A stretch of 64,000 nt of DNA from Streptomyces sp. CA-278952 (GTDB taxonomy: Bacteria > Actinomycetota > Actinomycetes > Streptomycetales > Streptomycetaceae): positions 5,890,001-5,954,000 of the forward strand of contig NZ_CP112880.1 in assembly GCF_028747205.1 (NCBI RefSeq). The letters are read 5' to 3'. This document shows positions 1 to 64,000 of this stretch, in pieces (within the stretch, counting starts at the first letter, position 1; each line of letters begins with the position of its first letter). Both the position numbers and the translations under genes were made by a program. The notes under the pieces are model-generated. The model saw only the letters and a list, made by a program, of their open reading frames with translations. It made no database searches and was not told the origin of the DNA.

Positions 1-78
1 GGGGGCGGCGCCGGGGACGGCGAGGAGAGCGCAGAGTCCGAGGACGGCACAGAGGCCGACGGTCTGCCGGAGTGGTAG
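1..78 (+). CDS. C-terminal end of an unidentified acidic protein (partial)
   Basis: The first 25 codons read in frame to a TAG stop at 76-78. The visible tail is Gly/Glu/Asp/Ser rich (ends EADGLPEW). Codon usage is GC-biased like the other genes here. No domain is visible and the start lies outside the window, so no function is proposed. Confidence 0.6.
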   Translation, partial: GGGAGDGEESAESEDGTEADGLPEW

Positions 79-193
79 AGGCACGCTGTACAGCCTCTGA
101 AGGCGGGGTGAGCGCCTGATGAGTGTCCGGTGAAGGCCTTTTCATCAAGGGTGCCGAGCGCCCCGCACCTCGCAGCCCGATGCGGCCCGGGAC

Positions 194-284
194 AGCGAAG
201 AACCCCGCCCCGGGAAACGCGAAGAACCCCGCCCCGGGAACGCGAAGACCCCGCCCCGGGAACGCGAAGACCCCGTCCCGGGCG
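194..284. repeat. Tandem repeat, four units of 22-24 bp
   Basis: Four consecutive near-identical units built on GCGAAGAACCCCGCCCCGGG lie between the stop at 78 and the convergent response-regulator gene. The units vary in length by one or two bases. The last runs into the hairpin at 271-296. No coding role is evident. Confidence 0.8.
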
Positions 285-296
285 CGCGGGACGGGG
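271..296. terminator. Hairpin between convergent genes
   Basis: A perfect 10-bp stem (CCCCGTCCCG, 271-280, with CGGGACGGGG, 287-296) closes a 6-nt loop. It sits between two convergent genes, so it could terminate either transcript. There is no U tract, as is usual in Streptomyces. Confidence 0.6.
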
Positions 297-340
297 CTCC
301 GGCCGGGGCCGGGGGTGAGGGCCGGGGTCAGGTCCGGGGC

Positions 341-1000
341 TCAGGGCAGGCGGTAGCCCATGCCCCGGATCGTCTCCAGCCGCTCCGCGCCCAGCTTCCG
401 GCGCAGCGCGCGCACATAGACGTCCACGATGTTGGAGCCGGGGTCGAAGTCGTACCCCCACACATGGGACAGGATCTGCTCGCGGGACAGCACCTGACCG
501 GGATGGCGCAGGAACATCTCCAGCAGCACGAACTCGCGCGCCGTCAGATCCACCGTCCGCTCGCCCGCGCGGGCCCGGCGGGTCCGCAGGTCCAGGGCGA
601 GGCTGCCGCTGCGCAACATGGTGACCTCGGGCGCGCGGGCGGCGGTGCGCTGCCGCAGCCGCACCCGGGCGAGCAGCTCCTCGAAGCGGAACGGCTTCGT
701 CATCCAATCGTCGGCCCCGCCCTCCAGCCCGGCCACCGTGTCCCGCACGGAGTCGCGGGCGGTGAGCACGATGACCGGCAGCGTGACACGGGCCTCGCGC
801 ATCTCCCGCAGCACGGTGAAGCCGTCCCGGCCGGGCAGGCCGATGTCGAGCACCATCAGGTCGAACCCGCCGGACAGCGCGTGGCTCAGCGCCAGGTCCC
901 CGTCCTCGGCGACGACCGTGGTGAAGCCGTTGGCGCGCAGCCCCTTCTGGACGAACGAGGCGATGCGCTCCTCGTCCTCGGCGATCAGGATGCGGTTCAT
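341..1000 (-). CDS. OmpR/PhoB-family response regulator
   Basis: A 219-aa DNA-binding response regulator. The receiver domain (about residues 1-120) has the acidic pocket around D9-E10, the phospho-acceptor D52 in VLDIGLP, and K102 in TKPF. The C-terminal winged helix (about 125-219) has the OmpR-type ending RKLGAERLETIRGMGYRLP. The ATG at 1000 overlaps the TGA of the kinase gene (ATGA), so it is translationally coupled to that gene and is its cognate output. A longer reading exists upstream, but this start preserves the receiver N-terminus MNRILIAEDE. Target genes are not known. Confidence 0.93.
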   Translation of the reverse strand: MNRILIAEDEERIASFVQKGLRANGFTTVVAEDGDLALSHALSGGFDLMVLDIGLPGRDGFTVLREMREARVTLPVIVLTARDSVRDTVAGLEGGADDWMTKPFRFEELLARVRLRQRTAARAPEVTMLRSGSLALDLRTRRARAGERTVDLTAREFVLLEMFLRHPGQVLSREQILSHVWGYDFDPGSNIVDVYVRALRRKLGAERLETIRGMGYRLP

Positions 1001-2421
1001 GAGGCGGTCTCCAGCGTGAGTACGAAGGTGGCTCCGCCGCCTTCGGTCCGGCGTAGTTCGACGCGGCCGTGGTGGCCCTCCGCGATGGCCTTGACGATGG
1101 CGAGGCCGAGCCCCGCGCCGCTCGTGCGGGTCCCGCGCCGGGACGTCCCCCGGCGGAACCGCTCGAAGATCACCTCGGCGTCCTCCGGCGGAATCCCGGG
1201 CCCGTGGTCGGCGACGTACAGCTCGACGCGGTTCTCCTCGGCCCGCGAGCCGATCCGGATGCGCTGGCCGGGCACGGTGTGCTGGACGGCGTTCTGCGCG
1301 AGCTGCACCATCGCCTGGGTCATCCGCTGCTCGTCCAGGCGCACTTCGAGGTCCGCGACGTTGTCGAGCTGCCACGCCCGGTCGCCCAGGGTCCGCACCT
1401 TCACGTACACGTCGGCGGTCAGCTCCGCGAGCTGGACGGGTTCGGGGCGCACGAAGTCGGGGCGCTCGGCCCCCGCGAGCAGGAGCAGGTCCTCGACGAT
1501 GCGGCTCATCCGGTCCAGCTCGTCCGTGACCAGCCGCACCGTCTCCTCCCGGTCCGCCGGGTCGTCGCCCATCAGCTCCAGGTGGCCCCGGACGATGGTG
1601 ATGGGGGTGCGCAGCTCGTGCCCGGCGTCGTCGACGAAGACCCGCTGCGCGGCGAACGCCCGCTCAAGACGGTCGAGCATCGCGTTGAACGTCTCGGCGA
1701 GGGCCGCGATGTCGTCCCGGCCCTCCACGGGGATGCGCCGGGTGAGGTCCTGCTCGGTCAGCTCCGCCGCCGTCTGCCGGACGATCCGGACGGGCGCGAG
1801 GATGCGACCGGCGACGGCCCAGCCGATCCCGGTCGTCATCAGCAGCGCCACACCGGACAGAGCGAGCAGCGTCCAGAACGTCTTGTCCGCGACGGCCCGT
1901 TCGCGCTCCGGATGGAAGGCGACGACGAACGCCCCCGGCTGCTTGCCCGCGGACGGACCGATGACGACCTTGGCCCAGCGCACCTCGCCCTGCGGGCGCT
2001 CCAGGGTCCCGAAGGAGTCCTTGGAGGCGTGGATCCGGTCGATCGCGGCGCGGTCCCGCCACAGGGCGGTGTCCGGGGGCAGTTCGCGGCGCTGCCGGAT
2101 GACGAGGGGGCGGTCGCCGGGCGGGCCGGACAGGCCCAGCAGCTCCTCGTCGGGGTCCGCGTACTGCCGTTGCAGATAGACGCGGAGCAGCTTCTCCGCG
2201 GTGTCGAACCGGCCGCCGGTGTCCGGGTCCACCCCCTGCGGCACGAAGTTCGCGAACTCGCCGGTCTCCTGGGTGAGCAGCTGACTGATGCGGTGGTCCA
2301 CGTCCCGCTGGAGGATCGAACGCACGGTGACGGCGACCGCGCCCAGCGCGACCGCCATCACGACCAGCAACCACAGCAGGATCCGTACCCGGGCGGAAAT
2401 CCTCGGAAAGCTAACCGTCAT
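997..2421 (-). CDS. HAMP-domain sensor histidine kinase
   Basis: A 474-aa membrane kinase. TM1 (about 12-34) and TM2 (about 183-204) flank a roughly 145-residue extracytoplasmic sensor. Then come a HAMP linker (about 205-255), a dimerisation domain with the phospho-acceptor H268 in DDAGHELRTP, and an ATPase domain with N-box QLAQNAVQHT (about 373-382), G1 DHGPGIP (405-411) and G2 GAGLGLAI (435-442). The ATG at 2421 overlaps the stop of the upstream small gene, and the TGA overlaps the regulator's ATG, so all three genes are one translationally coupled unit. The sensed signal is unknown. Confidence 0.92.
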   Translation of the reverse strand: MTVSFPRISARVRILLWLLVVMAVALGAVAVTVRSILQRDVDHRISQLLTQETGEFANFVPQGVDPDTGGRFDTAEKLLRVYLQRQYADPDEELLGLSGPPGDRPLVIRQRRELPPDTALWRDRAAIDRIHASKDSFGTLERPQGEVRWAKVVIGPSAGKQPGAFVVAFHPERERAVADKTFWTLLALSGVALLMTTGIGWAVAGRILAPVRIVRQTAAELTEQDLTRRIPVEGRDDIAALAETFNAMLDRLERAFAAQRVFVDDAGHELRTPITIVRGHLELMGDDPADREETVRLVTDELDRMSRIVEDLLLLAGAERPDFVRPEPVQLAELTADVYVKVRTLGDRAWQLDNVADLEVRLDEQRMTQAMVQLAQNAVQHTVPGQRIRIGSRAEENRVELYVADHGPGIPPEDAEVIFERFRRGTSRRGTRTSGAGLGLAIVKAIAEGHHGRVELRRTEGGGATFVLTLETAS

Positions 2422-2704
2422 CACCGAAGTCGTCGTCATCGTCGTCGTCGGCCGCGGAGGGGCCCGGAACGACGGAGCTGTCCGGTGTACGGGACGGAGT
2501 GGAGGATCCGCTCGGCGTCGGGGCGCCGGTCGGCGACGTGACACCGCTCGGCGGCGGTGTGCCGCGCGGACTCTCCTCCAGTTGGACGGTGGGAGGCACC
2601 TTCGGCGCTTCCGAGGTGTCGGTCATGGCATAGCTGGTGGCCGCTATGCCGAGGGGCACGGCGACGACGGCTGCCAGGGCCGCCAGACGAGGTGAGAAAG
2701 CCAT
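2411..2704 (-). CDS. Small secreted Pro/Ser/Thr-rich protein with poly-Asp tail
   Basis: A 97-aa protein. An N-terminal signal-like helix (LAALAAVVAVPLGIAATSYA, about 8-27) is followed by a low-complexity Pro/Ser/Thr-rich stretch and a tail of seven Asp then FGDDG. It is the first gene of the two-component operon and overlaps the kinase start. A secreted, acidic, probably unstructured peptide encoded with a sensor kinase suggests an accessory signal or cation-binding partner. That role is inference and no family was recognised. Confidence 0.7.
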   Translation of the reverse strand: MAFSPRLAALAAVVAVPLGIAATSYAMTDTSEAPKVPPTVQLEESPRGTPPPSGVTSPTGAPTPSGSSTPSRTPDSSVVPGPSAADDDDDDDFGDDG

Positions 2705-2830
2705 GTATTCACCCTGACTGTCCCGGGCGGTACGAACATGAAGCGAAGATGAACAATCCTTCATCTTCGATGCGCTTCCCGTCCATCTGTGGGAGCGCCC
2801 GGTCCGGGAGAGACCCGGGATACCCGCCGT

Positions 2831-2876
2831 TCCCGCTCGCTTCGCGACGCCGTCCCCGCTCGCTTCGCGACGTTCC
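2831..2876. repeat. Two direct repeats of about 20 bp
   Basis: TCCCGCTCGCTTCGCGACG occurs at 2831-2849, and a near copy starts at about 2853. They lie in the divergent promoter region between the two-component operon and the merR gene. They could be regulatory or another minisatellite remnant. Confidence 0.5.
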
Positions 2877-2878
2877 CC

Positions 2879-2910
2879 TTGCTTCGAGTGCACTCCAAGG
2901 ATTTAGCGTG
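2879..2910 (+). promoter_or_regulatory. Candidate MerR-type operator/promoter
   Basis: A 10-bp perfect palindrome, GAGTGCACTC (2886-2895), is flanked by CTTGCTT and CAAGG and followed by an AT-rich TTTAGCGT. It lies immediately upstream of the merR start at 2917. A dyad between a -35-like TTGCTT and a -10-like element is the classic MerR layout. Autoregulation of the merR-aldo/keto reductase operon from this site is inferred. Confidence 0.55.
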
Positions 2911-2916
2911 GAGGGC

Positions 2917-3416
2917 ATGACGGTGATCGACGGAACCTCCCGGAGCACTCCCACGACCATCGCACATCCGCCGCCCTCACCGGCGGTGGACACCTGTGCG
3001 GCCGCCCCGAAGCCGCACCCGCGCCCCGCGGGGAAGGACAGCTACACGATCAGCGAGGTCGTCGCCTTCACCGGACTCACCGCGCACACGCTGCGCTGGT
3101 ACGAGCGCATCGGGCTCATGCCCCACGTCGACCGCTCGCACACCGGCCAGCGCCGCTTCAGCAACCGTGACCTCGACTGGCTGGCGTTCGTCGGCAAGCT
3201 GCGGCTGACCGGGATGCCCGTCGCCGACATGGTGCGGTACGCGGAACTGCTGCGCGAGGGCGCGTCCACCTTCGATGCACGGCAGGAACTGCTGGAGGCG
3301 ACCCGCCGTGATGTGATCACGCGGATCGCGGAGCTCCACGACACCCTCGCCGTCCTCGACCACAAGATCGAGTTCTATGCGGGCGCCCGCAGGGCGCCGG
3401 AAAGGCACAGCGCCTG

Positions 3417-3417
<1 letters not shown>
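2917..3417 (+). CDS. MerR-family transcriptional regulator
   Basis: A 166-aa regulator. After a Pro/Thr-rich lead of about 40 residues, the winged helix-turn-helix begins at YTISEVVAFTGLTAHTLRWYERIGLM, with the family-typical RWYERIGL and QRRFSNRDL elements. A C-terminal coiled coil (ARQELLEATRRDVITRIAELHDTL) forms the dimer helix. There is no Cys cluster, so a metal sensor is unlikely. The start is placed after the dyad and close to a GGAGGG-type ribosome site. The TGA overlaps the ATG of the aldo/keto reductase, so that enzyme is the probable target. Confidence 0.9.
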
Positions 3418-4442
<1,025 letters not shown>

Positions 4443-4513
4443 CCCGCAGCCGTACGCGGCGATCGCTTGGTTCATGAAATTCATGACGCCCCGGCCGCGC
4501 CCCGGGCCATGCC

Positions 4514-5743
4514 TCACGCCAGCCCCAGCGCGAACACCGCGAACCCCGCCGCGAGCAGCCCCGCCAGCGCGCGGCGGGCGTTCGCGGCGCGGGTGCCCGC
4601 CTGCCACGGGGCCTCGAAGCGGCGCGCGTACCGGGCGATCAGCACCAGCAGCCCCGCGAACACCGGCAGCCAGGCGATCCGGGCCAGGATCCAGCCCACC
4701 GTGTCCGGCGCGGTCGTCAGCCCCGCCACCGCTGTCCCCGCCCCGGCGAGCGACGCCGGTACGGCGGCGGCCAGCATCGCGGTCTGGTGCCAGCACAGGA
4801 TCGTCATCGCGGACAGGTTGACCACCACGACCGGCGCCCAGAGCAGCGGCTTGCGCAACAGCCGCCCCAGCCGGTCGCGCAGCAGGATCGCCGCCCCGCT
4901 CTGCGCCGCCGCCAGCGCCACCACCAGCAACGACGGCGGATGCGAGTTCGTCCGGGCCTCGCCAGGCACCCCGACCATCGACGCCGGGTAGTGGAAGGCG
5001 AGCAGCAGCGCGGCGAACAGCGCCCCGCCGCCGATCAGCAGCAGCCGGGCCCCGCGCTTCCCGATCCGGCCCTCGCCCCAGGACACGCCCAGCTGATACG
5101 CGAAGAGCCAGCCGGGCAGGATGTTGAGCATGCTCAGCCAGGACGGCATCGCCTCCGCGAACGGCCCGTAGCGCAGGAAATCCACCACCGCGACCGACGC
5201 GAGCAGCGGCAGCGCCGCCCACCCGCCGAGCTTCCGCGCCAGCGTGACGCAGACCGGGGTGAGCGCCGTGACCACGGTGTACACCCCGACGAACCAGAGC
5301 GGCTGGATCACCAGCGTCGACCCCGTACGCAGGGTGTCGCCGGGCACGCCCAGCGCGGACAGCATCGCCAGCAGCACCGCCCACACGGCGGTCACCCCGA
5401 GCACCGGCCGGCCGAGGCGGGCCAGCCGGCCGCCCAGCCAGGCGGCCGTCGTCGAGGTCCGGCGGCGGAAGGAGAGCACCGAGGCGTACCCCCCGACGAG
5501 GAAGAAGATGCCCAGCATCTGGAGCACCCAGCTCGCGGGTGCGAGACCGGCGAACGTCGAGAGCGGGCTCGCGTTGTGCAGGCCGTCGGCGTCCAGCCGG
5601 AACCCGCCGAGCATCCAGTGACCGAGCGGCACGGCGAGCAGCGCCAGCGCCCGCAGGCCGTCGATCGCCCGGTCGCGGTGGGCGGGGGTGGACGCGTCGA
5701 CACGGACCGCGAGCCGGCGGCCGTTCTCCAGCAGGGCGTTCAC
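4514..5743 (-). CDS. Membrane acyltransferase (acyltransferase-3 family)
   Basis: A 409-aa integral membrane protein with about ten hydrophobic segments. The N-terminus RAIDGLRALALLAVPLGHW matches the acyltransferase-3 signature (R-x-x-D-G-L-R-A with a following His). Such proteins O-acylate extracellular or envelope sugars. The GTG start at 5743 overlaps the TGA of the upstream DUF1023 hydrolase (GTGA), so the two are co-translated. It may decorate a surface polymer that the secreted hydrolase also acts on; that pairing is inference. Confidence 0.85.
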   Translation of the reverse strand: MNALLENGRRLAVRVDASTPAHRDRAIDGLRALALLAVPLGHWMLGGFRLDADGLHNASPLSTFAGLAPASWVLQMLGIFFLVGGYASVLSFRRRTSTTAAWLGGRLARLGRPVLGVTAVWAVLLAMLSALGVPGDTLRTGSTLVIQPLWFVGVYTVVTALTPVCVTLARKLGGWAALPLLASVAVVDFLRYGPFAEAMPSWLSMLNILPGWLFAYQLGVSWGEGRIGKRGARLLLIGGGALFAALLLAFHYPASMVGVPGEARTNSHPPSLLVVALAAAQSGAAILLRDRLGRLLRKPLLWAPVVVVNLSAMTILCWHQTAMLAAAVPASLAGAGTAVAGLTTAPDTVGWILARIAWLPVFAGLLVLIARYARRFEAPWQAGTRAANARRALAGLLAAGFAVFALGLA

Positions 5744-6906
5744 CGGGCCACTCCTTCCAGCACCGGGGCGGCTTCCAGGGCCGGGGCGGCATCCGGCATC
5801 GGGGCGGCTTCCAGGGCCAGGGCGGCTTCCGCCGGGTCCGGTCCCGCCGCGTCCGGGGCCGCTTCCGCCGCGTCGCCGCGCGCGATGGCGGCGAAGGTCC
5901 GCAGCGAATCCGTCCCGGGCTCGAAGTAACCGGCATGCCCCCGGGCCTCGTCCGCCGGCACCCGGCGGGCGCCGAACGCCGGATCGGCCGGATCCGTCCC
6001 GTGACCGAGGCCCGCGAAGCGCACGTTCGGCACGTCGTCGATCCAGTCGGTCGGGTCCTTCGCCGCCCAGACCCGGGCGCTCGTCCGCAGCCCGCCCACG
6101 TCGTCGGCGCGCATACCGGGGGAGCCGAGCACCACCAGATCGGTGGCGGGGAGGCGGTGCGCGGCCAGGCCGCAGACCACCGAGCCGTAGCTGTGGCAGA
6201 ACACCGCCGGCGCGGGCAGCCCGTCCGCCGTCAGGCCCTCCGTGAACCGGGTCAGCCGCCCGGCCCCGGCCTCCGCGAGGCCGCCGGTGGCCGCGTCGAG
6301 GCCGACGCCCACCGGGGTGGTGTACCCGACCCAGGCGATGACGGCGGTCCCCGGACCGGCCGCGGTGTGCAGGGTCCTGGCCATGCCGGCCGGGGCCCCG
6401 TGGCTGGCGGCCTTCCGGTCGAAGGTCCCGGCGTCGTTGTCGGACCCCGGCACCACCACCGAGACCCGGCGCGCCGTGCGCAGGTCCCCGAAGACCTCGG
6501 CGACCTGGCCGCGTCCGCGCGGGTCGAACGCGAGGATCTGGCGGCCGGGGGCGGCGAGCGAGCGGTAGCGGGGGTCGTCCTCGGCGGCCAGCGCGAGGGA
6601 GTTGGCGCGGAAGCGCAGTTCGAGGGGCGCCCCGTCGAGATTCCCGACGACGGACGGATGGCGCCCGAGGAGGAGTTGCCGCTCGTCGGCGCTCAACCCC
6701 GCGAAGAACGAGGCGACTTCGGCAGGCGTGGTCCGCTCCGGATCGGGCAGCCCCGCCCCCGACACCCGGTCCGCCCGCCACTGCGCACTGCCCGGCGGTG
6801 GCCCGGTCAGCGCCTGCTGCGCATCTCCCGAAACCCAGCCCGCGGTCCCCGCCACCACACTGGTGGCCAGTGCGAACGCGACCACGGTCCTCGCGTATCG
6901 ACGCAT
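5740..6906 (-). CDS. Secreted alpha/beta hydrolase, DUF1023 family
   Basis: A 388-aa protein with an N-terminal hydrophobic signal segment (TVVAFALATSVVAGTAGWV, about 7-25). The alpha/beta-hydrolase core has the nucleophile motif FCHSYGSV with Ser239, preceded by conserved ILAFDPRGRGQ and ending in HAGYFEPGTDSLRTFAAIA. The C-terminal 45 residues are a low-complexity Ala/Pro/Glu tail encoded by an 18-bp imperfect repeat (about 5756-5850). A paralogue sharing these motifs is encoded at 10312-11520. Substrate unknown. It is co-translated with the downstream acyltransferase. Confidence 0.88.
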   Translation of the reverse strand: MRRYARTVVAFALATSVVAGTAGWVSGDAQQALTGPPPGSAQWRADRVSGAGLPDPERTTPAEVASFFAGLSADERQLLLGRHPSVVGNLDGAPLELRFRANSLALAAEDDPRYRSLAAPGRQILAFDPRGRGQVAEVFGDLRTARRVSVVVPGSDNDAGTFDRKAASHGAPAGMARTLHTAAGPGTAVIAWVGYTTPVGVGLDAATGGLAEAGAGRLTRFTEGLTADGLPAPAVFCHSYGSVVCGLAAHRLPATDLVVLGSPGMRADDVGGLRTSARVWAAKDPTDWIDDVPNVRFAGLGHGTDPADPAFGARRVPADEARGHAGYFEPGTDSLRTFAAIARGDAAEAAPDAAGPDPAEAALALEAAPMPDAAPALEAAPVLEGVAR

Positions 6907-6981
6907 CGTGCCCTCCCTCTCCGGATCCGCACCGACCGGTGCGACCGGGAGGAAGGTAGGAAGAGGACGGGTGAGGGGGCG

Positions 6982-7018
6982 TCACACCGGGGGGCCAACC
7001 GCGGGGTGATACCGGGGT
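6982..7018 (-). promoter_or_regulatory. Candidate regulator-binding repeats upstream of the hydrolase
   Basis: Two related 12-mers, TCACACCGGGGG (6982-6993) and TGATACCGGGGT (7007-7018), lie just upstream of the hydrolase gene. They resemble the pair upstream of the neighbouring kinase gene (9117-9162), so both operons may be controlled by the LuxR-type regulator encoded between them. This is a motif similarity by eye only. Confidence 0.35.
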
Positions 7019-7054
7019 AGGGGGTGGGCCGGAAGACGGGGGCCTCGCGGGCTT

Positions 7055-7744
7055 CTACACCCCCGCGTCCCCCGGAGTCACCAGCCCCGACTCGTACGCG
7101 AAGATCACCGCCTGGGCCCGGTCCCGCAGGTCCAGCTTGGCCAGTACCCGCCCGATGTGCGTCTTGACGGTCTGCTCGGCCAGCACCAGCCGCCCCGCGA
7201 TCTCCTGGTTCGACAGCCCCCGGGCGATCAGCTCCAGCACCTCGCTCTCGCGCGGGGTCAGCCCGTTGAGCCGGAGCGCCTGCCCCCCGCGCGTCGCCCC
7301 GGAGGGCCGCTGCGCCGCGAAGTCCGCGATCAGCCGCCGGGTCACCGAGGGCGCGAGCAGCGCGTCCCCGGCCGCCACCACCCGTACCGCCGCGATGAGA
7401 TCGGCGGGCGGGGCGTCCTTCAGCAGGAACCCGGACGCGCCGACGCGCAGCGCCTCGTACACGTAGTCGTCCACGTCGAACGTGGTCAGCATCAGGACCT
7501 TCGGCCGGTGCACCACCCCCACCGGCGGGTTCAACAGCTCGCGCGCGGCGGCCAGTCCGTCCATCTCCGGCATCCGGACGTCCATCAGGACGACGTCGGG
7601 GTGCTGGTTGCGGCTGACGTCGACGCCCCGGCGGCCGTCCGCCGCCTCGCCCACCACGTCGATGTCGCTCTGCGCCGCCAGCAGCGCCGCGAAGCCGGCC
7701 CGCACCATGGCCTGGTCGTCGACGATGATCACGCGGATGGTCAC
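7055..7744 (-). CDS. NarL/FixJ-family response regulator
   Basis: A 229-aa response regulator. The receiver has VDDQAMVRAG, phospho-acceptor D55 in VLMDVRMPEMDG, and K about 107 in LLKDAPP. The LuxR-type helix-turn-helix is at about 160-225 (LTPRESEVLELIARGLSNQEIAGRL, TVKTHIGRVLAKLDL). The start codon is GTG at 7744, overlapping the kinase TGA (GTGA), so it is translationally coupled to the upstream kinase. Confidence 0.94.
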   Translation of the reverse strand: MTIRVIIVDDQAMVRAGFAALLAAQSDIDVVGEAADGRRGVDVSRNQHPDVVLMDVRMPEMDGLAAARELLNPPVGVVHRPKVLMLTTFDVDDYVYEALRVGASGFLLKDAPPADLIAAVRVVAAGDALLAPSVTRRLIADFAAQRPSGATRGGQALRLNGLTPRESEVLELIARGLSNQEIAGRLVLAEQTVKTHIGRVLAKLDLRDRAQAVIFAYESGLVTPGDAGV

Positions 7745-9078
7745 AAGTCCTCCGAAGGGGGTGGGACGGACGGCGACACGGCCGGAGGCAGCGGCATCCG
7801 GGCGGCCACCCGGAACCCGCCGTCGGGCAGCGGCCCGGTGTCCAGCGTGCCGCCGGTCAACCGTACGCGCTCCCTCATCCCCACCAGCCCGTGCCCGGTC
7901 CCCGCGCTCTCCAGCGGCGCCGCGGGCTTCGGCGCGGGGCCGTTGACGACCAGCACGTTCAGATGGCCGTCGGCCACCCGGACCGATACCTGGGTGCGCG
8001 CCCCGGGCGCGTGCCGCACCACATTGGCCAGCGCCTCCTGCACGATCCGGTACGCCGACAGATCCACCGCCGGCGGCACCTCGCCCAGCTCGGCGGCGAG
8101 CGAAAGCTCCGCCGGCAGCCCGGCCCGTACGGTCGCCTCCACCAGCTGCTGCAACCGGTCCAGGCCCGGCTGCGGCGCCCGGTCGCCCTCGGTGCCGTCG
8201 CTGCGCAGCACCGACAGCAGCCGCCGCATCTCGCCGAGGGACTCCCGCGCGGCTGCCGCGATCGAGGCGAACTCCTCCCGCGCCGGCTCCGAGAGCCCGG
8301 AGATCCGGTACGGCGCGGAGTCGGCCTGCACGGTGATCACCGACATGTGGTGCGCGACCACGTCGTGCAGCTCACGGGCGATCCGCGTCCGTTCCTCCAG
8401 CAGCGTGCGCTGCGCCCGTTCCGCCTCGCTGATCGTCTCCTGCTCGGCCAGCCGCCGCGTCGCCTCGCTCCGCTCCCGTACGGCACCGCCGATCACGAGG
8501 ACCACCGCGCCGAGGATCGGCAGCAGCAGGGCGCTGCCGGTGTTGCGGTCCGCCGGTGCGATCAGGTGCAGCACGAGACCGGCCGCGCCCGTCGCCAGCC
8601 AGACGCCGACCGAGGTCCGCCGTGTCTCACGCAGACCGAGGGCCAGCAGCAGGAAGAGGTACGCGACCAGCACCGGGGGGATCCACGGCCAGACGTCATG
8701 CCGCTCGTCGGGGTTGGCCAGCAGCACCAGGGCGCCCACGATGTCGGCGGGGAAGATGATCCACCACGCCTGGAGAGGCCGGTGGGCCAGCATCAGCAGA
8801 GGGGCGGACTGGGCCACCGCGAGCGCCCCGGCCAGTGCGCCCGGCACGCCGTACTGCGAGGTCAGGACGTTGATGGTGACCGGGATGAAGGTCGCGGTCA
8901 GGGCGAGCACCACGACGTACGGCAGCAGCCGCTGCCACCGCTTCGGGGCTTTTGCCAGCAGCGGGGTGGACGGATGGGACGCGTGGGACAGCCCGTGGGC
9001 GAGCTCGCGCAGATTGCGGCGGGCGGCGCTCAGCAGGCCGTCGGCGGGCGGCGGAGGCCCGGCGGGGGAAGTGGACAT
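7741..9078 (-). CDS. NarL-type sensor histidine kinase (HisKA_3)
   Basis: A 445-aa membrane kinase with five or six transmembrane segments between about 50 and 200 and no sizeable extracellular domain. This resembles intramembrane-sensing kinases. The phospho-acceptor is H238 in ARELHDVVAHHMSVI. The ATPase domain includes EALANVVRHAPG and GTGHGLVGMRERVRLTGG. It precedes and overlaps its regulator. Family members often answer envelope stress or antibiotics, so links to the neighbouring acyltransferase/hydrolase pair are plausible but unproven. Confidence 0.92.
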   Translation of the reverse strand: MSTSPAGPPPPADGLLSAARRNLRELAHGLSHASHPSTPLLAKAPKRWQRLLPYVVVLALTATFIPVTINVLTSQYGVPGALAGALAVAQSAPLLMLAHRPLQAWWIIFPADIVGALVLLANPDERHDVWPWIPPVLVAYLFLLLALGLRETRRTSVGVWLATGAAGLVLHLIAPADRNTGSALLLPILGAVVLVIGGAVRERSEATRRLAEQETISEAERAQRTLLEERTRIARELHDVVAHHMSVITVQADSAPYRISGLSEPAREEFASIAAAARESLGEMRRLLSVLRSDGTEGDRAPQPGLDRLQQLVEATVRAGLPAELSLAAELGEVPPAVDLSAYRIVQEALANVVRHAPGARTQVSVRVADGHLNVLVVNGPAPKPAAPLESAGTGHGLVGMRERVRLTGGTLDTGPLPDGGFRVAARMPLPPAVSPSVPPPSEDL

Positions 9079-9116
9079 GGCCCGGTCAGCCTAGGCAGGC
9101 CCGGGGGCGCGGGGCG

Positions 9117-9162
9117 TCATACCGCGGTCGCGATCCTCGGCAGGTCCGCCTCATACCCCGGT
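9117..9162 (-). promoter_or_regulatory. Paired direct repeats upstream of the kinase gene
   Basis: TCATACCGCGGT (9117-9128) and TCATACCCCGGT (9151-9162) are direct repeats 34 bp apart, about three helical turns, just upstream of the kinase start at 9078. The spacing on one face of the helix suits a dimeric or tetrameric LuxR-type regulator, so autoregulation is a reasonable guess. Confidence 0.4.
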
Positions 9163-9259
9163 ACGGGGTCCCTCCCGGCGGGGGCCCGGGGCGCGGGTTC
9201 CCTGCCCGGCGCGGGCCCGGGGGAGTGGGACTCCTCCCGGCGCGGGCCGGGGCGCGGGG

Positions 9260-10225
9260 TCACAGCTCCGCGAGCAGCTGGGCCTTCTTCGCGCTGTACT
9301 CGGCGTCCGTCACCAGTCCGGCCTGGTGCAGCTCGCCGAGGTGATGTATCCGCTCGGCGATGTCCGCCGGATCGCGCCGCCCGGCGTTCACCAGGACCGG
9401 GGCGGAGGCGGCGGGCGCGGGCTGGGTCCGGCGTACGGATTCCAGGACGGCGGCGGCGAAGGGCAGCGACTCGTGCACCGGCCCGTAGCCCAGGCCGAAG
9501 AGCACGGCCGCCGGATCCTGGTCCGCGGTGGCGACCGGAGGCCCGGCGGGCACGCCCGCGGGCGCCCCGCCGTCCGGGCCCCCGCAGCCGCCGGGACCGT
9601 GTACAACGCCCAGACTGCCGCCGGCGCGGTGGTCGACCGGGGCCGCCGCGCGGGGCACCAGACGCAGATAGCCGTCCAGCGCCTCGGGCGAGCGCCACAC
9701 GATTCCGGCCAGTTCGCTCACCCGGAAGCTCTGGTCGCCGGCCTTCCACTTGGCGCTGGAGGCCCCGGTCCAGGACCACCGGAAGGAGATGCGCTCGCCG
9801 TCGAAGCTGGCCCGGCCGTCATACGCCTTGAAGTGCATCGGGGCCTCGGGGGCCGCCACCAGGAACCGGTCGGCGCTCTCGCCGGACGCCGGGTCCAGCA
9901 GGGCCCGCAGCTCGTCCGCGTAGTACTCGGCGAGCACCTCCCGCTCCGCCGGAAGTACCAGGCGATAGGGGTCATACCCCTCCTTGAGCTGCCCGGAGGC
10001 AGCCTCCACCAGAGGATCGGCACCCGCCCTCGGCACGGCACGCAGAACCACCGTGCCCCGCTTGCCGGGGGTCAGCGTCACCGACGACAAGGCCGCATAC
10101 GGGATGCGGCGTTCCCGCAGGCTCTGGAAGAGCTTCGGTGTGCGGATGCCCCGTTCGAAGCGGATGAGCACGGAGTCGGTGTCGAACTCCCAGGTGGCAT
10201 GAATTCCGGCCAGCACATCACCCAT
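9260..10225 (-). CDS. DUF4429 protein with C-terminal SHOCT domain
   Basis: A 321-aa protein with two copies of a beta-rich module. The first begins ATWEFDTDSVLIRFERG and the second FKAYDGRASFDGERISFRW, the pattern of DUF4429. A Gly/Pro-rich linker leads to a C-terminal SHOCT segment (IAERIHHLGELHQAGLVTDAEYSAKKAQLL). SHOCT is a short oligomerisation or targeting motif. I chose the ATG at 10225 because GAGG lies five bases upstream; two upstream in-frame starts lack this. The biochemical role is unknown. Confidence 0.85.
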   Translation of the reverse strand: MGDVLAGIHATWEFDTDSVLIRFERGIRTPKLFQSLRERRIPYAALSSVTLTPGKRGTVVLRAVPRAGADPLVEAASGQLKEGYDPYRLVLPAEREVLAEYYADELRALLDPASGESADRFLVAAPEAPMHFKAYDGRASFDGERISFRWSWTGASSAKWKAGDQSFRVSELAGIVWRSPEALDGYLRLVPRAAAPVDHRAGGSLGVVHGPGGCGGPDGGAPAGVPAGPPVATADQDPAAVLFGLGYGPVHESLPFAAAVLESVRRTQPAPAASAPVLVNAGRRDPADIAERIHHLGELHQAGLVTDAEYSAKKAQLLAEL

Positions 10226-10311
10226 GTGCCTCATCGTATGCGGCACAGTCGCCCACGTCCCCCCTCGGAGCAAGTCGCGATTAATCCGCCCGACACCGAC
10301 CTCTACGCGCG

Positions 10312-11520
10312 TCAGCCGTCCCGCTCACCGGAAATACCGCTGTGGCACGCGCTGTCGGCACGCGCGCAGCTGACCGATCCGTACGCTCCGACGCCGATCG
10401 CGGCGAAGTTGTCCAGGCTCTCGGTGCCCGGTTCGAAGTAGCCGCTGTGCCCGGCGACGCCGGCCGCCGAGACGATGCGCGCGCCGAAGGCCGGGTCGAC
10501 CGGGTCGGCCCCGTGACCGATCCCGCCGAACTCCAGATGGGGTACGTCCCCGATCCAGTCGTCCCCGTCCCGCGTCGCCCAGATCCGGGCGCCGGTCTCC
10601 AGTTGACCGGCGGTGGCGGCCCGCATGCCGGGGCTGCCCGCCACCGCGATGTCGGCCACCCGGTCGTGGGCCCGGTGCGCGGCCACCCCGCACACCACGG
10701 AGCCGTAGCTGTGGCAGAACAGCGAGACCTTCGAGGTGCCGGGCAGCGCGCCGACCATCGCGTTCAGCCGGATCGCGCCGTTCGCCGCGAGCCCGCCCAG
10801 CGCCGCGTCCATGCCGAGGCCGGCCGGGGCGGTGTAATCGGCCCACGCGATGACGGCCGTACGGGTGCCCGGGGCGGCCGAGCGCTCCGCCTTGTACAGG
10901 GACTTGGCCATCCCGACGGGGGCCCGGTACGCGCGAGTGCCGCGCTCCAGGGACAGCAGATGGGTGTCGACGCCCGGGACGACGACGGAGACCCGGGCGG
11001 CCCGGTCGAGATTCCCGAACACCTCGGCCGCACGGCCCCTCCCGGAGGGATCGAAGGCCAGGATCTGGCGTTGGCCCGCGAGCATCGAGCGGAACCGGCC
11101 GAGACGCGCCTGCGCCTCACCGCGCCCGTCCGGCGAGAGCTTCTCGTCGTGCGCCCGCGTTCTCTCCACGGTCACGGCCTGTCTGAGGGCCGTCCGGTTG
11201 GCGTGGTAGCGCAGGGTGACCGGAGCGCCGTTCAGATTCCCCACCACCGACGGGTACTTGCCCGCGAGGGCGATCTGCTGTCCCGAGGTGAGGGTGGCGA
11301 AGAAGTGGGCCAGCCGGTAGGCGGGAGCGTCGGCGTCCGGCAGTGAGCGGCCGGCTATCCGGTCCTTCGCCCAGGAGGCGAGCGCGAGCTCGCGCTCCCC
11401 GCCGGAGTGCTGATCGCGGACGGCGCTCCAGCCCGTCGTCGCCAGCATCACGAACACCACCGCCACGGCGAGCAGAGCACGCCATGCGGTCAACGTGGGT
11501 GAGGTGTCGAAGGAAGTCAC
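10312..11520 (-). CDS. Secreted alpha/beta hydrolase, DUF1023 family (second copy)
   Basis: A 402-aa paralogue of the protein at 5740-6906. It has a hydrophobic leader (ALLAVAVVFVMLATTGWSAV), shared blocks KYPSVVGNLNGAPVTLRYHAN and QILAFDPSGRGRAAEVFGNL, nucleophile motif FCHSYGSVVCG, and ending HSGYFEPGTESLDNFAAIG. It lacks the long repetitive C-terminal tail of the other copy. The GTG at 11520 is chosen because it gives a conventional signal peptide; an in-frame ATG at about 11577 would add 19 residues. Substrate unknown. Confidence 0.85.
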   Translation of the reverse strand: MTSFDTSPTLTAWRALLAVAVVFVMLATTGWSAVRDQHSGGERELALASWAKDRIAGRSLPDADAPAYRLAHFFATLTSGQQIALAGKYPSVVGNLNGAPVTLRYHANRTALRQAVTVERTRAHDEKLSPDGRGEAQARLGRFRSMLAGQRQILAFDPSGRGRAAEVFGNLDRAARVSVVVPGVDTHLLSLERGTRAYRAPVGMAKSLYKAERSAAPGTRTAVIAWADYTAPAGLGMDAALGGLAANGAIRLNAMVGALPGTSKVSLFCHSYGSVVCGVAAHRAHDRVADIAVAGSPGMRAATAGQLETGARIWATRDGDDWIGDVPHLEFGGIGHGADPVDPAFGARIVSAAGVAGHSGYFEPGTESLDNFAAIGVGAYGSVSCARADSACHSGISGERDG

Positions 11521-11658
11521 TGCGCCACACCCTAGGAGACGCGTCCCGACCCCCGTGATGCGGGTGAGGTACATCACCCGTCCGCGAAGGATTCATCACG
11601 GATTTCTCACACAGGGTCACCACCACCGCTTCGTGGCCGCGCTCCTTCCGGCACGCGA

Positions 11659-11735
11659 ACCGGAGTCGCGCTACGTGTGACATCCGACCGGAGTCGCGCT
11701 ACGTGTGACGCCCGAACCGCAGTCGCCCTACGTCC
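11659..11735. repeat. Three imperfect repeats of about 28 bp downstream of the TetR gene
   Basis: The core CCGGAGTCGCGCTACGTGTG is present at about 11660 and 11688. A diverged third copy (about 11715-11735) contains the last codons of the tetR gene. The submotif CTACGTGTGA recurs at 12431-12440 upstream of tetR, so the regulator gene is bracketed by the same word. Confidence 0.6.
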
Positions 11736-12381
11736 GACGCCAGTCCCGGGCGAGGGCCGGGGCGAGCTGGTCGAGATACTCCTCGGTCAAGTCGCGCAGC
11801 GCCTCCACGCTCGGGTCGAGCCCCCGCCCCCACAGCTGACCGGTCACCCGCATCACCCCGGAGAACGCGGCGACGGCCACCCGCGGCCGGGGGTCCCGTT
11901 CCACATCGAGCCCCTCGCGTTCCGCGATCAGCAGGGCGATCTGGTTCTCCAGGGCGACCCCGCGCCGCATGTGGGCGGCGAGCAGGGAGGGGGTCGACTC
12001 GATCATCTGGTAGGTCCGCATATGGAGATCGACGGTGACGACCTCCTCGATCGCCTCGCCGATGCTGTTCCACGCGCACAGCACCGCCCGGCGCATGGCC
12101 TCGAAGGGGGCTTCGCCCGCGGGGCGGCGGCGCAGCTCCTCGATGAAGCGGGACTCGACCATCTCCTGCACGGCGAAGGTGGCGTCCTCCTTGCTCGCGA
12201 AGTAGCGGAAGAAGGTGCGCTGGGAGACCTCCACGGCGTCGACGATCTCGTCGACGGTGGTGCGTTCGTACCCCTGGGTGGTGAACAGTTCGAGGGAGGC
12301 GCGTACCAGGGCGTCCCGAGTGCGCTGCTTCTTGCGTTCACGCAGTCCGGCTCGGGGCTCGACTGTCTGCCCGTCGGTCAC
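11728..12381 (-). CDS. TetR-family transcriptional repressor
   Basis: A 217-aa regulator. The helix-turn-helix occupies about residues 15-60 (TRDALVRASLELFTTQGYERTTVDEIVDAVEVSQRTFFRYF), followed by an all-helical ligand domain. The FRYFASKED ending of the recognition region is typical of the actinobacterial group controlling efflux pumps. The start is GTG at 12381. It is divergent from the MFS gene at 12509 with a dyad between them, so repression of the pump and of itself is expected. Confidence 0.92.
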   Translation of the reverse strand: MTDGQTVEPRAGLRERKKQRTRDALVRASLELFTTQGYERTTVDEIVDAVEVSQRTFFRYFASKEDATFAVQEMVESRFIEELRRRPAGEAPFEAMRRAVLCAWNSIGEAIEEVVTVDLHMRTYQMIESTPSLLAAHMRRGVALENQIALLIAEREGLDVERDPRPRVAVAAFSGVMRVTGQLWGRGLDPSVEALRDLTEEYLDQLAPALARDWRRT

Positions 12382-12447
12382 GTACCGGTTCCTCTTTTCC
12401 CGTGTTTGTCCAGCTCAGCATACCTGTGCGCTACGTGTGAGCTACGT

Positions 12448-12502
12448 GACAGTTACTGTCTTGTGAATTGGTTTGTCAACTGTCAGTAGCTGTCACTAGT
12501 CT
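12448..12502. promoter_or_regulatory. TetR operator and leaderless MFS promoter
   Basis: GACAGTTACTGTC (12448-12460) is a 6+1+6 palindrome. Related half-sites TGTCA occur at 12481-12485 and 12491-12495. A candidate promoter reads TTGTCA (12473-12478), an 18-bp spacer, then TAGTCT (12497-12502). This places the transcript start at about the ATG at 12509. No ribosome site precedes that ATG, so the pump mRNA is probably leaderless. A repressor on these sites would cover both divergent promoters. Confidence 0.6.
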
Positions 12503-12508
12503 CGCCGT

Positions 12509-14128
12509 ATGACTAGTCAGACCACCGTCGAGAAGGCGCCGCGGGAGCCGGAAGACAACGCAGAACCCGCCCCGGTCAAGGGGCTTCGCGGCCACCCCTG
12601 GCTGACCCTCTTCGCCGTCGCCCTCGGCGTGATGATGGTCGCCCTCGACGGCACCATCGTCGCCATCGCGAACCCCGCGATCCAGAAGGACCTCGGCGCC
12701 TCGCTCGCCGACGTCCAGTGGATCACCAACGGCTATCTCCTGGCGCTCGCCGTCGCCCTGATCACCGCGGGCAAGCTGGGCGACCGCTTCGGCCACCGTC
12801 AGACCTTCCTGATCGGTATCGCGGGATTCGCGATCTCCTCCGCCGCGATCGGTTTCTCCCAGGAGATCGTCCTGGTCGTCCTCTTCCGTGTCCTCCAAGG
12901 CCTCTTCGGCGCCCTGCTGATGCCGGCCGCACTCGGCCTGCTGCGCGCCACCTTCCCCGCCGAGAAGCTGAACATGGCGATCGGCATCTGGGGCATGGTC
13001 ATCGGCGCGTCCACCGCGGGCGGCCCGATCGTCGGCGGTCTGCTCGTCGAGCACGTCAGCTGGCAGTCGGTCTTCTTCATCAACGTGCCGGTCGGCATCA
13101 TCGCGCTCATCTTCGGCCTGGTGATCCTCAAGGACCACCGCGCCGCCAACGCACCGCGCTCCTTCGACGTCCTGGGCATCGTGCTGCTCTCCGGCGCGAT
13201 GTTCTCCCTCATCTGGGGCATCATCAAGGCCGGTGAGTCCTGGGGCTGGGGCGACGGCCGCACCTGGGCGTGGCTCGGCCTCGCGATCCTGCTCTTCGCC
13301 GCCTTCGGCGTCTGGGAGACCAAGGTCAAGGAACCGCTCGTTCCGCTGGGGATGTTCCGTTCCGTCCCGTTGACGGCCGGTGTCGTCCTCATGATGCTGA
13401 TGGCCTTCGCCTTCTTGGGCGGCCTCTTCTTCGTGACGTTCTTCCTCCAGGGCGTCCACGGCCTCAGCCCGGTCGACAGCGGTCTGCGCCTGCTGCCGCT
13501 GACCGCCATGATGATCGTCGCCTCGCCGGTCGCCGGCCTGCTGATCACCAAGTTCGGTCCCCGCGTCCCCCTGGTCGGCGGCATGGTCTGCACGGCCACC
13601 GCGATGTTCGGCATGACCACGCTCACCGACTCCACCGGCACCTTCGCGATGTCCCTCTGGTTCGCCCTGCTCGGCTGCGGGCTCGCCCCGGTCATGGTCG
13701 GCGCGACCGAGGTCATCGTCGGCAACGCGCCCATGGAGCTGTCCGGCGTGGCCGGCGGTCTCCAGCAGGCCGCCATGCAGGTCGGCGGCGCGCTCGGCAC
13801 CGCCGTCCTCGGAGCGGTCATGTCCTCCAAGGTCAGCTCCGAGTTCGCGGACAACTGGGCGGGCGCGGGCCTGCCCGGCGCGCCCGACCCGAAACTGGAG
13901 GAGGCCGCCGAGTTCGGCATAGTGCCGGCCGAGGCACTCGCCAAGGATCCCAACATGACGCCGGACGTCATCGACACCATCGGCGGGGTCATCCACGACA
14001 CGTTCATGTCCGGCATGGGCCTGGCCTTCACGGTCGCGGGCATCGTCGCCGTGGTCGCCGTCTTCGTCGCCACCCTCACCAAGCGCGGCGAGAACGCCGA
14101 GGCGGGGGCCGGAGTCGGCCACATCTGA
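12509..14128 (+). CDS. DHA2-family MFS drug efflux transporter
   Basis: A 539-aa transporter with about 14 hydrophobic segments. It has the motif-A region GKLGDRFGHRQTFLIG (loop 2-3) and the DHA2 N-terminal pattern ALDGTIVAIANPAIQKDLGAS. Motif C in TM5 (GPIVGGLLVEHVSWQSVFFINVPVG) marks proton-driven drug/H+ antiport. Length and topology fit the EmrB/QacA group. The divergent TetR gene and intervening palindrome indicate induction by a toxic substrate, which the sequence does not identify. Confidence 0.93.
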   Translation: MTSQTTVEKAPREPEDNAEPAPVKGLRGHPWLTLFAVALGVMMVALDGTIVAIANPAIQKDLGASLADVQWITNGYLLALAVALITAGKLGDRFGHRQTFLIGIAGFAISSAAIGFSQEIVLVVLFRVLQGLFGALLMPAALGLLRATFPAEKLNMAIGIWGMVIGASTAGGPIVGGLLVEHVSWQSVFFINVPVGIIALIFGLVILKDHRAANAPRSFDVLGIVLLSGAMFSLIWGIIKAGESWGWGDGRTWAWLGLAILLFAAFGVWETKVKEPLVPLGMFRSVPLTAGVVLMMLMAFAFLGGLFFVTFFLQGVHGLSPVDSGLRLLPLTAMMIVASPVAGLLITKFGPRVPLVGGMVCTATAMFGMTTLTDSTGTFAMSLWFALLGCGLAPVMVGATEVIVGNAPMELSGVAGGLQQAAMQVGGALGTAVLGAVMSSKVSSEFADNWAGAGLPGAPDPKLEEAAEFGIVPAEALAKDPNMTPDVIDTIGGVIHDTFMSGMGLAFTVAGIVAVVAVFVATLTKRGENAEAGAGVGHI

Positions 14129-14186
14129 CGCCCGAAGCGGCATCCGACGCCCGAAGCGGCGCAGATCGTCAACACAGCGCAGGCCG

Positions 14187-14216
14187 GAGCCCCGCCGAAT
14201 CCTTTCGGCGGGGCTC
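14187..14216. terminator. Terminator hairpin after the MFS gene
   Basis: A perfect 13-bp stem, GAGCCCCGCCGAA (14187-14199) with TTCGGCGGGGCTC (14204-14216), closes a 4-nt loop (TCCT). It lies about 60 bp after the MFS stop codon. Confidence 0.85.
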
Positions 14217-14323
14217 TCGCCTATCAGGGTGACGCCTCCCGGCCGCCCTTCCGCACACCAGGCCCGGTGACACAGAGTGAGCGGCGGAAGCGAACACCGA
14301 CCAACCACGGGGGTTGATCCATC

Positions 14324-14716
14324 ATGCGTACGACCGTCCTCGCGGCGGCCGCCCTGGCCGTCACCGCACTCGTTCCCCAGGCCCTGGCCCACGACCGGGC
14401 GGCGGCGGCCCCCGAGCGGTCCCCGGGCGTCTCCCTCGGGGCCTGCGAGGCGGGCAGGCTCTGCCTCTGGAAGAAGCCCGACTTCACCGGGGCCCGCCAC
14501 ACCTTCGAGCTCTCCGGCGTGGACATCGAGAGCTGCGTCCCGCTGCCGAAGGGCGGCGACGCCCAGTCCCTCGCCAACCGCACCGGGCGGCCCGTCACCA
14601 CCTACCAGTCCGCCGAGTGCGCGGAGACGGGGGAGTTCGAGACGTACCCCGGCGGCGGCACCTGGACGCCCCGGTCCCCGTACCAGGTACGAGCCTTCAA
14701 GATCTGGGAGAACTGA
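14324..14716 (+). CDS. Secreted peptidase-inhibitor family I36 protein
   Basis: A 130-aa protein with a signal peptide (about 1-22, ending ALA before HDRA). The mature region is Cys- and Trp-containing (ACEAGRLCLWKKPDFTGARHTFELSG). The pattern C-x5-C-L-[WY]-x4-[FY]-x-G is characteristic of family I36 (the Streptomyces metalloproteinase inhibitor SMPI group) and other small secreted beta-crystallin-like folds. The mature part holds four Cys that could form disulfides. It stands alone, closed by a hairpin. An extracellular inhibitor or structural role is likely; the target is unknown. Confidence 0.82.
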   Translation: MRTTVLAAAALAVTALVPQALAHDRAAAAPERSPGVSLGACEAGRLCLWKKPDFTGARHTFELSGVDIESCVPLPKGGDAQSLANRTGRPVTTYQSAECAETGEFETYPGGGTWTPRSPYQVRAFKIWEN

Positions 14717-14727
14717 GCCCCGGCACG

Positions 14728-14767
14728 CCTCAGGGGCGGCCACGCTCCCGCGCCACCGCCCCTGAGG
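14728..14767. terminator. Bidirectional terminator between the I36 gene and aceE
   Basis: A perfect 12-bp stem, CCTCAGGGGCGG (14728-14739) with CCGCCCCTGAGG (14756-14767), encloses a 16-nt loop. It lies between two convergent genes. Confidence 0.75.
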
Positions 14768-14789
14768 ACCTTCCGTACCGCGACCGCCG

Positions 14790-17522
14790 CTACGCGTCGC
14801 CGCCCGCCGCGCCCGGATCGGCCGCGGCCACGTCCAGGAGCTCGTAGCGGTCCACCGCCGTCTTCAGGGCCGACCGGTCGACCTTGCCCTCCTTGGCCAG
14901 CTCGGTGAGGACCGCCAGCACGATCGACTGCGCGTCGATGTGGAAGAACCGGCGGGCCGCACCCCGGGTGTCCGCGAAGCCGAAGCCGTCCGCGCCCAGC
15001 GACTGGTAGGCGCCCGGCACCCAGCGCGCGATCTGGTCCGGAACCGAACGCATCCAGTCCGAGACCGCCACGAACGGGCCCTGGGCCGCTTCGAGCTTCT
15101 TCGTGACGTACGGGACGCGCTGCTCCTCCTCCGGGTGCAGGAGGTTGTAGCGCTCGACGTCCACCGCCTCGCGGCGCAGCTCGTTCCAGGAGGTCGCCGA
15201 CCAGACGTCCGCCTTGACGTTCCACTCGTCCGCGAGGATCTTCTGCGCCTCCAGGGCCCAGGGGACGGCCACACCGGACGCCATGATCTGGGCCGGGATC
15301 TCGCCCTTCTCGCCGGTGCTGAAGCGGTGGATGCCCTTGAGGATGCCCTCGACGTCCACATCCTCGGGCTCGGCCGGGTGCTGGATCGGCTCGTTGTAGA
15401 CGGTGAGGTAGTAGAAGACGTCCTCGTTCGCCTCGCCGTACATCCGGCGCAGCCCGTCCTTCATGATGTGCGCGATCTCGAACCCGTACGCCGGGTCGTA
15501 CGCGACACAGCCCGGGTTCGTCGAGGCGAGCAGCTGCGAGTGGCCGTCCGCGTGCTGGAGGCCCTCACCGGTCAGCGTGGTGCGGCCGGCGGTCGCGCCG
15601 AGCACGAAGCCGCGCGCGAGCTGGTCGGCCATCTGCCAGAACTGGTCGCCGGTGCGCTGGAACCCGAACATCGAGTAGAAGACGTACACCGGGATCAGCG
15701 GCTCGCCGTGCGTGGCGTACGCGGAGCCGGCCGCGATCAGCGAGGCCGTGCAGCCCGCCTCGGAGATGCCGTCGTGCAGCATCTGACCCGTCGGGGACTC
15801 CTTGTACGCGAGCAGCAGATCGCGGTCGACCGCCTCGTACTGCTGGCCGAGCGGGTTGTAAATCTTCGCACTCGGGAAGAACGCGTCCATGCCGAAGGTG
15901 CGGTACTCATCAGGGGCGATCAGCACGAAACGCTTGCCGATCTCCTTGTCCCGCATGAGATCCTTCAGGACGCGGACGAACGCCATGGTGGTGGCGATCG
16001 ACTGCGTACCCGAACCCTTCTTCGCAGCCGCGTACGTCTTTTCCTCGGGCTGCGGAAGCGGCTTCGCACGCACCACACGGGTCGGGACGTAACCGCCCAG
16101 ACCCTGGCGGCGGTCGTGCATGTACTGGATCTCCTCCGAGTCGCGACCCGGGTGGTAGTAGGGCGGGTAGCCCTCGTCCAGCTGCTTGTCCGTGATCGGG
16201 ATGTGCAGCCGGTCGCGGAAGCGCTTGAGGTCCTCGACCGTGAGCTTCTTCATCTGGTGGGTCGCGTTGCGGCCCTCGAAGTTCGGCCCCAGCGTCCAGC
16301 CCTTGACCGTCTGCGCCAGGATCACCGTCGGCTGGCCCTTGTGCGCCTTGGCCGCCGCGTAGGCCGCGTAGACCTTGCGGTGGTCGTGACCGCCGCGGCC
16401 CAGGTGCAGGATCTGCTGGTCGGTCATGTCCTTGACCATGTCCCGCAGCCGCGGGTCGTCGCCGAAGAAGTGCTCGCGGATGTACTCGCCGGTCTCGGTG
16501 GCGTACGTCTGGAACTGACCGTCCGGCGTGGTGTTCAGCCTGTTGACCAGGATGCCGGTGCGGTCCTGCGCCAGCAGCGGGTCCCAGGAACGGTCCCAGA
16601 CCAGCTTGATGACGTTCCAGCCGGCGCCCCGGAACTGCGACTCCAGCTCCTGGATGATCTTCCCGTTGCCGCGCACCGGGCCGTCGAGGCGCTGGAGGTT
16701 GCAGTTGACCACGAAGGTCAGGTTGTCCAGATTCTCACGGGCCGCGATGGACAGCTGGCCCAGGGACTCCGGCTCGTCCATCTCGCCGTCGCCCAGATAG
16801 GCCCACACGTGCGACTTGGAGGTGTCGGCGATGCCGCGCGCCTCCATGTAGCGGTTCATCCGCGCCTGGTAGATCGCGCCGAGCGGACCGAGGCCCATCG
16901 AGACGGTCGGGAACTCCCAGAAGTCCGGCATCAGCCGCGGGTGCGGATAGCTGGACAGCCCGTTCGGGGCCTTCGACTTCTCCTGGCGGAACCCGTCGAG
17001 CTGCGCCTCGCTCAGCCGGTCCAGCAGGAACGCCCGGGCGTAGATCCCCGGGGACGCGTGTCCCTGGAAGAAGATCTGGTCGCCGCCGTCGCCCTGGTCC
17101 TTGCCCCGGAAGAAGTGGTTGAAGCCCACGTCGTACAGCGAGGCGGAGGAAGCGAAGGTGGCGATGTGGCCGCCGACGCCGATCCCGGGACGCTGGGCCC
17201 GCGAGACCATCACCGCGGCGTTCCAGCGCGTCGCGTTGAGGACCTTGCGTTCGATCTCCTCGTCGCCGGGGAAGAACGGCTCGTCCTTCGTGGCGATCGT
17301 GTTCACATAGTCCGTGCTGCGCATCTCCGGCACCGCGACGCGCTTCTCCCGCGCGCGCTCGATGAGCCGGAGCATCAGATAGCGGGCCCGCTCTCGGCCG
17401 CGCTCGTCGACGGCGGCGTCGAGGGAGTCGAGCCATTCCCGGGTCTCCTCGGGATCAAAATCCGGGACCTGGCTCGGAAGGCCGCCAATGATGATCGGGT
17501 TGCGATCGGATCCGGAAGCCAC
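14790..17522 (-). CDS. aceE: Pyruvate dehydrogenase E1 component, homodimeric type
   Basis: A 910-aa thiamine-diphosphate enzyme that decarboxylates pyruvate and acetylates the lipoyl groups of E2, feeding acetyl-CoA to central metabolism. Length matches the single-chain AceE class rather than the alpha/beta type. The thiamine-diphosphate motif GDGEMDEPE is at about 244-252. Other conserved blocks are [41 protein letters not shown], and the C-terminal transketolase-like domain with the ERF-type [13 protein letters not shown]. It is monocistronic here, with E2/E3 genes elsewhere, as usual in Streptomyces. Confidence 0.97.
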
Positions 17523-18017
17523 ACTGTTCCTTCGCTGTTCGGTGGTGCTCTACGGGGCCTGCTACGGCGAACACGCCCCCGGGACAACTCTGGGTGCGCC
17601 GCCTCCATCGTGCTACCGCGAGGGCCCGAACGTCATCTCTACCGTGGGGTAACCCCAAGGTGCCGAAACGCGTCCACGGGGCACGCGTATGGGCAGTACG
17701 CGGCTGGGTACGGGCAAACCGCAACCTTACGCCCAAGCCGTCCAAGTGTTCCCAAAGGCTGTTCGCATCCGATTGGCGGATCGAAACCGCATAAGCTGAG
17801 GAAGGACGTAAACGGATGGAGTGACCCGGGGAGACCGCGGGGAGCCGCCGGAGAGACATGCCGGGACTTGCGGCGACGTGGCAGGGAACGTCACCGTATA
17901 GGCGGTCTCGCACGCTGGGTACTTGCGCGATTCGCCGAGCCCGTGTGGACTACGGCCAACGCCCCGCGCACGCGCGTGGCTGCAGCATTTTCCGAAGACA
18001 TGATCAGGAGGCAACCC
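17523..18017. other. Divergent intergenic region between aceE and the DUF3052 gene
   Basis: About 495 bp without a convincing gene. It contains an 11-bp near palindrome, GGGGTAACCCC (17646-17656), on the aceE side. Bases 17700-17810 are relatively A-rich and probably hold promoters. I could not assign -35/-10 pairs with acceptable spacing, and short readings across it lack ribosome sites. Confidence 0.5.
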
Positions 18018-18455
18018 GTGAGCGCGACCGCGGACCACGCGGAGGAGCGGACCAACCCGGCAGCACGCCTGGGGTTCGAGCCCGGACAAGTGGTCCAGGA
18101 GATCGGCTACGACGAAGACGTCGAGCTGGAGCTCCGTGAGGGCATTGAGGCCACTACCGGCCAGGAACTCGTCGACGAGGAGTACGACGACGTCGCGGAC
18201 GTCGTCCTGCTCTGGTTCCGCGACGAGGACGGCGACCTTACGGACGCGCTGGTGGATGCCATTGGTCTGATCGAGGACGGCGGTACGGTCTGGCTGATGA
18301 CGCCGAAGACCGGCCGTGACGGATACGTCGAACCGAGCGACATCAATGAGGCTGCCCAGACAGCCGGTCTCGCCCAGACCAAGAGCATCAGCGCGGGCAA
18401 GGACTGGACGGGCAGCCGTCTGGTCACCCCCAAGGGGGCCAAGGCCAAGCGCTGA
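18018..18455 (+). CDS. DUF3052 protein
   Basis: A 145-aa acidic protein of the actinobacteria-restricted DUF3052 family. It has a conserved core LGFEPGQVVQEIGYDEDVE and DVVLLWFRDEDGDLTDALVDA, and ends in a basic tail (TPKGAKAKR). The start is GTG at 18018, fixed by an excellent AGGAGG at 18006-18011; an upstream in-frame ATG at 18000 has none. It is conserved next to aceE in Streptomyces from memory. The function is unknown, and solubility and charge give no clear hint. Confidence 0.88.
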   Translation: MSATADHAEERTNPAARLGFEPGQVVQEIGYDEDVELELREGIEATTGQELVDEEYDDVADVVLLWFRDEDGDLTDALVDAIGLIEDGGTVWLMTPKTGRDGYVEPSDINEAAQTAGLAQTKSISAGKDWTGSRLVTPKGAKAKR

Positions 18456-18475
18456 ACCACGTTCGCATCCTTCGG

Positions 18476-18510
18476 GGCCCCCACGGGCGCACGCCGCGCC
18501 TGTGGGGGCC
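18476..18510 (+). terminator. Terminator after the DUF3052 gene
   Basis: A 15-bp stem with one G-U pair, GGCCCCCACGGGCGC (18476-18490) with GCGCCTGTGGGGGCC (18496-18510), closes a 5-nt loop about 20 bp after the stop codon. TTCGT follows. Confidence 0.85.
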
Positions 18511-18675
18511 TTCGTACGCCCCGCGGCCCCCACGACCCCTCCCGGACCGGTCCACGACCCCTCCGAGAGCGGTCCACGGCCCCTTGGGGCCGGCCCGGGG
18601 CGCCTGCGTAGGGTGGGTGTCACCCGGACGGACCCGGCCCGGGATGCGGAGAAGCGGCGAAGGGATACGTGTTCC

Positions 18676-19134
18676 ATGACGATCGAGGTCGGCAGTCAGG
18701 CCCCGGACTTCCAGCTCAAGGACAACCACGGCCGGACCGTGCGGCTGTCGGAGTTCCGCGGTGAGAAGAACGTGGTGCTGGTGTTCTACCCGTTCGCCTT
18801 CACCGGCGTCTGCACCGGCGAGCTGTGCGCCCTCCGCGACGAGCTGCCCCGCTTCGAGAACGAGGGCACCCAGCTCCTCGCCGTCTCCAACGACTCCATC
18901 CACACCCTGCGCGTCTTCGCCGAGCAGGAGGGCCTGGAGTACCCGCTGCTGTCCGACTTCTGGCCGCACGGGGAGACCTCGCGGGCGTACGGCGTCTTCG
19001 ACGAGGACAAGGGCTGCGCGGTGCGCGGCACCTTCGTCATCGACAAGGCGGGCGTCGTCCGCTGGAGCGTCGTGAACGGCCTTCCGGACGCCCGTGACCT
19101 GAACGACTACGTCAAGGCGCTCGAAGCGCTCTGA
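18676..19134 (+). CDS. Peroxiredoxin, AhpE-like
   Basis: A 152-aa thiol peroxidase. The active site PFAFTGVCTGELC carries the peroxidatic Cys at 46, with the Pro/Thr that orient it. A second Cys at 51 and one in DKGCAVRGTFVIDK could take part in resolution. Size and the PF-x-F-T-x-x-C pattern fit the AhpE group that reduces hydroperoxides. It lies between DUF3052 and the Ter locus, with its own terminator, so it is probably a separate transcript that still belongs to an oxidative-stress neighbourhood. Confidence 0.92.
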   Translation: MTIEVGSQAPDFQLKDNHGRTVRLSEFRGEKNVVLVFYPFAFTGVCTGELCALRDELPRFENEGTQLLAVSNDSIHTLRVFAEQEGLEYPLLSDFWPHGETSRAYGVFDEDKGCAVRGTFVIDKAGVVRWSVVNGLPDARDLNDYVKALEAL

Positions 19135-19152
19135 GACGATCTCCTGGCGACG

Positions 19153-19179
19153 CCCGGTCAAAAGCCTGTTTTGGCCGGG
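19153..19179 (+). terminator. Terminator after the peroxiredoxin gene
   Basis: An 11-bp stem with one G-U pair, CCCGGTCAAAA (19153-19163) with TTTTGGCCGGG (19169-19179), closes a 5-nt loop 18 bp after the stop. A -10-like TAGGAT follows at 19190-19195 and could serve the terD gene. Confidence 0.7.
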
Positions 19180-19272
19180 AACCGGTCACTAGGATCCACT
19201 CGTTGATCCGATGCCAATGAACGACGGGGAAGACGGCGTCCGCCGGCCCCTGAGAAAACTACTGGAGGACTC

Positions 19273-19848
19273 GTGGGAGTCAGCCTCAGCAAGGGCGGCA
19301 ACGTCTCGCTGACCAAGGCCGCGCCCAACCTGACCGCGGTCATCGTCGGTCTGGGCTGGGACGCCCGCACCACCACCGGTGGTGACTTCGACCTCGACGC
19401 CAGCGCGCTGCTGGCGAACGCCGAGGGCAAGGTCGCCGCCGACGGCAATTTCGTCTTCTTCAACAACCTGAAGAGCCCCGACGGCTCCGTCGAGCACACC
19501 GGTGACAACCTCACCGGTGAGGGCGAGGGCGACGACGAGGTCGTCAAGGTGAACCTGGCCGGTGTGCCGGCCGACGTGGACAAGATCGTCTTCCCGGTCT
19601 CGATCTACGAGGCCGAGAGCCGCCAGCAGAGCTTCGGCCAGGTCCGCAACGCGTACATCCGCGTGGTCAACCAGGCCGACAACACCGAGCTCGCCCGCTA
19701 CGACCTGAGCGAGGACGCCTCGACGGAGACCGCCATGGTCTTCGGCGAGCTCTACCGCAACGGCGCGGAGTGGAAGTTCCGCGCCATCGGCCAGGGATAC
19801 GCCTCCGGCCTGCGCGGCATCGCCCAGGACTTCGGCGTCAACGTCTGA
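19273..19848 (+). CDS. terD: TerD-family tellurium-resistance/stress protein
   Basis: A 191-aa TerD/cAMP-binding-protein fold (stress-response beta sandwich). It has the family N-terminus [13 protein letters not shown], the Ca2+-site region [20 protein letters not shown], and the block [23 protein letters not shown]. TerD binds two Ca2+ through such Asp clusters. The GTG start at 19273 is preceded by GGAGGA. It is about 70% identical by eye to the protein at 20037-20612, a tandem duplication. It is thought to act in membrane-associated metal and phage-stress response complexes with TerC. Confidence 0.95.
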
Positions 19849-19857
19849 CGTCGCTGG

Positions 19858-19929
19858 GCCCCAGGTCCTGTCGTCGGACTCCCGTCGTCGCCCGGAGGGC
19901 GGGCGGGAGTCCGACGACAGGACCAGGGG
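19858..19929. terminator. Very long perfect hairpin after the first terD
   Basis: A perfect 21-bp stem (19864-19884 with 19904-19924) extends through an A-A mismatch to four more C-G pairs, with a 19-nt loop. It starts about 10 bp after the terD stop. It is far longer than an ordinary terminator and is the first of three such structures in the locus. Confidence 0.8.
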
Positions 19930-19961
19930 GTGGCCGGCCCGATGCGCCGGACACTCCCTGA

Positions 19962-20005
19962 CCGGGCGCTTTCGACGCCCGGCCCCGGGCGTCGAAAGCG
20001 CCCGG
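19962..20005. repeat. 44-bp near-perfect palindrome upstream of the second terD
   Basis: A 21-bp arm (19962-19982) is followed after two bases (CC) by its exact complement (19985-20005). The only loop is the CC plus whatever pairs open. It sits about 30 bp upstream of the second terD start, so it may act on that gene's leader as well as terminating read-through. Confidence 0.85.
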
Positions 20006-20036
20006 CAGCGTCTTACACGACTCGGGGAGGACACAC

Positions 20037-20612
20037 ATGGGCGTCACGCTCGCCAAGGGAGGCAACGTCTCCCTCTCCAAGGTCGCACCCAACCTCACCC
20101 AGGTGCTGGTCGGGCTCGGCTGGGACGCGCGCTCCACCACAGGAGCCGCATTCGACCTCGACGCCAGCGCACTGCTGTGCCAGTCGGGCCGCGTGCTCGG
20201 CGACGAGTTCTTCATCTTCTACAACAACCTCACGAGCCCCGACGGCTCCGTCGAGCACACCGGTGACAACCTCACCGGGGAGGGCGACGGCGACGACGAG
20301 TCCGTCATCGTCCGTCTCGACCAGGTTCCCGCCCACTGCGACAAGATCATCTTCCCGGTCTCGATCCATGACGCGGACAACCGGGGCCAGGCGTTCGGCC
20401 AGGTCAGCAACGCTTTCATCCGTGTGGTCAACCAGGCCGACGGCCAGGAACTGGCCCGCTACGACCTCAGCGAGGACGCCTCGACGGAGACCGCGATGAT
20501 CTTCGGCGAGCTCTACCGGTACAACGGCGAGTGGAAGTTCCGTGCCGTCGGCCAGGGGTACGCGTCCGGCCTGCGCGGCATCGCTCTAGACTTCGGCGTC
20601 AACGTTTCATAA
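20037..20612 (+). CDS. terD: TerD-family tellurium-resistance/stress protein (second copy)
   Basis: A 191-aa tandem paralogue of 19273-19848 with the same features: [55 protein letters not shown] and a conserved [19 protein letters not shown] end. Substitutions are concentrated in the middle strands. The ATG at 20037 is preceded by a GGGGAGGA-type site. A hairpin follows, then the DUF475/TerC gene, so expression may be adjusted gene by gene by the intergenic hairpins. Confidence 0.95.
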
Positions 20613-20622
20613 CGCCGCGCCC

Positions 20623-20683
20623 GGGCCTTTCGTTTGGAGCGTGTCGGGCATCGCGTGCCCGACACGCTCCAAACGAAAGGCCC
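20623..20683. terminator. 28-bp perfect hairpin between the second terD and the TerC-like gene
   Basis: Two perfectly complementary 28-base arms (20623-20650 and 20656-20683) enclose a 5-nt loop (TCGCG). It begins 10 bp after the terD stop and ends about 60 bp before the next start. It contains CTTTCG and CGAAAG runs, so unlike nearby sequence it is not pure G/C. Confidence 0.9.
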
Positions 20684-20745
20684 CAGGCGCCGGGGGAGCC
20701 CCGACGCACCGGGGGAGCCCCTTCACCAACACGATGAGGTAGCCA

Positions 20746-21897
20746 GTGGTTCTAAAAACCTTCGGCTGGTCGTTCGCGGTCACCGCGCTCGGCCTGGTCG
20801 CAGCGATCTTCTACGGGGGGTGGCAGGCGTTCGGCATCGTCGCGATCCTGTCCGTCCTGGAGATTTCGCTGTCCTTCGACAACGCGGTGATCAACGCCGG
20901 AATCCTGAAGAAGATGAACGCCTTCTGGCAGAAGATCTTCCTCACCATCGGCATCCTCATCGCCGTCTTCGGAATGCGGCTGGTGTTCCCCGTCGTGATC
21001 GTGGCCGTGAGCGCCCAGCTCGGGCCGATCGAGGCCATCGACCTGTCCTTCAACGACCCGGACAGGTACAAGGAACTGGTCACGGACGCCCATCCGTCGA
21101 TCGCCGCCTTCGGTGGCATGTTCCTGTTGATGATCTTCCTCGACTTCATCTTCGACGAGGACCGTGACATCCACTGGCTGCGCTGGATCGAGCGCCCGCT
21201 CGCCAAGCTCGGCAAGGTTGACATGCTGTCGGTCTGCGTCGCGCTGATCATCCTGCTCATCACCGCCACGACGTTCGCGACCCAGGCCCACCAGCACGGC
21301 GGCGGACACGCCGACAAGGCGGCCACGGTCATGCTCTCCGGCATCGCCGGTCTGATCACCTACCTCGTCGTCGGCGGGCTCTCCGGATTCTTCGAGGGCA
21401 AGCTGGAAGAGGAGGAGGAGCGCGAGCACGAGGCCGAGGAAGAGGCCAAGAAGAAGGGCAAGCCCGTCACCGGGGTCGCCCTCGCCGGAAAGGCCGCGTT
21501 CTTCCTCTTCCTCTACCTGGAAGTCCTGGACGCCTCGTTCTCCTTCGACGGCGTCATCGGCGCCTTCGCCATCACCAACGAGATCGTGCTGATGGCCCTC
21601 GGCCTCGGCATCGGCGCCATGTACGTCCGTTCACTCACCGTCTACCTGGTGCGCGAGGGAACGCTCGACGACTACGTCTACCTGGAGCACGGCGCGCACT
21701 ACGCGATCGGCGCGCTCTCGATCATCCTGCTGATCACCATCCAGCACCAGATCAACGAGTTCATCACCGGCTCGGTCGGCGTGATCCTGATCGCCCTCTC
21801 CTTCTGGTCCTCGGTCAGGCGCAACCGCGCCCTCGCCGCGAAATCCGATGGGGGCGGCGGCTCGGGAAGCAAGTCCGAAGTGTCCTCGGGGGTGTGA
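20746..21897 (+). CDS. DUF475/TerC-family integral membrane protein
   Basis: A 383-aa membrane protein with about nine hydrophobic segments. It has the two hallmark TerC-fold motifs: LEISLSFDNAVINAG early and LEVLDASFSFDGVIGAF late. A charged cytoplasmic loop (about 220-245, LEEEEEREHEAEEEAKKKGK) separates the halves. TerC-fold proteins carry or sense metal ions (Mn, possibly others) and recruit TerD-type proteins. The start is GTG at 20746 with GAGGT upstream. It forms the membrane part of the Ter locus. Confidence 0.93.
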   Translation: MVLKTFGWSFAVTALGLVAAIFYGGWQAFGIVAILSVLEISLSFDNAVINAGILKKMNAFWQKIFLTIGILIAVFGMRLVFPVVIVAVSAQLGPIEAIDLSFNDPDRYKELVTDAHPSIAAFGGMFLLMIFLDFIFDEDRDIHWLRWIERPLAKLGKVDMLSVCVALIILLITATTFATQAHQHGGGHADKAATVMLSGIAGLITYLVVGGLSGFFEGKLEEEEEREHEAEEEAKKKGKPVTGVALAGKAAFFLFLYLEVLDASFSFDGVIGAFAITNEIVLMALGLGIGAMYVRSLTVYLVREGTLDDYVYLEHGAHYAIGALSIILLITIQHQINEFITGSVGVILIALSFWSSVRRNRALAAKSDGGGGSGSKSEVSSGV

Positions 21898-22026
21898 CCC
21901 GGTAAGGATTGAGGAACGCTCTCTGCGGGGCGGCCCACACGGCGACGGCTCTCCGGGATCTCCCGGACCCGGCCCGGTGGCCGCCCCGCAGCGATGTCCG
22001 GGGCGCGCGAACAGGTGGGGGTTGGT

Positions 22027-22761
22027 ATGGGATTCTTCGACGGCCTGTGGCCGGGGCGCGCGGCGCAGTTCGACTCGGGCAACTCGACGTCGAGCGCGAT
22101 CGTGCTGACCAAACGGAACGCCACGATCTCGCTCAACAAGCAGGGGGCCCTGTCGGGCAACCTCCGGGTCAACCTGTCCTGGCGGATGCGGACCTCGGAC
22201 ATCGAGGGCCGGTCGCGCCGGAGCGGCATGCTGCGGCACCCCCTCGAACTGTTCAAGCCCGAGGTGGTCCAGGCGCACACCCAGGGCGTCGTCAACGTCG
22301 ACCTGGACCTCGGCTGCATGTACGAGCTGATGGACGGCACCAAGGGCGTCGTGCAGCCGCTGGGCAGCCTGATCGGCGACCTCAACGGGCCGCCCTACGT
22401 CCGGCTCAGCGGCGACGACCGGTTCGGCGCACCCTCGGGGGAGACGGTCTACGTCAACCTCGACCAGCGTGACCAGATCAAGCGGCTGCTGTTCTTCGTC
22501 TACATCTACGACCGGACGCCCGCGTTCGACCGCACGCACGCCAAGGTCACGCTCTACCCGGGCAACGGCCCGCGCATCGAGATCGAGCTGGACGAGCGCG
22601 CACCGCAGGCCCGCTCCTGTGCGGTGTTCACCGTGGAGAACATCAAGGACGAGCTGATCGTGCGGCGCGAGGTGAAGTTCGTGTACGGCTTCCAGTCGGA
22701 GCTGGACCGGCTGTACGGCTACGGCATGCAATGGGGGCGCGGCTACAAGACCCGGACCTGA
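22027..22761 (+). CDS. TerD-domain protein (TerA-like)
   Basis: A 244-aa protein related to the TerD fold. It has VVNVDLDLGCMYELMDGTKGVVQPLG (ligand loop), YVRLSGDDRFG, KRLLFFVYIYDRTPAFDRTHAKVTLYPG and a C-terminal FVYGFQSELDRLYGYGMQWGRGYK. The longer, diverged form with a non-TerD N-terminus resembles the TerA/TerF-type members. The ATG at 22027 follows AGGTGGGGG. It is downstream of DUF475 on the same strand, likely part of the same stress complex. Confidence 0.85.
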   Translation: MGFFDGLWPGRAAQFDSGNSTSSAIVLTKRNATISLNKQGALSGNLRVNLSWRMRTSDIEGRSRRSGMLRHPLELFKPEVVQAHTQGVVNVDLDLGCMYELMDGTKGVVQPLGSLIGDLNGPPYVRLSGDDRFGAPSGETVYVNLDQRDQIKRLLFFVYIYDRTPAFDRTHAKVTLYPGNGPRIEIELDERAPQARSCAVFTVENIKDELIVRREVKFVYGFQSELDRLYGYGMQWGRGYKTRT

Positions 22762-22784
22762 GCCCGGGCAGCCGTGAGGGCCCA

Positions 22785-22874
22785 AGGACGTGCACGGGAA
22801 GCAGGACGTGCGCGGGAATCGGGACGTACGCGGGAAACAGGACGTGCACGGGAAGCAGGACGTGCGCGGGAATC
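22785..22874. repeat. 18-bp tandem repeat, five units
   Basis: Five consecutive 18-bp units (type AGGACGTGCACGGGAAGC). Units 1-2 and 4-5 are identical pairs, so a 36-bp higher-order duplication is visible. The array fills the gap between two convergent TerD-domain genes. Confidence 0.9.
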
Positions 22875-22887
22875 GGATCGGGGCGGC

Positions 22888-23775
22888 TCAGGACCGGACG
22901 AACTGCGGACCTTGTGGAGGCAGTACGAAATGGGGGTCGGGCGCGTGCGCGGCGGCTGCCGCGGGCTGCGGATAGCCGTACGCGGGCGGCTCGGGGGCGT
23001 GCTGTGGATAGCCGTACGCCGGCTGGTGGGCCACGGCGCCGGCAGCGGGGTGCGCGACCGGCGGCGGGTAGCCGTAGGAGGGCTGCTGGTGCTGGACCGT
23101 GGCCTGGGAGTCCGGCCCGGGCCCGGGCGGCACGGACGGCGGCGGGGGCACGGCGGCCGGGAGGGGCCCCGCGCCCACCGGAGCGACCGGGTCCTGCGCC
23201 CCGTTCACCGCCTGCGCCCCGTTCACGGCCTCCGATTCGTCCACCGAGATGCCGAAGGCGGTGGCCAGGCCGATCAGGCCGGTGGGATACCCCTGGCCGA
23301 CCGCGCGGAACTTCCACCCTTCGCCGCGGCGGTAGAGCTCGCCGCAGATGATCGCCGTCTCTTCCCCGGTCTCCGGCCGGACATCGAACACCGCCAGTGG
23401 CTCGCCCTCGGCGAACGCGGCGTCGAAAAGGAGTATCCGCAGGTCCAGGACCTGCTCGAAGGCGGCCCCATCGGAGGAGGCCGCGATGACCACCTGGTCC
23501 ACCGACGCGTCGAGCGCCCCGAGGTCCGCCTCGACCGTGTCCGTCAGCCCTTCCGGGACACTGCGCTTCGGCAGCCGCCGGACCAGGCCGGAGGGGTGCC
23601 GGGGCTGGTTGTAGAAGACGAAGTCCTCATCCGACCGCACCCGGCCGGACGCACCGAGGAGCAGGGCGGAGGCGTCCACGTCGGGAACCCCGGCGCCCGG
23701 GGTCCAGCGCAGCACGGCCCGGACGGCCGCGGCATCGACGGGGACGTTCGAGCCCTTCAGCATCGTGTGCGTCAT
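22888..23775 (-). CDS. TerD-domain protein with Pro/Tyr-rich C-terminal tail
   Basis: A 295-aa protein. Residues about 1-185 form a diverged TerD domain ([76 protein letters not shown]). The rest is disordered, with repeats of PSYGYPPPV / PAYGYPQHA / PAYGYPQP type. Such tails occur on actinobacterial TerD fusions and may mediate assembly. The ATG at 23775 is preferred because AGGA is at a sensible distance; one at 23784 is also possible. It is divergent from the biosynthetic operon starting at 23997. Confidence 0.88.
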   Translation of the reverse strand: MTHTMLKGSNVPVDAAAVRAVLRWTPGAGVPDVDASALLLGASGRVRSDEDFVFYNQPRHPSGLVRRLPKRSVPEGLTDTVEADLGALDASVDQVVIAASSDGAAFEQVLDLRILLFDAAFAEGEPLAVFDVRPETGEETAIICGELYRRGEGWKFRAVGQGYPTGLIGLATAFGISVDESEAVNGAQAVNGAQDPVAPVGAGPLPAAVPPPPSVPPGPGPDSQATVQHQQPSYGYPPPVAHPAAGAVAHQPAYGYPQHAPEPPAYGYPQPAAAAAHAPDPHFVLPPQGPQFVRS

Positions 23776-23907
23776 GACGGTCATCCTGCCTGCTGGGGGC
23801 CCGTGCGGACAACGCGGGGGGCGGCACGACCGTGCCCGGAGGCGGTGTGGGCAAGGCGTGAAGATACCGCGACAGGGGGCCGGACAAGGGGCGGGTAACC
23901 GGAAATT

Positions 23908-23946
23908 CATGTACATGGGGAACTGTTGACACCCGTCCGTACGTAC
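23908..23946. promoter_or_regulatory. Two palindromes in the divergent Ter control region
   Basis: CATGTACATG (23908-23917) and GTACGTAC (23939-23946) flank a TTGACA (23926-23931) between the divergent TerD-domain gene and the lyase gene. They could be operator half-elements of a shared regulator. No -10 with normal spacing from the TTGACA is visible. Confidence 0.4.
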
Positions 23947-23996
23947 TATTACCGGCCATGCATTGTTCGGTCGGTCAGGCAGTTCGGGGGAAAATC

Positions 23997-25235
23997 ATGC
24001 GTCACTTCGGGCATATATCGCCCACTGCCCGCGAGGGTCTGTTCTTCAGGGAGCCCTGCACGTTCACCGCGGACTCCCCGGCACGGATGCTCTCCGTCGC
24101 CCTGGGAGCCACGCTCTACTCCCCGGCGACCCGGCTGTCGCTCGCCGACGACGTGCTCAAGCAGGCCGCGCGCGGCGTCGTCTCCATGGTGCTGTGCCTG
24201 GAGGACTCCATCGACGATGCCGAGGTCACCGGCGCCGAAGCCAATCTGATCAGGCAGTTCGCCGAGCTGGCCGCCCGCGACGCGGCAGCAGGCACCGAGT
24301 CCACGGCTTCGGCGACCGCCCCGCGGGACCCGCGCGAGGCCACGGACGCCGTGGCCGCCGACGTACCGCTGCTCTTCATCCGGGTACGGGAACCGGCTCA
24401 GATCACCGACCTGGTGCGGCGCCTCGGCGACTCGGTCCGGATGTTGTCCGGTTTCGTACTTCCCAAATTCACCGAAGAGCGGGGCCGGCAGTTCCTGGAG
24501 GCGCTCGACGAGGCCGAGTCGGAGTGCGGACGACGGCTCTTCGCGATGCCGGTCCTCGAATCCCCCGAGTTGCTCCATCTGGAGACGCGCGGCGAAATCC
24601 TCCAGGGCATCGCCCGCAGCGTCGAGAAGCACCGGGACCGGGTGCTCGCGCTGCGGCTCGGCGTCACCGACTTCTGCTCGGCCTACGGACTGCGCCGCGC
24701 GCCCGACATGACGGCCTACGACGTCCATATCGTCGCCTCCGTGATCGCCGACGTGGTCAACGTGCTCGGCCGGGCCGACGGCACCGGCTTCACGATCACC
24801 GGACCGGTCTGGGAGTACTTCCGCCGCCAGGAGCGCATGTTCAAGCCCCAGCTGCGCCGCAGCCCCTTCCTGGAGGGCCGGGCCGAGGAACTGCGCACGG
24901 CCCTCATCGAGCACGACCTCGACGGACTGCTCCGGGAGATCGAGCTCGACCGTGCCAACGGCCTGCTCGGCAAGACCTGCATCCACCCCTCGCACGTGGC
25001 GCCGGTCCACGCACTGTCCGTGGTCAGCCACGAGGAGTACACCGACGCCCAGGACATCCTGAGCCCGGAGCGCGAGGGCGGCGGGGTGCTGCGCTCGGCG
25101 TACACGAACAAGATGAACGAAGTGAAGCCCCACCGGGCCTGGGCCGAGCGCACCCTCCAGCGGGCCGAGGTCTTCGGGGTGGCGAAGGAAGACGTCGGCT
25201 TCGTGGACCTGCTGGCCGCCGGCCTGACGAACTGA
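23997..25235 (+). CDS. HpcH/HpaI-like C-C bond lyase of the Ter biosynthetic operon
   Basis: A 412-aa TIM-barrel enzyme related to citrate-lyase beta/HpcH aldolases. Visible features are MVLCLEDSIDDAEV (acidic metal-binding strand), SGFVLPKFTEERG, MPVLESPELLHLETRGEIL (metal-ligand Glu) and LALRLGVTDFCSAYGLRR. Members of this subfamily are found with Ter genes and phosphoribosyltransferases. A role in making or trimming a nucleoside-like metabolite has been proposed from comparative genomics (Anantharaman, Iyer and Aravind). The ATG at 23997 follows GGGGGAAAA; upstream starts lack a ribosome site. First gene of a three-gene operon. Confidence 0.9.
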   Translation: MRHFGHISPTAREGLFFREPCTFTADSPARMLSVALGATLYSPATRLSLADDVLKQAARGVVSMVLCLEDSIDDAEVTGAEANLIRQFAELAARDAAAGTESTASATAPRDPREATDAVAADVPLLFIRVREPAQITDLVRRLGDSVRMLSGFVLPKFTEERGRQFLEALDEAESECGRRLFAMPVLESPELLHLETRGEILQGIARSVEKHRDRVLALRLGVTDFCSAYGLRRAPDMTAYDVHIVASVIADVVNVLGRADGTGFTITGPVWEYFRRQERMFKPQLRRSPFLEGRAEELRTALIEHDLDGLLREIELDRANGLLGKTCIHPSHVAPVHALSVVSHEEYTDAQDILSPEREGGGVLRSAYTNKMNEVKPHRAWAERTLQRAEVFGVAKEDVGFVDLLAAGLTN

Positions 25236-25245
25236 GCGCGCGTCG

Positions 25246-27792
25246 ATGAGCGAGCGCGCGACGAGAGAAGAGACCGTGGACGTGGTGTGGTCGGGCAACT
25301 GGGTGGCGGAGCGACTGGGAGTCGCCCTCGAAGGCGACGGAGAGCTCCGGGAACTGCTGGGCCTGGCCCTGCGCCGCAACCCCAAGCGGGCGCATCTGCT
25401 GGTGTCCAACGTGCTGGGCAAGCACGTGCCCCAGCGGCCCTCGGTCGTCCACGGTGCCGGGTTCGAGCTGGGTGAACGGGTGCGGGCGCTCCTCGGCGCC
25501 GATGAGGCCCGCCGCGCGGTGGTCCTCGGGTACGCGGAGACGGCCACCGGCCTCGGCCACGCCGTCGCGGACGGCCTGCGGGACGCCCCGTACCTGCACT
25601 CCACCCGCCGACCGGTGGCGGGCGTGGAGCAGGCGGGCGGCTTCGAGGAGGCCCACTCGCACGCCACCTCGCACCTGCTGCTGCCGGAGGACCGCGACTT
25701 GCTGGCGAGCGGCGGGAGGGGGGCCGACGCCTCCGTGCTGGTGCTGGTCGACGACGAGTTCTCCACGGGCAACACGGTCCTGAACACCATCCGCGCGCTG
25801 CACGCTCTGCACCCGCGCGAGCGGTACGTCATCGTCGCCCTGGTCGACATGCGCTCGGCCGGCGACCGCGACCGGCTGACCGCCTTCGCCGCCGAGATCG
25901 GCGCCCGCGTCGACCTGGTGACGCGCAGCGCCGGCACGGTGGCCCTGCCGGACGGCGTTCTGGAACGCGGCCAGGCCCTGGTCGCGGCCCAGGAAGCGGA
26001 ACAGGCGGACCGGGCCGCGACGGCCGGGCGGGCGGAGGGCCCCGAGGGGGCCGCCGAGCATGCGGACACCGCCCCCGTCACCCGCGTCGACCTCGACTGG
26101 CCTACCGCTGTGCCCGACGGAGGACGGCACGGCTTCACCCCCGCCCACCGGGCGGCGCTGGAAGCGGCGCTCCCGGGCATGGCGGACCGGATCGCGGCCG
26201 CACTGGACGACCGCACCGGCCCCCGCCCCCGCCGGGTCCTGGTGCTCGGCTTCGAGGAGCTGATGTACGCCCCGCTGCGCCTCGGCACCGCCCTGGAAGC
26301 GGCGCTGGGAACGGAGGCCGAGGTCCGCTACTCCACCACCACCCGCTCACCCGTCCTGGCCGTCGACGACCCCGGCTACGCGATACGCACCCGCCTCGTC
26401 TTCCCGGCCCACGACGACCCGGCGGACGGCCCCGCCGACCGGTACGCGTACAACGTGGCGGGCGCCGGCTTCGACGCCGTGGTCGCCGTCGTCGACTCCA
26501 TCGCCGACACCCCCGAACTGCACGCCCCCGACGGGCTGTTGGCCCGGCTCGCCGAGCACACCGGCCACGTACTCCTCGCGGTCGTCCCCTCGTACACCCC
26601 CGCCCCCGTTCTCCACCGGCAGGAGCCCGCCGTGCTGCCCGAGCCCCTCCGAGGCCCCGACTTCTCCAGCTACGCGCCCGAGGACGTCGGCTGGCTGCTC
26701 CAGGACCTCTCGGACACCGAGCTGGAAGCACCCACCGAGGAGCGCGAGGAGGCCATCCAGAGCGGCGGCGCGCACTACGCGGAGTCGCTGCCCGTCGAGT
26801 ACCAGCCGAGCGCCGCCTACCAGGCCCTGTTCACCGCCGCCCTGGAGACCTCCGCCGCGCGCATCGCCCGCGCGGTCGGCACCGTCACCGAGACGGTCCT
26901 CGCCGAACGAGGCCCCCGCCCCGTGCTCGTCTCGCTCGCCCGCGCCGGAACCCCGGTCGGCGTGCTGATGCGCCGCTGGGCCCAGCACCGGCACGGCCTG
27001 GACCTGCCGCACTACGCCATCTCCATCGTCCGGGGCCGCGGCATCGACGCCACCGCCCTGCGCTGGCTGGCCGCCCATCACGACCCGGCCGACGTGGTGT
27101 TCGTCGACGGCTGGACCGGGAAGGGCGCGATCACCCGCGAACTGGCCGCGGCCATCACCGAGTTCGAGACCGCGGGCGGACCCGCCGGCTTCGACCCGGA
27201 GATCTCGGTGCTCGCCGACCCGGGCGGCTGCGTGCGGACGTACGGCACCCGTGAGGACTTCCTCATCCCCTCGGCCTGCCTCAACTCCACGGTATCGGGC
27301 CTCATTTCCCGTACGGTGCTCCGCGCCGACCTGGTCGGCCCCGACGACTTCCACGGCGGGAAGTTCTACCGGGAGCTGGCGGACTCCGACGTCTCGGGAC
27401 TCTTCCTCGACACGATCGCCGCCCGCTTCGACGAGGTGGCGGGCCAGGTCGAGGCCGAGGTCAAGGAGCTCCTCGCCGCCGACCGCGCCCCGACCTGGGA
27501 GGGCTGGGCGGCCGTCGAGCGGATCAGCGAGGAGTACGGCATCCACGACGTCAACCTGGTCAAGCCGGGCGTCGGCGAGACCACCCGGGTCCTGCTCCGC
27601 CGGGTCCCCTGGAAGATCCTCGCGAAGCGCGGCGCCGGCGCGGACCTGGAGCACATCCGGCTCCTCGCCGAACAGCGCGGCGTCCCGGTCGAGGAGGTCG
27701 ACGACCTCCCGTACAGCTGTGTCGGTCTGATCCACCCCCGGTTCACGCGCGGCGCGACGGGCGCGGACGGCAAGGCGGTGCAGGGCGCATGA
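25246..27792 (+). CDS. Fusion of PRTase, TRSP, StiP-type PRTase and PELOTA-like domains
   Basis: An 848-aa multidomain protein. The N-terminal phosphoribosyltransferase (about 1-200) has the PRPP loop VLVLVDDEFSTGNT (about 165-177). A TRSP-like module occupies roughly 290-460 (RRVLVLGFEELMYAPLRLG). A second, StiP/PRTase_1-type domain (about 490-745) has HYAESLPVEYQPS, LVSLARAGTPVGVLMRR and VVFVDGWTGKGAITREL. The C-terminal about 90 residues (VLLRRVPWKILAKRGAGADLEHIRLLAEQRGVPVEEV) look like a PELOTA RNA-binding domain. In many genomes these are separate genes, so the fusion supports one pathway. Domain borders are approximate. Confidence 0.85.
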   Translation: MSERATREETVDVVWSGNWVAERLGVALEGDGELRELLGLALRRNPKRAHLLVSNVLGKHVPQRPSVVHGAGFELGERVRALLGADEARRAVVLGYAETATGLGHAVADGLRDAPYLHSTRRPVAGVEQAGGFEEAHSHATSHLLLPEDRDLLASGGRGADASVLVLVDDEFSTGNTVLNTIRALHALHPRERYVIVALVDMRSAGDRDRLTAFAAEIGARVDLVTRSAGTVALPDGVLERGQALVAAQEAEQADRAATAGRAEGPEGAAEHADTAPVTRVDLDWPTAVPDGGRHGFTPAHRAALEAALPGMADRIAAALDDRTGPRPRRVLVLGFEELMYAPLRLGTALEAALGTEAEVRYSTTTRSPVLAVDDPGYAIRTRLVFPAHDDPADGPADRYAYNVAGAGFDAVVAVVDSIADTPELHAPDGLLARLAEHTGHVLLAVVPSYTPAPVLHRQEPAVLPEPLRGPDFSSYAPEDVGWLLQDLSDTELEAPTEEREEAIQSGGAHYAESLPVEYQPSAAYQALFTAALETSAARIARAVGTVTETVLAERGPRPVLVSLARAGTPVGVLMRRWAQHRHGLDLPHYAISIVRGRGIDATALRWLAAHHDPADVVFVDGWTGKGAITRELAAAITEFETAGGPAGFDPEISVLADPGGCVRTYGTREDFLIPSACLNSTVSGLISRTVLRADLVGPDDFHGGKFYRELADSDVSGLFLDTIAARFDEVAGQVEAEVKELLAADRAPTWEGWAAVERISEEYGIHDVNLVKPGVGETTRVLLRRVPWKILAKRGAGADLEHIRLLAEQRGVPVEEVDDLPYSCVGLIHPRFTRGATGADGKAVQGA

Positions 27793-28682
27793 GCGCGACT
27801 TCACCGGCCACCCCGGCGGCGGCTTCACCGGCCACCCTGGTGGCGGCTTCACCGGCCACCCCGGCGGCTGCTTCACCGGTCACCCTGGTGGCGAGCGACC
27901 TCGACCGCACGCTGATCTACTCGGCGGCCTCGCTCGACCTGTCGATGCCGGACGCGGAGGCCCCCCGGTTGCTGTGCGTGGAGGTCTACGGCCACAAGCC
28001 CCTCTCGTACCTGACCGAGACGGCCGCCGCCCTCCTCACCGAGGTGGCGACCTCCACCGTCTTCGTCCCGACGACCACCCGCACCCGCGAGCAGTACGGG
28101 CGCATCCACCTCCCCGGCCCCGCCCCCCGGTACGCGATCTGCGCCAACGGCGGCCACATCCTGGTCGACGGCGTCTCCGACCTCGACTGGCGGCAGCGGG
28201 TGGAGGCCCGTATCGCGGAGGAGTGCGCCCCGCTCACCGAGATCCGCGCCCACCTCGCCACCACCGCAGACCCGGCCTGGCTCCTCAAGGAACGGGTCGC
28301 CGAGAACCTCTTCGCCTACCTCGTCGTCGAACGCTCCCTGCTGCCCGAGGAATGGGTGAAGGAACTGGCCGCCTGGGCCGGGCCGCTCGGCTGGACGGTC
28401 TCCCTCCAGGGCCGCAAGATCTACGCGGTTCCGGCACCGCTCACCAAGAGCGCCGCCATGCACGAGGTCGCCCGCCGCACCGGCGCCACGCGCACGCTCG
28501 CCGCCGGTGACTCCCTCCTCGACGCGGACCTGCTGCTCGCCGCCGACCTCGGCTGGCGCCCCGGCCACGGCGAACTGGCCGACGAGGGCTGGCGGGCCCC
28601 GCACGTGGTCGCCCTGGAGGAGCGGGGAGGGGCGGCGGGCGAGGAGATCCTGCGCCGGTTCCTGGCGGCCGCGGCTGCCTGA
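27789..28682 (+). CDS. HAD-family phosphatase of the Ter biosynthetic operon
   Basis: A 297-aa HAD hydrolase. Motif I is LVASDLDRTLIYS (catalytic Asp pair), motif II is in STVFVPTTTRT, and motif IV is AAGDSLLDADLLLAAD. A cap-like insertion lies between. The ATG at 27789 overlaps the TGA of the fusion gene (ATGA), so it is co-translated. The first about 35 residues are a repeat (SPATPAAA / SPATLVAA) encoded by four 24-bp units and are unlikely to be catalytic; a GTG near 27879 would start just before the HAD core. A final dephosphorylation step is the inferred role. Confidence 0.88.
   Translation: MSATSPATPAAASPATLVAASPATPAAASPVTLVASDLDRTLIYSAASLDLSMPDAEAPRLLCVEVYGHKPLSYLTETAAALLTEVATSTVFVPTTTRTREQYGRIHLPGPAPRYAICANGGHILVDGVSDLDWRQRVEARIAEECAPLTEIRAHLATTADPAWLLKERVAENLFAYLVVERSLLPEEWVKELAAWAGPLGWTVSLQGRKIYAVPAPLTKSAAMHEVARRTGATRTLAAGDSLLDADLLLAADLGWRPGHGELADEGWRAPHVVALEERGGAAGEEILRRFLAAAAA
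27798..27893 (+). repeat. 24-bp tandem repeat inside the HAD gene, four units
   Basis: Units at 27798, 27822, 27846 and 27870 alternate between two versions, differing at CCCCGGCGG/CCCTGGTGG, so the array is really two copies of 48 bp. It encodes eight-residue repeats at the N-terminus without breaking the frame. Confidence 0.9.
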
Positions 28683-28723
28683 GTTCCCCTGCGGGCGGGC
28701 GCGCGTTGCGCGAGGGTGGGGGC

Positions 28724-29383
28724 ATGACCAAGGGCAACGACACCACGATCACCGACGAGCTGTACACGTACATGCTGGCCCACAACCCGCCGCTGGACCC
28801 GGTCCAGCGAGAACTGGTCGACACCACGTACGCACGGTTCCCCGACCACGCGGGCATGCAGTCGGCCGAGGAACAGGCACCCCTGCTCGCCTTCCTCGTC
28901 CGGCTGGTCGGCGCCCGGCACGTGGTGGAGGTCGGCACGTTCACCGGCTTCAGCGCCCTGGCGATGGCCCAGGCGCTGCCCGCCGACGGCACGCTGATCG
29001 CCTGCGACATCTCGGAGGAGTGGACGGCGTACGCCCGTGAGGCCTGGGCGAAGGCGGGCGTCGCGGACCGGATCGACCTGCGCATCGCCCCGGCCCTGGA
29101 CACCCTGCGCGCGATGCCCGCCGAGCCGCACATCGACTTCGCCTACCTGGACGCGGACAAGGGCGGCTACATCGCGTACTGGGAGGAGCTGGTGGACCGG
29201 ATGCGGCCCGGCGGGGTCATCGCCACGGACAACGTGCTCTTCCACGGTGGGGTCACGGACCCGGGGGCGACCGGTCCGACGGCGGCGATCAAGGAGTTCA
29301 ACGACCACGTGAGCGCCGACGACCGGATGGACAGCGTCCTGCTGACCGTCTCGGACGGCCTGACGCTGTCCCGCAAGAAGTAG
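28724..29383 (+). CDS. Class I SAM-dependent O-methyltransferase
   Basis: A 219-aa methyltransferase of the caffeoyl-CoA/catechol OMT type. It has the SAM-binding loop VVEVGTFTGFSALAMAQALP (motif I), LIACDISEEW, the metal-binding YLDADKGGYIAYWEEL, and GGVIATDNVLFHGGV. A divalent metal usually assists. The ATG at 28724 follows GGTGGGGGC. It lies 41 bp after the HAD gene on the same strand, so it may be the last gene of that operon, but this family is common elsewhere, so membership is uncertain. Confidence 0.92.
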   Translation: MTKGNDTTITDELYTYMLAHNPPLDPVQRELVDTTYARFPDHAGMQSAEEQAPLLAFLVRLVGARHVVEVGTFTGFSALAMAQALPADGTLIACDISEEWTAYAREAWAKAGVADRIDLRIAPALDTLRAMPAEPHIDFAYLDADKGGYIAYWEELVDRMRPGGVIATDNVLFHGGVTDPGATGPTAAIKEFNDHVSADDRMDSVLLTVSDGLTLSRKK

Positions 29384-29386
29384 GCC

Positions 29387-29424
29387 CCCGGCCGTCGCGG
29401 GGGCCCCGGGGGCGTCCGGCCGGG
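29387..29424. terminator. Probable hairpin between convergent genes
   Basis: CCCGGCCG (29387-29394) pairs with CGGCCGGG (29417-29424) around a G-rich 22-nt loop. It fills the whole gap between the methyltransferase stop and the FmdB stop. Confidence 0.5.
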
Positions 29425-29425
29425 T

Positions 29426-29638
29426 TCAGCCGCAGCACCCGCCCCCGCAGCAGCCCCCACCGCCGCCGGACGGCGCGGGAGCGGAGCCGGCTGCACCGCC
29501 CACCGCCACGGTGGAGAGCAGCTTGACGGTGTCGTCGTGGCCTGCGGGGCAGGAGGCGGGGTCCGAGGACCGAGCCATGGGACGGCTGACTTCGAAGGTG
29601 TCTCCGCAGGTGCGGCAGCGGAATTCATAGCGAGGCAT
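29426..29638 (-). CDS. FmdB-family zinc-ribbon protein
   Basis: A 70-aa protein. The N-terminal zinc ribbon is MPRYEFRCRTCGDTFE (CxxC at 8-11) with a second half SCPAGHD. The tail is Gly/Cys rich (GGGGGCCGGGCCG), which adds four Cys and may bind further metal. FmdB-type regulators are ubiquitous in actinobacteria and their role is poorly defined. Single gene, convergent with the methyltransferase. Confidence 0.88.
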   Translation of the reverse strand: MPRYEFRCRTCGDTFEVSRPMARSSDPASCPAGHDDTVKLLSTVAVGGAAGSAPAPSGGGGGCCGGGCCG

Positions 29639-29691
29639 GGGCTCAGGCTAGAGCCATCGTGGCCGGGGGGCTACGTCCCCCGGCGGTCGCC

Positions 29692-31137
29692 TCAGGCGCC
29701 GGTGCCGCGTTCCTCGCGGATATCGGAGACCACCCGGGCGGCGGTCTGCCGCACGGCCTCGGTCTCGGTCAGGAAGTGCCAGTAGTCGGGGTGGCGCCCC
29801 TCCAGACCGGCGATGGCGCGTTCCAGCCGGGCCACGGAGTCGTCCAGGGGCCGCGCGTGCCGCGGGTCGGGCGTGTGCCGGCCGGCCATGGCGAGGCGCT
29901 GGGCGTCCCGCACCGCGAACCGGGTCCGCTCGATCTCCTGCTGCGGGTCCTTCGCCACGGCGTTCAGCTGCCGCAACCGGTCCCCGGCGGCGGAGACCGC
30001 CTCGTCCGTGGCGTTGAGGAGGGCGCGGACCGTGGACAGCCGGGACGTGGCGTCCGCCCAGCGCTGCTCGTCGCGCGCCTTCGCCGCCTCCGCGAGCTTG
30101 TCCTCGGCCTGCCGGACGTTGACGGCGGCCTGCTCCGGAACGGGCTGGAGGTCCTGCCAGCAGGCGGCCGAGAAACGCCGCCGCAACTCGCTGAGCACCG
30201 GCTCCACCGAGCCCGCCCGTGTCGTCAGGGCCTGGGCGCGGGTCCGCAGCGAGACGAGCCTGCGGTCGATCTCGGCCGCCCGCTCGGGCAGCCGCTCCGC
30301 CTCGATGCGCACGGCCTCGGCATCGCGCAGCACCGCGTCGGCCCGCTGGAGGGTCTCCGCGACGCCGTGCGCTCCCGCGCCCTGGTTCAGCTTGGTCAGC
30401 TCCGGGGCGAGCGCGGCGAGCCGGGCGGCCAGCTCATCGGCCCGTAGTCCCGCGGCCCGGGCCCCGTCGAGGGCGTTGCTCGCTCCCAGGAGCGCCTGCC
30501 GGGCCCGCTCGACAGCGGGGGCGAGCCGGGCGAGCTGCGTCTCCGCGCTGCCCAGCAGGGGCCCGAGCCCCTGGGTGAAACGATCCAGCTCGCCCTTGAC
30601 CCGCACGAGGTCGTCCTTGGCCCGGGACAGCTCGGTGCGGGCCCGAGAGGCGACGGCGGGCTCCAGATCGTCCCGGTCCAGGTCATGACTGTCGACGGCG
30701 GTGATGTAGGTGTGACTGACCTCGTCGATGCGCCGGCCCAGCGCGGCGAAGTCCTCGGATGCCTGGCGGCCGCGGGAGGAGCTGTCCACGGCGTTGATCG
30801 TCTCGATGGAGATCCTGAGATCACGCTGGGCGCTGTCCAGCTCGTAGAACGCCTCGGCGGCGGCGTCCTTCGCGGCCTGCGCCTCGGCCCGCTCGTTCTC
30901 CCCGCGCCCGCCGAACCACCGGCGCGTACCGCCACCGGCGAAGGCGGCGGGCAGCGCGGCGAGCACGAGGGGCACGGGCAGGAGCATCAGCGCCAGGACG
31001 TCCCGGCCGCCGGAACGGCTCCGCGCGCGCGGCCTCCGCGACCTCCCGGGGGCGTGCTGCCCCGGCAGGCCCTGACCACTGTGGACGGCGGAACTCCCAC
31101 CCGCTCCTGCCTCCGGCCGCGCGTGTGTCGCCGTCAC
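29692..31137 (-). CDS. Single-pass membrane protein with long coiled coil
   Basis: A 481-aa protein. A basic N-terminus precedes one transmembrane segment (about 47-68, LALMLLPVPLVLAALPAAFA), and the remaining 400 residues are Ala/Glu/Arg/Leu-rich helices with heptad character (for example LDSAQRDLRISIETINAVD, RADAVLRDAEAVRIEAERLPERAAEI). No enzymatic motif is seen. The start is GTG at 31137 with GGAGAGGG upstream; an upstream ATG lacks a site. An envelope-scaffold role would fit, but the family is unrecognised. Confidence 0.8.
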   Translation of the reverse strand: MTATHARPEAGAGGSSAVHSGQGLPGQHAPGRSRRPRARSRSGGRDVLALMLLPVPLVLAALPAAFAGGGTRRWFGGRGENERAEAQAAKDAAAEAFYELDSAQRDLRISIETINAVDSSSRGRQASEDFAALGRRIDEVSHTYITAVDSHDLDRDDLEPAVASRARTELSRAKDDLVRVKGELDRFTQGLGPLLGSAETQLARLAPAVERARQALLGASNALDGARAAGLRADELAARLAALAPELTKLNQGAGAHGVAETLQRADAVLRDAEAVRIEAERLPERAAEIDRRLVSLRTRAQALTTRAGSVEPVLSELRRRFSAACWQDLQPVPEQAAVNVRQAEDKLAEAAKARDEQRWADATSRLSTVRALLNATDEAVSAAGDRLRQLNAVAKDPQQEIERTRFAVRDAQRLAMAGRHTPDPRHARPLDDSVARLERAIAGLEGRHPDYWHFLTETEAVRQTAARVVSDIREERGTGA

Positions 31138-31208
31138 ATCCCTCTCCCGTGCCGATTCGCCCTGCCCGGTACATTCTCCCACCTGGTAAGGACGAACACA
31201 CGGGTCGG

Positions 31209-32009
31209 TTAGTTCGCGCTTCGCACGGTGACTTGGCCGTTGTCGCTGCGCGCCTTCACCACATGGGCGCTGTCGTCGCCGCGCGGCACCCCGATCGAGA
31301 CGTCCCCGTTGTCGGCGGAAGCGTTCACCGCGTACCTCTGGCCGCCCGCCGGCAGGTCGATGGTGATGCCCCCGTTGTCGCTCACGGTGTCCACGAGGTC
31401 GGGAACGGAGCTGAAGCCCAACCGGATCTCCCCGTTGTCGGCGCGGGCGACCACGGAGGAGGCAGATATCCGGTCCGCCCGCACCTCCCCGTTGTCGCTC
31501 TTCAGCTTCAGCGCCCCGCTCGCGTCCCGGACGTTGATCTCCCCGTTGTCCGACGAGAGGTCCAGCGCGCGGTCGAAGCCGGTGGCGCTGATCGTCCCGT
31601 TGTCCGACGAGGCCGTCACCGCGACCCCGCGCGGCACCTTCACCCGGTGCCGGGCCTCGCAGTTGTTGATCAGCGCGTCACACTTCACGCGGAGCGTGAG
31701 GGTGTCGCCCTCCATGCTCCAGACGGGATCGGGCCCGCTGCCCAGCACCACCCACCCGTCGACCTGCCGCTCCACCTCGACCTGCTCCACGTCGGCGGGC
31801 ACGAGGTCCACGGTCGCGTTCTCGGAGTCGATGGTCAACGTCTTCCCCTCCAGCGCGAACGTCTTGCGCTCCACGGGAGCGCCGTCGACGTCCGTGCTCC
31901 CGCACCCGGTGAGAGCCAGGACCAGCAAGGTGACCCCACTCCCCAGAGCGAGGGCCCGCCCCGGCGCTCCACGGAGCGTGCGGGTCGCTGCGCTCTTGAA
32001 GTTGTCCAC
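31209..32009 (-). CDS. DUF4097 lipoprotein with seven S/A-D-N-G beta-helix repeats
   Basis: A 266-aa lipoprotein. The signal ends in the lipobox LALTGCGS. The body carries seven repeats of about 22 residues, each centred on [SA]-DNG-x-[IV] (SSDNGTIS, SSDNGEIN, KSDNGEVR, RADNGEIR, VSDNGGIT, SADNGDVS, RSDNGQVT). This is the right-handed beta-helix pattern of the DUF4097/adhesin-like family. The GTG start at 32009 follows GGGGGAA. A surface-exposed fibre or envelope-stress role is likely; no ligand is known. Confidence 0.88.
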   Translation of the reverse strand: MDNFKSAATRTLRGAPGRALALGSGVTLLVLALTGCGSTDVDGAPVERKTFALEGKTLTIDSENATVDLVPADVEQVEVERQVDGWVVLGSGPDPVWSMEGDTLTLRVKCDALINNCEARHRVKVPRGVAVTASSDNGTISATGFDRALDLSSDNGEINVRDASGALKLKSDNGEVRADRISASSVVARADNGEIRLGFSSVPDLVDTVSDNGGITIDLPAGGQRYAVNASADNGDVSIGVPRGDDSAHVVKARSDNGQVTVRSAN

Positions 32010-32164
32010 GGTGATCGTTCCCCCAGTGCGTGCTGCCGGACGGTGCCGCACCGGGCGTCGCTGCCGGTGCACTCAAACCGTATGCACCGACGCCCCCCGA
32101 CGGGATCCGGACGGCTACCGTCTCTTGGTGGGGTTATCCCCCGCACCGGCCTCCGCACCGCCAC

Positions 32165-32262
32165 CGGCCCGGGACCCGGCCCCGGACCTGGCACCGACCG
32201 TGGGCCCGGACCTGGCACCGACCGTGGGCCCGGCCCCGGCACCGACCGTGGCACCGGCCCCG
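32165..32262. repeat. 24-bp tandem repeat upstream of the tRNA gene
   Basis: About 3.5 units of GGCCCGGACCTGGCACCGAC-CGTG lie in the 329-bp gap between the lipoprotein gene and the tRNA. The rest of that gap shows no gene. Confidence 0.8.
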
Positions 32263-32338
32263 GTGGAGGCGGCCCGGTCCCGTCCCGACCGGTTTATGAG
32301 CAGGGGCGCCGGTCCATGTACGCTGTTGCCTCATCCAC

Positions 32339-32410
32339 GGGTGCGTAGCTCAGGGGTAGAGCGCTGCTCTTACAAAGCAGATGTCGGCGGTTCGAAACCG
32401 TCCGCGCCCA
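32339..32410 (+). tRNA. tRNA-Val (anticodon UAC)
   Basis: A 72-nt cloverleaf. The acceptor stem GGGTGCG/CGCGCCC has one G-T pair, the D arm is GCTCAGGGGTAGAGC, and the anticodon stem CTGCT/AGCAG has loop CTTACAA (anticodon TAC at 32371-32373). The T arm is GGCGG TTCGAAA CCGTC, and the discriminator is A. CCA is not encoded. It is the likely attachment site of the island downstream. Confidence 0.95.
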
Positions 32411-32441
32411 CAGCGGTAATCAGCAGGTGAGAGCCTGTATC

Positions 32442-32471
32442 GGCCCCTCGGTCCACACGGACCGGGGGGCC
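32442..32471 (+). terminator. Terminator after tRNA-Val
   Basis: A 13-bp stem with one T-G pair, GGCCCCTCGGTCC (32442-32454) with GGACCGGGGGGCC (32459-32471), closes an ACAC loop 31 bp after the tRNA. GTTTCC follows. Confidence 0.8.
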
Positions 32472-32693
32472 GTTTCCATGATCGATGCCACGTGGATGCC
32501 ACATCCCCACCGGAGACGTCGAATTCGTCACCCGTCCGAGGGATGGACTCCGTGGCCTCGGCACATGGATTGCAGGGCACGGACGGGTCAGGCGTGACTC
32601 CCCACACGCGTCTGATACGCGCCGTCCGAACACCTGTGGCGCTGCGACGAAGGTCCAGTGGCAGGATGGCGGCTTCGATCATCCTGAGAGGCC

Positions 32694-33113
32694 ATGCTCG
32701 TGCCCACGCCTGCCGACTACCTCGCACGGGCACGTGCCGAGAGAGACAGTTTGGCCCTGCAGCGTCTCGCGACATGCCCGTACCCTTTTGTTTGGCATGC
32801 CCTGGCCACCAATCCCCACACGCCGCCCGAAGCCCTCCAGGAACTGAGCGCGGCCCGCGACAGCGCCTGGAACGACAACAAGCTTCTTCGCCTGCTCGCG
32901 GGCCATCCCGGTGCGAACCCTGTCGTTCTTCGCGCTGTTCTCGAAGCCGTTGCAGCGAAGCTCGATGAGGGCGAGCGGCCCTACGCCGCCGTGCTGGCTC
33001 TCGCGGACCGGCTGGAGCTTGAGGTGGATGAGGTGAGGAAGCTCGGAACCCTTCGCGGTGCCTCTGCTCGTCTACGCCATCTGCTCAACCTGCGGCTGAG
33101 CATCCGTATCTGA
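32694..33113 (+). CDS. Variant leucine-rich (LRV-like) helical repeat protein
   Basis: A 139-aa protein with two or three short helical repeats of the pattern LATNPHTPPEALQELS and LAGHPGANPVVLRAVL. This is the actinobacterial LRV/HEAT-like type (x-x-N-P-x-T-P-P-E-x-L). The ATG at 32694 follows GAGAGG. It lies inside the tRNA-associated island with lower G+C than the core genes. A protein-protein interaction role is all that can be suggested. Confidence 0.7.
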   Translation: MLVPTPADYLARARAERDSLALQRLATCPYPFVWHALATNPHTPPEALQELSAARDSAWNDNKLLRLLAGHPGANPVVLRAVLEAVAAKLDEGERPYAAVLALADRLELEVDEVRKLGTLRGASARLRHLLNLRLSIRI

Positions 33114-33146
33114 AGCACCCCCTCTGGCCGCACGTACGATTCCGCC

Positions 33147-34201
33147 ATGCGTAAAGGTGCGATCAGCCGGGATGGTGTCCTCAAGGCCGTAGCCGAGTAC
33201 GACGACTTGGGCCGCGAAGGATTTTTATCCAAGTACGGATACAAGCCGGCGACCGGGTACCTCCTCGTGCAGGAGAAGCAGACATACGACTCCAAGGCCA
33301 TCGCAGGCGTGGCCCACAAGTTTGATCAGGGCCGAGTGCTCAGGCCGGAAGAGTTGAGCGGGGGAAGGTCGCACGCGGCCAGGTGGCTCGCCAGACTCGG
33401 GTTCGTCATCCGCTCGTCTCGCAGTCCCGACTGGACTCGTGACGAGATCATTCTGGCCTGTGACCTGGCGATGGCTAACGGGTGGAAGCGGCTGGAGTTC
33501 GACGACCCACGTGTGGTCGAGCTGTCTGCACTTCTACAGACCATGCCGATCCATCCTGAAGAACTACGCAATGAGCTATTCCGGAATCCCAACGGCGTGG
33601 CCCGCAAAACGGTTGACATCACGTGCCAGCACCCGGACTACCGAGGGAAACCCACGAACGGCAACATGCTGGATGCCCAAGTCATGAACGATTTCCTTGC
33701 CAGGCCGGCCGAGATGGCGGAGGTGGCCCAGCGGATCCGGCTCGGCCTTACCGCGGGTGCGTTTCAGGACCTGTCCCTGGAGGCGGAGGAGGAAGACGAG
33801 TTCAGCGCCCCCGAAGGCCGGTTGCTGCTGCGCCGCCACCGCAGTCGCGAGCGGAACAAAGGTCTGCGCAAGAAGAAGATCGATACTTGCAGCGCCAGGG
33901 GCGTCAACTTGAGTGCGAGGCGTGTGGATTCGACTTTGAACGGGTCTACGGCGACCGTGGAGAGGCTACATCGAGTGCCACCACGTCGTTCCTCTCCATG
34001 AAGCCGGCGAAGGCAGGACCAAGCTCAGCGATCTCGCCCTCCTGCGCCAACTGTCACCGCATGATTCACCGGCGTGCGCCATGGCCGACCCCTGGGGAGC
34101 TGCGAGCCTCGATAGAGCAGAATCACGCTGACGACAGGCGCGCCGCGACAGCATTGACACGACCGCGCAGGGCAGCCGACGAGCAGGTGCCGAGCCCGTG
34201 A
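33147..34201 (+). pseudogene. Frameshifted McrA-like HNH endonuclease
   Basis: The N-terminal 240 residues (MRKGAISRDGVLKAVAEYDD ... EGRLLLRRHRSRERNKGLRKKKI) read in one frame. They match the head region of ScoMcrA-type restriction proteins. The HNH domain continues in other frames: LECEACGFDFERVYGDRG, then YIECHHVVPLHEAGEGRTKLSDLALL, then CANCHRMIHRRAPW. Three small deletions explain this, near 33883 (1 base), 33965 (1 base) and 34044 (2 bases). Intact, it would resemble type IV enzymes cutting modified DNA. A TTA Leu codon lies near 33227. Sequencing error at three sites is unlikely but possible. Confidence 0.75.
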
Positions 34202-34297
34202 ACTGACAGCAGCGTCGGCGCGCAACGGCAGCCCCGGAGAACCCTGGACGGCCGCCGCGGCCGAGTCCGCCAGGGTGCTCAACCACCTCCGGCCGAA

Positions 34298-34339
34298 CTT
34301 ACAAAGCAGATGCCGACGGTTCGAGACCGTCCGTGCTCA
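34298..34339 (+). repeat. Diverged copy of the tRNA-Val 3' half (putative att site)
   Basis: Starts CTTACAAAGCAGATG, identical to the anticodon loop/stem of the tRNA at 32369, and continues through the T arm with five transitions. It lacks the 5' half, so it is not a functional tRNA. Confidence 0.75.
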
Positions 34340-34442
34340 CCAGCGCGAAGGGCCGTACCACCACCCATGGGCGGGGAACGTCGGCATCTACTTCTTCCCG
34401 GTCGCGGGGGCATCGCCGCGACGACGGTTCTCAAGATCGTCA

Positions 34443-34730
34443 TCATTGACCAGCGGTATCGCGCGCCTCGGTGATGAGCCTCTGTACTTCCATGACCACA
34501 TCGCGGAGGCGTCCCGGCCGTACGGCCTCGCGCGCCAGCCACTCATCGAGTCGGGGTCGCAGATACCGGACTGTCCCGTGCCCGTGACGCCGCAGTGCCG
34601 AGCGGTTGATCGAGATCTCTGCCTGGATCTCCCGCCGCAGGTCGTCAGTCCAGCCCTGCTCACGGTCAATGCGCTTCAGCGGAGCCTTCAGGGCGGCCAC
34701 GGCACGGTCGAGGGACTCCGCCAGATCCAC
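34443..34730 (-). CDS. Small hypothetical helical protein
   Basis: A 95-aa protein, charged and helical (LDRAVAALKAPLKRIDREQG, DEWLAREAVRPGRLRDVVMEV). The start is GTG at 34730 with GGAGAG upstream, a good site. Codon bias is weaker than in core genes and it lies just outside the putative att copy. No family was recognised. Confidence 0.6.
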   Translation of the reverse strand: MDLAESLDRAVAALKAPLKRIDREQGWTDDLRREIQAEISINRSALRRHGHGTVRYLRPRLDEWLAREAVRPGRLRDVVMEVQRLITEARDTAGQ

Positions 34731-34778
34731 GGCTCTCCAACCTCATGCGTGTCGAACGGTGAACCATCGTATGTCCCG

Positions 34779-35246
34779 TCACCGGGCGCGGTCACTCACC
34801 GCCTCCGCGATCGACAGGCTGTTCTCGTAGAGGTGGTGCCTGGTGATCCGGCCGTTCTCCACGGTGAGGCGCAGCGCGAACGGTCCCTCGAAGGATCTGC
34901 CCGTCGCCCGCACGGTCCCCGACAGGTGCCCCGTCAGGACGGCGTCCGTGCCGTCGACGAGGAAGGCGTCGACGGAGGCGCGTGCGTCCTCGGGGACGGT
35001 GTGTTCCATCAACTCCGTGAACTGGGAAGCGCATTCGGCGGCCGTGTACCGGGGGCGGATCCACGGCACGGTCGGGTTCTCGGCGAGCAGCCAGTCGACC
35101 TCGTCGGCGAAGAGCGCCGTGAGCCGGGCGGTGTCTCCGGCCAGCCGGGCGGCGAGGAACTCCTGGACCACGGCCCGGGTCGTATCGGCGGAGGAGGGCG
35201 CCGGGCCGGCCGGGCTTGCCGTGGGAGTGGGGGACGTGACGGACAT
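34779..35246 (-). CDS. SnoaL/NTF2-like protein
   Basis: A 155-aa cone-shaped NTF2-like fold of the SnoaL group: VVQEFLAARLAGDTARLTALFADEVDWLL, followed by the beta-sheet segment GHLSGTVRATGRSFEGPFALRLTVENGRITRHHLYEN. The ATG at 35246 follows GAGGAGACC. The family covers cyclases, isomerases and plain binding proteins, so activity cannot be predicted. It is monocistronic and divergent from the GNAT gene. Confidence 0.85.
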   Translation of the reverse strand: MSVTSPTPTASPAGPAPSSADTTRAVVQEFLAARLAGDTARLTALFADEVDWLLAENPTVPWIRPRYTAAECASQFTELMEHTVPEDARASVDAFLVDGTDAVLTGHLSGTVRATGRSFEGPFALRLTVENGRITRHHLYENSLSIAEAVSDRAR

Positions 35247-35597
35247 GGGGGTCTCCTCGCTGCGGGGGCCGGGGCCTGTCAGGGCGTCCCGTCGATGGGT
35301 CCGATCCTGCCCAGGCGGGCGGACGCGGTCGATTACGCCGAAGGTAATGCCGGAAGCGATGAGGGGGCGGCAGCGTCGGGACTCCTCCTTGGGCGCGTGT
35401 ACGGGGGCAGCTGGACGTCTGCCGTTCGACGGACCGGCCTACCCTGGGCCGGTGCGCCGCGAGGAGCCGCGGATGAACGTTTCGTCGTCCGTGCGGCCCC
35501 GTGCGGCCCTGCGCGGCCCCAAGGTGGTGACCTGCGGTGACGCAGGCTGTGGCGATACGACGGTTCGAACGAACGACGTTGTACGAGGGAGCAGTTC
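35247..35597. other. Divergent promoter region
   Basis: About 350 bp between the SnoaL and GNAT genes with no convincing gene. Near the GNAT start the sequence GGTTCGAACGAACGACGTTG (from about 35561) has overlapping TTCG/CGAA words that could be an operator. Nothing else stands out. Confidence 0.5.
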
Positions 35598-36266
35598 ATG
35601 GGGCGGACGCTGACCGAGATCCTGGACGGGGCGGCGCACGGGCGGTTTCCGGAGACCGACGGGAGGACGGTCGTGGTCGCCGCGCCGAGTGGCCGCGACA
35701 CGGGGGTGATCGCCTTCACCGCGCACTCCGTCGTGTTCACCGATGAGGACCCCGAGTGGGTCCACGCGACGCTGGCCGCCCTGGAATGCGATGCGCTGGC
35801 CGCCACGATGCACCCCCGCTTCCTGACGGCCTTCCTGGAGCGCACCGGGCGGGTCACCGACACGATCGACCTCCTGACCGTGGCGGCCTCGCTGCCCGGT
35901 GAACCCGCGCTGGACCTGCGGGAGGTCACCGATCCCGTACACCCGCGGGTGATGAGTGCCCGTCGGCGCCGGGACGGGGTGCGGATGTGGGAGGTCGACG
36001 GCGGAGTGCTGGTGCTCGGGCGCGGGGTGGCGGGGCGGTGGGAGGTCGCCGTCGAACTGGACGAGGACGCCCGGCACCGGGGCCTCGGCCGCGCCCTCGC
36101 CACGGCCGCACGGCACCTCGTACCCCCGGGCGAACCGCTCTGGTCGCAGCAGGCCGCGGGCAACGCGCGCAGCATCCGGGCGTTCCAGGCCGCCGGATTC
36201 CGCCCGGTCGGCTCGGAGGCGTTGCTGTTCGGCCGCGGTCGGGGGCAGGACGCCGGGGGAGCGTGA
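35598..36266 (+). CDS. GNAT-family N-acetyltransferase
   Basis: A 222-aa protein. The C-terminal half carries the acetyl-CoA binding strand-loop VAVELDEDARHRGLGRALATAARHLVP (R-x-x-G-x-G/A type) and the closing SQQAAGNARSIRAFQAAGFRPVGSEALLF. The N-terminal half (FTAHSVVFTDEDPEWVHATL) is a diverged subdomain. The ATG at 35598 follows GAGGGAGCAG. Substrate unknown. It lies directly upstream of the broken phosphatase gene. Confidence 0.88.
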   Translation: MGRTLTEILDGAAHGRFPETDGRTVVVAAPSGRDTGVIAFTAHSVVFTDEDPEWVHATLAALECDALAATMHPRFLTAFLERTGRVTDTIDLLTVAASLPGEPALDLREVTDPVHPRVMSARRRRDGVRMWEVDGGVLVLGRGVAGRWEVAVELDEDARHRGLGRALATAARHLVPPGEPLWSQQAAGNARSIRAFQAAGFRPVGSEALLFGRGRGQDAGGA

Positions 36267-36321
36267 GGGCTGTGCCGCATTCCCCGTACGGCGGCCGCGG
36301 CCTCCCGCTACGCTGCCCGAC

Positions 36322-37266
36322 ATGATCGACTCACCCGCGAGCCCGACGGACACCGAGGTGGCGGCGGTCGCGGCCCTGGCCGGGGCGGAGGTCGTGCGTG
36401 CCCGGTACGGGCGGCGGCACTCCCGTATCGACAAGGGCACCGGAGACTTCGCCACCGACGTCGATGTGGCGGCCGAGGAGGCGATCCTCGACATCATCCG
36501 TACCGCCCGGCCCGGCGACGCGGTGCACGGCTAGGAGGGCGGCCGACGAGGCGCGGTCGACGCGGTGCGCGAGTGGTTGGTGGACCCCTTGTGCGGGACG
36601 CTCAACTACGCCACCGGATCCCAACTGGTCGCCGTCAACGTGGCGCTGCGCGCCGGCCCGGCCGCGGTGGCCGATCCGTTCAGCGGCGAGGTCTTCCTGA
36701 CCGACGGCGAGACCGCATGGGTCCGTTACGGTGCCCACGGGGAAGCGGACGGCGGCGACCGTGCGGACGGGGACGGCAACGCGTACGTGTGCGGGGACGG
36801 GCAGGCCGCCATCCCGGTCCGGCGTGCTGCGGGCGGCCAGGGCTCCGGCCCTGGTGCGGGTCGACGGCCGGTCGGCGAGGAGCGGTTGGCGCCGACGGCG
36901 GACACCCGGCTGGTGGACGTGAACCTCGATCCGCCCTTCCCCGGCGCGCCCGGCTTCCGGGCCGTCGACCTGCTCGCCCACCCAGGGTTCGTCGAACGCT
37001 TCCGCCCCCGCGTCGTCTCCACGACGCTCGCCCTGGCCTGGGTCGCGGCCGGTCGGAGGGCCGCCTACGTCACCGACGGCGGCGACCTGAGCGGGAGCGT
37101 GCACTTCGCCGCCGGGATCGCCCTGTGCCGGGCCGCCGGCTGCGTCGTCACCGGGGTCGACGGTGCTCCCGTCGGGCCGGGGGGCCGTGGCCTCGTCGTG
37201 GCCGCGGACGCCGGAACGCACAGGCTGCTGATGGCGTTGATCCGCGGCCGCGGGCGGGATGCCTGA
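36322..37266 (+). pseudogene. Inositol-monophosphatase-family gene interrupted by an amber codon
   Basis: A reading frame of 315 codons, open except for TAG at 36532-36534 (codon 71). Downstream sequence continues in the same frame with family features: WLVDPLCGTLNYATG (the DPxDGTxN metal site, with Cys for the second Asp), AWVAAGRRAAYVTDGG and SVHFAAGIALCRAAGCVVTG. The stop falls where the family's conserved GEE would be (sequence reads HG-stop-EGG), so a single GAG-to-TAG change explains it. The downstream part could be translated from an internal GTG at 36565 but would lack half the active site. Confidence 0.8.
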
Positions 37267-37320
37267 GCCACCGCACCGCCTGGGCCGAGCCGGGGGTGCG
37301 CCCGCCGCGCAGCGTCCCCG

Positions 37321-37944
37321 TCAGACGTGCAGCTCGGGCGGGAAGCCGGTCCAGCGGAGTTCGGCGGGCAGGTGGCCGGTGTCGTTGAACAGGAGGAGGG
37401 CCGGGGGACGGCCGGGCGCGTAGCGGATGACGGTCAGCGCGGCGTTGGCGTGGTTGATGCCCAGCCAGCGCCACTCCGGGGCGTCCAGGGCGGCCCGGAC
37501 GAGCCAGCCGACCAGGAAGTTGTGGGTCACGAGGAGCTCGTGGCGGGGCTCGTCACCCTCGACCGTTCCCGTGAACCGCGCGAGAGCCTGCCGGGCCAGC
37601 CCGGGCCCCTGCTCGCGCTCAGCCGCCGGGAACCCGGCCAGCCGGGCGAGCGTCGCGTCGGCCGACTCCGCCGGCAGCTCTTCCCGTCGCGGCAGGTACG
37701 GGAGGTAGTCGCCGGCCGGTTCGGACCGCAGCAGAGGAACTCCCGCCAGCCGCTCGCCGACCAGCCGCGCCGTCTGCTCGGCGCGCGGGAGCGGGCCGTG
37801 GTGGATCGCCGTGATCGGGGCCTCGCGGAGCCGCTCCCCGAGCAGGGCGGCCTGACGGCGGCCGTCGTCGGTCAGCGTGCTCTCATCGGCGGAGGCCTGA
37901 CCGTGCCGGGTGAGGTACAGGTAGCGGGCAGCCGTTGCCGTCAT
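37321..37944 (-). CDS. Histidine phosphatase (phosphoglycerate-mutase-like)
   Basis: A 207-aa phosphatase of the RHG superfamily: YLTRHGQAS with the phospho-accepting H14, HHGPLPRAEQTARLV (acid/base Glu region), and a second His in ELLVTHNFLVGWLVRAAL. Length fits the small broad-specificity branch. Start ATG at 37944 with GAGGAAC upstream. It is convergent with the broken inositol-phosphatase gene. Substrate unknown. Confidence 0.9.
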   Translation of the reverse strand: MTATAARYLYLTRHGQASADESTLTDDGRRQAALLGERLREAPITAIHHGPLPRAEQTARLVGERLAGVPLLRSEPAGDYLPYLPRREELPAESADATLARLAGFPAAEREQGPGLARQALARFTGTVEGDEPRHELLVTHNFLVGWLVRAALDAPEWRWLGINHANAALTVIRYAPGRPPALLLFNDTGHLPAELRWTGFPPELHV

Positions 37945-38096
37945 GGGCGGTTCCTCCGTCGCGGTTCATGATCATACGAACGCCTGCGGAGACGACGGAC
38001 CGCGCTCGGGCGGTTCCGCCGAGGTCAGCGGGGGAAGGGACCGGGGGGCACGCCTCCCGGGATGCGCGGAGGCGGTGCTCGGGGGACCGTGGAGGC

Positions 38097-38315
38097 ATGG
38101 CCGAGCACCCGCCCGTGATCGTCTATCCGCCCTCCGCGACCGGAGGGCGGCGGGTCACCGTGCACGGGCAGATCGTGGGCCTGGCGCACGGGCGGGGCGA
38201 GGTGGCCGCGTTGCTGAGGGCCGCGGGGTTCGCCCCGGGGCCCGACAAGATCGTCGAGCTGGACCGGCCGGGGCTGATCGAGTGGCGCGGCGGCGACCTC
38301 GACACCTGGGAATGA
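38097..38315 (+). CDS. Small conserved hypothetical protein
   Basis: A 72-aa protein: VIVYPPSATGGRRVTVHGQIVGLAHGRGEVAALLRAAG then GLIEWRGGDLDTWE. The pattern is familiar from Streptomyces hypothetical proteins, but no domain name can be given. GGAGG directly precedes the ATG at 38097. Its last codons are the founder unit of the tandem repeat that follows. Confidence 0.75.
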   Translation: MAEHPPVIVYPPSATGGRRVTVHGQIVGLAHGRGEVAALLRAAGFAPGPDKIVELDRPGLIEWRGGDLDTWE

Positions 38316-38426
38316 CCCCGTGTCTCGACACCCGGGAGTGATCCCGTGCCAACACCCATGCCTCGACCCCATGCCTCGACACCTGGGAGTGATCCCATGC
38401 CTCGACACCTGGGAGTGATCCCGTGA
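38298..38426 (+). repeat. 26-bp tandem repeat carrying stop, ribosome site and start
   Basis: Full units at 38298, 38324, 38375 and 38401 (type CTCGACACCTGGGAGTGATC-CCGTGC), with decayed units at 38350-38374. The first contains the stop of the upstream gene; the last contains GGGAG and the GTG start of the next. Each copy therefore reproduces a stop/GGGAG/start module. Confidence 0.85.
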
Positions 38427-38767
38427 AGCGTCGTCGAACGGTACGGGACAGCGCCTCGATCGAACCGCCGCCCGGCTATTACGTGGCTGGGGCCGAGCCC
38501 CCGGACCCGGCGCAGCGCGCACTGATCCTGGACTGGGTCGTGAGCCGGCGCATCGCGAGCGGCTGGCGCGTCGAGGCGCGTTCGGAGAGCCAGGTGGTAC
38601 TGGTGCGCGGGCAGCCGGTGAACCACGTGCTGCACGCCTTCCTCACCATCTTCTCGTGCCTGGCGTGGGGGATCGTGTGGGCGGGCGTCGCCCTGGTCAA
38701 CCGCGTCGAGCGGGTGGCGCTCACCGTCGACGCCCAGGGGCGCGTCGTCTCGGTCGGCGCGCCGTGA
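38423..38767 (+). CDS. Small membrane-associated hypothetical protein
   Basis: A 114-aa protein. A soluble N-terminal part (AQRALILDWVVSRRIASGWRVEARSESQVVLVRG) is followed by one hydrophobic segment (HVLHAFLTIFSCLAWGIVWAGVALV, about 73-98) and a short beta tail RVALTVDAQGRVVSV. This is a common small Streptomyces membrane-protein type of unknown function. The start is GTG at 38423, with GGGAG provided by the last repeat unit. Confidence 0.8.
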   Translation: MKRRRTVRDSASIEPPPGYYVAGAEPPDPAQRALILDWVVSRRIASGWRVEARSESQVVLVRGQPVNHVLHAFLTIFSCLAWGIVWAGVALVNRVERVALTVDAQGRVVSVGAP

Positions 38768-38900
38768 CACCTCACCCGAACGGGCGCGTCCGGGTGGCCC
38801 TGTGCCGTGGCCGGGAGGAGCGTCGGAGCTGATCTGCTCGCACCACCAGGGCAGGTCGGGACAGCAGGCGCCCGGCGCCTGTTCCGGCTAAGGAGTCCTC

Positions 38901-39365
38901 ATGTCACAGCCCAGCACCCCCGCACCCGGCGCCTCGCGCCCCGCCGATCCCCGTCCGGGCGGCAACGCCGGCAGTCCGTGGGCGGCCGGGGGAACCGTGT
39001 TCGCCGGTGTCCTGCTCTTTGTGGACGGCATCCTCGGCGTCCTGAAGGGCATCGCGGGAATCGCCTCGAACGATGTGTATACGAGCATCAACGACTACGT
39101 CTTCAAGTTCAGCGTGACCTCGTGGGGCTGGATCCACCTGATCCTCGGCGTGATCCTCATCCTCGTGGGCTGGGGCATCCTCAAAGGCGCGACCTGGGCC
39201 CGCGGCGCGGGTGTCGTTCTCGCCTCCCTGAACCTCATCGCCAACTTCATGTGGCTCCCGTACACCCCGGTCTGGGCCATCGTCACCATCGCGATCGACG
39301 TCTTCGTCATCTGGGCCCTGTGCACCGACCGGTCGAACCCGAGCGACCTGGTGCGGAGCAGCTGA
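38901..39365 (+). CDS. Four-helix membrane protein (DUF7144-like)
   Basis: A 154-aa protein. A Pro-rich N-terminus precedes four hydrophobic segments (GGTVFAGVLLFVDGILGVLKG, WIHLILGVILILVGWGILKG, GAGVVLASLNLIANFMWL, IVTIAIDVFVIWALC). It ends in a short charged tail. An AAGGAG site precedes the ATG at 38901. The pattern is typical of an actinobacterial membrane family of unknown role; the family name is from memory. Confidence 0.82.
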   Translation: MSQPSTPAPGASRPADPRPGGNAGSPWAAGGTVFAGVLLFVDGILGVLKGIAGIASNDVYTSINDYVFKFSVTSWGWIHLILGVILILVGWGILKGATWARGAGVVLASLNLIANFMWLPYTPVWAIVTIAIDVFVIWALCTDRSNPSDLVRSS

Positions 39366-39458
39366 GCGAGGAACGGTCGGGCAGGCGAACCGGCCTGGCG
39401 GCGGGGCGGGCGGCGGTCGCGGGTGTCCGTTGTCAGTGGGGCGGTACACACTGGAGTC

Positions 39459-39680
39459 ATGTGCCGCAGCATCAAGACGCTTCGCCCGCCCGCCCTCCCC
39501 GAAGAGGCCACCGAGGAGGACATGCGGGCCGCCGCCCTTCAGTACGTACGCAAGGTCTCCGGATTCCGCGCGCCCGCCGCGCACAACCGGGAGGTCTTCG
39601 ACCGGGCCGTCGACGAGATCACCGCAGCCACGACGAAGCTGCTCGACGGCCTGGAGATACGGGGCGCGGCCCGGGGCTGA
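39459..39680 (+). CDS. DUF2277 protein
   Basis: A 73-aa protein with the hallmark start MCRSIKTLRPP and the helical body ATEEDMRAAALQYVRKVSGFRAPAAHNREVFDRAVDEI of DUF2277. It is found in most actinobacteria as a lone gene. The function is unknown; the conserved N-terminal Cys-Arg-Ser-Ile may be a ligand. GGAG precedes the ATG. Confidence 0.9.
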   Translation: MCRSIKTLRPPALPEEATEEDMRAAALQYVRKVSGFRAPAAHNREVFDRAVDEITAATTKLLDGLEIRGAARG

Positions 39681-39723
39681 GGCGCGCCGCCCGTAAGCCG
39701 TCCGCTCCGGTGCGCCCCGCCGG

Positions 39724-40629
39724 TCAGGGGGCGGCCGGTGCGGGCGCCGAGACCGGTCCCGGACCGCCGAGGGCGGTCGGCCCGCCCGGGCGGGCGGCAC
39801 CGGGGGCGGGGGTGGGCGACGGCACGGACACGAGCGGGGATGTCGTCGGTGCCACGGCCACGGATCCCGATGCGGATGCGGATGTGGACCGCGGGGTGGG
39901 CCCGGCTCCGGATGCCTGTGTCTCCGTGGCCGTCGGCGCCGTCTCGGCAGCCGCAGCCGTCGTCGCCGCTGCCTCGGCCTTGGCTTCGGCCGCCCTCAGC
40001 GTCACCGTGCGCGTCGCCGGACGTTTCACCAGGAACGCGGCCAGCGCGCCCGCCACGAACAGAGCCAGTACGGAGACTGCCGTGCCGAACCACGTCGAGC
40101 CCAGCCACCGGCCGCCGAAGTAGCCGAGGCCCACGCTGTAACCCGCCCACGCCAGACCCGCCAGCGCGGACCAGGGAAGGAAGTCCCGCTTCCTGCGGTG
40201 GGCGGCGCCCGCGCCGAGGGAGACCACGGAGCGGCCCGCGGGTGCGAACCGGGCGATGACCACCAGTGCGCCGCCGCCCCGGCTCAGCGCCGCGCCGAGA
40301 CGCTCCTGCGCGGAGGTGAGCCGCCGGGAGCGGGCGATGGCCCGGTCCAGCCGGTCGCCCCCGCGCCAGGCGAGCCGGTACGCGACGAGGTCGCCGAGCA
40401 CCGAGGCGGTGGCCGCGCACAGGATCAGTACGACGAGTGAGGGAACCTGCCCGTCGGTGCCTTCGCCGGCGCCGCTGACGGTGGTGGAGCCCGCTGCCGC
40501 CGCCGTGGCGGCCGTGATGACGAGAACGCCACTGGGCAGCAGGGGCAGAAAGACGTCCAGGAGAACGGAGAGGGCGACCACCGCGTAGATCCATGGGCTG
40601 CTGGTCAGCGCGGCCACACTCTCGAGCAC
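39724..40629 (-). CDS. DedA-family membrane protein with long disordered tail
   Basis: A 301-aa protein. Residues about 1-200 are a DedA/SNARE-associated domain: an N-terminal re-entrant helix (LDVFLPLLPSGVLVI), LGDLVAYRLAWRGGDRL, and the conserved VVIARFAPAGRSVVSLGAG. The last 100 residues are Ala/Thr/Pro-rich with no structure. DedA proteins are undecaprenyl-phosphate or phospholipid flippases. The start is GTG at 40629. Confidence 0.88.
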   Translation of the reverse strand: MLESVAALTSSPWIYAVVALSVLLDVFLPLLPSGVLVITAATAAAAGSTTVSGAGEGTDGQVPSLVVLILCAATASVLGDLVAYRLAWRGGDRLDRAIARSRRLTSAQERLGAALSRGGGALVVIARFAPAGRSVVSLGAGAAHRRKRDFLPWSALAGLAWAGYSVGLGYFGGRWLGSTWFGTAVSVLALFVAGALAAFLVKRPATRTVTLRAAEAKAEAAATTAAAAETAPTATETQASGAGPTPRSTSASASGSVAVAPTTSPLVSVPSPTPAPGAARPGGPTALGGPGPVSAPAPAAP

Positions 40630-40826
40630 CGTCTACTACTCCCCGTTCGTGTCAACGCCGCGACGTCGCAGGGGAGCGGCATGGGCGGCAGGTTCAGCTG
40701 TACAGCGTACGCGTGAGGGCCATCCGGACGCCGCCCGGAGTGGTTGATGTTGTGCAGGTCACGTACACCTGGAGGGCTTGTGCCCGTTAGGCGGGGAGAA
40801 CGACCGGCACGAGCGAGGAGCAGCGC

Positions 40827-41597
40827 ATGACGGCATGGATGGTACGGACGGGACGCGGTCCGGCGCACCCGATTTTGGGGCGGCGGGAGACGGCGGAACG
40901 TGAGAGCGGGGCGATGTCGCGGGGCCGGGGGGTCTCCCGGGGCGCCGGCGTGCTGGCGGGCACGGCAGCCCTGCTGGCGCTGGCCTGCGGCGTCGGCGTC
41001 GCCCACGGAACGGGCGGCGGCGCGGCGGACGCCTCCGGCGGCCACGGCGCGCACGGGGCCCCCGTGGCGGACGCCTCGGCGCGGGAGCCGGGCGGCGGGG
41101 GAGACCCGAGCCGCACGGATGACGTCGTCGCCGTGGGCGGCCGTTCGTGGATGCGGGCCGCGGGGGTCTTCTCCCCGCCCGGTTCCTTCCTCCCGTCCGA
41201 CGCACTGACGTACGACACCCGGCTGGTGCCGGCGGGCGCGCGGATCGAGGTCACACAGTTCGCGGATCCGTCCGGCACCCGGGTCGGGGCGCGGCTGCGG
41301 GGGCTCGTGCCCGGCCGTGCGTACGGGATGCATGTGCACACCTCGCCCTGCGGCGCCGATCCCGCCGCTGCCGGGCCTCACTACCAGCACCGCCCGGCGG
41401 CGACGGCGGATCCGGTCAACGAGGTGTGGCTGGACTTCCGGACGGACGAGGAGGGCGACGGGCGGGCGGAGGCCCTGCACGGCTGGGGCTTCCGCGAGGA
41501 CGGGGCGCGGTCGGTGATCATCCATGACCGGCAGGGCGGTGCGGGGGAGCGGGCGGCCTGCTTCACGGTGCCGTTCGGGCCCCACGGGCGGGAGTGA
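40827..41597 (+). CDS. Secreted Cu/Zn superoxide-dismutase-like protein
   Basis: A 256-aa protein. A leader with a hydrophobic stretch (GVLAGTAALLALACGVGVAHG) is followed by a His/Gly-rich region and an SOD-like domain: GMHVHTSPCG (copper His pair), GPHYQHRPA and SVIIHDRQGGAGERAACF. The His and Cys pattern is recognisable but sparse, so activity is uncertain; it may be a copper or heme-binding relative. The start at 40827 has GAGGAG upstream; a start at 40914 would give a more ordinary signal peptide. Confidence 0.75.
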   Translation: MTAWMVRTGRGPAHPILGRRETAERESGAMSRGRGVSRGAGVLAGTAALLALACGVGVAHGTGGGAADASGGHGAHGAPVADASAREPGGGGDPSRTDDVVAVGGRSWMRAAGVFSPPGSFLPSDALTYDTRLVPAGARIEVTQFADPSGTRVGARLRGLVPGRAYGMHVHTSPCGADPAAAGPHYQHRPAATADPVNEVWLDFRTDEEGDGRAEALHGWGFREDGARSVIIHDRQGGAGERAACFTVPFGPHGRE

Positions 41598-41733
41598 CGG
41601 GGCTCCGTACCCTCGGGCGGACGACGGCGTACGGCGGTGTCCCGCTCCTCCGTGTCACCGGAGGGCCGGGGCACCGCCCTACGTCCCCGCCGCTCCGTGC
41701 GAGGAGGCTGCGGGGCAACGCCGGGACGGCGGG

Positions 41734-41840
41734 GTCGGACCTTGACAACAGAGTCGGACCGAGACGGCACGGTCGGACCGAGACGGCCCGATCGGACCCG
41801 AGGTGCCAGGTCGGACCCGAGGTGCCAGGTCAGACCGGGA
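41734..41840. repeat. 19-bp tandem repeat, about six units
   Basis: Units begin GTCGGACC- every 19 bp from 41734. Two adjacent units (41792 and 41811) are identical. The array runs into the last codon of the DoxX gene. Confidence 0.85.
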
Positions 41841-42279
41841 CGGCCGGGGTCTTGTCGCGCCGGGACGTGCCCTCGGCGTCGGCCGCCGTGTTCCGCGAAC
41901 CGAAGAAGCGGTCCAGAGCGACGGTTCCCGGGCCGGTGAAGACCAGCAGCAGGAACGCCCAGCAGAACATCGCCGAGGCCTCGCCGCCGTTCTGGAGCGG
42001 CAGGAACGCCTCGGGCTGGTGCACCTTGAAGTACGCGTAGGCCATCGACCCCGAGGCGAGGAAGGCGGCAGCGCGGGTACCCAGGCCCAGGGCGACCAGG
42101 CACCCGCAGACCAGTTGGATCAGAGCGGCGTACCAGCCGGGCCAGGCGCCGGTCTCCGCCTGAGCGCCTCCGAGCACGCCGAAGAGCGTGGCGGCGCCGT
42201 GGAAGGCGAAGAGCAGGCCGACGACGAAGCGGAAGAGGCTGAGGACGTAGGGCTGGGCCTGGTTCAAGCGGATGAGCAT
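41830..42279 (-). CDS. DoxX-family membrane protein
   Basis: A 149-aa protein with four hydrophobic segments: LSLFRFVVGLLFAFHGAATLFG, ALIQLVCGCLVALGLGTRAAA, and ASAMFCWAFLLLVFTGPG with GG between. It has the DoxX hallmark R-x-x-x-G-x-x-F-x-x-H-G. In mycobacteria DoxX works with SodA and a thiosulfate transferase; here an SOD-like gene is a close neighbour. The ATG at 42279 follows GGAG; a longer in-frame start lacks one. Confidence 0.88.
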   Translation of the reverse strand: MLIRLNQAQPYVLSLFRFVVGLLFAFHGAATLFGVLGGAQAETGAWPGWYAALIQLVCGCLVALGLGTRAAAFLASGSMAYAYFKVHQPEAFLPLQNGGEASAMFCWAFLLLVFTGPGTVALDRFFGSRNTAADAEGTSRRDKTPAVPV

Positions 42280-42395
42280 GGGGGGCGGGCTCCTTCGGTC
42301 GTGGTGGGGACGTGAACCGATCGGCGCCACAGGTTAGGGAGGCCTCATCAATACTTGCAACTTCAACATTCTGTCGAGTGGCCGAAAACCGCCCC

Positions 42396-44123
<1,728 letters not shown>

Positions 44124-44280
44124 GTGATATCTCCTCGCGACGCCGTCACAGATGGGGTCCGTAACGTACAGAACGCAGGAGGAGGACGCACGGCTTCCGG
44201 TGGGCCGGCGGCTGTGCGGTGGCTCGGGGAGTCGGCGGACGTGCGCGGCGGGGCGGGGAGTCAGTGGCCGTGCGCGGTGG

Positions 44281-44925
44281 TCAGCAGCCGTTCAGGGCGG
44301 ACTGCAGGGCGCTCTTCTCGGCGGAGTCCACGGTCAGGTTGTAGTGCTTCTTGACGTGGACCCAGGCGCGGACGTAGGTGCACTTGTACGAGGAGGTCGG
44401 CGGCATCCATTCGGCCGGGTCCTTGTCGCCCTTGGACTGGTTCACGTTGTCGGTGACCGCGATGAGCTGCGGGCGCGTCAGGTCGTTGGCGAACGACTGG
44501 CGCTGGGCGGTGGTCCAGCTGCTCGCGCCGGAGCGCCAGGCCTCGGCGAGCGGGATCATGTGGTCGATGTCCACGTCGGAGGCGGCGCTCCAGGTGGCGC
44601 CGTCGTAGGTCGAGTACCAACTGCCGCTGACCGCGGCGCAGGAGGCGTCCTGCTGGACGTTCGTGCCGTCGCGCTTGAGGACGACCTCGCGGGTGTTGCA
44701 GGCTCCCGACTGGGTGATCCAGTGCGGGAACTTGTCGCGGCTGTAGCCGCTGGACGAGCCCTCCGCGCCGACGTTGAGCTGGCCGAGGTAGGTGCGTGCG
44801 GTCGCCGCGCTGACCGGGGTGGGCATGGCGGCCTGCGCGCTCGGGGCGGTGAACAGGGCGGACGTGGCGGCGAGCGCGGCGGTTGCGGCGACGACGGAAA
44901 GGCGACGCGCGTAGACACCGTACAT
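44281..44925 (-). CDS. Secreted HNH nuclease (DUF1524)
   Basis: A 214-aa protein with a clear signal peptide (LSVVAATAALAATSALFTAPSAQA). The mature part has DVDIDHMIPLAEAWRSGAS and TDNVNQSKGDKDPAEWMPP, the DUF1524 HNH pattern (D-H-x-I-P-L with downstream N and K). Cys pairs suggest disulfides. Streptomyces secrete such nucleases for nutrient DNA and competition. The ATG at 44925 follows GGGAG. Confidence 0.9.
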   Translation of the reverse strand: MYGVYARRLSVVAATAALAATSALFTAPSAQAAMPTPVSAATARTYLGQLNVGAEGSSSGYSRDKFPHWITQSGACNTREVVLKRDGTNVQQDASCAAVSGSWYSTYDGATWSAASDVDIDHMIPLAEAWRSGASSWTTAQRQSFANDLTRPQLIAVTDNVNQSKGDKDPAEWMPPTSSYKCTYVRAWVHVKKHYNLTVDSAEKSALQSALNGC

Positions 44926-45204
44926 GCGAACTCCCTTGGTGTGGGGGGTGCTTGGGCGGGCGTGAGGAGGCCCGGCCATCATGGCGACGCCAGGTTTCCG
45001 TGGGGTGGGCGTCAGGTAACAGAGTGGCGACATGTGCACGTCACATCAAGGGGTGTGCAAGGGGAGTGACGGATCGCGGGAGCGCGCGGACCCGCCACGG
45101 GCGGTTTGTCCGGGTGGTGTTGGGCATCCGCCGGGGCGTCGGGGGCGCGCGCGGTCCCGGGCGCGCCCCCCGGGCGGTCCCGGGAGCGGCCCTATCGTTG
45201 CCGG

Positions 45205-45939
45205 GTGCTGCTTCCGGTCTCCCCCACCCTCGGTGTCGTGCTCGCCGTCCTGCTGCTCCTCGCCGCCGCCGTCGCCGCGTGGGCCTCGCTGGGCCGGTCG
45301 CGAGAGATCCTCGTCGCCGGGGTGCGGGCGGCCGTCCAACTCGCCGCCGTATCCCTGCTCATCGGCTGGGTGGTCCGCTCCTTGGCGCCGCTTCTCGGGT
45401 TCGTGGCGTTGATGTTCGCCGTGGCCGTGTGGACCGCGGGGCGCCGGATCACCGGTAACCGCACCTGGCGCTGGGCGGCCGTGCCGATCGGGGCGGGCGT
45501 GCTGCCCGTGGTGGGGGCGCTGCTGCTGACGGGGCTCGTGCCGGTCCGGGGCCTGGCGCTCATCCCGGTGGCGGGCATCCTCATCGGCGGGGCGCTCACC
45601 GCGACCGTGCTCGGCGGGCGGCGCGCGCTGGACGAACTCGCCGGCCGGCGCGGGGAGGTGGAGGCCGGCATGGCCCTCGGGCTGCTCGACCGGGACGCCA
45701 GGCTGGAGATCGTGCGGCCCGCGGCGTCGGACGCGTTGCTGCCCGGGCTCGACCAGACCCGGACGGTCGGGCTCGTCACCTTGCCGGGGGCGTTCGTGGG
45801 CATGCTGCTGGGCGGCGCCTCACCCGTGGAGGCGGGCGCCGTGCAGCTGTTCGTCCTGGTGGCGCTGATGGCGGTCCAGGTGGTCGCCGTCGCGGCGGTC
45901 CTGGAACTGGTCGCGCGCGGGCTGTTGCATCGGGGGTGA
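45205..45939 (+). CDS. FetB/UPF0014-family ABC permease
   Basis: A 244-aa membrane protein with about seven hydrophobic segments (PTLGVVLAVLLLLAAAVAAWASLG at the N-terminus). Conserved elements are VRAAVQLAAVSLLIGW, DALLPGLDQTRTVGLVTLPGAFVGMLLGGASP and AVQLFVLVALMAVQVVAVA. This is the FetB iron-export permease type. No ATPase (FetA) partner is adjacent. The GTG at 45205 is the best-supported start; an ATG far upstream would add a Pro-rich lead. Confidence 0.82.
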   Translation: MLLPVSPTLGVVLAVLLLLAAAVAAWASLGRSREILVAGVRAAVQLAAVSLLIGWVVRSLAPLLGFVALMFAVAVWTAGRRITGNRTWRWAAVPIGAGVLPVVGALLLTGLVPVRGLALIPVAGILIGGALTATVLGGRRALDELAGRRGEVEAGMALGLLDRDARLEIVRPAASDALLPGLDQTRTVGLVTLPGAFVGMLLGGASPVEAGAVQLFVLVALMAVQVVAVAAVLELVARGLLHRG

Positions 45940-45951
45940 GCCCCGCTTCGG

Positions 45952-46054
45952 GGTGGGCCCTGCTATGAGATGCACCCGGCTTCGGGGTGGGCCCCGCTTC
46001 GAGATGCGCCCCGCTTCGGAGTGGGCCCACTTCGAGATGCGCTCCGCTTCGGAG
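45952..46054. repeat. 33-34-bp tandem repeat, three units
   Basis: Units of the form GTGGGCCC-GCTTCGAGATGC-... start at 45952, 45986 and 46020, between the permease and HAD genes. Each contains GCTTCGG, which appears twice per period. Confidence 0.8.
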
Positions 46055-46079
46055 TGAGGGGCCGGGCCAGGGGTGTGGC

Positions 46080-46742
46080 TCAGGCCTCGTCGATGTGCAG
46101 ACGGATCGAGCCGTCCTCGGCCGCCTCCACGCGCACCCGCGTCAGATCCTCGACATGGGCGTCCGGCGCGAGGGCCGCGGCGCGCGGGCCGACGCCCACG
46201 ACGCGCATGCCCGCCGCCCGGCCGGCCGCGATGCCCGCCTCGGAGTCCTCGAACACGATGCAGTCCGCCGCGTCGAAGCCCAGCTCCGCCGCGCCCTTGA
46301 GGAAGCCCTCGGGGTCCGGCTTACTGGCCCCGACCTGCTCGGCGGTGACGCGGACTGCGGGCATCGGCAGCGCGGCGGCACCCATCCGGGCCGTCGCCAG
46401 CGGAGTGTCGGCGGAGGTCACCAGCGCGTGCGGCAGCTCGGCGATCGCGGCCATGAACGCGGGCGCCCCGCCGATCGGTACGACGCCCTCGACGTCGGCG
46501 GTCTCCTCGGCCAGCATCACCCGGTTGTCCGCGTAGTTCTCCTCCACCGGGCGGTCCGGGAGCAGGACGGCCATCGTGGCGTACCCCTGACGGCCGTGGA
46601 CCACCTTGAGCGCGGCCTCGGGGTCCAGCCCGTGCTCGATCGCCCAGCGCCGCCAGCAGCGCTCCACCACCGCGTCGGAGTTCACGAGGGTGCCGTCCAT
46701 GTCCAGGAGGAGGGCTCGTGCGGTGAGGACGGTGGGAGGCAT
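46080..46742 (-). CDS. HAD-family sugar-phosphatase-like hydrolase
   Basis: A 220-aa HAD subfamily IA enzyme. Motif I is LLLDMDGTLVNSD, the cap includes HGRQGYATMAVLLPDRPVEENY, motif II is ALVTSADTPLATAR, motif III is GASKPDPEGFLKGA, and motif IV is CIVFEDSEAGIAAGRAAGM. The layout matches glycerol- or sugar-phosphate phosphatases (Gpp/YfbT type). The ATG at 46742 follows GGAG. It probably removes phosphate from a metabolite; no context narrows it. Confidence 0.9.
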   Translation of the reverse strand: MPPTVLTARALLLDMDGTLVNSDAVVERCWRRWAIEHGLDPEAALKVVHGRQGYATMAVLLPDRPVEENYADNRVMLAEETADVEGVVPIGGAPAFMAAIAELPHALVTSADTPLATARMGAAALPMPAVRVTAEQVGASKPDPEGFLKGAAELGFDAADCIVFEDSEAGIAAGRAAGMRVVGVGPRAAALAPDAHVEDLTRVRVEAAEDGSIRLHIDEA

Positions 46743-46997
46743 CGGCTGCTCCAGAACGCGGGGAGGTGTGCGAACGGCCCGGGTGCGCGTGCCGCGGGGC
46801 GTGACGTACACGGGCTGCGAAGGGTGCGCGGTACCAGGTGTGCGGTACCGCGTGCGGCAACCAAGGCAACCCCCGCCCGCCGGTCAGGGAGTGCGGGCGG
46901 GAGCTACTTTGTTCCATCACGATACAAAAACCGGGGCCGGAACGCCAATCTCCCGGCGCGGCGGGCGGCCGCGAGGGGCTCGGTGGGCTCGGTGCGT

Positions 46998-48251
46998 TCA
47001 GTGGGCTCGGTGGCGTCCGCGTCCGTTCGTCTCCGCCTCCAGCGCGCGCCGCGTGTTCGGCCCGTACACGCCCGTCGGATCGCCCTGGATCGCCTTGTAC
47101 GACTGGTAGATCGCCACGGAGTACGCCACCTGGTCGCTGTAGGAGCTCCCGTCGACCGGCCCCGAGTAGAGCCATTCCCCGACGGTCCGGAGCCGGGTCT
47201 GCAACTCGGCGACTTCCGGGCCCCGGTCGCCCGGGCGCAGGGAGGAGCCGGCCAGTCCCGGGGGCGGATCGGCGGGCGGTGCGGCCGGCGGAGCGCCGCC
47301 GTCCGGGGTGGGCGACGCGCTCGCCGTCGGTGACGCGGGCGCGGACGTGGTGGCGGTCGGCTCGGGCTCCCGGCTCTCCGTCGGCGAGGCGGACGCGGAC
47401 GGTGGTGCGGACGGGGCGGCCGAGGGGGACTGCGTACGGGGCGGCGTGGCCGACGCCGTGGGGGACGGGGCCACCGAAGCGGCCGGTTCGTCGGCCTCGG
47501 TGTCCGGGACGCTCGTGGTGGCCTCCGGCAGCGCCTCGTCCCCGCTGTCGTCGACGCCGAACAGCCCGCCGGCGAAGGCCGCCGTGCCGACCACCGCGGC
47601 CACGGCCGCCCCCACGGCGAGCGCCCCGAGGGGGCGCCTGCGGCGCGGTCGCACGGGGTCGGGAGCGAAGACAGGAGTCGCGCCCGGGGTGCGCCTCCGG
47701 CTGCCGTCCGGCACGGCGCCCCTGTCGTCCGGCACGGCGCCACGGCCCACGCCCGCGCCGGTGCCCGCGCCCATGCCGCCGTTCGGGCCGTCGCCCCCCA
47801 GGAACAGCGGCATGGTGGTCGCCGCCGCCCCCGGACCGATCGCGGCCCCTGCGGTCTCCGTCGCGGTCCGGTCGGCGTCGGGTGCCGGCGCACCGGTCCC
47901 GGGGGCCGTGCCCTCCTGCGTACGGGAAGCCGCGTCGTCCCGCATCCCGGAGGGCCGCGCGCCGTCCCACGTACCGGTGGCCGTGCCCTCCCGTGCGCCG
48001 GGCCCGGAACGAGGTCCCCCGGCCTCGCCGCCGCCCGTCCCGGAGTGGTCCGACAGCGTCACGTACGGCCGGATGCGCAGCGGGTCGAAGTCCTCGGCCG
48101 CGGCGATCTCCGCCGTGCGGGCGGCGCGCTGTTCGTCCTCCGTGAGCTGCTGCGATGGCACGCCGGCGCCGCACCGGCACGGCACCCGATGCTCCATGCC
48201 GGGCTGCCCGGCCGTCTGTCTCCCGCACTCCGGGCATGCGTGTCCGGTCAT
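46998..48251 (-). CDS. Membrane protein with peptidoglycan-binding domain
   Basis: A 417-aa protein. A zinc-ribbon-like N-terminus (CPECGRQ ... VPCRCG) is followed by a Gly/Thr/Pro-rich linker, one transmembrane helix (LGALAVGAAVAAVVGTAAFAGG, about 210-232) and a disordered Ser/Thr/Pro region. The C-terminus is a PG_binding_1 domain (LRPGDRGPEVAELQTRLRTVG ... GVYGPNTRRALEAET). The domain sits outside, so the protein may link cytoplasm to cell wall. The ATG at 48251 follows GGAGGGG. Confidence 0.82.
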   Translation of the reverse strand: MTGHACPECGRQTAGQPGMEHRVPCRCGAGVPSQQLTEDEQRAARTAEIAAAEDFDPLRIRPYVTLSDHSGTGGGEAGGPRSGPGAREGTATGTWDGARPSGMRDDAASRTQEGTAPGTGAPAPDADRTATETAGAAIGPGAAATTMPLFLGGDGPNGGMGAGTGAGVGRGAVPDDRGAVPDGSRRRTPGATPVFAPDPVRPRRRRPLGALAVGAAVAAVVGTAAFAGGLFGVDDSGDEALPEATTSVPDTEADEPAASVAPSPTASATPPRTQSPSAAPSAPPSASASPTESREPEPTATTSAPASPTASASPTPDGGAPPAAPPADPPPGLAGSSLRPGDRGPEVAELQTRLRTVGEWLYSGPVDGSSYSDQVAYSVAIYQSYKAIQGDPTGVYGPNTRRALEAETNGRGRHRAH

Positions 48252-48378
48252 GGTGGGTCCCCTCCCCTTGAGCTGCCTGCGATTATGCAGCCCGCTCCGG
48301 GGAAGCCCAACGGCCTGCTGGGGCTCGGCCCGCCCCCGGCAGGCCATAACGGGGTGAAACGTCCAGGATGGGGGTGTA

Positions 48379-48446
48379 GTGGATCAGCGGATCAGTGGAT
48401 CCATGAGTCAGTTGATCAGTGGATGCAGTGGATGCAGCGGATCGAG
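48379..48446 (+). repeat. 8-9-bp repeat upstream of the MFS gene
   Basis: Seven or eight near-copies of GTGGATCAG / GCGGATCAG lie just before the start at 48456. GGATCA words occur at regular 8-10 bp spacing. It may be a slippage array or a binding array for a regulator. Confidence 0.65.
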
Positions 48447-48455
48447 GAGACGCCC

Positions 48456-50603
48456 ATGGCCCAGCAGCTGAGCCCGTCACCCCCGGCGCCCGGTGAGGGA
48501 CAGTCCCACCGGAGCGTCCTGGTGGCGATCGGAGCGCTGCTCCTCGGCATGCTGCTCGCGGCACTCGATCAGACCATCGTCTCCACGGCGCTCCCGACGA
48601 TCGTCAGTGAGCTCGGCGGCCTCGACCACCTGTCCTGGGTGGTGACCGCCTACCTGTTGGCGGCCACCGCAGCGACCCCGCTGTGGGGCAAGCTCGGCGA
48701 CCAGTACGGCCGCAAGAAGCTCTTCCAGACCGCGATCGTGATCTTCCTGATCGGCTCCGCCCTCTGCGGGGTCGCCCAGAACATGCCCCAGCTGATCGGT
48801 TTCCGGGCCCTCCAGGGACTCGGCGGCGGCGGGCTCATGGTGCTGTCGATGGCGATCGTCGGCGACCTCGTCACACCGCGCGAACGCGGCAAGTACCAAG
48901 GGCTCTTCGGCGCGGTCTTCGGCGTCACGAGCGTCCTCGGGCCCCTCCTCGGCGGCTTCTTCACCGAACACCTCAGCTGGCGCTGGGTCTTCTACATCAA
49001 CCTGCCGATCGGCGTCGTCGCGCTGGTCGTCATCGCGGCCGTCCTGCACATCCCGGTCCGCCGCGAGAAGCACACCATCGACTACCTCGGCACCTTCCTC
49101 ATCGCGGCCGTCGCCACCGCCCTGGTACTCGTCGCCTCCCTCGGCGGTACGACCTGGGCCTGGAGCTCCCCGCAGATCATCGGGCTCGCGGTGCTCGCCG
49201 TCGTGCTGCTCGTGGCCTTCATCGCCGTCGAGCGGCGCGCGGCCGAACCCGTACTGCCGCTACAGCTCTTCCGGATCAGGACCTTCGCCCTCGTCGCCGT
49301 GATCAGCTTCGTCATCGGCTTCGCCATGTTCGGCGCGATGACCTACCTGCCGACCTTCCTCCAGGTGGTGCACGACATCACCCCGACGATGTCCGGCGTG
49401 CACATGCTGCCGATGGTGTTCGGCCTGCTGATCACCTCGACCGGCTCCGGCCAGATCGTCAGCCGCACCGGCCGCTGGAAGGTCTTCCCGGTCCTGGGAA
49501 CCGCCATCACCGCCGTCGGGCTGCTGCTGCTCCACCAGCTCGACGAGAACAGCTCCACCTGGCTGATGAGCGCCTTCTTCTTCGTCTTCGGCGCCGGTCT
49601 CGGCCTGGTGATGCAGGTCCTCGTCCTGGTCGCCCAGAACTCCGTCTCCTACCAGGACCTCGGTGTCGCCACCTCCGGCGTGACGTTCTTCCGGTCCATC
49701 GGCTCCGCGTTCGGCGTGGCCATCTTCGGGACCATCTTCGCCAACCGGCTGACCGGGCAGCTCACGGGCGCGCTTGCGGGGCAGTCGCTGCCGCCCGGTG
49801 TCGACGCGGGGCGGCTGGCCGCCGACCCCCGGGCCATCGGGCAGCTCCCGGCCGACCTGCGGCCCTCCGTCCTCGGCGCGTACTCCACCTCCATCACGGA
49901 CGTCTTCCTGTACGCCGTCCCGGTGGTCCTCCTGGCCTTCGTCCTCGCCTGGTTCCTCCGTGAGGACAAGCTCCGGGGCTCGGTTACCGCCCCCGACACC
50001 AGTCAGACACTCGCCTCCAACCCCGTCGAGCGCTCCTCGTACGACGAGTGCGCCCGCGCCCTGTCGGTGCTCGCGACCCGGGAGGGCCGCCGTGAGATCT
50101 ACGAGAAGATCACCGCGCGGGCGGGGTACGACCTGCTGCCCGCCGCCAGCTGGCTGCTCCTGCGGATCAAGCGGCACGGCACTGTCGAACCCGCCCGGCT
50201 CGCCGAGACGGCACCCGTACCCCTGCACGTGATCACCGATGCGGCCCGGCAGGTCGAGGAACGCGGACTGGCCCGCCGGGAGGGTCTGCAGATGATCCTC
50301 ACCGACACCGGGGCCGAGGCCGTCGTCCGGCTCTCGCAGGCCCGCGAGGACTCCCTCGCCGAACTCCTCGGCGACTGGTGGGGCCCCGAGCGCCCCACCG
50401 ACCTGGTCAGACTCGTCAGCGAACTGACCGCCGAGGTCAGCGGCTCGACCAGGGAGCGCCCCCACACCCCGCAGCCGCCCCGCGACCACGAGGCCCACCT
50501 GCGCCAGGACGAGCGCGAGGCCCACGAACGGCGCTTCGACGAGCGCGAGGGCCACGACCGGCGGCCCGATGACCATGAGGGCCACGATCGGCCGACCCGA
50601 TGA
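48456..50603 (+). CDS. DHA2 MFS transporter fused to a winged-helix domain and His/Asp-rich tail
   Basis: A 715-aa protein. Residues about 20-520 form a 14-helix DHA2 transporter (LAALDQTIVSTALPTIVSELG, GKLGDQYGRKKLF, GPLLGGFFTEHLSWRWVFYINLPIG). About 545-660 form a soluble, MarR-like winged-helix region (LLPAASWLLLRIKRHGTVEPARLAE, DAARQVEERGLARREGLQMILTDTG). The last 40 residues are HEAHLRQDEREAHERR-type charged repeats. The ATG at 48456 has GAGGAG upstream. The fusion suggests regulation of the pump by its own tail; this is inference. Confidence 0.9.
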   Translation: MAQQLSPSPPAPGEGQSHRSVLVAIGALLLGMLLAALDQTIVSTALPTIVSELGGLDHLSWVVTAYLLAATAATPLWGKLGDQYGRKKLFQTAIVIFLIGSALCGVAQNMPQLIGFRALQGLGGGGLMVLSMAIVGDLVTPRERGKYQGLFGAVFGVTSVLGPLLGGFFTEHLSWRWVFYINLPIGVVALVVIAAVLHIPVRREKHTIDYLGTFLIAAVATALVLVASLGGTTWAWSSPQIIGLAVLAVVLLVAFIAVERRAAEPVLPLQLFRIRTFALVAVISFVIGFAMFGAMTYLPTFLQVVHDITPTMSGVHMLPMVFGLLITSTGSGQIVSRTGRWKVFPVLGTAITAVGLLLLHQLDENSSTWLMSAFFFVFGAGLGLVMQVLVLVAQNSVSYQDLGVATSGVTFFRSIGSAFGVAIFGTIFANRLTGQLTGALAGQSLPPGVDAGRLAADPRAIGQLPADLRPSVLGAYSTSITDVFLYAVPVVLLAFVLAWFLREDKLRGSVTAPDTSQTLASNPVERSSYDECARALSVLATREGRREIYEKITARAGYDLLPAASWLLLRIKRHGTVEPARLAETAPVPLHVITDAARQVEERGLARREGLQMILTDTGAEAVVRLSQAREDSLAELLGDWWGPERPTDLVRLVSELTAEVSGSTRERPHTPQPPRDHEAHLRQDEREAHERRFDEREGHDRRPDDHEGHDRPTR

Positions 50604-50650
50604 CCGTGAGGGCCATGACCGGCCGACCCGATGACCGTGGCGATCACGGC
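50559..50650 (+). repeat. 30-31-bp repeat at the end of the MFS gene
   Basis: Three units of CGGCCGACCCGATGACCGTG-type sequence. A one-base length difference between units 1 and 2 brings TGA (50601-50603) into frame, setting the protein end. The later units are untranslated. Confidence 0.75.
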
Positions 50651-50742
50651 CACCGTCCCCCGCCCGCCTGAGCACCCGGAACCCGGGCCGGGGTGCCGCC
50701 GCCCGGCAGCCGGGGCGTCGCCCGACAGGCCGGACGCCGCCG

Positions 50743-51240
50743 TCACAGCTCCTTGGCGAACCAGTGCTCCGCGTACTGATTGCGCCGGTGGAACGCCGGC
50801 ACTTCGCGATATCCGTGCTTCGTGTACAGCCCGCGCGCCTCGACCAGGTCATTGCGGGTGTCCAGCCGCAGCAGCCGTACGCCGTACGCCCTCGCCGCCT
50901 CCTCCACCGCGGCCAGCAGCAGCCCGCCACCGCCCGTGCCCCGGAACGCCGGGCGCACGTACACCCGCGTCAGCTCCGCCGTGCCCGGACCCGCGGACTC
51001 CGTCAGCACCAGCCCGGCGCAGCTCGCCGCTTCGCTCCTGTACCGGCCGACGACGAACTGCCCGGTCGGCGGTACGAGCAGGTCGGCTCCGTCGCCGTCG
51101 AGCCCGTCGTCGATCTCCCCGGCGGTGGCGGGCCGCTGCCAGTAACGGCTCGCGACCTCGTCGTAGTAGTCACGGCGCAGGGTGCTCGCGTCGGGGGAGT
51201 CGAATCGTTCGGCGGCCACGGTCCAGGTCATGTGGAACAT
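50743..51240 (-). CDS. GNAT-family N-acetyltransferase
   Basis: A 165-aa protein. It has the acetyl-CoA strand-loop RVYVRPAFRGTGGGGLLLAAVEEAAR (R-x-x-G-x-G type), a preceding beta strand FVVGRYRSEAASCAGLVL, and the closing LVEARGLYTKHGYREVPAF. No strong ribosome site precedes either of two in-frame ATGs (51240 and 51231); the longer is given. Substrate unknown. Confidence 0.85.
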   Translation of the reverse strand: MFHMTWTVAAERFDSPDASTLRRDYYDEVASRYWQRPATAGEIDDGLDGDGADLLVPPTGQFVVGRYRSEAASCAGLVLTESAGPGTAELTRVYVRPAFRGTGGGGLLLAAVEEAARAYGVRLLRLDTRNDLVEARGLYTKHGYREVPAFHRRNQYAEHWFAKEL

Positions 51241-51292
51241 TCTTGCTGCCGCACGGCCGAACGACGACGCGATTTACCTGTAGGGGGCAGTA

Positions 51293-52477
51293 ATGACTGA
51301 TGTGTCCGCGACCGACGCCGCGATCGACGCCGCGAGCACGACCGGAGCCGCGAGCACGACCGACGCCGCGACCACGACCGGAGCCGTCCAGAGCCTCGCC
51401 GAGCGCTGGATACGGGACGGCATGGCAGCCGGAGAGGGCCCCGGCGGTACGGGGACGGGCACCGGCTTCGTGTGCTCGCCCGCCGGGCTCTGGCTCGCCC
51501 TGGCCGCCGTGGCCGCCGGTGCGCGCGGCGCGACCGCGGCCGAGCTGCGGGCCCTCCTCGGCACCGCGGACCGGGAGGCCGCGCCGGCCGTCACGGCGGT
51601 CGCCCGCGAGCTGGCCCGGACCGGGGCGCTGGGCGCGGCCACCCGGGTCTGGAGCCGGGTGCCCGTCCTTCCCGCGTACCAGGAGGCGCTGCCGGACGTC
51701 CGCTTCGACCCGATGGACCCGGCGGCCGTCGACGCCTGGGTCCGCGAGGCCACCGGAGGGCTGATCGAGCGGCTGCCGCTGGAGATCACCGACGCGACCC
51801 TGCTCGCGCTGGTCAACGTCCTGGCGCTGAAGGCCCGCTGGGAGGAGCCGTTCGAGGGACGGCGGACCCGGAACCTGCTGTTCACCGACGCGGCGGGGAC
51901 GGTCGGCCCGGTGCCGACCATGATCAAGGACGTGCCGTCGGCCGACGCCTGGACGGTCGACGGTACGCACGTCGTCGAGCTGCGTTGCGAAAGGGAACCG
52001 GGCGGCGGCCCCGGGGCGCGGGTCCGCCTCGTCCTGGGGGAGCCGGGGGCCGGGGCCGGCCGGGTACTGCCCGTGGGCTGGGCGGCCCGGGGCGTGGGAG
52101 CCCCGCTGGACGCCGACCGGGTGACCATCGGGCTGCCGCGCCTCGCCCTGCGGACCCGGGTCCCCGTCACCGATCACCTGCCCGCCCTCGGCGTACGGCT
52201 GGCCACCTCCGACGCCGCCGACTTCTCCGGCCTTTCGCCGGAACCCCTCGCGATCTCCGCCGTGGTCCAGGAAGCCGTGCTGAAGATCGCCGAGGAGGGG
52301 GTGGAGGCCGCAGCCGTGGCGGTGGTCGCGATGCGGCCGGGCGCCGCCCCCGGGCCGCAGCGGGTGCACCACATCGCCTTCGACCGCCCCTTCGGCGTCG
52401 TCGTGCTGGCCGGGTTTAAGGACACCCCGCTGTTCACCGCCTGGCAGGCCCAGGCCCCCGCCGACCCGGACGCCTGA
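51293..52477 (+). CDS. Serpin-type serine protease inhibitor
   Basis: A 394-aa bacterial serpin. It has FVCSPAGLWLALAAVAAGARGATAAELRALLG at the N-terminal helices, LALVNVLALKARWEEPF, and the hinge EEGVEAAAVAVV that precedes the reactive-centre loop (about AMRPGAAPG). The C-terminal strand is HHIAFDRPFGVVVL. The Ala-rich hinge is of the inhibitory type. No signal peptide is present; the N-terminus is instead a Thr/Ala repeat (DAASTTGAASTTDAA). The target protease is unknown. Confidence 0.92.
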   Translation: MTDVSATDAAIDAASTTGAASTTDAATTTGAVQSLAERWIRDGMAAGEGPGGTGTGTGFVCSPAGLWLALAAVAAGARGATAAELRALLGTADREAAPAVTAVARELARTGALGAATRVWSRVPVLPAYQEALPDVRFDPMDPAAVDAWVREATGGLIERLPLEITDATLLALVNVLALKARWEEPFEGRRTRNLLFTDAAGTVGPVPTMIKDVPSADAWTVDGTHVVELRCEREPGGGPGARVRLVLGEPGAGAGRVLPVGWAARGVGAPLDADRVTIGLPRLALRTRVPVTDHLPALGVRLATSDAADFSGLSPEPLAISAVVQEAVLKIAEEGVEAAAVAVVAMRPGAAPGPQRVHHIAFDRPFGVVVLAGFKDTPLFTAWQAQAPADPDA

Positions 52478-52626
52478 GACCTGTCAGCAGTCTCCCGTCA
52501 TCCCCACGGACGACTTCTTCCGGACCGAAGCAGGATGACAGTCAGGCAAAGAGGGGGTTGATTGTGTCTACCTCGTAGGGCAATGCGAGGCTTCATCCGG
52601 CATGCCCCCACTCGAAGGGGAGATGC

Positions 52627-54801
52627 ATGGAACGGTGGGAGGGTCGGCGCAGCGTGGTGAATGCGGATCACAGTGTGCGCGGTGACGCGGCGACGGACAC
52701 GGGAGGGGGGAGGGCCGGGCTGATCCGGGCCCTGCTCTGGCTGGTCGTGGCCGTGCTGGCGGTACGGCAGGTGGCGGTGGTGCTCCGGCAGCCATCGGGG
52801 GAGCGGCTCCTCGATCTGGAGACCTGGACCGGGGAGAACGGCGTCCTGCACGTGACGGGCTCGCTGTACGACAGCGGCCGGTTCACCGGCACGCCCTTCG
52901 CCGGGCTGGTCCTGAAACCTCTCACCGCGTCGGCCCAGGAGGCCCTGGGCGTGGCGTGGACGTTCGGGTCCCTGCTGCTCGTCGTCGCCCTCGGCGTCGT
53001 CGCGGCCCGGGCCCTGCCCTCGCCGGTGGGCCGCCGGACGGCCCTGCTCGCGGCCCCCGTCGCGATCAGCCTGCTCATGCTGTCGCTGCCGGTCCGCAAC
53101 ACCCTGCACCTGGGCCAGACCAGCATCCTGCCCGTCCTCCTGGTGCTCCTGGCCTGCTTCGTCGTCCGGGAGCACCGGGCGGCGGGCGTCCTCGTCGGTC
53201 TCGCCGCCGCCTTCCAGCCGGTGCTGCTGCTCTTCGCCGTCCTGCTCTGGCTGACCGGCAGACGGCAGGCGTCGCTGAGCGCGGGCGCGACCTTCGCCCT
53301 CGCCACGGCCGCGGCCTGGGCGGCGGCGCCGAAGGACTCGTGGACGTACTGGGTGCACCATCCCGCGGGCGCCGGACTGGGGGAGCGGCCGGACAGCCTC
53401 GCCAACCAGTCCCTGCACGGGGCGCTGCTCAGGCTCGGCCTCGAAGGCCCCGTGGAGATCGCCCTGTTCCTGGTGCTCGCCGCCGCCGTCGTGGTCGTCG
53501 GACTGCGGCGCGCGGTGCGGTACGCGCAGGACGGGCAGCTGCTCCTCGCGGTGGCCGTGACCGGCTGCGTCGTGGTCGCCGTCTCGCCGACCGCCTGGCA
53601 GCACCAGCTGCTCTGGGTGCTTCTCGCGGTCGTCGGCAAGGTCGGCAAGCGGGCCTCCGACCGGCTGGTCTGGCCGTCCGTGGTGCTGCTGGTCGTCACC
53701 CTGCCGGGCACGATGCTGCTGCCGAACATCGAGGCGCTCTTCCCGGTGCGTGACAACGTGCTGCTCCTCGTGGCGCTCGGCGCGGCCTGCCTCGCCCCGT
53801 TCGTGCCCCGCACCTCGCCGTACTGGCAGCACCCGGTCCCCACCGACTACGCGAAACCGGTCGCCGCGCGCTGGAGACGCGTGCCGCTCCTGCCGTTCTG
53901 GCGCCGGGTCCTCACCCGCCCCAACCTGCTGCTGGAACTCCTGCTCATCCGGGTCGTCTACGACGCCTACGCCCAGGTCCGCCTCGCCGCCAGGGCGGGC
54001 CGCCCGCTCGCCGAGGAACACGGCCGGCAGATCCACGCCATCGAGCAGTGGCTGCACATCGACATCGAGCACTGGGTCAACCACACGGTCGTGCAGATCA
54101 CCTGGCTGCGTGAGTTCTTCGACTACTACTACTCCACCTTCCACTTCATCGTCCCGCTGACGATCCTCGGTGTGCTGTACGCGCGCCGCCCCGCCGACTA
54201 CCGCTGGGTCCGTTCGTCCATCGGCTTCGCCACGCTGCTCGCGCTCGTCGGCTTCTGGCTCTATCCCCTGGCCCCGCCCCGGCTCATGCCCGGCCTCGGC
54301 TTCATCGACACCGTCCACGGGGTGCAGGACTTCGCGAAGCCCGACTACGGGACGCTGACCACCGTCACCAACCAGTACGCGGCGATGCCGTCGCTGCACT
54401 TCGGCTGGTCGCTGTGGTGCGGTGTGGTCATCGTGATGCTGGCCCCGAGGCTCTGGATGAAGGCGCTCGGCCTGCTGCACCCGCTGTTCACGATCGCCGC
54501 GATCGTGGCCACCGCCAACCACTGGGTGCTCGACGCGGCCGGCGGCGCACTCGTCGTGGCGATGGGCTTCGGGCTGACATATCTGCTGTCGGGGCCGCGG
54601 AAGCTCGTGACCGGGCACGAGCGGTTGACCGGGACGGCGACGGAACCGGCGGAGCCACCGGCGGCCGAAGCCTCCGAAGCAGCCAAGGCCACCGAAGCCA
54701 CCGGATCGGCCGAAGCGACGGAATCGGCCGAGGTCATGGAGACGGCAGAATCCGCCCCCGTACCGGAGCATGAACCCGCCGAAAAAGTCGGCGGCAAGTA
54801 G
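52627..54801 (+). CDS. GT87 mannosyltransferase-like domain fused to a PAP2-type phosphatase/inositol-phosphotransferase
   Basis: A 724-aa membrane protein. The N-terminal half (about 35-390) resembles GT87/DUF2029 polyprenol-linked mannosyltransferases, with a LETWTGENGVLHVTG-type acidic loop and RNTLHLGQTSILPVLL. The C-terminal half (about 430-655) is a PAP2 domain with AAMPSLHFGWSLW and NHWVLDAAGG, as in Aur1/inositol-phosphoceramide-synthase relatives. A repetitive Ala/Thr/Glu tail follows. It probably acts in envelope lipid or glycolipid assembly. Downstream is a strong terminator. Confidence 0.87.
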   Translation: MERWEGRRSVVNADHSVRGDAATDTGGGRAGLIRALLWLVVAVLAVRQVAVVLRQPSGERLLDLETWTGENGVLHVTGSLYDSGRFTGTPFAGLVLKPLTASAQEALGVAWTFGSLLLVVALGVVAARALPSPVGRRTALLAAPVAISLLMLSLPVRNTLHLGQTSILPVLLVLLACFVVREHRAAGVLVGLAAAFQPVLLLFAVLLWLTGRRQASLSAGATFALATAAAWAAAPKDSWTYWVHHPAGAGLGERPDSLANQSLHGALLRLGLEGPVEIALFLVLAAAVVVVGLRRAVRYAQDGQLLLAVAVTGCVVVAVSPTAWQHQLLWVLLAVVGKVGKRASDRLVWPSVVLLVVTLPGTMLLPNIEALFPVRDNVLLLVALGAACLAPFVPRTSPYWQHPVPTDYAKPVAARWRRVPLLPFWRRVLTRPNLLLELLLIRVVYDAYAQVRLAARAGRPLAEEHGRQIHAIEQWLHIDIEHWVNHTVVQITWLREFFDYYYSTFHFIVPLTILGVLYARRPADYRWVRSSIGFATLLALVGFWLYPLAPPRLMPGLGFIDTVHGVQDFAKPDYGTLTTVTNQYAAMPSLHFGWSLWCGVVIVMLAPRLWMKALGLLHPLFTIAAIVATANHWVLDAAGGALVVAMGFGLTYLLSGPRKLVTGHERLTGTATEPAEPPAAEASEAAKATEATGSAEATESAEVMETAESAPVPEHEPAEKVGGK

Positions 54802-54840
54802 CAGCATGCCGAAGCAGCAGTAGGCCGAAACAGCAGCAGA

Positions 54841-54886
54841 CCGAAGGGGTGCCGGGACGGCGGAAACCGTCCCGGCACCCCTTCGG
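54841..54886. terminator. Bidirectional terminator with 20-bp perfect stem
   Basis: CCGAAGGGGTGCCGGGACGG (54841-54860) pairs perfectly with 54867-54886 around a 6-nt loop (CGGAAA), between two convergent genes. Confidence 0.9.
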
Positions 54887-54915
54887 CACGGATCGCCGCG
54901 TACGTCCCGCCACCC

Positions 54916-54965
54916 GGACGGCCCCCGACGGCCCCCGACGGCCCCGGACGGCCCCGGACGGCCGG
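54916..54965. repeat. 10-bp tandem repeat, about five units
   Basis: Consecutive GACGGCCCCC / GACGGCCCCG units end immediately before the P450 stop codon. Confidence 0.8.
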
Positions 54966-54967
54966 TG

Positions 54968-57710
<2,743 letters not shown>

Positions 57711-57725
57711 CCCCGTAACGGCACT

Positions 57726-58640
57726 TCACGGTGAGCCCGGAGAAGCCCCATCGGCCTGCTTCCCGGCCTGCTCCTCGGACTGCTTCCCGGGCTGCCTCTC
57801 GGGCTCCTCCGGCTCACCGAACACGGCGCGCGCGTCGAAGGCGGCGCGGCGGGTGGCCCGGCGCAGCGCCTTCAGCAGCGTCGGGCCGAGCGTGAGGGTC
57901 AGGACCACCGTCAGCACCGCCCGCCCCAGGTCCCAGCCCAGCGAGGTCGCGGCGCAGTAGGCGAGGAACCGCACCAGGTTCTCGTGGAGCGGATCGTTCC
58001 CGTCGAACGAGATTCCCGAACCGAGACCGGTGAGGAGCGGCCAGCCCTGGAGGTTCATCACCGCGCCGTACGCGAACGCCGCCACGCAGCCGTACACCGC
58101 CAGCATCGCCAGCTCGGCCCGCCCGCGCAGCCGGTCCGCTCCCGGCAGCAGCCCCGCGCCCATGGTGAACCAGCCCATCGACAGCATCTGGAACGGCATC
58201 CACGGCCCGACCCCACCCGTCAGCAGCGCCGAGGCGAACATGGTCACCGAACCGAGCACGAAGCCGAATCCGGGGCCCAGCACCCGCCCGCTCAGCACCA
58301 TCAGGAAGAACATCGGCTCCAGGCCCGCCGTCCCGGCGCCGAGCGGGCGCAGCGCCGCCCCGACCGCCGCCAGCACCCCGAGCATCGCGACGGCCTTCGC
58401 GTCCATGCCGGACTCGGAGATCGTCGCCACCACCACCGCGACGAGCAGCGGCAGCAGCGCCGCGAACAGCCAGGGCGCGTCCTTCGCGTGCGCGAGCCCG
58501 GACCCGGCGTCCGCCAGCAGCGGCCACCCGAAGGCGACGACACCGACGGCCCCGGTCAGCAGCAGCACGGCGACCGACTTCGGCCCGAGCCGCACCGGCC
58601 GGGCCGCCCGCTCCCGAACGCCGGCCTCCTTCTCGCTCAT
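57726..58640 (-). CDS. ECF transporter substrate-specific (S) component
   Basis: A 304-aa membrane protein with about seven hydrophobic segments (VAVLLLTGAVGVVAFGWPLL, FAALLPLLVAVVVATI, MFFLMVLSGRVLGPGFGFVLGSVTMFASALL). The GGVGPWMPFQMLSMGWFTMGAGLLP block is typical of ECF S-components annotated as CbrT-like. The ATG at 58640 overlaps the ABC gene's TGA (ATGA). As the last gene of the riboswitch-controlled operon, it likely binds the transported corrinoid or cobalt. A disordered charged tail follows. Confidence 0.85.
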   Translation of the reverse strand: MSEKEAGVRERAARPVRLGPKSVAVLLLTGAVGVVAFGWPLLADAGSGLAHAKDAPWLFAALLPLLVAVVVATISESGMDAKAVAMLGVLAAVGAALRPLGAGTAGLEPMFFLMVLSGRVLGPGFGFVLGSVTMFASALLTGGVGPWMPFQMLSMGWFTMGAGLLPGADRLRGRAELAMLAVYGCVAAFAYGAVMNLQGWPLLTGLGSGISFDGNDPLHENLVRFLAYCAATSLGWDLGRAVLTVVLTLTLGPTLLKALRRATRRAAFDARAVFGEPEEPERQPGKQSEEQAGKQADGASPGSP

Positions 58641-60370
58641 ACGCCCGCCTCCAGCGCGCCGCGCACCTGGGACACGGTCAGCCACTCCTGCGGGGCCAGG
58701 ATCTTCGCCGTCTGCGGGGCGAACGCGGGCGAGGAGACCACCACCTGTCCGGTCGGGCCGTCCGCGACGACCTCCCCTTCGGCGAGGATCACCACCCGGT
58801 GCGCCAGCTCGGCCGCCAGCTCCACGTCGTGCGTCGCCAGGACGATCGCATGCCCCTCGGCCGCCAGACCGCGCAGCACCCCGACGAGCCGGGCCTTCGC
58901 CGCGTAGTCCAGACCACGCGTCGGCTCGTCCAGCAGCAACAGCGGCGGCCGGCCCGTCAACACCAGCGCCAGGGCCAGGGCGAGCCGCTGGCCCTCGGAG
59001 AGGTCCCTGGGGTGGGTGTCGTCCGCGACGCCCGGCAGCAGCTCCGACACCAGCGCCCGGCAGGAACCCTCCGCCGCGCCCGCGTCCCGGTCGGCGGCGG
59101 CGCACTCGGCGGCCACCGTGTCCGCGTACAGCAGATCGCGCGGTTCCTGCGGTACGAGGCCGACCCGGCGCACCATCGCCCGGGGGTCCGTCCGGGCCGG
59201 GGCCAGGCCGCCGACGCGCACGGTGCCCGAGGTGGGCTCGATCATGCCGACGAGCGCGCCGAGCAGCGTGGACTTGCCGGCCCCGTTGCGGCCCATCAGG
59301 GCCACCGTCTCACCCGGGGCCACGGTAAGCGTCACCCGTCGCAGCGCCTCGACCCGGCCCCGCCGCACCCCGAGCCCGTCGACCCGGGTGACCGGATCGG
59401 CGACCGGGGCGGCGGCCGGGGCGTCGGCCCCACGCCCGAGGAGCCGGGCGAACCTGCCGGGCCGGGGGGCGTGTGCCACGGGCGGGGGCGCGACGGACCG
59501 GCCGGACGGCGCCTCCGGCATCCCCGGCGCCTCCGGGGGCACGGGCGGCGACGCCTCCGCGAGCCGCTCCCGCAGCCCGCCCGCCCCGCGCCGGGCGTCC
59601 CGTACCGACAGCGGCAGCGGGTCCCAGCCCGCGAGCAGTCCCAGCTCGGCCACCGGCGGCCGTACCGGCGACACCTTCATGATCTCGGCGGGCGGCCCCA
59701 TCACGGGGGCGGCGCCCGGGGCGGGCAGCAGGACGACCCGGTCCGCGTACTGCACCACGCGCTCCAGCCGGTGCTCGGCCATCAGCACGGTCGTGCCCAG
59801 GTCGTGCACCAGCCGCTGGAGCACCGCGAGGACCTCCTCGGCCGCCGCCGGGTCCAGCGCGGAGGTCGGCTCGTCCAGCACCAGCACCCTCGGGTGCGGG
59901 GTGAGCACCGAACCGATCGCCACCCGCTGCTGCTGGCCGCCCGACAGGGTCGCGATCGGCCGGTCGCGCAGCTCGGCCAGGCCCAGCAGATCGAGCGTCT
60001 CCTCGACCCGGCGGCGCATCACGTCGGGGGCGAGACCCAGCGACTCCATGCCGTACGCCAGCTCGTCCTCGACGGTGTCCGTGACGAAGTGCGCGAGCGG
60101 GTCCTGGCCCACCGTGCCGACCAGATCGGCCAGTTCGCGGGGCTTGTGCGTACGGGTGTCGCGGCCGCCCACCGTGACCCGGCCCGACAGCAGCCCGCCC
60201 GTGAAGTGCGGGACGAGCCCGGAGACCGTACCCAGCAGAGTCGACTTGCCGACACCGGAGGGGCCGACGAGCAGGACGAGTTCGCCCTCGGGGACCGTGA
60301 GATCGACGTCGGACAGCGTGGGGTGCTCCGTGCCCTCGTAGCGCACGGAGACCCGCTCGAACCTGATCAC
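58637..60370 (-). CDS. Fused double ABC ATPase of an ECF transporter
   Basis: A 577-aa protein with two complete ABC domains in tandem (EcfA-EcfA'). Domain 1 has Walker A GPSGVGKST (36-44), signature LSGGQQQR and Walker B VLVLDEPTSALD. Domain 2 (about 330-560) has GRNGAGKST, signature LSEGQR and LLLLDEPTRGLD. The Pro-rich linker is about 60 residues. The GTG start at 60370 overlaps the T-component's TGA (GTGA). Single-chain EcfAA' is common in actinobacteria. Confidence 0.93.
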   Translation of the reverse strand: MIRFERVSVRYEGTEHPTLSDVDLTVPEGELVLLVGPSGVGKSTLLGTVSGLVPHFTGGLLSGRVTVGGRDTRTHKPRELADLVGTVGQDPLAHFVTDTVEDELAYGMESLGLAPDVMRRRVEETLDLLGLAELRDRPIATLSGGQQQRVAIGSVLTPHPRVLVLDEPTSALDPAAAEEVLAVLQRLVHDLGTTVLMAEHRLERVVQYADRVVLLPAPGAAPVMGPPAEIMKVSPVRPPVAELGLLAGWDPLPLSVRDARRGAGGLRERLAEASPPVPPEAPGMPEAPSGRSVAPPPVAHAPRPGRFARLLGRGADAPAAAPVADPVTRVDGLGVRRGRVEALRRVTLTVAPGETVALMGRNGAGKSTLLGALVGMIEPTSGTVRVGGLAPARTDPRAMVRRVGLVPQEPRDLLYADTVAAECAAADRDAGAAEGSCRALVSELLPGVADDTHPRDLSEGQRLALALALVLTGRPPLLLLDEPTRGLDYAAKARLVGVLRGLAAEGHAIVLATHDVELAAELAHRVVILAEGEVVADGPTGQVVVSSPAFAPQTAKILAPQEWLTVSQVRGALEAGV

Positions 60371-61566
60371 GCCTGCTCCTTGCCGATACGAGCCTGTTTC
60401 CCGGTCCCGCGCGCGGGCGGCTTCCCGGTCCCGTACGCGGACGGCGGCACGGGGGCGACCAGCGCGGGCAGCAGCCCGACCAGCACCGCCGCGGCGGGCC
60501 ACAGCGGCAGCACCGGCGCGGTCAGCGGTACGACGCCGGGGCGCATCGCGTCCGGATCCACCGCGCCCGCCCAGATCATCGCCGCCGCGACCGCCGCACC
60601 CGAGCACGCCACCAGCCACGCCCGAACGCCCCACCGGTCCGGCCGGTACCGGGTGCGCACCGAGCGCCGCCCGCCGAGCCGCAGCCCGGCCATCGCCGTG
60701 ACCAGCCCGGCCAGCAGCAACGGGAGCCCGTACACCGCCCCCTGCGCGGCCAGCAGCCCGTACGTGCCGGCGCACACCCCGAGCAGCCCGCCCAGGGTGA
60801 GGACGTTCGTCGTGTGCCGGACGGCGGCCGGGACCTGCGCCGTACGCCCGTACCCACGCGCGTCCATCGACGCGGCCACCGCCACCGACCGCTCCAGCGC
60901 CCCCTCCAGCACCGGCAGCCCGATCTGCGCCACGGCCCGCACACCTCCGGTCGGCCGCCCCCGCAGCCGGCGCGCGGTGCGCAGCCGGACCACGTCGGCC
61001 ACCATGTTCGGCGCGAACGTCATCGCGACCACGACGGCGACCCCCGCCTCGTACAGCGCACCCGGCAGCGACTTCAGCAGCCGCGCCGGGTTGGCCAGCG
61101 CGTTCGCCGCGCCGACGCAGATCAGCAGCGCGGCCAGCTTCATCCCCTCGTACAGCGAGAAGACCAGCTGTTCGGCGGTGACCCGGCCACCGATCCGCAC
61201 GCCCTGCGCCCAGTCGGGCAGCGGCAGTTCGGGGAGGACGAACACCGTGTGAGAGCCGGGGATCGACGACCCGAGGAAAACGGAGAACACCAGCCGCAGC
61301 GCCACGACGAACAGCCCGAGCCTGATGAACGCGCCGTACGAACGCGCCCACGGCGCATCCGTCCGCCGCGCCGCCACCACGTACCCCGCCACTCCGACCA
61401 GCAGCCCGAGCAGCAGGGGGTTCGTCGTCCGGGACGCGGCGGTGGCCAGACCCAGCGCCCACAGCCACCACGCCCCGGCGGGCAGCGCGTTGCCGCGGTC
61501 CGCCTCGGGGGCGCGCAGGGCGCGGCGCAGCAGCCGGGCCGGAGCCGGGGCGGGGGAGGCGGTCAC
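60367..61566 (-). CDS. ECF transporter transmembrane (T) component
   Basis: A 399-aa membrane protein with about eight hydrophobic segments. It has the EcfT coupling motif VAASMDARGYGRTAQ (the A-R-G element that docks onto the ATPases) and RLRTARRLRGRPTGG. The N-terminal ALPAGAWWLWALGLATAASRTTNPLLL is typical. The GTG start at 61566 overlaps the upstream gene's stop (GTGA). The C-terminal 130 residues add two or three helices beyond a minimal EcfT. Confidence 0.9.
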   Translation of the reverse strand: MTASPAPAPARLLRRALRAPEADRGNALPAGAWWLWALGLATAASRTTNPLLLGLLVGVAGYVVAARRTDAPWARSYGAFIRLGLFVVALRLVFSVFLGSSIPGSHTVFVLPELPLPDWAQGVRIGGRVTAEQLVFSLYEGMKLAALLICVGAANALANPARLLKSLPGALYEAGVAVVVAMTFAPNMVADVVRLRTARRLRGRPTGGVRAVAQIGLPVLEGALERSVAVAASMDARGYGRTAQVPAAVRHTTNVLTLGGLLGVCAGTYGLLAAQGAVYGLPLLLAGLVTAMAGLRLGGRRSVRTRYRPDRWGVRAWLVACSGAAVAAAMIWAGAVDPDAMRPGVVPLTAPVLPLWPAAAVLVGLLPALVAPVPPSAYGTGKPPARGTGKQARIGKEQA

Positions 61567-62375
61567 CGGCGGCGGCGGGCCTGGACCACGGCGGCGACGC
61601 CCAGCAGCAGGACGGCGCCGATGCCGACGAGGAGCCCGACGGACGGACCGCCGGCGCCCTCGGAGGACCCGTCGCCGGAGTCGTCGGCAGGCTGCGACGC
61701 GTCGCCCGTCTCCACGGGCGAGGGCGGCTTCGCGCTGCCGTCTTCGCCGGACACCTGCTCGCCGCAGCCCGACTTCGGGTAGCCCGAGATCGCGCAGAGC
61801 ATGGCGCTGCTGTCGTACCGCAGCGGCTTCGCCACCGCGGCGAGCGCCTCCGCGCTGCTGGCGTCCGGTGCGACCTGCGCGCACGCCGTGCGCGGGGCGG
61901 GCGGCCTCTCCCCGTCAGGGGCGTCCGCCGCCGTACCGGGGTCGATCACCAGCGCCACCCGCTTCTGCCCGTCCTTCGCCGGGGTGTCCGCGCAGATCGC
62001 CCCGAAGTCGGGGGCGCGGCGCGGCTGTGCGGCATCGCCCGCATCCTCGCTCACGGCGAACCGGAAGCCCTGGACGGCACCGTCGTCCGGGCGAAGCAGC
62101 GACGGCCCCTGGGTGGCGTACTCCCAGTTCTTGCCGTTGCCCTCCCAGAAGGACCAGTAGCGGTAACCGGAGGCCTCGGCGCTGCCGGCGCCGAGGAGGA
62201 CGGCCGAGGCGGCGACCAGGGCGGCCAGCAGGACGACGAGAGGATTCCGCAGCCGGGCGACGGCAGGATTCCGCAGCCGTACGGCGGCTGGGTTCCGAAG
62301 CTGTGCGGCAGCGGGGTTCCGAAGCCGTGCGGCAGCGGGGTTCCGCGGTCGCGCCGGGACCGTCGTACGGCTCAC
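61563..62375 (-). CDS. Membrane-anchored secreted protein, SCO2322 family (possible DUF4430-like beta domain)
   Basis: A 270-aa protein. A basic N-terminus of five eight-residue repeats (RNPAAARL type) precedes a signal/anchor helix (LVVLLAALVAASAVLLGAGSAEA). The outside domain opens with GYRYWSFWEGNGKNWEYATQ and RPDDGAVQGFRFAV, then Cys-containing segments. A C-terminal helix (VGLLVGIGAVLLLGVAAVV) and RRRR tail anchor it. The Trp/Tyr pattern resembles DUF4430, the fold of the intrinsic-factor beta domain; that match is by eye. The GTG start at 62375 overlaps the previous stop. Confidence 0.8.
   Translation of the reverse strand: MSRTTVPARPRNPAAARLRNPAAAQLRNPAAVRLRNPAVARLRNPLVVLLAALVAASAVLLGAGSAEASGYRYWSFWEGNGKNWEYATQGPSLLRPDDGAVQGFRFAVSEDAGDAAQPRRAPDFGAICADTPAKDGQKRVALVIDPGTAADAPDGERPPAPRTACAQVAPDASSAEALAAVAKPLRYDSSAMLCAISGYPKSGCGEQVSGEDGSAKPPSPVETGDASQPADDSGDGSSEGAGGPSVGLLVGIGAVLLLGVAAVVQARRRR
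62242..62361 (-). repeat. 24-bp tandem repeat inside the SCO2322-family gene, five units
   Basis: Units at 62242, 62266, 62290, 62314 and 62338 encode the eight-residue repeat before the signal helix. Units 3 and 4 differ at one base. Confidence 0.9.
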
Positions 62376-63622
62376 GGCTGCTGCTTCTTCCGGCGCATGC
62401 TCAACACGAAGCCGATGCCCGCCCCCGCGACGAGACCGATGCCGATCAGCCACCCCAGGCTCAGCCCGCTGTCGTCGCTGTCGGTTCCGCTGGAGGGCTG
62501 CGGGCCGGTCGGCGTGGGCGAGGGGAGGGCGGTGGCGGCCGGGGCGGGGCCCATCGTGTTGAGCTGCTTGACGAGGTCGACGCCGCCGAAGCTGCGGGCG
62601 TCCGCGCCGGTGGCGTGCGCCGCGAGGATCAGCTGTGCGGTGGCGGCCGGGCCGCCCTGCTTCGCCCAGCCGGTGGCGTTCTTCTGCAGCCAGGCGACGG
62701 AGGCCTCGGCCTTGTCCGTGTGCCCGGAGGCGGCGAGCGCGACGACCGCGTCCGCGGTGTTGCCGTAGTCGGGCTGCGGCTCGGTGTTCTCGGCGCCCGG
62801 CATCGGGGGCTGCTCCAGGTACGGCGACTTCTTCAGGGTGTCCGCGAGGAAGGAGGAGCCGTTCTGGGCGGTCTGTTCCGGGCTGAGGTCGTCGCCCTTC
62901 GTGCAGGAGGGGTCCTTGACCGCGTTGGACGTGCCGGAGGCGATGCCCTTGCCCATCAGGCCGAGCACCGAGGCCGCAGTGGCGTCCAGGTTGGCGGCCA
63001 GCTCGCCCTTCTTGCCCGGCTGATACGCGAACGCGCCGCCGTCCTCGTCCCCGCAGGGGATGGCCAGCGACTGGAGCGCGGTGTACGGGGTGCTGCCGTC
63101 GGCGGTGGTGAGCTCGTTGACCGGGACACCGGTCCGGGCGAGCGCGCCGATGACGATGGACGTGGAGTTCGCGTCGCTCGGGCTGCCGGGGTTGTAGCCC
63201 CAGCCGCCGTCCTCGTTCTGTACGGACTTCAGCCAGTCGGCCCCGTTGTTGGCGTCGTCGCGGCGCTGGTTGATCTCGACGAGGGCCTGCACGGCGACGG
63301 CGGTGGCATTGGTGTCCATCACCGTGGAGGCGTCACAGGGCTTGGAGGCGTCGCGGTACGAGGTGAACGCCCCGCTGTCGCACTGCTGGCCCACCAGCCA
63401 GTCGACGGCGGCGGTGGACGGCGTGACGTACTCGATCTTCTGCGCGAGGAAGGCCAGCGACTGCCGCCACACCCCGTCGTACGTGGGGTCCGTGGTGCCG
63501 TAGAGCCCGGCCGGCAGCTCCGCCGACGGGGAAGGACTCGGCGCGGCGACCGCTACAGGTGCGGCCGCGCCCAGGAGCACGGCGGTGGTCGCGAGCGCGG
63601 CTGCGCTGCGGCGTACGGTCAT
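62372..63622 (-). CDS. Secreted, C-terminally anchored alpha/alpha-toroid (prenyltransferase/squalene-oxidase repeat) protein
   Basis: A 416-aa protein. A signal peptide ends AVAA. The body has repeated QxxxGGW-like elements: QCDSGAFTSYRDASKP, NEDGGWGYNPGSPSDANSTSIVIGAL, EDGGAFAYQPGKKGELAANLDATAASVLGL and TAQLILAAHATG. This is the alpha6/alpha6 barrel seen in squalene cyclases and in the cobalamin-binding domain of transcobalamin. No cyclase DxDD is visible. A C-terminal helix plus RRKKQQP anchors it outside. The operon starts with this gene, under a B12-type riboswitch. ATG at 63622. Confidence 0.85.
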   Translation of the reverse strand: MTVRRSAAALATTAVLLGAAAPVAVAAPSPSPSAELPAGLYGTTDPTYDGVWRQSLAFLAQKIEYVTPSTAAVDWLVGQQCDSGAFTSYRDASKPCDASTVMDTNATAVAVQALVEINQRRDDANNGADWLKSVQNEDGGWGYNPGSPSDANSTSIVIGALARTGVPVNELTTADGSTPYTALQSLAIPCGDEDGGAFAYQPGKKGELAANLDATAASVLGLMGKGIASGTSNAVKDPSCTKGDDLSPEQTAQNGSSFLADTLKKSPYLEQPPMPGAENTEPQPDYGNTADAVVALAASGHTDKAEASVAWLQKNATGWAKQGGPAATAQLILAAHATGADARSFGGVDLVKQLNTMGPAPAATALPSPTPTGPQPSSGTDSDDSGLSLGWLIGIGLVAGAGIGFVLSMRRKKQQP

Positions 63623-63639
63623 GGCTGGCTGGGCCTCTC

Positions 63640-63850
63640 CTGCGAGGGCCGGACTCCCCGGGCACACGAGGTCCCCGGGCTCCGGCCCCGTATGCCTCGA
63701 CGGTGCCGGCCACCGGGGTTCCGGTGGCCCGAGCCGGTCACGCTCCGCGGCGGGCGGTCCGGCTGCCGTCGGGCGGACGGGTCACGGCTGGGGCACTGCG
63801 CCGGATGCGTACCGGCTTCCCCCTGTACGGGCATGATGACGACCTGCCCA
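63640..63850 (-). promoter_or_regulatory. Cobalamin (B12) riboswitch
   Basis: Read on the minus strand the leader contains GGGGAAGCCGGT (63822-63811), then CCGGCGCAGTGCC (63804-63792), CAGCCGTGAC, and a B12-box-like GCCCGGGGACCTC (63680-63668) with flanking GAGGCATAC. These occur in the order of actinobacterial cobalamin riboswitches. It ends just before the start at 63622, whose ribosome site GGAGAGG lies 3' of the B12 box. Exact borders are approximate. Confidence 0.82.
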
Positions 63851-63900
63851 CTCTACCGGTCCGCAGCCGGCGGACGGGGGCGTGGCCGGGGGCACGACCG

Positions 63901-64000
63901 GGGGCGTGCGCCACGGCGGTGATCAGACGGCGGCGTACGTCGCCGGGGCGTGCGCCACGGAGGTGACCAGACGGCGATGTCAGACGGCGATGTCAGACGG
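63901..64000. repeat. Direct repeats at the window edge
   Basis: A 32-bp unit (starting GGGGCGTGCGCCACGG) at 63901 recurs at 63945. It is followed by two 13-bp units ending ATGTCAG (63971, 63984). The array runs off the window. Confidence 0.75.

Follow-up and report, generated by a model that had tools for sequence, protein, structure and literature searches.

A putative ECF-type corrinoid importer of Actinomycetes with a split, circularly permuted transcobalamin-like receptor

We report that a five-gene operon in a 64,000-nucleotide stretch of the Streptomyces sp. CA-278952 genome (hereafter the window) encodes a vitamin-uptake transporter, for which we infer vitamin B12 to be very probably the ligand. 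The first two genes encode members of the SCO2321 and SCO2322 families, an alpha/alpha toroid and a small beta-grasp protein, and each of the two has its own segments in rotated order compared with the natural-order homologue encoded by sister operons. The complete model, a corrinoid group I ECF importer equipped with a split, membrane-tethered and permuted transcobalamin-like receptor, is one that we regard as probable.

On the minus strand, the genes follow one another as g1-g2-g3-g4-g5 (Table 1), and all four junctions are 4-nt overlaps, which bears out the tightly overlapping five-gene operon described in the earlier note. Profile scans assigned g1 to NF053823 SCO2321 (560.8 bits, above the curated cut-off of 300) and g2 to NF040672 SCO2322 (231.8 bits, above the curated cut-off of 85). 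The three ECF parts that had been claimed (T, fused A-A' and S) were recovered in the same scans, the T component under its Pfam cut-off: g3 scored 20.1 bits against CbiQ (PF02361, cut-off 25), yet is conserved in place. The g4 product consists of two ABC ATPase halves and matches fused ECF ATPases, and g5 has ECF_trnsprt (PF12822) as its sole Pfam match (31.0 bits, cut-off 30.7); a sequence search of the g5 S component against the PDB found no match. With a T component, two ATPase halves and an S component encoded together, the operon belongs to the ECF class. The g1 and g2 products had also been proposed to be exported and C-terminally anchored. In keeping with this prediction, a hydrophobic segment can be read at the N-terminus of both, and the AF2 models contain a C-terminal helix with a basic tail at residues 390-413 of g1 and 246-269 of g2. 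The N-terminus of g2 also contains a 24-bp tandem repeat (window 62226-62345, minus strand), which encodes RNPAA.RL-like repeated units ahead of the hydrophobic export segment.

Table 1 Features of the operon and its leader, in window coordinates.
Feature	Position	Strand	Description	Basis
Leader	63759..63866	(-)	compact, related to cobalamin riboswitches	RF00174 match below threshold; orthologous leaders
Probable -10 element, TAGAGT	63850..63855	(-)	within the RF00174 match, at its 5' end	
g1	62372-63622	(-)	416 aa; SCO2321 family; predicted exported alpha/alpha toroid with C-terminal membrane helix	
DTNA of g1, residues 103-106	63305..63316	(-)	stands opposite the squalene-hopene cyclase DVDD in the alignment; loss of the catalytic motif	
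Toroid permutation point of g1 (approximate), residues 236-246	62885..62917	(-)	natural-type toroids begin here	hhalign cut scan
g2	61563-62375	(-)	270 aa, GTG start; SCO2322 family; predicted exported, C-terminally anchored beta-grasp	
Beta-grasp core of g2, residues 70-208		(-)	circularly permuted, from profiles and model	
First segment of g2, residues 71-109	62049..62165	(-)	strands that correspond to S3-S4-S5 of the transcobalamin-type beta-grasp	AF2 and natural-order matches
Second segment of g2, residues 138-196	61788..61964	(-)	S1-S2-helix-hairpin; comes first in natural-order relatives	AF2 and natural-order matches
C-terminal helix of g2	61569..61640	(-)	putative membrane helix	AF2; membrane role from sequence
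g3	60367-61566	(-)	399 aa; EcfT/CbiQ-like transmembrane component	
g4	58637-60370	(-)	577 aa; fused EcfA-EcfA' ATPase	
g5	57726-58640	(-)	304 aa; ECF S component	

The leader upstream of g1 comprises a P5 core (GGGAAGCCGG...ATCCGGC) and a P6-like part (CCAGCCGT), with an L5 loop that is non-canonical in the window. The earlier description of this leader as riboswitch-like holds for most of the orthologs scanned, and the window's own leader stays below the RF00174 cut-off. Searched alone, the window leader scored 14.9 bits (E 0.15) against RF00174 and gave no cobalamin match at the gathering threshold of 31.5 bits, whereas the orthologous leaders passed this cut-off in 7 of 9 whole loci scanned. 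A pattern search of the 80 related loci kept from the g1 search found the canonical P5/L5 core in 57 and the P6 box in 63; one of the 80 is without a leader, its contig ending there. The TAnAnT positions are invariant across 36 aligned leaders, and from this alignment TAGAGT is probably a promoter element.

The L5 loop is changed and the P5 stem kept in the window and ten close relatives, a drift within the window's own clade (L009-L011, L013-L016, L018, L019 and L026); departures are also seen in some distant loci. With this loop changed, control by B12 may be weakened in the clade, and decay of the riboswitch there is possible from the sequence. In a further set of loci (L027, L029-L033, L036, L049, L057, L058, L061 and L072) the leader upstream of g1 is shortened, the P5 core being kept and the P6 part swapped for another sequence with hairpin potential.

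Across genomes, RF00174 matches were collected at E <= 0.001 per genome. Of 36 SCO2322 genes, 33 have such a match on their own strand no more than 2.5 kb upstream, as do 22 of 25 natural-order genes; for the DUF4430 genes taken from ECF operons, all eight have one at a distance of up to 4 kb (above the cut-off in 12 of the 33, 10 of the 22 and 8 of the 8, respectively). The three SCO2322 genes that lack a match (G252, G114 and G331 contig C23) have no T, AA' or S gene nearby. Since 150 RF00174 matches are listed across the 68 genomes of this tally, we estimate that chance would account for well under one such coincidence. Outside the window, five further matches occur in the host genome, four of them above the cut-off, and one lies directly before cobN (match at 4166490-4166569, cobN at 4166791).

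At E <= 0.001, the SCO2322 model found matches in 161 of the 393 class genomes (138 above the cut-off; 61 of 122 genera), the weak matches including some natural-order relatives. We inspected 28 SCO2322 loci, 25 spread over families plus three from Streptomyces. T, AA' and S adjoin SCO2322 in 23 of them, and a toroid of the g1 family does so in 11. Together with the occurrence in 161 genomes, the 23 loci indicate that the operon is more than a chance arrangement. When 23 genomes were searched whole, the 14 whose operons are toroid-less had no match to the g1 profile anywhere; in the other nine, host included, the operon itself carries the toroid, and G083 and G000 show additional weak matches. 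DUF4430 (PF14478) exceeds its cut-off in 61 of 296 phylum genomes, with T and S homologues beside it in 9 of the 13 wider loci fetched (L165-L177), and had no match at E <= 0.001 in the host genome. Two SCO2322 loci, L124 and L133, contain a riboswitch match, a toroid and SCO2322, and the sequence fetched around them has neither T nor AA' nor S.

The same receptor and transporter might take up something else tied to the B12 regulon, such as cobalt, cobinamide or a further corrinoid precursor, or else a metabolite required during B12 shortage; we consider this unlikely. The S component is of the vitamin type PF12822 and matches nothing else in Pfam, and a toroid with a transcobalamin-type domain fits a corrinoid better than a bare ion, even though cobalamin riboswitches also control cobalt uptake and the T and AA' components score as CbiQ/CbiO-like. 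The distribution of CobN is found on both sides of the question. It is present in the host and in 7 of 18 other genomes tested, as another ligand would allow; acI-like genomes keep the operon, and CobN is absent in 3 of 3 (this search covered CobN, the anaerobic route lying outside it). Published acI strains are described as being without B12 synthesis in sections of PMC5301498. We retain B12 or a near corrinoid as the probable ligand. Since the host carries CobN and probably makes B12, the system there would serve salvage.

The AF2 model of g1 contains a confident alpha/alpha toroid at residues 36-341, as had been proposed from the sequence, with most toroid blocks above 90, followed by a low-confidence linker and the C-terminal helix. 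The g1 product also matches SQHop_cyclase_C (26.6 bits, cut-off 26.1). DVDD is the catalytic motif of squalene-hopene cyclase; g1 was considered as such a cyclase and rejected, the catalytic DxDD being absent and DTNA standing at the aligned DVDD. Both D103 and N105 are invariant in 38 aligned sequences. In one lineage (L200), a single 758-aa protein combines a toroid, a natural-order beta domain and three cell-wall-binding repeats, the fusion following the domain order of transcobalamin, and another locus (L202) encodes a toroid with S-layer domains. These proteins suggest that toroid and beta domain belong together, probably at the surface. The toroid might instead be a surface enzyme, a terpene cyclase or one acting on glycans, with the beta domain alone serving the transporter. 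We judge this improbable, given the replaced motif with its invariant D103 and N105, and given that the toroid adjoins the beta domain, shares its permutation and is joined to it in a single L200 protein. From its sequence, the g1 toroid is best read as a binding protein that has lost the DxDD motif.

The AF2 model of g2 shows a confident mixed alpha/beta core, then a low-confidence linker and the C-terminal helix. Comparison with DUF4430 first suggested by eye that the two halves of SCO2322 are swapped. In profile alignments, only the C-terminal half of SCO2322 aligns with the N-terminal half of DUF4430 (P 0.0015; 1.4e-4 with more sequences). The fetched sister operons contain, in the same slot, proteins of the opposite order: the SCO2322 model matches those of L137, L139, L208, L209 and L212 as two swapped segments, and the natural order of the two L138 copies and of L164 was read from sequence and alignment. 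A profile built from the first five natural-order sequences matched 67 of 346 genomes of the phylum. The matches are near full-length and in a single stretch in 44 of the 346 (37 genera), the remainder being shorter or parts of SCO2322 and DUF4430 genes. On SCO2322 genes of five Streptomyces genomes (G050, G106, G116, G161 and G170), the same profile matches at 110-162 and then at about 27-108, that is, swapped.

Rotation of SCO2322 extended its hhalign alignment with the natural-order family from 50 columns (P 1.9e-15) to 117 columns (P 1.3e-25), and a scan of cut points placed the optimum at 56-64 of 139. Along its length, the natural-order family in turn can be aligned with DUF4430 (P 4e-6 to 9e-6 over 99-100 columns), and its profile overlaps Pfam DUF4430 matches in G596 and G582. 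Rotated SCO2322 aligns with DUF4430 over 101 columns (P 1.6e-5, score 35.9), compared with 64 columns and a score of 30.8 unrotated. None of 150 column shuffles reached the observed beta-domain alignment scores. The DUF4430 score is flat over many cut points; thus, the position of the cut is set by the comparison with the natural-order family. The resemblance of g2 to DUF4430 noted earlier is therefore upheld in substance by the rotated alignment, and not at the level of Pfam, where the scan found no match for g2, DUF4430 included, because the domain is circularly permuted.

After rotation, the AF2 strands of g2 read S1-S2-helix-hairpin-S3-S4-S5. The model thus contains, in permuted order, the five strands, the helix between S2 and S3 and the hairpin after the helix that characterize the transcobalamin-type (SLBB) fold, and the order tabulated for this fold in PMC1949818 (S1-S2-H-insert-S3-S4-S5, as given in its accessible part) equals that of rotated g2. 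The DUF4430 profile reaches Transcobalamin-1 (E 0.021) and Transcobalamin-2 (E 1.7), matches that are weak by themselves and agree with the assignment in the accessible part of PMC1796856. On the profile alignments and the predicted model, SCO2322 is a circularly permuted transcobalamin-type beta-grasp domain.

The toroid shows a parallel rearrangement. Against natural-type toroids, the g1 profile splits into two segments whose order is rotated. All 11 toroids beside SCO2322 are collinear with g1. At natural-order loci, 15 of 24 have a toroid match, in at least two segments in 11 of these, and all 11 multi-segment toroids start with the part that is last in g1 (the four single-segment matches were left out of this count). 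Rotation near residue 240 raised the hhalign score from 307 (182 columns) to 435 (288 columns), with a maximum of 18.2 in 40 shuffles. As judged from these alignments, the g1 toroid is also circularly permuted relative to the toroids of sister operons. That the two domain orders arose by convergence, or from mis-aligned repeats or frame errors, is very improbable: toroids are built of repeats, and SCO2322 and DUF4430 are so far apart that their comparison alone leaves the cut point unfixed, but the natural order recurs near full-length across many genera, the rotation optimum lies far above the shuffle nulls for both proteins, and the swapped segments were found with three different profiles.

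Several loci combine these parts in other ways. L138 has two tandem pairs of toroid and natural-order protein (8087-8596 and 10395-10871, minus strand), followed by a single ECF module; such a layout could provide raw material for permutation. L164, from a Streptomyces-genus genome (G076), is a second ECF locus with a natural-order beta domain, in which the rotated toroid follows S and a DUF4430 domain is present separately; G076 additionally carries an SCO2322 locus. In phylogenetic trees, the ECF genes of SCO2322 and natural-order operons intermix, and the beta domains separate. Receptor genes may, from these trees, have been exchanged among ECF cores.

We propose that the operon encodes an ECF importer of the dedicated type (group I) whose ligand is cobalamin or a closely related corrinoid, and that a cobalamin riboswitch, by association with the leader, would repress it or would once have repressed it. 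The receptor would be a membrane-tethered extracellular pair, the toroid without cyclase motif and the beta-grasp, each bearing a C-terminal helix. If they act as transcobalamin does, the two may form a complex that sandwiches the corrinoid at the outer membrane face and hands it to the S component, with T and AA' driving it inward. Both receptor halves would be circular permutants of the homologous sister-operon pair. Permutation would move the chain ends and with them the membrane tethers, and the sandwich can survive it because fold and surface are kept. We lean towards the reading that both halves were permuted in concert, so that the ligand-facing surfaces were kept and the tethers leave another side of the sandwich. 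Operons that have no toroid, such as those of acI-like genomes, may make do with the beta domain; the sandwich is therefore one form of the receptor and not its minimum.

To our knowledge, ECF importers are usually taken to work without binding proteins. On the model, bacteria would possess the animal-type B12 sandwich in the form of a split, tethered receptor serving an ECF importer; the model also proposes a function, corrinoid capture, for two named but unexplained families of Actinomycetes, including likely freshwater B12 auxotrophs. If true, two interacting proteins would have undergone circular permutation in a correlated way, the unpermuted pair being preserved in sister operons and, in one lineage, as a single chain. 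The paired permutation would then be a natural experiment in how a binding site formed by two proteins withstands rewiring, and versions that are permuted, unpermuted or fused are at hand for comparison.

The architecture as such, which the earlier note took to be new, has a precedent. Operons of a toroid, a transcobalamin-type domain and CbiO/CbiQ were linked to B12 scavenging in 2007, as the accessible part of PMC1796856 shows. The SLBB/DUF4430 surface proteins described there, from low-GC Gram-positives, planctomycetes and some euryarchaea, share the operon logic, surface location and proposed B12 scavenging with the present system; SCO2321, SCO2322 and permuted forms were not encountered in the accessible part of that work, and the split, permuted form of the receptor appears to be new. 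ECF-CbrT and CbrUVT (PMC5997447 and PMC8123684, and also treated in PMC6593275, each as excerpted) are likewise ECF-type corrinoid uptake systems; in these excerpts the S component of ECF-CbrT is itself the binding protein, whereas a separate receptor is proposed for the window operon. Those parts of PMC4350170, PMC8914203 and PMC2667541 that were available had no further bearing on the operon.

An acI ECF module behind cobalamin riboswitches has already been named a putative cobalamin transporter (PMC5301498, in part). This module is very likely the same operon, in the form riboswitch-SCO2322-T-AA'-S that we find in the small genomes of one family (f21), whose SCO2322 shows 85% identity to one named Candidatus Nanopelagicaceae. 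Unlike the window, the three first-inspected loci of this family (L120-L122) are without a toroid, and its aligned SCO2322 sequences are without the C-terminal anchor. Nothing was found in the open-access literature on SCO2321/SCO2322 as B12 proteins or on their permutation. As far as this literature goes, three points are new: the recognition that SCO2322 is a transcobalamin-type domain in permuted form, the matching permutation of its toroid partner, and the toroid-free form.

The animal B12 carriers transcobalamin, intrinsic factor and haptocorrin likewise pair a toroid with a transcobalamin-type beta-grasp, in the domain order that the fused L200 relative shares. The window differs from them in that the two domains are separate proteins, each permuted and with a predicted membrane tether, encoded next to an ECF importer, and the three carriers are not among the best matches listed for the g1 toroid. 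Natural circular permutation of a beta-grasp also has a parallel in the eukaryotic E1 UFD (PMC1949818, in its accessible part): there, only strand S1 has moved to the C-terminus, whereas SCO2322 is cut at the insert before S3.
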